Source: Candidatus Woesearchaeota archaeon (GTDB taxonomy: Archaea; Nanobdellota; Nanobdellia; Woesearchaeales; GW2011-AR4). From it: a DNA stretch of 17,914 nt. Shown one piece after another: positions 1 to 17,914 of this stretch. A model generated the notes under the pieces. That model saw only the letters and a list, made by a program, of their open reading frames with translations. It was not told the DNA's origin and did not search any database. Every line of letters starts with the position of its first letter. Positions within the stretch are counted from its first letter, which is position 1. The DNA lies in assembly GCA_030631975.1 (NCBI GenBank), contig DAOVKD010000002.1:1-17914 (forward strand). Direction: 5' to 3'. The position numbers were made by a program, and so were the translations under genes.

Positions 1-80
1 CTTTGCCAATGTTTCCAGATTTAAAAAACGAAGAGATTGATAAAGTGATAAATTGTGTTAAGGGATTCTATGGCAGGTAA
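1..80 (+). CDS. C-terminus of a DegT/DnrJ/EryC1-type PLP sugar aminotransferase (partial)
   Basis: Reading frame 3 is open from the window edge and ends in TAA at 78-80. The last residues read LPMFPDLKNEEIDKVI followed by NCVKGFYGR. A tail of the form LPMFP-L--EEID-VI--V is the usual end of DegT/DnrJ/EryC1/StrS aminotransferases, which transfer an amino group to keto-sugar nucleotides in glycan biosynthesis. Only the last 25 residues are inside the window, so no catalytic residue can be checked. The methyltransferase that follows starts about 45 bases later on the same strand. The assignment rests on a short but characteristic motif and on the glycan context. Confidence 0.7.
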   Translation, partial: LPMFPDLKNEEIDKVINCVKGFYGR

Positions 81-91
81 ATAATCAAAAT

Positions 92-100
92 TTTTTTATA
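92..100 (+). promoter_or_regulatory. Putative TATA box for the methyltransferase at 125
   Basis: The T-rich element TTTTTTATA is centred about 29 bases upstream of the ATG at 125. In archaea this spacing would put transcription start at or next to the ATG. It favours the ATG at 125 over the in-frame TTG at 107. Confidence 0.4.
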
Positions 101-124
101 TGGATCTTGAACTCATATCTCTTA

Positions 125-817
125 ATGACACTCTACACATTTAAAGAAGATAAGTACAGCAGCCATATGCAGATAGGTCATATAATAAAGTCACTTGATG
201 TGCCACCCCACTCTAAGGTATTGGATATAGGTTGTTCAAAAGGATTTGCTGCTAGAAGTATGCGTGGTACAAACTTAGACTTTTATGGAATAGAGATTAC
301 TAAGAAGGATGCGGCAATTGCTAAGCCTTATTATAAAAATATAAAAATCTGCGACTTGGATGATAACATACCTTCTTATAGAAAAGAATTTTTTGAAATC
401 ATAATTATGGCTGATGTTCTAGAGCATTTGAAAAATCCGTTATATGTTATAAATCATTTTAAAAAATTTCTTGCTAAAAATGGTCTTATCATCATGTCTA
501 CTGGCAATGTCGCTAATATATGGATTCGCTTAAACATGCTTTTTGGACGTTTTGAATATATCGACAGAGGAATACTTGATAAAACACATATTCATCTTTA
601 TACGTTAAAAACATTTAAGAAACTTGCTTATGAGGCAAATTTTAAGGTAAATAAAGTATTTATTACACCCATACCATTGCCTTTAATCTCTTCTTTCTTT
701 TCTGAAGGAAATGCTTTACACTTTGTCCATGTAATGAACTATTTAATAACAATTTTGTGGAAAAAACTTTTTGGCTATCAATTTATCCTTATCTGTAAAA
801 GGAAAAATGCTCGATAA
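125..817 (+). CDS. Class I SAM-dependent methyltransferase of glycan loci
   Basis: A 230-residue protein, predicted cytosolic. Motif I is VLDIGCSKG (residues 32-40), followed by an acidic second-strand residue in FYGIEI and the motif IIIMADVLEHL with the post-II D-LEH signature of the methyltransferase 11/12 (UbiG-like) families. The later segment DRGILDKTHIHLYT is typical of methyltransferases found next to sugar glycosyltransferases. The target is unknown; a sugar hydroxyl or a lipid-linked glycan is an inference from the neighbours. An in-frame TTG at 107 would add six residues, but ATG 125 has a TATA element at the leaderless distance. It lies downstream of the aminotransferase tail and converges with the GT2 gene, whose stop is 22 bases away. 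Confidence 0.85.
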   Translation: MTLYTFKEDKYSSHMQIGHIIKSLDVPPHSKVLDIGCSKGFAARSMRGTNLDFYGIEITKKDAAIAKPYYKNIKICDLDDNIPSYRKEFFEIIIMADVLEHLKNPLYVINHFKKFLAKNGLIIMSTGNVANIWIRLNMLFGRFEYIDRGILDKTHIHLYTLKTFKKLAYEANFKVNKVFITPIPLPLISSFFSEGNALHFVHVMNYLITILWKKLFGYQFILICKRKNAR

Positions 818-838
818 ATCACATTTTTAGAAAGTAAT

Positions 839-1582
839 TTATCTCAATAAATAATATTTTATTATTCTATGCTTATGCAATTTATATCTAATAATCTTCC
901 AGAACAAATTTAAACCATATTTTACACAGGTAGGAAAGGATGTGGAGGATGAAGCATCTTCGTATTTTGTTGGAATTGGGATCTCCGTAATCCTAAAATT
1001 TTTTGACACTACCTGAATCATTGCCCCTTCATCAAAAGTCATACCATTAGAGTTCCTCGTAAATGGTATTGTTTCCAATACATTTCTTGAATAAGCTATG
1101 TATCCGGTAGCAGCATCTGTTATCTTTATTTTTAGAAAAAGCTTGAAGTATAGAGTTAATGCCCTATTTCCAAGCCTTTTCCACCATGGCATTTCCCCTT
1201 TCTTTGCCATGCCTCTAACTAACATTCTAGAACCATAAACAACATCTGCTTTGTCCTCCTGAATAGGTTTTATGAGTTCTGGTATTTTCTTAGGATCGTA
1301 CTGGTAATCAGGATGTAATAGAACTATAATGTCTGCTTTATCTTTCAATGCCTTAATATAACAAGTCTTTTGATTCGCTCCATATCCTTTATTTTTTTCG
1401 TGTACAATTACCTTTAAACCTAGCTTTTTAGCTATTTCCACTGTGTTGTCTTTACTGCAGTCATCTACAAGAATTACTTCATCAATATATTCTTTTGGAA
1501 TATCTCTATAAGTATCTTCAACTGTTTTTTCTGCATTATATGCAGGCATAACAACAATGACTTTTAATTTGCGCTTAACCAT
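839..1582 (-). CDS. GT2 family glycosyltransferase, dolichyl-phosphate-mannose-synthase-like
   Basis: A 247-residue GT-A fold glycosyltransferase. The nucleotide-binding start VVMPAYNAEKTV (10-21) and VDDCSKDNT (39-47) are classic GT2 signatures. HPDYQYDP (90-97) takes the place of the DxD metal site, with His instead of the first Asp, as in some DPM1-like subgroups. TDAATGYIAYSRNVLETI matches the acceptor-side motif of the family. No convincing membrane helices are seen at the C-terminus, so it is a short soluble or peripheral form. It probably moves a sugar from a nucleotide donor to a polyprenyl phosphate or a glycan. It is the last gene of the minus-strand operon and is separated from the GT4 gene by 40 bases. 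Donor and acceptor cannot be told from sequence. Confidence 0.88.
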   Translation of the reverse strand: MVKRKLKVIVVMPAYNAEKTVEDTYRDIPKEYIDEVILVDDCSKDNTVEIAKKLGLKVIVHEKNKGYGANQKTCYIKALKDKADIIVLLHPDYQYDPKKIPELIKPIQEDKADVVYGSRMLVRGMAKKGEMPWWKRLGNRALTLYFKLFLKIKITDAATGYIAYSRNVLETIPFTRNSNGMTFDEGAMIQVVSKNFRITEIPIPTKYEDASSSTSFPTCVKYGLNLFWKIIRYKLHKHRIIKYYLLR

Positions 1583-1622
1583 TCAAAACATATTTGGTAA
1601 TATTTTCTATTATTCTCTTAGT

Positions 1623-2858
1623 TTATAATAAATTTCTAGTTGCTGCTCCTTTTAAAAAGCTTTCATAGACTCCCATTAATTTTTTTACAGAGTTTGTTAC
1701 ACTAAATTCTCGAGCTCTTTTTAATAATTTTTCTTTATTCCATTTTTTGTTCAAGGCTAATAATATTTTTTCTGCTAAATCATTTGCATCTTTTGGCCTT
1801 ACTAGGTAGCCAACATCCTTATTTACCAGCTCTGGCGTTCCTGCAACTTTTGTTGCTACTACGGGCTTTCCGCATGCTAACGCCTCGCATAGAACAACGG
1901 GCAAACCTTCATTTAGGCTAGGCAATACAAATATATCGCATGCATTCATATATTTTGCAACTTCTTTGCTGTTTTTTTCTCCTAAAAATTTTACATAGTT
2001 CTCCAGATTAAGTTCTACTGTTAATTTTTTTAAACTATTTTCCGTGTTTCCTTTACCTATAATACAACATAACACATTCTTATCTCTTTTCAAAAGCAGT
2101 TTTATTGCCCTAATAAGATATTTGACACCTTTTCTCGGTATCAAATGACCAACAAAAAGAATTATCTTCTTGTTTTTTGGCAAATTCAGAATTTCTCTTG
2201 ACTTGAATTTGTTCTTTGCTTTAAAATTACTTAACAAGGCTCCTGTAGTAATTATAAAGAACTTTTTCTTTGTTAGTCCTACCCTGTTTATTTCATTTTT
2301 TAGAAAACTGCTTTGGCTTATAATAGCATCTGAATTTTTTAAAGTCAATTTTGCCAAACTTTTTGAAAACATTTCTTTAGAAAACTTAGTTACATCTTCA
2401 CCCCAGACATTTACTAATAGTGGTTTGTTGTATTTTCTTTTTAACCTCAATCCAATTAGTCCATCAGCAAGCAGGCCATGTATATAGATAATATCCGGGT
2501 TCCATTCTTCTACTATTGTATCTGCAAGTTTTTTTGACGCTAAATAAGAAAACATGCTTTCAATGAACAAAAAAAAATTCAAAAATTTCGGAACAAATAG
2601 TATCCTTGGAAACATAAAATATTTTGGGTGATAAACAGCAATATTGTTAACCTTCTCTATTTCCGGCATTCGCGAATATTTGTAATATGGATTAAATAAT
2701 CTTATTTTTGGGGAATATAAATAAGGGAATAAAACCTTTATCTGGCAATATTTCTTTAACCCTTCTACCTGGTTTGAAATGAATGTAGTTGCAATAGGAT
2801 TATATTTTGTCGGGTATGAGTGAGTAATAACTAATAACCTTATTTTTCTTTTCATCAT
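1623..2858 (-). CDS. GT4 family glycosyltransferase (GT-B fold)
   Basis: A 411-residue retaining glycosyltransferase. The N-terminal domain starts RLLVITHSYPTKYNPIATTF with the conserved N-terminal loop. The C-terminal domain starts around FVGHLIPRKGVKYLIRAI and carries the donor-binding E-x7-E motif EGLPVVLCE (E317 and E325), followed by ACGKPVVAT and GTPELV. These are diagnostic of glycogen-phosphorylase/GT4 enzymes, which use nucleotide sugars. The length is typical for the family. Its ATG overlaps the stop of the upstream epimerase by four bases (ATGA), so the two are probably translationally coupled and the epimerase may supply its donor. No signal peptide is visible; it should act on the cytosolic face of the membrane. 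Confidence 0.92.
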   Translation of the reverse strand: MMKRKIRLLVITHSYPTKYNPIATTFISNQVEGLKKYCQIKVLFPYLYSPKIRLFNPYYKYSRMPEIEKVNNIAVYHPKYFMFPRILFVPKFLNFFLFIESMFSYLASKKLADTIVEEWNPDIIYIHGLLADGLIGLRLKRKYNKPLLVNVWGEDVTKFSKEMFSKSLAKLTLKNSDAIISQSSFLKNEINRVGLTKKKFFIITTGALLSNFKAKNKFKSREILNLPKNKKIILFVGHLIPRKGVKYLIRAIKLLLKRDKNVLCCIIGKGNTENSLKKLTVELNLENYVKFLGEKNSKEVAKYMNACDIFVLPSLNEGLPVVLCEALACGKPVVATKVAGTPELVNKDVGYLVRPKDANDLAEKILLALNKKWNKEKLLKRAREFSVTNSVKKLMGVYESFLKGAATRNLL

Positions 2859-3751
2859 AAGCTCTCTTCTATCATTTTTTTTAACCCACTATCCAATTTC
2901 AAAGGATTAATTCTAAATTTTGTACTTTTTGCTATGAAAGCTTTTACTTCCATTTTTCTATGTTTTTTCTTTATTATCTTCGATTTTGAATTTGTCATTT
3001 TAATCAATTTTTTTGCCAAGTTTTCTATAGTTATCCCTACTCCTGTGCCAATGTTTACAGTTTCTCCGATAAACTTATTGGTTCCGGATACCTGCAAAAT
3101 TGAGTTGATTACATCGTCTATCCAAACAAAATCAAGAACTTGTTTTCCACCAAACAATATTAAATCCTCCTTGTTTTTAATATTATTTAAAAAAATTGGT
3201 ATAACCCTGTTTTTGTCACGGCTGCCATAAACATTTGCAACTCTTAATATTGAAACTTTTAAGCCATGATTTTGTTTGAAAAAATTACATAGCATCTCCC
3301 CAGTCATTTTTGTTATTCCATAAATATTAACTGGCTTTAATGGGTGTTTTTCATCTACAGGGACATAGTCTGGATTCCCATAAACCTCTCTTGAAGAAAG
3401 AAAAATAAACTTTTTTCCCTTGCTTTCTGATGCAAATCTTAGTATTTTATAGGTTCCTTTTATATTGGTGCTTAGAGCATAGTCAGGATCAAAAAAAGAA
3501 CTCATAACATTTGACTGAGCAGCAAGATGATAAATAATATCTACTTTACCAATCTTTTCTATGTCCTTATCATTTCTTATATCCCCTTCAATCAATTCTA
3601 TACTCTTGTTTTTCAAATGCCTTTCAATATTTTCCTTCCTTCCATTATAGAAATTATCAAAAATTGTTATTTTATTGTCCCTATTCTTTGAAAGTTTATC
3701 TACTAAATGGCTTCCCATAAAGCCTGCTCCGCCTGTTATTAAGATGTTCAT
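2855..3751 (-). CDS. NAD-dependent sugar epimerase/dehydratase (extended SDR)
   Basis: A 298-residue extended short-chain dehydrogenase, full length for the family. The Rossmann motif is TGGAGFMGSHL (6-16), the acidic second-strand end is D32, and the active site is Y144-x3-K148 in YGITK with SSREVYG upstream. The family interconverts or dehydrates nucleotide sugars such as UDP-glucose or GDP-mannose. ATG 3751 is chosen because the Rossmann strand begins right after it and AAAGGA lies just upstream. An open frame back to 3853 would add 34 residues that read through the remains of the preceding gene and match nothing. It ends by overlapping the GT4 start. The exact substrate is unknown. Confidence 0.9.
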   Translation of the reverse strand: MNILITGGAGFMGSHLVDKLSKNRDNKITIFDNFYNGRKENIERHLKNKSIELIEGDIRNDKDIEKIGKVDIIYHLAAQSNVMSSFFDPDYALSTNIKGTYKILRFASESKGKKFIFLSSREVYGNPDYVPVDEKHPLKPVNIYGITKMTGEMLCNFFKQNHGLKVSILRVANVYGSRDKNRVIPIFLNNIKNKEDLILFGGKQVLDFVWIDDVINSILQVSGTNKFIGETVNIGTGVGITIENLAKKLIKMTNSKSKIIKKKHRKMEVKAFIAKSTKFRINPLKLDSGLKKMIEESL

Positions 3752-3755
3752 TTTA

Positions 3756-4269
3756 TTATCCTTTTTTTGAATTAAATGTCCTTTCATACAGTTTGCAGTA
3801 ATTTTCAGCAGCTTGTTTTGTTTATGCCATAAAGTGAAATTGGTTTTTGGCAATATTCTTCTGAAACAGGCAAGTCTTCTTCTTTTACTTTTCCAAATTG
3901 GGATCTAGTGCCGATAAAGATATATTTTGAGCTAGGATTTACTTTCTTTCTGGCTTCCAGGATGTTAAGTTGACCTTTACAATTGACTTCCAGATCAAGA
4001 TAAGGATCAAAAACATTACTGTCCTGAACAATAGCAGTAAGATTGATAATCACATCTTTATCTTTTATGCTTTCCTCAATAGCCTTGTAATCTGTTATGT
4101 CTCCTTCAATAAACCTGATTTTGTCTGCAAAATCCAATTTTTTTGCCTTAGCTGCATCTTTAGAGAATATGGCCATATAATTATCAAATTCAGATAGTTT
4201 TTTAGCTAAATGTAGTCCAATAAATCCTGAACCACCAATCAAAAGGATTTTTTGGTTTTTTAATTCCAT
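3756..4269 (-). pseudogene. Truncated and frameshifted NAD-dependent epimerase
   Basis: Only the N-terminal half of an extended SDR is present. It shows ILLIGGSGFIGLHLAKKL, IFIGTRSQFG and the active-site YGINK. Directly after YGINK the frame ends (TSC then TGA). Removing one A from the AACAAAACAAGC stretch near 3814 restores the expected continuation KQAAENYCKLYERTFNSKKG, which then stops at 3756. The whole C-terminal substrate domain, about 140 residues, is missing. The remnant therefore has two defects, a one-base frameshift and a 3' truncation. It ends five bases before the ATG of the intact epimerase, as if a deletion joined the two genes. The shared promoter and reading direction may explain why the 5' part survives. 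A sequencing error could explain the frameshift but not the missing half. Confidence 0.8.
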
Positions 4270-4328
4270 TTTGAAGAATATAATGCGATGTTTACTACTT
4301 TGCTCCTTGTAGAGGAAAACCCGTAAGG

Positions 4329-4340
4329 TATTTAAATAAT
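4329..4340. promoter_or_regulatory. Near-symmetric TATA element in the divergent intergenic region
   Basis: TATTTAAATAAT is almost palindromic and lies between the divergent epimerase operon (minus) and the sulfatase-like gene (plus). It is centred 27 bases before ATG 4361, the distance expected for a leaderless transcript. Read on the minus strand, it would place a start near 4307, giving the epimerase mRNA a leader of about 38 bases. The plus-strand role is better supported. Confidence 0.55.
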
Positions 4341-4360
4341 TTGCCGTTTTCTAAATAAAA

Positions 4361-5734
4361 ATGAATATAGTGTTGATTGTGGTTGATGCTTTGCGTTCAG
4401 ACCATCTAAGCGTAAATGGATATGGCAGGAATACAAGCCCTAACATAGATAAACTGATAACAGAAGGCACTAGCTTTTCTAATGCTTTCACTGTACTGCC
4501 GAACAGCGAACCGACATTTGCGTCAATACTTACGGGAATGTACCCTCACTCACATGGTGTGAGGATGTTGTTTCATAACCAATTAAAACCTTCGATATCA
4601 ACTTTACAAGGGATATTAAAAAGCCATGATTATAGTACTGCATATACACGCTCCGGAAGGCCGCCAGATGATGGCACAGAAAAAAATTTTGATTTTTGTG
4701 ATCAACTACCATCAAAAATAAAGAATAAATTAAGAAGGATGTGCTATAAAATATTTCATCCTGGCACATACTTGGGGATGGCTGAACAGCAATTCAATAC
4801 AATGATAAGCTGGATAAAAAAACATTCTGATAAAAAATTCTTCTTTATGATACATACCAACGATTTGCACTGGCCATACCTCGCTCCGGAGCCTTACGAA
4901 AACATATTTGACCCTGATTACAAAGGAAAACATGATTTCGCTACTTTGGCAGAAGGAAAAATAGGCAGGGGGGAATTAATTTTTGGGCACAAAAAACTAT
5001 CCGAAGAAGAAATAAGACATGCTATAGCCCATTATGATGGTGGTTTAAGATATGTTGACATGCAAGTAGGAAAATTGCAAAAATTTCTGGAAACCAATGG
5101 TCTGTCGGAAGATACTTTGATAATCCTGACAGCAGACCATGGAGAGAATTTTGGAGAACATGATTATTACTTTCAACATGGGGAGCACCTATACAACACA
5201 GCCATAAAGGTACCTTTGGTGTTTAAAAATGCAAAAAAAATTCCAAAAAACAAAAAAATTACAAGTCTAGTGCAAACTTTGGATATAATGCCTACAGTAC
5301 TGGAACTCCTTAACATACCATTACTTGATAATATTGATGCTGTTAGCCTGATCCCTTTGATTAAGGGCAAGACAGACAAAGTCAGAGACTTTGCATTTGC
5401 AGAAAGTGTTGAAAATTATTTTAAAGGAAACAAGAGGGTATACTTTAAAGGGATTAAGGGTAAATGGAGAGCAATGATAGTAGATGAATGGAAAATAATC
5501 TACATCCCCCATCCAGGAAAAGATATCTTTGAGCTTTATAACTTAAGAGAAGATCCTAAAGAGAAGAACAACCTAATAGATAAGGAGAAAGAAAAAGCTG
5601 AAGAAATGAAAAAGAGAATATTAGATTATTTAAAGCCTCAAAGTGGAGAAGGGGATGCTAAAGTGGAAGATTTGAGCGAAAAATCCAGAAAATTGCTAAT
5701 TAAGGCAGGTTATATTGAAGAAGAATCTACATAA
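4361..5734 (+). CDS. Sulfatase/alkaline phosphatase superfamily hydrolase, Ser-nucleophile type
   Basis: A 457-residue member of the sulfatase fold. IVLIVVDALRSDHLSVNGYGRNTSPNID is the typical start with metal ligand D9. The second metal site is TADHGENFGEH (D259, H260), and the C-terminal YNLREDPKEKNNL is a sulfatase hallmark. The nucleophile position reads NSEPTFASILTG: Ser49 replaces the usual Cys, and the Arg of the C/S-x-P-x-R modification motif is Phe. Formylglycine formation is therefore doubtful, and hydrolysis or transfer of a phosphate, phosphodiester or phospho-alcohol group is more likely than classic sulfate removal. No signal peptide or membrane helix is visible. It has its own leaderless promoter, stands opposite the glycosyltransferase operon, and has a paralogue at 15926. 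Confidence 0.85.
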   Translation: MNIVLIVVDALRSDHLSVNGYGRNTSPNIDKLITEGTSFSNAFTVLPNSEPTFASILTGMYPHSHGVRMLFHNQLKPSISTLQGILKSHDYSTAYTRSGRPPDDGTEKNFDFCDQLPSKIKNKLRRMCYKIFHPGTYLGMAEQQFNTMISWIKKHSDKKFFFMIHTNDLHWPYLAPEPYENIFDPDYKGKHDFATLAEGKIGRGELIFGHKKLSEEEIRHAIAHYDGGLRYVDMQVGKLQKFLETNGLSEDTLIILTADHGENFGEHDYYFQHGEHLYNTAIKVPLVFKNAKKIPKNKKITSLVQTLDIMPTVLELLNIPLLDNIDAVSLIPLIKGKTDKVRDFAFAESVENYFKGNKRVYFKGIKGKWRAMIVDEWKIIYIPHPGKDIFELYNLREDPKEKNNLIDKEKEKAEEMKKRILDYLKPQSGEGDAKVEDLSEKSRKLLIKAGYIEEEST

Positions 5735-6092
5735 CTATTTTATGGCTTTTATTACCCAATTATCCCGCCTATACTTTCTTTGCTAAAAATTGTTTTTATA
5801 ACAATAATGTTTTATAAAAGTTTATCCAGAATACCCCGACTTTAATCGGATTTATTTTGGGAGTATGTTATTTTAACTTCTTTGAATTTCTCAAAAATTT
5901 TTTTACTTCTACTTTATGATATAATTTTGTTAATGGAGAGAAACCATAGACTCCTGAATATTTATTGATTAATTCCTGCATAGATATTCTTCTTAATCCT
6001 CTTCCTACCATTCCTGCTATTCCAACTCGGATTATGTAATGTTGCCATGACTTTGAATACGGCATGATAATGGCTTTTCCATTAGGCTTTAT
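5735..6092 (-). pseudogene. Degraded 3' half of a methyltransferase, paralogue of the gene at 13957
   Basis: The minus strand encodes KPNGKAII, YSKSWQHYIIRV, SMQELINKYS, VYGFSPLTKLY and VEVKKF, closely matching the C-terminal half of the intact methyltransferase at 13957-14784. After VKKF a missing T shifts the frame; in the other frame FEKFKEVKI continues the match. Further on, RGILDKL and finally KYRRDNWVIKAIK before TAG at 5737-5735 match the end of the intact protein, with extra stops and shifts between them. The SAM-binding half is absent. The left end directly abuts the sulfatase-like stop (5734). The right end meets an MFS fragment on the opposite strand at about 6085-6092. No function is expected. 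Confidence 0.85.
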
Positions 6093-6264
6093 TGATGGAT
6101 GGAGGTATGTAGGAGCAGCAATAACTGGTGTTGGTTCAGGGTGGTTAATTGACAACTTTGGCTGGAATTATGCATTTTACTTTTGGGTTTTAGGAGCATT
6201 AGATGTTGTAATGCTAATGACCATCATATGGAACTGTGGGGCAATTAAAGGGAGGTATCATTAA
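6085..6264 (+). pseudogene. C-terminal fragment of an MFS (organophosphate/sugar-phosphate-like) transporter
   Basis: The plus strand reads GFIDGWRYVGAAITGVGSG then WLIDNFGWNYAFYFWVLGA and ends in IKGRYH before TAA. This is the pattern of the last two transmembrane helices of major facilitator transporters related to the GlpT/UhpT or phthalate-type groups, where a G-IDG--YVGA segment precedes helix 11. About 60 of the usual 400-450 residues remain and homology begins exactly where the opposite-strand methyltransferase fragment ends. An ATG at 6064 opens the frame but lies inside the antisense methyltransferase remnant, so it is not a real start. It is a remnant left by a recombination or insertion event. 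Confidence 0.75.
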
Positions 6265-6306
6265 AGCCTCTAGAGTATTAAAATATTGTATTTTATATTA
6301 AGCAAA

Positions 6307-6316
6307 TTTTATAAAG
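6307..6316 (+). promoter_or_regulatory. Putative TATA box of the asparagine synthetase-like gene
   Basis: TTTTATAAAG is centred about 30 bases upstream of ATG 6342, with no Shine-Dalgarno-like sequence before the start. This fits a leaderless archaeal transcript. A second A/T-rich stretch lies near 6275-6300 but is too far upstream. Confidence 0.5.
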
Positions 6317-6341
6317 CAATATCAACTACTGTTCTTTAAGT

Positions 6342-8216
6342 ATGTGCGGAATATGCGGATTTAATTTTGAAGATAGAAAACTTGTCAAAGAGATGGCAGA
6401 TGTTCTTAGCCATAGAGGTCCTGATTCAGATGGAATTTATATAGATAAAAATATTTCACTGGGTCATAAGAGATTGAGTATTATTGACCTTTCTATTAAA
6501 GGAAAACAACCTATGGTTAATCAGGGAGGAAATCTTGTTATAGTCTATAATGGAGAAATCTACAATTTCAAGGAAATCAAGGCAGAACTTGAAAAAAAGG
6601 GATATAATTTTGTTTCTAACACTGACACAGAAGTTGTTTTGTATGCCTATGAACAATATGGTCCAAAATGTCTAGGATTATTCAACGGTATGTTTGCGTT
6701 TGCCATTTGGAATTCTACCAAAAAGGAATTGTTTATTGCCCGTGACAGAATTGGGATAAAACCATTACACTACTATTTTAAAGATTCTAAGTTTCTTTTT
6801 GCTTCTGAAATCAAAGCAATTCTGCAATGTAAAGATGTTAAAAGAACTATAAATGAGAACTGTTTAAAACAGCTTATTTATTATGCATATCCGATAAATG
6901 GGGAAACTATGCTTGAAGATATTGTAGAACTTAAACCCGGTCATTTTCTTGTATTGAAGGATAATAAGTTAATTACTAATACATATTGGGATTTGCATGT
7001 TAAGGAAACAAATAAGTCAGAAGATTTTTATGTCAAAAAACTTACAGAACTGCTTTTTGCATCAGTAAAGGGAAGATTAATAGCAGATGTACCCCTTGGT
7101 GTTTTATTGTCAGGAGGAATTGATTCTAGTGTTCTAGTTGCAATTGCAAGCAAAATCAAAGAGGAGCCTATCAAAACTTTTGCTGTAGGTTTTGACATAC
7201 CTGATGCAGAATTTGCTGCTGCTAAACTCGTAGCAGACCATTGTGGAACAGACCACAGGGAGATTCATTTAGATTATAAGGATTATATAAAGGCTATGCT
7301 AAAAGTTCTTTGGCATATGGAAATCCCTACATCACGGCCTGGTATGATACCATTTTATTACTTATCCAATAAAATAAGAGAATACCTTACTGTTAGCTTG
7401 TCAGGAGAAGGCGGAGATGAACTTTTTGCCGGATATAACAGGTATGATGCATATACAAAACTTCCAGAAAAATCTTTTGTAGAAGATACCTCTTATTATG
7501 AATCATTAAAAAGAAAAATAAATATGCCCCTTAAGGAAAAAATAGAATATGTTGCTTCTGGAGTTTTTAATAAGGACAAGGAGGAGTTTTTTACTGAAGA
7601 GACCTTAAGATTACCTGACAATATAAATGTACATAATACTTTTGGCCCATTAATAAGAAACACAAAAAATGACGGGAGCCAGCTCAATAAGACCTTATTT
7701 TACGAATTAAAAACAGAGATACCTTATTTCCATTGCAATAAACTAGATAAGACAAGCATGGCAAATTCCAATGAGATCAGGGTCCCTTACCTTGACCATA
7801 CTGTTGTTGAATTTGCAATGACTATTCCATCCAAGTATAAGTTTTATGGCAGGGAGAAAAAAATAATCCTGCAAAAAGTAGCAAAGCCTTTACTTCCCAA
7901 AGAGACAGTCAGGAGAAGAAAATTACCTTTAGTTGTACCTTTAACCAGTTTTATTGAGGATGAATTCATTAGCATGGCAAATAGCTTGCTCTCGGAAAGA
8001 ATTCTTAAGAAAAGATCTTATTATAAAATACCCCGGATTAAAAAATTAATAGAGGCTATTAAGGCTAGACAAACCTTAGAGGATAAATCCAGAGTCACTC
8101 AGGATAATGCATATAGGCAGCTGCTGTTTTTTACAAATTTAGAGCTTTGGATTAAATTATTTATCGAGAATGATAATATAAAAAATCCGAATTTATCTAT
8201 TAAGGCATACTTATAA
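6342..8216 (+). CDS. asnB: Asparagine synthetase B-like glutamine amidotransferase
   Basis: A 624-residue two-domain enzyme. The N-terminal class II glutaminase domain starts with the nucleophile Cys2 in MCGICGF and keeps R44, the N70-G71-E72 loop and D95. It releases ammonia from glutamine. The synthetase domain carries the PP-loop SGGIDSS (257-263), which adenylates a carboxylate, and later SLSGEGGDELFAGYNRY. ATG 6342 is fixed by the need for Cys at position 2. The family makes asparagine, but long AsnB forms in glycan loci are often thought to amidate uronic acids or other carboxylated sugars. Here it sits between two degraded genes and an antisense six-gene cassette, so a biosynthetic glycan role is plausible but not shown. 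It converges with the GAPDH-like gene. Confidence 0.9.
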   Translation: MCGICGFNFEDRKLVKEMADVLSHRGPDSDGIYIDKNISLGHKRLSIIDLSIKGKQPMVNQGGNLVIVYNGEIYNFKEIKAELEKKGYNFVSNTDTEVVLYAYEQYGPKCLGLFNGMFAFAIWNSTKKELFIARDRIGIKPLHYYFKDSKFLFASEIKAILQCKDVKRTINENCLKQLIYYAYPINGETMLEDIVELKPGHFLVLKDNKLITNTYWDLHVKETNKSEDFYVKKLTELLFASVKGRLIADVPLGVLLSGGIDSSVLVAIASKIKEEPIKTFAVGFDIPDAEFAAAKLVADHCGTDHREIHLDYKDYIKAMLKVLWHMEIPTSRPGMIPFYYLSNKIREYLTVSLSGEGGDELFAGYNRYDAYTKLPEKSFVEDTSYYESLKRKINMPLKEKIEYVASGVFNKDKEEFFTEETLRLPDNINVHNTFGPLIRNTKNDGSQLNKTLFYELKTEIPYFHCNKLDKTSMANSNEIRVPYLDHTVVEFAMTIPSKYKFYGREKKIILQKVAKPLLPKETVRRRKLPLVVPLTSFIEDEFISMANSLLSERILKKRSYYKIPRIKKLIEAIKARQTLEDKSRVTQDNAYRQLLFFTNLELWIKLFIENDNIKNPNLSIKAYL

Positions 8217-8244
8217 TAAGTTGTCTGTCAAAAGAACTTATAAC

Positions 8245-9294
8245 CTAATTACTATCTTTTTCAAATAGAATATTTATCAGATTAACTATTCTACAGCTGT
8301 ATCCCCATTCATTATCATACCATAAAATGAGCTTTAAATAATTACCATCATTCACTGAAGTCCATCGATGGTCGATAATAGCAGAGTATTCCATACCTTT
8401 GAAGTCTATTGAGACAAGGGGCTCATAATTATTATAAAAAATCTTATATTTCTGTTTTTTTGCTTCATTCTCAAATAAGCGTTTAATTTCTTCGGCTATA
8501 GCCTTTTTATTCAGCTTGACTGAGATATCTGCGGATGAAACACTGGCAGTTGGAACCCTATAAGAGAATGAATAAAATTTACCTTTCAAAAATTTTAATA
8601 TTTTACAAGTCGCATCAATGGCAGTGGTTGGTTTTGGCAATAAAGAAAAGGTACTTGCACGTCCAAAGGTGTAATGTGAATCAATATGTCCTGGGTAAGC
8701 AAAAGATGCTGTTGGCCCGTCTAAAAGATTCTGGTATTGAAGCCACGGATGCAATGTAGTCATAAACCCATGATTAATTCCATATTCTCTGTTTAATACA
8801 TTAATTACTGGGGCAAAGGCATTGGCATCACAAATACTGTTTGATATAATCAAGTCATTTTTAACATCAATTTCATTTTCGTTTACCCCCACAATAATAA
8901 ATCTGTCAACTAATTTTTCTTCCGGGGAGTACGAAATTACAACTTGCTTTACCCTATCTTTAAGCTTTCTTGCTCTAACTGTGTTATTGTGGACTCCAGA
9001 AGAGTCAACAACTCGTGTTGCATTATGTTTGTCCCATGGTACTTCATCAATATTTTTTTCATGATAAACAAAAATCTTTTTTCCATCTACAATAATCCCA
9101 GATTCATCAGAATTGATTTCTTTGTCGAGTCTGCCATATAAAGAATCATATTTTAATTGATAAGCTATATTTTTGTTGTCTGGGTTGATATCGTTAATAA
9201 CAATAATATCAAAATTTTTACTCTCTAATACTTTTCTAAATATTGCTCTTCCAATTCTACCAAATCCATTTATCCCAACAAACCTTTTTTCCAT
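8245..9294 (-). CDS. Divergent GAPDH-family dehydrogenase
   Basis: A 349-residue protein of the bacterial/eukaryotic GAPDH type, not the distinct archaeal type. The NAD-binding start is VGINGFGRIGR (6-16), with D35 at the end of the second strand suggesting NAD. Catalytic Cys155 in SNSICDAN and His182 in TTLHPWLQYQ are kept, and WYDNEWGYSCR near the end is canonical. The Cys-Thr-Thr of GAPDH is Cys-Asp-Ala, the His-x-x-Thr-x-Asp segment is H-P-W-L-Q-Y, and the Thr-Gly loop reads PKPTTAI. Both phosphate-anion sites are thus altered, so glyceraldehyde 3-phosphate is an unlikely substrate. ATG 9294 is preferred over the in-frame TTG at 9351 because it precedes the Rossmann strand and has a TATA element at the leaderless distance. 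It is last in the six-gene cassette. Confidence 0.85.
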   Translation of the reverse strand: MEKRFVGINGFGRIGRAIFRKVLESKNFDIIVINDINPDNKNIAYQLKYDSLYGRLDKEINSDESGIIVDGKKIFVYHEKNIDEVPWDKHNATRVVDSSGVHNNTVRARKLKDRVKQVVISYSPEEKLVDRFIIVGVNENEIDVKNDLIISNSICDANAFAPVINVLNREYGINHGFMTTLHPWLQYQNLLDGPTASFAYPGHIDSHYTFGRASTFSLLPKPTTAIDATCKILKFLKGKFYSFSYRVPTASVSSADISVKLNKKAIAEEIKRLFENEAKKQKYKIFYNNYEPLVSIDFKGMEYSAIIDHRWTSVNDGNYLKLILWYDNEWGYSCRIVNLINILFEKDSN

Positions 9295-9314
9295 GAGAGG
9301 AGGAACTTTTGCGG

Positions 9315-9325
9315 ATTTAAAAAAC
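9315..9325 (-). promoter_or_regulatory. Putative internal TATA box before the GAPDH-like gene
   Basis: On the minus strand GTTTTTTAAAT is centred about 25 bases before ATG 9294, just after the stop of the nucleotidyltransferase gene (9341). It suggests that the GAPDH-like gene can be transcribed on its own as a leaderless message, and it supports the choice of start. Confidence 0.45.
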
Positions 9326-9340
9326 TTCCTAAAAATTATT

Positions 9341-10069
9341 TTATCCTTCAATTCGCTTTAGTTCTTCAGTGGCTCTTTTCAAATCTCCAGGGGTGTCAAT
9401 ATCCATGCAAAATGAGCCATCTGCTATTACAGGCATTACATTTTCTATTTGGCACAATTCCTCTATTGGTACATTAAAAGGCAAGTCAGTTTCACCTTTT
9501 AAAAAATGGTTTTCTATTATCTTATAGATTTTTTTTGCTGTACCTAATTTAAGTTTATAGAATCCTGGCGCAGTACCATATACTTTATTTTTATCCATTT
9601 TTTTCTTAATCTCTTTTATTCTTCCATTAACTAGAGAAATCTTTAATTCATCATCCCTTTGTTTTGCCTTCTCACTTGTATCAACAAGTATGCTTGCATC
9701 ATGTTTTGACATGAGGATTTTTTTTACATTGTCTTTTGAAATGATAACATCACCAGGGGTAAATACCAGATCGTCATTAATATATTCTCGTACAGCCCAT
9801 AAACTTGACATATTGCCTTTCGTATGATAATATTCATTAAATACATAAATAATTTCTACACCATTATATTTGCTCCCAATTGCCCTTTTAATAAGTTCAG
9901 CCTGATAGCCAATTACAATGATTATTTTCTTTATGCCTTTCTGGACTGCACTATCCAGCACTCTTTTAAGCAGTGCCTTCCCATTTATTTCAAGCAATAA
10001 TTTTGGTTTTCCTTTGGTCAGGTCTTTTAACCTTGTGCCCTCTCCTGCTGCACAAACAACTATAATCAT
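9341..10069 (-). CDS. Nucleotidyltransferase of the NTP_transferase family, LicC-like
   Basis: A 242-residue single-domain protein with the pyrophosphorylase signature AAGEGTRLKDLTKGKPK (7-23). VIGYQAELIK follows, then the segment N-EYYHTKGNMSSLWAVR, and the metal-binding D107 in TPGDV. The pattern of a Gly-Asn-Met-Ser-Ser-Leu segment and the short length without a hexapeptide domain resemble small-substrate cytidylyltransferases. These include LicC (phosphocholine), inositol-phosphate and phosphonate cytidylyltransferases, rather than GlmU or RmlA. It should couple a phosphorylated compound to an NTP, giving an activated donor. Its ATG overlaps the SDR stop by four bases, so the two are probably co-translated. 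Neither the base nor the phosphate substrate can be read from sequence. Confidence 0.85.
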   Translation of the reverse strand: MIIVVCAAGEGTRLKDLTKGKPKLLLEINGKALLKRVLDSAVQKGIKKIIIVIGYQAELIKRAIGSKYNGVEIIYVFNEYYHTKGNMSSLWAVREYINDDLVFTPGDVIISKDNVKKILMSKHDASILVDTSEKAKQRDDELKISLVNGRIKEIKKKMDKNKVYGTAPGFYKLKLGTAKKIYKIIENHFLKGETDLPFNVPIEELCQIENVMPVIADGSFCMDIDTPGDLKRATEELKRIEG

Positions 10070-10785
10070 AAGAATTCAGCCTCAGATGATGATGTCAACA
10101 CTACCTGTTCCATCACTACATTTTTCGGTTGAGTTGCTATGAATAATGCAATGTCTGCTATAGTATCTGGTTGCAATACTTTTTTTCTCTCCTTTTCTGA
10201 CGGCACTTTTGACCTCGTCAATAATAATTCAGTATTTACTGTTGCTGGAGCAATTATAGATGCCCTAATGCCATTTTTCGCTTCTTCAAGATTTATTGAT
10301 CTTACTAGGGAAAACAATGCTTTCTTTGTTGCGGAATATGCTACTCCAGATAATGTGGATGTTCTTACTCCAGCACTAGAGCCTATATGAATTATTGTTC
10401 CTCCACCAGATTTCCTTAATTCATTTATGATTGCACGACTTACATTTATAGCCCCTGTTAAATTTGTTGATATAATTTCCTCTGTTTTTTTAGCGTCCAT
10501 ATTTTCTATATCTCTGTTAGGGGTATTGATGCCTGCAGAATTAATCAAAACCTTAACGTCATAATTATTTTCTTTGATGTATTTGACCATGTTCTCTATA
10601 CTCTCACTTGACCTTATGTCCATTACTGTACATGAGCATTTTTCACCTATCTCTTTTGAAACTTCTTCCAGTCTTTCCTTGTTTCTGCCTGCTATGACTA
10701 CTTTATGGCCATTTTCACAAAACTTTATGGCACAGGCTTTTCCAATACCTGATCCACCTCCAACAATTAAAGTGATATCTTCCAT
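10066..10785 (-). CDS. Classical short-chain dehydrogenase/reductase
   Basis: A 239-residue oxidoreductase. The cofactor loop is VGGGSGIGK (8-16), the AGRN segment at 32-35 with Arg34 favours NADP(H), and NSAG is at 82-85. The catalytic tetrad is N108, S137, Y150 and K154 (in VAYSATKKAL). The length is standard. SDRs of this type reduce ketones on sugars, cyclitols or acyl chains; in this cassette a cyclic ketone from the upstream cyclase would be a sensible substrate, which is inference. It has its own TATA element, lies 90 bases downstream of the glycerate-kinase gene and overlaps the nucleotidyltransferase by ATGA. Confidence 0.87.
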   Translation of the reverse strand: MEDITLIVGGGSGIGKACAIKFCENGHKVVIAGRNKERLEEVSKEIGEKCSCTVMDIRSSESIENMVKYIKENNYDVKVLINSAGINTPNRDIENMDAKKTEEIISTNLTGAINVSRAIINELRKSGGGTIIHIGSSAGVRTSTLSGVAYSATKKALFSLVRSINLEEAKNGIRASIIAPATVNTELLLTRSKVPSEKERKKVLQPDTIADIALFIATQPKNVVMEQVVLTSSSEAEFL

Positions 10786-10804
10786 AGTATATCTAGAATT
10801 GACA

Positions 10805-10817
10805 CTATATTAAAAAC
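10805..10817 (-). promoter_or_regulatory. Putative TATA box of the SDR-nucleotidyltransferase pair
   Basis: On the minus strand GTTTTTAATATAG is centred about 26 bases upstream of ATG 10785, within the 90-base gap after the glycerate-kinase gene. The spacing fits a leaderless transcript that starts a second transcription unit inside the cassette. Confidence 0.45.
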
Positions 10818-10875
10818 TTTTCTTTAGAAATATCTCTTAGAATTAGTTTGTACACTATCTGCCTGATTACTTCGC

Positions 10876-12168
10876 TTATTTCTCAAACATAAATACATAG
10901 ACATCTGAGACATTTGTTCCTGTCAGGCCTCCTTCTAAAAGAGTGTTTAATTTTTTATGTAGGTGAAAGGTATTATAAGTTTTGAGATATTCATCAACAT
11001 CTATATTTTTTTCTTTGACTTTTTTTATTGTTTCATTTGTTATTATAGCTCCTCTTACCCCATGAAGATAATCACGTCCATCTGTGGCAAAGGACACAAA
11101 CACAAAATTATCAAGTCCTTTTAGCTTTTTGATTATTATAGCAGCCAGATGCTGGTTTCTTCCACCTTTTCCCTTCTTATGTAATTTAACAGGGATTTCT
11201 CCTCCAGCTACAACTGCATATAACCCCTTTTCTGAAACACTTTCATATTTTCCCTTAAAATATTGTGCTAGTTTATCTGTTGCTTGTTCAATATCCCTGT
11301 AAAAAAATTCATCTATCATCCAGACATTTTTACATCCTGAATTTGTCAGGTGCTTTACCAGACTTTTTTTTGCTGTTGTATTGTCTCCAATAAGCACATT
11401 TTTTATCTTTAAATTTGTAAAATCATTTTTCTTTTTTGATTGCTTATCTATTATATTTTTTATTTTTGCAGGGGCGGAGTCATAAACTCCATATTCTTTA
11501 AGCACCTGCTTAGCTGTTTTTTTGTCTGTGGGTATTAAAGTGGGTCCTGAAGCAATAGCGCTGATGTCTCCCCCGTTGTCTAACAAGAGCATGTTAATAA
11601 TCTGCGTACCTTCTAACTTTTTGGCTATTTTCCCGCCTTTTACCCCCGAGATGGCCTTTCTGACAGTATTTACTTCTATTTCGGGGATTCCTTTAAGTAT
11701 AAGGAAATTTATAAAACCCAGCTTTTCCTTAAAGCCAAGCCTTTCCTCTGGATAAGACATCAATGCAGAACCCCCGCCAGACAATAAACTGATCACTATA
11801 TCTTTCCTATCAATTTTTTTCAGAAATTCTACCATCTCTTTGCCAGCTAAAAAACTCTTTTTTGATATAAATGGGTGTGTGGAATGGACTATTCTAATTT
11901 TCTTTGTATCGGAAGAGATATCGGGAGCAATAACAAGGCCTTCCTTTATGTTTTCCAGACCAAGTATTTTTTCTATTGTTTCAGACATAGAAACTCCTGC
12001 CTTACCGCAACCAATAATAAAGATGTCAGCATTAGATAAATCAAAGGATTCATTATCGACTATTAACTTGTTTTCTTTTATTGAGATATGTTCTTTTAAT
12101 AATAGAGAAGGGTGTATGCCAGACAACATCTTTTCCAACAATTCTTTTATTTTTGCCCTGTTTGTCAT
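10876..12168 (-). CDS. Glycerate 2-kinase, MOFRL family
   Basis: A 430-residue protein with the full set of MOFRL-type glycerate kinase motifs. These are IIGCGKA (51-57, with the catalytic Lys56), the STHPF and SLLSGGGSALMSYP loops, SGVKGGK, SGPT, then in the C-terminal MOFRL domain VAGGE, GGRNQH, FATDGRD and LTGTNVSDVYV. The family phosphorylates D-glycerate to 2-phosphoglycerate with ATP in the cytosol. Nothing catalytic appears missing. The usual role is in serine, tartrate or sugar-acid breakdown. Here it lies in a glycan cassette 26 bases after a VOC gene, so it may phosphorylate glycerate for a surface modification, or a related hydroxy-acid or polyol. The family call is secure; the substrate in this setting is not. 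Confidence 0.9.
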   Translation of the reverse strand: MTNRAKIKELLEKMLSGIHPSLLLKEHISIKENKLIVDNESFDLSNADIFIIGCGKAGVSMSETIEKILGLENIKEGLVIAPDISSDTKKIRIVHSTHPFISKKSFLAGKEMVEFLKKIDRKDIVISLLSGGGSALMSYPEERLGFKEKLGFINFLILKGIPEIEVNTVRKAISGVKGGKIAKKLEGTQIINMLLLDNGGDISAIASGPTLIPTDKKTAKQVLKEYGVYDSAPAKIKNIIDKQSKKKNDFTNLKIKNVLIGDNTTAKKSLVKHLTNSGCKNVWMIDEFFYRDIEQATDKLAQYFKGKYESVSEKGLYAVVAGGEIPVKLHKKGKGGRNQHLAAIIIKKLKGLDNFVFVSFATDGRDYLHGVRGAIITNETIKKVKEKNIDVDEYLKTYNTFHLHKKLNTLLEGGLTGTNVSDVYVFMFEK

Positions 12169-12194
12169 AGTAAAAAGAATTTTTAGCGGCCTTT

Positions 12195-12629
12195 TTAATT
12201 TACTTCAATCAACTCAATAGTATTCGAATCAGGGTCTTCTATATAGACCATGTGCTTTCCTTTATTTGGTCCAGCAGGTATTTCAAGAGGGTCACCTACG
12301 AATTTCACTTTTTTCTCCTTTAGCTTTTTTATCATTTCATGGAAATTATCTATATTGAAACATATATGGGCGCTCCCCACATTGCATAGTCTTGTATCAA
12401 TATTCTCTCCTTTTGGGGAAAGGTATTGGATGAGTTCAAGTGCACAGTTTCCTCCTTCGAGATAGGCAATATTCAAGTGAGCATCCTTTATTCCTGTTGC
12501 TTTTTCTGAAAATTCTTTCGGCCTTTCGGTTATATTACTAATCTCTAACCCCAATACATCATGATAGAATTTTACAGACCTATCTAAATCACTTACAGTG
12601 AAGCTCATGTGGTTAATGTTCTTTATCAT
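12195..12629 (-). CDS. VOC superfamily (glyoxalase fold) enzyme
   Basis: A 144-residue protein with two beta-alpha-beta-beta-beta modules. HMSFTVSDLDRSVKFYHDVL (7-26) is the first module and SAHICFNIDNF starts the second; VYIEDPDSNTIELIEV closes it. The four metal positions of the fold are filled by H7, E65, H88 and E139. The family includes glyoxalase I, methylmalonyl-CoA epimerase, dioxygenases and the cyclitol epimerase ValD, so the reaction is open. It starts two bases after the stop of the sugar phosphate cyclase gene, which suggests that both act in one route; isomerisation or epimerisation of the cyclase product is an attractive guess. It is unlikely to be a simple methylglyoxal detoxification enzyme in this context. 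Confidence 0.85.
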   Translation of the reverse strand: MIKNINHMSFTVSDLDRSVKFYHDVLGLEISNITERPKEFSEKATGIKDAHLNIAYLEGGNCALELIQYLSPKGENIDTRLCNVGSAHICFNIDNFHEMIKKLKEKKVKFVGDPLEIPAGPNKGKHMVYIEDPDSNTIELIEVN

Positions 12630-12631
12630 TG

Positions 12632-13777
12632 TTATTTATTTATGTAGACTAACTTATCTTTTTTTAAAAATGCAGCGCAATCAGATATAATGTAATCATA
12701 ATTTTTCATAAACCCCTCCAAAAATGCTTTTACAGCATCAGGTGTTGTCGCATAAAAAATCTTTCCATCTTTTTCATATGGTTTCTCAATACCGCTAATC
12801 AGCACAAGATCCATGCCATGCGCAGATGACTTCTTATCACGCATCATCAATTCTACCCATTTATCAATATTTATATTTTTTTCTATGCAGATATTCAAAC
12901 CAATCTTCTTCATCAAATTGATGATTTTTAGAACTTCTTCTTTAGTTATTAACCCTTTTTTTTCTGCAAAATTTAATGCAACAACAGTGCCGGCACTAAT
13001 GGCATCTCCATGCAAAATCCTGAAATCCGACATTTTCTCAATAGCATGCCCGAATGTATGGCCCAAATTACTTACTAATGGGTGTTTCTTCCTAATCTTT
13101 ACCCGTGTTTCAATAGACAATTTAATTATATTCATTAAGATATCATTAGGGGGGAGTTGCCCATATTTTTCCAATAGTGATATTAACTTTTCAGAACTGA
13201 GAAGACCATATTTGAACACTTCAGAGTACCCTTGCCTCAAATGGTATTTTGTATTTGTTTTCAGGAAATGAATATTGTTATATGATATTATGGGATAATA
13301 AAATGTTCCTAAAACATTCTTGCTTTCTTTTGTATTCAAGCAGGTTTTACCAGCAGTTGATGCGTCAATCTGGCCAATTAATGTTGTGGGTATTGTGATG
13401 AAAGGCAACCCCCTCATGTATGTTGATGTTGCAAAGCTGACCAAATCTATAATTATGCCTCCGCCGATTGCAATAACCAGGTCTGCTAAGTTACATTTAT
13501 TTTTTTCAAGAAAGTCAATCAATTTTGGGTAAAAATCAAGAGACTTATTTTGCTCTATCGCTTCAACTTTGAAGAAAAATGATTCTTTGTCATGTGTTTC
13601 TAATTTTTTCCTGAGCAAATTGCCCCATAATTTGTCAACTTCTTTGTCAATAACGATGAAAAATCTGCTGAAATTATTGCTATCAAATGTCGATATCCAG
13701 TCCATATTTTCATCATCATCAATAATGAAATTGATTGTGTCTTCTTTTGTGTACGTTGTTGAAAATTTCTTAATCAT
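12632..13777 (-). CDS. Dehydroquinate-synthase-like sugar phosphate cyclase
   Basis: A 381-residue member of the sugar phosphate cyclase superfamily (dehydroquinate, epi-valiolone and deoxy-inosose synthases). The NAD site is AIGGGIIIDLVSFA (103-116). TYMRGLPFITIPTTLIGQID, then ASTAGKT with D138 and K144, K153-N154, and the metal ligands E186, H240 (in NLGHTFGH) and H256 (in LHGDA) are all present. Counted against the Aspergillus enzyme, K219 matches K250, but the position of R264 is P233, in HPLVSN. The active site is therefore complete except for one substrate contact, arguing for a product other than dehydroquinate. It lies beside glycan genes rather than shikimate genes, heads the six-gene cassette, and has its own leaderless-type promoter. 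Confidence 0.82.
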   Translation of the reverse strand: MIKKFSTTYTKEDTINFIIDDDENMDWISTFDSNNFSRFFIVIDKEVDKLWGNLLRKKLETHDKESFFFKVEAIEQNKSLDFYPKLIDFLEKNKCNLADLVIAIGGGIIIDLVSFATSTYMRGLPFITIPTTLIGQIDASTAGKTCLNTKESKNVLGTFYYPIISYNNIHFLKTNTKYHLRQGYSEVFKYGLLSSEKLISLLEKYGQLPPNDILMNIIKLSIETRVKIRKKHPLVSNLGHTFGHAIEKMSDFRILHGDAISAGTVVALNFAEKKGLITKEEVLKIINLMKKIGLNICIEKNINIDKWVELMMRDKKSSAHGMDLVLISGIEKPYEKDGKIFYATTPDAVKAFLEGFMKNYDYIISDCAAFLKKDKLVYINK

Positions 13778-13799
13778 CTCAGTTTTGGAAGTGTAACGC

Positions 13800-13811
13800 G
13801 TTTAAAAAAGT
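13800..13811 (-). promoter_or_regulatory. Putative TATA box heading the six-gene cassette
   Basis: On the minus strand ACTTTTTTAAAC is centred about 28 bases before ATG 13777, fitting a leaderless transcript that begins with the cyclase. The 16-bp inverted repeat at 13836-13923 lies immediately upstream. Confidence 0.5.
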
Positions 13812-13835
13812 TTCTCATCATTGAAGATCATTCTA

Positions 13836-13923
13836 TAGTATAAGGTAAGCTCATAGACGACAAGAATTTGCATCTTATATATGGATTTCGACGGAAGCAT
13901 TAAAATCAGCTTACCTTATACTA
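13836..13923. repeat. 16-bp perfect inverted repeat with 56-base spacer
   Basis: TAGTATAAGGTAAGCT at 13836-13851 is repeated as its exact reverse complement at 13908-13923. The element fills most of the 179-base gap between the methyltransferase stop and the cyclase start. It could fold as an RNA hairpin at the 3' end of the methyltransferase message, act as a protein-binding pair upstream of the cyclase promoter, or be terminal repeats of a small decayed element. No flanking target-site duplication is visible. A 20-codon ATG frame (13881-13943) crosses the right arm; I have no evidence that it is translated. Confidence 0.8.
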
Positions 13924-13956
13924 AAGAACATTGGTTTTATTAACCTTAAAAATTAC

Positions 13957-14784
13957 CTATTTAATAGCCTTTATTACCCAATTGCCCTGAAGATATTTTC
14001 TGTTTTTCAAGGATTTTATCTTTTGCATTATTCCATTTTTATCTGGAACCTTATAGTGCCAATGGGAAACATCAACCTGACTGAATTTTGTGAAAAAACT
14101 TTTCACTTCTTTTCTGCTGTATAATTTAGTCAATGGTGAAAAGCCATAGGCTTCAGAATATTTGTTTATTAATTCTTGCATGGACATTCTGAATAACTCC
14201 CTTCCAATAATTCCTGCATAAAAAACTCTTATTACATAATGTTGCCAGCTTTTTGAATAAAGCATAACTATTGCTTTACCTCCAGGTTTCAATATTCTAC
14301 ATATTCCATTAATCGCTTTTTGAGTATTAGGCGTATGGTGTAAAACTCCCATAGAATAAACTAAATCAAAAGTATTGTCATCAAACTTCAGATTTTCTGC
14401 ATCCATTACTTGCAATTCTGCTTTAAGACCATAAATCTCAAAAACGCGTTTAGCTTTATTAACAGCACCCTCTGTTAAATCAATGCCATAGCAAATAGCT
14501 CCATTTTTGGAGTACTGCTTTAAGTCTAACCCCATACCTATACCTACCTCTAAAACTTTTTCTCCCTTATGCTCTGAGAACTCTGCTATTTTAGGTATGT
14601 AAGGGGAGAAAATATTATACCGCTTGTAGTCTATATCGTCATAATACTCCTTTTCACCTGTTTTTTGTTTTGAATACCATTGGCCTGGCTGTTTATCATT
14701 CCAGTATCTCCTGATATCATTCTTTAAAGCATCCTTTAATGGAGAATCCTGTTGAATACTAAATGGATTATTTTGTTCAATCAT
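13957..14784 (-). CDS. Class I SAM-dependent methyltransferase
   Basis: A 275-residue protein. Motif I is VLEVGIGMGLDL (77-88), followed by CYGIDLTEGAV, then FDLVYSMGVLHHTPNTQKA (motif post-I/II) and RILKPGGKAIVMLYS, all typical of the methyltransferase 11 family. An N-terminal IRRYWNDKQPGQWYSKQK segment and a long C-terminal region with SMQELINKYSEAYGFSPLTK set its subgroup, seen with sugar biosynthesis genes. ATG 14784 is preferred: a GGGGGT precedes it and a TATA element lies about 30 bases upstream. In-frame ATGs at 14799 and 14898 would add 5 or 38 residues not typical of the family. A degraded copy of its 3' half is at 5735. The acceptor is unknown; a glycan or lipid-linked intermediate is likely from context. 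Confidence 0.87.
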   Translation of the reverse strand: MIEQNNPFSIQQDSPLKDALKNDIRRYWNDKQPGQWYSKQKTGEKEYYDDIDYKRYNIFSPYIPKIAEFSEHKGEKVLEVGIGMGLDLKQYSKNGAICYGIDLTEGAVNKAKRVFEIYGLKAELQVMDAENLKFDDNTFDLVYSMGVLHHTPNTQKAINGICRILKPGGKAIVMLYSKSWQHYVIRVFYAGIIGRELFRMSMQELINKYSEAYGFSPLTKLYSRKEVKSFFTKFSQVDVSHWHYKVPDKNGIMQKIKSLKNRKYLQGNWVIKAIK

Positions 14785-14809
14785 ATACTTTACCCCCATA
14801 TATATTCTT

Positions 14810-14820
14810 CTTAAAAATAG
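14810..14820 (-). promoter_or_regulatory. Putative TATA box of the methyltransferase at 14784
   Basis: On the minus strand CTATTTTTAAG is centred about 31 bases upstream of ATG 14784. A second candidate, GATTTAAAAAG, lies some 30 bases further upstream. The spacing supports the shorter protein form. Confidence 0.35.
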
Positions 14821-14918
14821 GGCAGAACTATTAGGACTTTTTAAATCTTTTGCGACTTGGATACTGTTAACTCTTCGACATATGGAATATTTAGGCAATA
14901 TTTATGAGAAACAAAATC

Positions 14919-14961
14919 ACTATTTCGACGAAATTGATTAATAAGAAAAATCGAAAATAGT
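14919..14961. repeat. Imperfect inverted repeat containing a 13-bp palindrome
   Basis: ACTATTTCGA at 14919-14928 pairs with TCGAAAATAGT at 14951-14961 with one bulged base. Inside the left arm ATTTCGACGAAAT (14922-14934) is itself a perfect palindrome around a central A. It lies in the 226-base gap between the methyltransferase start (14784) and the end of the methyltransferase pseudogene (15011). That gap otherwise holds only the promoter. It may be a transcript-end hairpin or an operator. Confidence 0.5.
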
Positions 14962-15010
14962 ATAACAATGGTTAATATGCCAACAATTAGAGAATATCAA
15001 ACTGTTTTAC

Positions 15011-15504
15011 CTATTTCACCACCTTTAATTCTGCTTCTATGTTGTAGATGAGCCCTTTTAGGTACGTGCTTAACATCTTTCTTAATCTCATGGGAATAAA
15101 TATGCCTATTCCCCACGGCGAGTTCTTTATTGATACTAATCAAAATTATATTTACCGTCCCAAACAGGCCTATTTTTCTTACACAGACAGAAAAAGAAGT
15201 TATAACTAAATCCTCTTTTGTAATCTGCATAATCAACCCATCTCTCCTCAAAAGGCACTTCGATATATATCCTAGCGTTTGGCTTGCATATCCGCCACCA
15301 CTCGCTTAATATTTTTTGAGTCTTTAGCGGATTCAAATGTTCTAATATACATCTTGCATGTATTCAGTCTATGCTGTTATCTTTAAAAGGGTATGGGAAT
15401 TTTTCTAAATCGTGTAATATTTGAGTGTTGTTTCCATGCTTATACTTATCAACATTCGTATAACCTTTAAGGGACTTTACTCCACTTCCTAAGTTTAGTT
15501 TCAT
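15011..15504 (-). pseudogene. Methyltransferase pseudogene (class I, predicted SAM-dependent)
   Basis: From ATG 15504 the minus strand reads MKLNLGSGVKSLKGYTNVD, HDLEKFPYPFKDNSID, then an in-frame TGA, then IHARCILEHLNPLKTQKIL and SEWWRICKPNARIYIEVP. This is the standard order of small glycan-locus methyltransferases (SAM loop LNLGSG, D-LEHL post-motif, KP-G strand). The frame later meets TAG near 15135; after a frameshift the normal-looking end RLRKMLSTYLKGLIYN plus IEAELKVVK appears before TAG at 15011. Two premature stops and at least one shift make it non-functional. The reading frame extends upstream to an ATG at 15537, so the original start may lie there. It is not similar to the methyltransferase at 13957 beyond family motifs. 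Confidence 0.8.
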
Positions 15505-15508
15505 TTTT

Positions 15509-15619
15509 TCAATACACCAAATCCTTGTTACAGGCATAGTAATTCTTTGTTACTGGATAGGGTTTTGCTGTGTAGTCTCTTATTTTTAATTTCAGTTCTT
15601 CAAATCTCGGTTGCATCAT
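15509..15619 (-). other. Unsupported 36-codon open frame upstream of the methyltransferase pseudogene
   Basis: An ATG-ATG start at 15619 opens 36 codons, beginning MMQPRFEELKLKIRDYTAKP, and stops just before the pseudogene ATG. I recognise no family. Its start lies 15 bases from the operator palindrome of the divergent ribbon-helix-helix gene, so the palindrome could control both directions. It may equally be a remnant of a gene that was once joined to the methyltransferase. Translation is doubtful. Confidence 0.2.
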
Positions 15620-15634
15620 TTTTTCCTTAAATTT

Positions 15635-15649
15635 CCTGTACAGTACAGG
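15635..15649. promoter_or_regulatory. Palindromic operator upstream of the ribbon-helix-helix gene
   Basis: CCTGTACAGTACAGG is a perfect palindrome with 7-base arms around a central A. Its core TAC-N-GTA recurs as TACAGTA at 15674-15680 and TACCGTA at 15685-15691. These two flank the region between the TATA box and the ATG and are 11 bases apart, one helical turn. This is what an autoregulating ribbon-helix-helix dimer would bind. Confidence 0.6.
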
Positions 15650-15661
15650 TAACAATAACTA

Positions 15662-15671
15662 ATATATAAAT
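15662..15671 (+). promoter_or_regulatory. Putative TATA box of the ribbon-helix-helix gene
   Basis: ATATATAAAT is centred about 25 bases before ATG 15691, giving a leaderless transcript. It lies between the palindrome at 15635-15649 and the two downstream TAC-N-GTA copies, so a bound regulator could block TBP/TFB or the polymerase. Confidence 0.55.
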
Positions 15672-15690
15672 CTTACAGTACCAATACCGT

Positions 15691-15843
15691 ATGAGAAAAA
15701 ATTATGTTAATGTAAGCATACCCTCTGAATTAGTGTATCTAATTGATAAAACATGGAAGAAAAGCAAAAAAGGTTATAGAAGCAGGGCAGAATTTATTCT
15801 CGAAGCAATTAGAAAAAAGGTAGATGAAGAGAAAACGTCTTGA
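15691..15843 (+). CDS. Ribbon-helix-helix (CopG/ParD-like) DNA-binding protein
   Basis: A 50-residue protein. NYVNVSIPSELVYLIDK (4-20) gives the single beta strand followed by helix A; the turn and helix B follow in YRSRAEFILEAIRKKVDEE (29-47). The S-R-AEFI pattern is a hallmark of ribbon-helix-helix repressors such as CopG, ParD, and the NikR N-terminal domain. There is no C-terminal sensor domain, so it is a minimal dimeric repressor. The palindrome upstream and its repeated core around the start suggest autoregulation. The sulfatase-like gene begins 82 bases downstream on the same strand with its own promoter, and the methyltransferase pseudogene is divergent. An antitoxin role is possible, but no toxin partner is adjacent. 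Confidence 0.85.
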   Translation: MRKNYVNVSIPSELVYLIDKTWKKSKKGYRSRAEFILEAIRKKVDEEKTS

Positions 15844-15880
15844 TGAACTAATTATATATATCAAAATACTTATTGCCAAC

Positions 15881-15892
15881 TTTTATAAATAC
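15881..15892 (+). promoter_or_regulatory. Putative TATA box of the second sulfatase-like gene
   Basis: TTTTATAAATAC is a strong archaeal-type TATA element centred about 40 bases before ATG 15926, predicting a leader of only about 13 bases. An alternative A/T tract, TTAATATATATTTTAG, sits closer but at the wrong distance. Confidence 0.5.
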
Positions 15893-15925
15893 ATTCTTTT
15901 TTCTTAATATATATTTTAGATAAAA

Positions 15926-17098
15926 ATGAAATTGCCCCAATTATTCAAGAAAAAGAAGCCAAATATCATCATGATTCTCGTAGATGCAGGAGCCAGAGAA
16001 GATGCCCTTAATCTTATACAATCCTACCAAAATTTAAAAACAAGTTCAACATTTTTTTCTACTGTTATTTCTTACGCACCCTATTCAATCGGCTCGATAA
16101 ATGCTATTCTTTCCGGGATGTATGGTAATCTAAATGGGGTTAATGGTTATTACAAGGCTTATAGTTTTGATAAAAAGAATGTTCTTACACTAGCACAGTA
16201 TTTAAAAAAGATTGGATACTATACTGAAATGGATTTTGTTATAGGCGAAGCTATTGTTTCAGAAGGTTTCGACAAGGTGAGATATTTTGGAAAGGATGAA
16301 AACAAAGAAATAGATCTTGTTAATAGACATTCTGAATTGATATTACAGGCAAAAAATAAACAACCATTTTTTCTGTTTTTGGATTACAATAAAATTGCAT
16401 TGAATCTTGCAAGAACTGTAATTAAGAAATATGATGATTTTTCTGAAGAATATTTCAACAATAAAGAAAAAAACTTTTCTAATTATAAAAAATGGCTTGA
16501 AGAGAGCAGTAATTATGTAGGGGAGATATTGGAGAAACTGAAAGAGTTTGACCTTTATAGTAACACATTGGTTATCATTTATTGCGATCATGGTTCCAGT
16601 GTAGGAGACAGAATTGGTGAAAAGATTTATGGATCTTTTCTTTATGATTACACAATCAAGTGCTGGGTTTATTTTATCTGGAACGCTCTTCCTAAGGGAA
16701 AAGAAATTACCAAAATTGTGAGAACTATAGATATAATGCCAACCATCCTGGATATTTTGAATATAAAACAAAATGGTGAATACAAGCCAATACAAGGAAA
16801 ATCATTCTTGCCTTTTATAGAAGGAAAGGAAGATGATAGAATCGCTTACTCAGAAACAGGAGGTTTAGGTGGCCCAACTCCTTCCCCAGAAATCCATAAT
16901 GTGCAGAGTGTAAGAACAAATAAATGGAAATTAATATACAATAAAACAAATAAGAAGAAAGAACTTTATAACCTAGAAGAGGATAAGAAAGAAGAAAATA
17001 ATTTATCAGGAAAAGGACTTGAGATTGAAGAGGAGCTATGGGATAAAATGCAGAAGATTGGAGAAGAACATAAAAGAATAAACAACCAATTCAAATGA
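15926..17098 (+). CDS. Sulfatase/alkaline phosphatase superfamily hydrolase, divergent
   Basis: A 390-residue protein with the fold signature IIMILVDAGARED (metal ligand D20), IIYCDHGSSVGDRIGE (D221, H222), and the terminal ELYNLEEDKKEENNL. The nucleophile segment is YSIGSINAILSGMYG, where Ser54 holds the place of the formylglycine Cys and neither the Pro nor the Arg of the C/S-x-P-x-R motif is present. It is shorter than the paralogue at 4361 and lacks its NGYGRNTSPNID segment, so substrate recognition differs. No signal peptide or membrane helix is seen, suggesting a cytosolic enzyme acting on a phosphate- or sulfate-bearing sugar or lipid intermediate. It ends 9 bases from the convergent flippase stop. 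Confidence 0.82.
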   Translation: MKLPQLFKKKKPNIIMILVDAGAREDALNLIQSYQNLKTSSTFFSTVISYAPYSIGSINAILSGMYGNLNGVNGYYKAYSFDKKNVLTLAQYLKKIGYYTEMDFVIGEAIVSEGFDKVRYFGKDENKEIDLVNRHSELILQAKNKQPFFLFLDYNKIALNLARTVIKKYDDFSEEYFNNKEKNFSNYKKWLEESSNYVGEILEKLKEFDLYSNTLVIIYCDHGSSVGDRIGEKIYGSFLYDYTIKCWVYFIWNALPKGKEITKIVRTIDIMPTILDILNIKQNGEYKPIQGKSFLPFIEGKEDDRIAYSETGGLGGPTPSPEIHNVQSVRTNKWKLIYNKTNKKKELYNLEEDKKEENNLSGKGLEIEEELWDKMQKIGEEHKRINNQFK

Positions 17099-17107
17099 TG
17101 ACGTGTT

Positions 17108-17914
17108 TTATACAATCCTTTTATACAAATTCTTTAACTCAGGAACATTTACTACTCCAAACAATAATAATAAGGCTGCGTAACTTATAGAAGCTATTAC
17201 TAACACTATTGAGGTTTCTAACCACATATTAAGAATTATTACTTTTTTTAATATCCATATAACAAGGACAAACAATATCCCTGCTATTGATGTCATGGTC
17301 CAGACTTTTACTGGAAATTTTATTGCAATAAATTTTCTCATGTTTATTAAGCCAATTACCATCATTATAAGATAGCTCAAGGATGTTGTTATTGCAGCTC
17401 CAATTATGCCTAGTATCGGAATTAACACTAAGTTCGCAATAAGGTTAAATACTGCCGCGCTATAAACTATCTTGCTGGTGATCTGAGGTTTGCCTATACC
17501 TGGAAAGAAATTGGAACTTATCCCGTTTATTGTTGCAAATATCATCCCTATGCTTAAAATTTTCATTGCATTAGCAGCCATTATATAACTTTTTCCAAAG
17601 AAAACATTTATAACCAAATCTGAAAAAGAAAACATCATAAAAACTAAAGGTATTATGATTATAAGAGAGTATTTGTATAATGATTCTACACCCTCTACCA
17701 ATATTTTTTTCTTTTTTTTGGACCATAATTCTGATGTCAACGGGAGCAATACTTCTGCAAGGGCTCTTGGAAAATAGAGCAGTATTCTTGTTGTAGGCAA
17801 TGCTACGCTGTACAAAGCAACGCTTGTCAGGCCTGTAAAGTATGTCAGCATTATTATGTCTGTATATCCCAGGATCATTCCTCCGACACTTATTGCCAGA
17901 ATATGTATGCTGTA
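17108..17914 (-). CDS. Polysaccharide flippase of the MOP/MATE superfamily (Wzx-like), partial
   Basis: The C-terminal 268 residues of a multi-helix membrane protein; the frame stays open to the window edge, so the N-terminal part is outside. Helices are evident around LMLTYFTGLTSVALYSVALP-like sequence, SLIIIIPLVFMMFSFSDLVI, LIANLVLIPILGIIGAAI, AGILFVLVIWIL and ISYAALLLLFGVV. YTDIIMLTYFTG, ALYSVALP and FFPGIGKP are characteristic of RfbX/Wzx-type exporters. These proteins flip lipid-linked glycans across the membrane. This is the expected export partner for the glycosyltransferases in the window. A methionine at 17878 is internal, because the 12 codons before it are in frame and match the family. 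Confidence 0.87.
   Translation of the reverse strand, partial: YSIHILAISVGGMILGYTDIIMLTYFTGLTSVALYSVALPTTRILLYFPRALAEVLLPLTSELWSKKKKKILVEGVESLYKYSLIIIIPLVFMMFSFSDLVINVFFGKSYIMAANAMKILSIGMIFATINGISSNFFPGIGKPQITSKIVYSAAVFNLIANLVLIPILGIIGAAITTSLSYLIMMVIGLINMRKFIAIKFPVKVWTMTSIAGILFVLVIWILKKVIILNMWLETSIVLVIASISYAALLLLFGVVNVPELKNLYKRIV

Follow-up and report, generated by a model that had tools for sequence, protein, structure and literature searches.

A 17.9-kb contig of a Candidatus Woesearchaeota archaeon (the window, meaning the whole stretch of 17,914 nucleotides that was analyzed) raises the question of whether six clustered genes encode one route to a nucleotide-activated cyclitol or sugar acid, as had originally been predicted. 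The open reading frames (ORFs) and their Pfam domains bore out the predicted gene identities and positions, and all six ORFs lie on the minus strand between positions 8245 and 13777. They encode a sugar phosphate cyclase of the dehydroquinate (DHQ) synthase superfamily with an altered substrate pocket (12632 to 13777; DHQ_synthase, 3.4e-31), a VOC-superfamily protein that is a candidate epimerase or isomerase (12195 to 12629; Glyoxalase, 7.8e-19), a MOFRL-family (class II glycerate kinase) enzyme (10876 to 12168; DUF4147, 1.1e-47, and MOFRL, 1.3e-26), a short-chain dehydrogenase/reductase (SDR; 10066 to 10785; adh_short, 8.4e-46), a LicC-like nucleotidyltransferase that is a candidate cytidylyltransferase (9341 to 10069; NTP_transferase and, at 1.7e-12, NTP_transf_3), and a GAPDH-family variant (8245 to 9351, with a possible start at 9294; Gp_dh_C, 1.5e-31). 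From the cyclase to the GAPDH homologue, the genes are separated by 2, 26, and 90 bases and then overlap by 4 and 11 bases, which confirms the two close pairs of the original prediction (cyclase/VOC, 2-base gap; SDR/nucleotidyltransferase, 4-base overlap); the 11-base overlap depends on a TTG start, and the ATG at 9294 would leave a 46-base gap. Among the matches listed from the open-licence PMC literature, no title concerned this gene set.

The reference pocket for the cyclase consisted of the 11 DAHP-pocket residues given for S. aureus DHQ synthase in the available text of PMC6262012. The window cyclase keeps 9 of these 11 in a residue alignment; the position of S. aureus Lys221 is occupied by Arg, and that of Arg235 is lost in a six-residue deletion. 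In what we take to be A. nidulans numbering, these positions are K250 and R264, and the enzyme keeps R130, D146, K152, N162, E194, K197, N268, H271, H275, H287, and K356. The K250/R264 pattern occurs in 0 of the 69 other cyclases compared, and the full DHQ synthase signature is present in 61 of the 70 sequences. The enzyme scores 248 bits against TIGR01357, the NCBIfam DHQ synthase equivalog, below the cut-off of 305, and its AlphaFold model has a pLDDT of 85.0. Carboxylate binding could nevertheless persist through the Arg that replaces Lys and through a short basic loop, RVKIRKKH. Sedoheptulose-7-phosphate cyclases (EEVS/DDGS) carry K250M, N268D or A, H275P, and a replaced K356 (four compared members), a pattern that is absent here, N268, H275, and K356 being kept, and the cyclase also lacks the R264G, N268E, K356N pattern of 2-deoxy-scyllo-inosose synthase, as defined by one annotated Streptomyces member (L132). 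None of the described specificities used for comparison matches this pocket.

The placement of the cyclase beside the sedoheptulose-7-phosphate cyclases in trees is not stable. In a 66-row tree (the 70 rows minus four near-identical Bacteroidaceae rows), it belonged to a 9-row group (SH-aLRT, 95) with those cyclases, sequence L136, and three rows of DHQ synthase pattern, and in a tree of 33 hand-picked rows of the 66, it was separated from the DHQ synthases together with the same cyclases and L136 (97/90). Once three long rows had been removed, no supported group contained the window cyclase, and a union with the sedoheptulose-7-phosphate cyclases was not rejected in that tree (p-AU, 0.66). 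A 33-row clade test (p-AU, 0.033) was set aside, since its constraint fixed the side of the DOIS row as well.

The GAPDH homologue, which the step list of the predicted route had left without a role, is not an ordinary GAPDH. Its SCTTN motif is changed to ICDAN and its HAYT motif to HPWL, with L at 179 and T at 209, but it retains T208 and R231 as well as the catalytic Cys and His. We take T179 and G209, like SCTTN, to be phosphate-site positions, and an ordinary glycolytic GAPDH was rejected on residues (ICDAN, L179, T209). CTTN, T179, and G209 are present in 15 of 17 GAPDH-family ORFs, the exceptions being those of the window and of another genome, G048. Against TIGR01534 (type I GAPDH), the variant scores 270 bits, below the cut-off of 367. 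A profile search of 371 genomes returned three high scorers, at 596, 562, and 528 bits, all of them rows of the search profile itself, followed by 317 bits, and each of the 27 next-best loci read keeps C149, T150, T151, T179, and G209. The variants of the window, G048, and a third genome, G351, form one group (SH-aLRT, 97.8), and two of the three group in a second tree (99/97.9); all lie on long branches, for which the tree program warns of false joins. Their sequences suggest a single subfamily in which positions of both phosphate sites are altered and the catalytic Cys and His remain.

The MOFRL enzyme clears the Pfam cut-offs for DUF4147 (162.9 versus 23 bits) and MOFRL (93.3 versus 28.3 bits), matches 1x3l and 2b8n in the PDB, and deviates at just 3 otherwise uniform columns of a 10-row alignment. 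It falls below the glycerate 2-kinase equivalogs NF041176 (182 versus 550 bits) and NF040791 (170 versus 670 bits), two models that, to judge by their names, target other groups of archaea. By its domains it belongs to the class II glycerate kinase family, with phosphorylation of D-glycerate at C2 as the predicted activity. According to the portion of PMC2063504 available, the T. tenax MOFRL kinase forms 2-phosphoglycerate as its sole product and, of the compounds tried, was specific for glycerate, 2-phosphoglycerate was the product of all class II enzymes characterized until then, and no cyclitol is among the acceptors named there for MOFRL kinases.

The label "LicC-like" holds for the nucleotidyltransferase, since CTP:phosphocholine cytidylyltransferase (1jyk, LicC) is the best PDB match for the window and G048 enzymes alike. 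Also nearest in the PDB are 6pd1, presumably PntC, and 2xme, with inositol-1-phosphate cytidylyltransferase among the nearest. The top NCBIfam score is that of AglF, a UTP enzyme (104.6 bits, below the cut-off of 400). In the text available from PMC9200736, the AcbR/ValB-type nucleotidyltransferase resembles glucose-1-phosphate adenylyltransferase; in a comparison by models, the adenylyltransferase model NF001947 scores 26.3 bits versus 104.6 for AglF. Searches of viral contigs gave three weak matches to the nucleotidyltransferase and zero to the MOFRL enzyme. The PDB matches of the VOC protein include methylmalonyl-CoA epimerase and glyoxalase I, and the SDR has a weak Pfam match to Shikimate_DH, at its cut-off.

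The cassette sits inside a surface-glycan cluster, and the nearby glycosyltransferases and flippase of the original prediction are present in the window as two glycosyltransferases and a MurJ/MatE-type flippase. The window also has Phosphodiest/Sulfatase-type proteins. Adjoining the cassette is a methyltransferase gene (13957 to 14898, minus strand; Methyltransf_11), and convergent with it is the gene for an AsnB-type glutamine amidotransferase (6342 to 8216, plus strand; Pfam, and TIGR01536 at 498 bits with a cut-off of 267), a possible partner of the cassette through amidation. Its own gene aside, the top AsnB match among 59 genomes is in G048 (44% over residues 1 to 613); some other genomes reach 50 to 52%, restricted to the first ~370 residues. 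The 3' end of the methyltransferase gene is repeated at 5732 to 6089 (direct repeats D1, 71%, and D2, 77%), and the AsnB gene and the cassette both lie between the two copies, a sign of rearrangement. The GC content of the window is 0.325, and that of contigs of the same genome is 0.32 to 0.37 (17 sequence-bearing of 20 sampled). The other three consist of N only and were retained in the tetranucleotide reference; the correlation with that reference (window, 0.65; own contigs, 0.39 to 0.69; other genomes, 0.11 to 0.67) does not discriminate bin membership.

The original prediction had named co-occurrence of the six families in this genome alone as an outcome that would refute it, and for the full set this was the outcome among the genomes searched, up to 371 of the phylum. 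A MOFRL gene and a cyclase relative occur together only in this genome and in G048, among 371, and the G048 cyclase has the full DHQ synthase pattern and lies on a contig other than that of the MOFRL/GAPDH variant locus. At that locus, a nucleotidyltransferase gene, whose product is 37% identical to the window enzyme, overlaps the MOFRL gene by 4 bases, and the GAPDH variant is a convergent GAPDH-HAD fusion. G351 carries, on one strand, genes for the GAPDH variant, an RtcB-like protein, a glycosyltransferase 28-MOFRL fusion, and an aldo/keto reductase, with no match to the window nucleotidyltransferase within the 12 kb read. A MOFRL gene is thus near the GAPDH variant in 3 of 3 genomes, a count that is partly ascertainment because the variants were discovered via cassette or MOFRL neighbors, and a LicC-like nucleotidyltransferase gene is nearby in 2 of 3; 6 of the 9 MOFRL genomes lack the variant. 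Adjacency of GAPDH and MOFRL genes alone means little, since in G100 a MOFRL gene adjoins a canonical GAPDH gene. The recurrence of the GAPDH variant and MOFRL without a nearby cyclase in G048 and G351 makes them look like a separable module.

Other cyclase cassettes are present in the phylum. In G177, from the same class, a weakly kinase-like gene, a cyclase gene encoding sedoheptulose-7-phosphate cyclase residues, an SDR gene, and a nucleotidyltransferase-like gene overlap successively. The G136 cyclase groups with a 2-deoxy-scyllo-inosose synthase and has genes for a PfkB kinase, a CDP-alcohol transferase, and a MocA-type oxidoreductase nearby; it scores above the DHQ synthase cut-off (319.5 versus 305 bits), so that a true DHQ synthase is possible there. 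These cassettes, with their reductase, kinase-like, and activation-type genes, support a general cyclitol role. In 43 further cyclase loci, read for ~1.5 kb per side, noncyclase proteins of the window had matches at two places only (the methyltransferase in L178; the flippase and SDR in L180/L223, one place in G177).

Taken together, the six genes probably serve the synthesis of cell-surface sugars by supplying one or two activated building blocks of an unusual kind. We tentatively favor, at somewhat less than even confidence, two modules that supply the surface glycan, A (GAPDH variant, MOFRL enzyme, and nucleotidyltransferase) and B (cyclase, VOC protein, and SDR). In module A, the GAPDH variant would oxidize an unphosphorylated aldehyde, e.g., D-glyceraldehyde, to the acid, from which the MOFRL kinase would yield 2-phosphoglycerate, and the nucleotidyltransferase would use CTP to form a CDP-linked glycerate for transfer to the glycan; the neighboring AsnB enzyme might amidate such an acid. 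D-Glyceramide 2-phosphate occurs in bacterial O-antigens; the word "glyceramide" was absent among the matches listed from the open-licence PMC literature. In module B, the cyclase would act on a sugar phosphate that, unlike DAHP, has no carboxylate; the VOC protein would epimerize the resulting cyclitol ketone, and the SDR would reduce it. We infer every substrate and product here, as well as the step order and the CTP donor, and no neighbor at any of the loci proves a substrate. Parts of module A recur without module B; the retention of T208 and R231 in the GAPDH variant and the possible carboxylate binding by the cyclase count against the two modules, and the single strand and near-operon spacing of the six genes argue for one pathway instead.

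That one pathway, as originally predicted, would be a linear route to a nucleotide-activated cyclitol, running from the cyclase through the VOC epimerase, the MOFRL kinase, and the SDR to the nucleotidyltransferase; the GAPDH variant would be an oxidoreductase for one of the intermediates. Beyond gene spacing, the G177 and G136 cassettes favor it, as does the parallel with acarbose biosynthesis, which in the available text of PMC9200736 likewise draws on a cyclase, a kinase, an epimerase, a reductase, and a nucleotidyltransferase. It is possible but weaker, and to us doubtful, because the MOFRL kinases characterized in the part of PMC2063504 available act on glycerate; the cyclase-free loci of G048 and G351, the restriction of MOFRL plus cyclase to two of 371 genomes, and the ambiguous G136 cyclase also count against it. 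The original prediction is supported in part: the gene identities, the setting in a glycan cluster, a cyclase with residues unlike those of true DHQ synthases, a cytidylyltransferase-like activator, and cyclase cassettes elsewhere in the phylum are supported, and the union of all six genes in one pathway is not. Less likely still is a loose collection of genes in a variable glycan cluster, with a shared pathway at most between neighboring pairs: the full set was found once and the repeats around the AsnB-cassette block signal rearrangement, but the genes are closely spaced on a single strand and elements of module A reappear in G048 and G351. A divergent DHQ synthase feeding shikimate-type metabolism is very improbable given the subthreshold TIGR01357 score and the changed K250 and deleted R264, and the 13 Pfam-scanned ORFs of the window include no other shikimate family save for the weak SDR match. 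It is also unlikely, in our estimate, that all six enzymes form an undescribed archaeal pathway supplying the cell surface with a cyclitol or carbocyclic acid linked to CDP. In such a pathway, the cyclase would have a new substrate specificity, and the enzyme derived from GAPDH would have given up glyceraldehyde 3-phosphate as a substrate.

If the cassette works as proposed, the activated building blocks made in this archaeal phylum would extend beyond the usual nucleotide sugars. Two enzymes stand out, the cyclase with its unusual pocket and the GAPDH-family subfamily beside glycerate-kinase-type genes; with their AroB- and GAPDH-like sequences, automatic annotation could mistake both for central metabolism in uncultured archaea.

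The cassette shares features with four known systems, each compared through the part of its source available. Like the CDP-6-D-glucitol pathway of Campylobacter jejuni HS:5 (PMC10918830), it belongs to a surface-polysaccharide cluster and pairs a cytidylyltransferase with a reductase of the SDR fold; the C. jejuni system, which makes a CDP-alditol donor, differs in starting from fructose 6-phosphate with enzymes of PF01128 and PF01370, and the cassette activities are predictions. The proposed module A resembles the tail of the nonphosphorylative Entner-Doudoroff pathway (PMC2063504), in which aldehyde oxidation is followed by a MOFRL kinase. There, however, the oxidizing enzymes are NAD(P)-dependent dehydrogenases or ferredoxin dependent rather than of the GAPDH family, and nucleotide activation is absent; one title cited in PMC2063504 assigns NAD(P)-dependent glyceraldehyde-oxidizing enzymes to the aldehyde dehydrogenase superfamily. 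The ebo operon, with EboD (PMC5133447), likewise pairs an uncharacterized non-DHQ-synthase cyclase with a cluster of unknown product, but its partners (UbiA superfamily, metallo-dependent hydrolase, and xylose isomerase-like) are absent from the 13 Pfam-scanned ORFs of the window. The activation of C7-cyclitols in acarbose and validamycin biosynthesis (AcbC/ValA, AcbO, AcbM, AcbL, and AcbR/ValB; PMC9200736) shares with the cassette a cyclase, a reductase, and a nucleotidyltransferase, to which the cassette adds a gene of a kinase family and, in its VOC protein, a candidate epimerase; the cassette differs in a cyclase without the sedoheptulose-7-phosphate cyclase residues and in the presence of a MOFRL kinase and a GAPDH variant.

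The six-gene cassette, read from 13777 to 8245 on the minus strand, is real. ORF calling and Pfam agree with the original prediction on the place and family of all six ORFs, encoding a sugar phosphate cyclase, a VOC enzyme, a MOFRL glycerate kinase, an SDR, a nucleotidyltransferase, and a GAPDH variant, and the gaps of 2, 26, and 90 bases followed by overlaps of 4 and 11 bases include the predicted 2-base gap and 4-base overlap. The glycosyltransferases and flippase noted nearby are two glycosyltransferases and one MurJ/MatE-type flippase in the window, where Pfam also assigns two proteins to the sulfatase superfamily and identifies an AsnB amidotransferase as well as a methyltransferase. The window is the entire contig (G000:C104; 17,914 bases) from an assembly of 937 kb with an estimated completeness of 64%; a search for tRNAs in it found none, and no Rfam family reached its gathering score. 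A degraded copy of the methyltransferase 3' end lies 8.2 kb from the intact gene (5732 to 6089 and 13954 to 14289; stretches 71% and 77% identical), and the pair, which brackets AsnB and the cassette, may mark how this block was inserted or duplicated. A short epimerase-like ORF identified by eye (154 amino acids; 3805 to 4269), slightly overlapping a longer one (2855 to 3853), looks like a remnant.

The original prediction joined the six genes in a single route to a nucleotide-activated cyclitol or sugar acid, and expected the families to co-occur elsewhere. Genome-wide queries with four of the six proteins found relatives of the cyclase in 27, GAPDH in 78, the MOFRL kinase in 6, and the nucleotidyltransferase in 89 of 99 genomes, own genome included. 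Across 371 genomes of the phylum, MOFRL occurs in 9 and a cyclase in 36, and the lists share only own genome and G048, whose cyclase lies on a separate contig and has the complete 3-dehydroquinate (DHQ) synthase residue pattern. MOFRL was found in 1 of 36 genomes of own family, namely own genome, and in 6 of 99 relatives of G048. When 35 neighborhoods around cyclase, GAPDH, and MOFRL matches were searched with 15 window proteins, none held all six families and G048 alone held more than two. At this locus (L069, G048:C140; 8167 to 13648), a GAPDH-HAD fusion is oriented towards a nucleotidyltransferase-MOFRL pair (37% and 35% identical to the window proteins), which overlap by 4 bases; a histidine phosphatase and a CDP-alcohol phosphatidyltransferase, the latter scoring highest, below cutoff, as archaetidylinositol phosphate synthase in NCBIfam, flank these genes. 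Two other ORFs of G048, a relative of own genome, resemble by eye the ribosomal protein L3 and the DNA primase of archaea, which points to an archaeal source, and the presence of many small-genome families within one order suggests Woesearchaeales.

CTTN, T179, and G209 are present in 15 of 17 distinct GAPDH-family ORFs, the exceptions being those of the window, where ICDAN replaces SCTTN and HPWL replaces HAYT, and of G048. A third variant, with motifs TCDAV and HPYL, was reached by way of the MOFRL gene of G351 (L190, G351:C64; 1668 to 7247), where one strand encodes the GAPDH variant, an RtcB-like protein, a glycosyltransferase-28 C-terminal domain joined to MOFRL, and an aldo/keto reductase. 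A profile of the three variants scored them at 528 to 596 bits over 371 genomes and the next locus at 317, but members score high by construction, so the next-best loci were read at residue level: 27 of 27 retain C149, T150, T151, T179, and G209. The three variants share C149, H176, T208, R231, and N313 and form one group (97.8 in a 39-row tree, with a long-branch warning), and the variant is absent from 6 of the 9 MOFRL genomes. T179, T208, G209, and R231 are phosphate-binding positions of GAPDH, and the changes at T179 and G209 suggest an aldehyde dehydrogenase that would need neither a substrate phosphate nor inorganic phosphate.

In the PDB, the window nucleotidyltransferase is nearest to LicC, 6pd1 (which we take to be PntC), and an inositol-1-phosphate cytidylyltransferase; LicC is likewise nearest for that of G048, and the top NCBIfam score of the window protein is to a UTP enzyme. 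The window MOFRL kinase differs at three otherwise uniform columns of a 10-row alignment. The MOFRL enzyme of Thermoproteus tenax gives 2-phosphoglycerate as sole product; sugar acids, glycerol, glyceraldehyde, and further compounds offered to it were not accepted, and by the account of that study every class II enzyme characterized up to that time yields 2-phosphoglycerate (PMC2063504). The MOFRL kinase and the LicC-type nucleotidyltransferase together point to a CDP-linked glycerate as a candidate product, with the UTP-enzyme score as a caveat.

We compared 70 cyclases, comprising that of the window, the AroBs of Escherichia coli and Streptococcus suis, five further members (one annotated 2-deoxy-scyllo-inosose synthase, two annotated sedoheptulose-7-phosphate cyclases, one cyanobacterial cyclase whose gene neighbors that of an O-methyltransferase, and one family member of Streptomyces), and relatives retrieved by the searches. 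The complete 13-residue DHQ-synthase pattern is present in 61. The window cyclase has 11 of the 13 residues, with Arg at the K250 position and R264 within a six-residue deletion relative to E. coli AroB, a pair that, from the Aspergillus nidulans structure, we take to bind the carboxylate. This pattern is unique among the 70; eight others deviate differently. Eleven of the 13 positions correspond to the DAHP pocket listed for Staphylococcus aureus DHQ synthase (PMC6262012), and the window cyclase retains 9 of these 11. Its AlphaFold model (pLDDT, 85.0; pTM, 0.86) has its best matches among DHQ synthases, closely followed by other cyclases, and the cyclase trees gave no settled placement. Elsewhere, an 871-amino-acid ORF (L161, G261:C40) appears to fuse a DHQ synthase to what by eye resembles an EPSP synthase.

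Two other cassettes in the phylum are not orthologous to that of the window but have the same kind of logic. In G177 (L192, G177:C12; 6380 to 9830), a kinase-like gene (weak choline-kinase match below the Pfam cutoff), a cyclase with the residues of sedoheptulose-7-phosphate cyclases, an SDR, and a gene that resembles nucleotidyltransferases but has no Pfam family (PDB 4evw, 2.1e-16) each overlap the next, and a flippase adjoins; RuBisCO large-chain and IF-2B-family genes lie approximately 3 to 6 kb away. In G136 (L191, G136:C86; 377 to 5850), a cyclase placed by the tree with 2-deoxy-scyllo-inosose synthase (98/97) but also scoring above the DHQ-synthase cutoff (319.5 versus 305 bits) lies near a PfkB kinase, a CDP-alcohol phosphatidyltransferase, a flippase-like gene, and a MocA-type oxidoreductase. 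Because of this shared logic, a cyclitol role for the window cyclase becomes more likely by analogy.

The single six-gene pathway remains one of two live readings of a cassette whose genes stand as predicted. The evidence leans, rather, to two modules, the cyclase, VOC enzyme, and SDR in one and the nucleotidyltransferase in the other with a recurring core of GAPDH variant and MOFRL kinase. Judged by the accessible parts of the published accounts, in which this enzyme set was not found, the cassette differs from the acarbose route (PMC9200736), the CDP-6-glucitol route (PMC10918830), and the ebo operon (PMC5133447).
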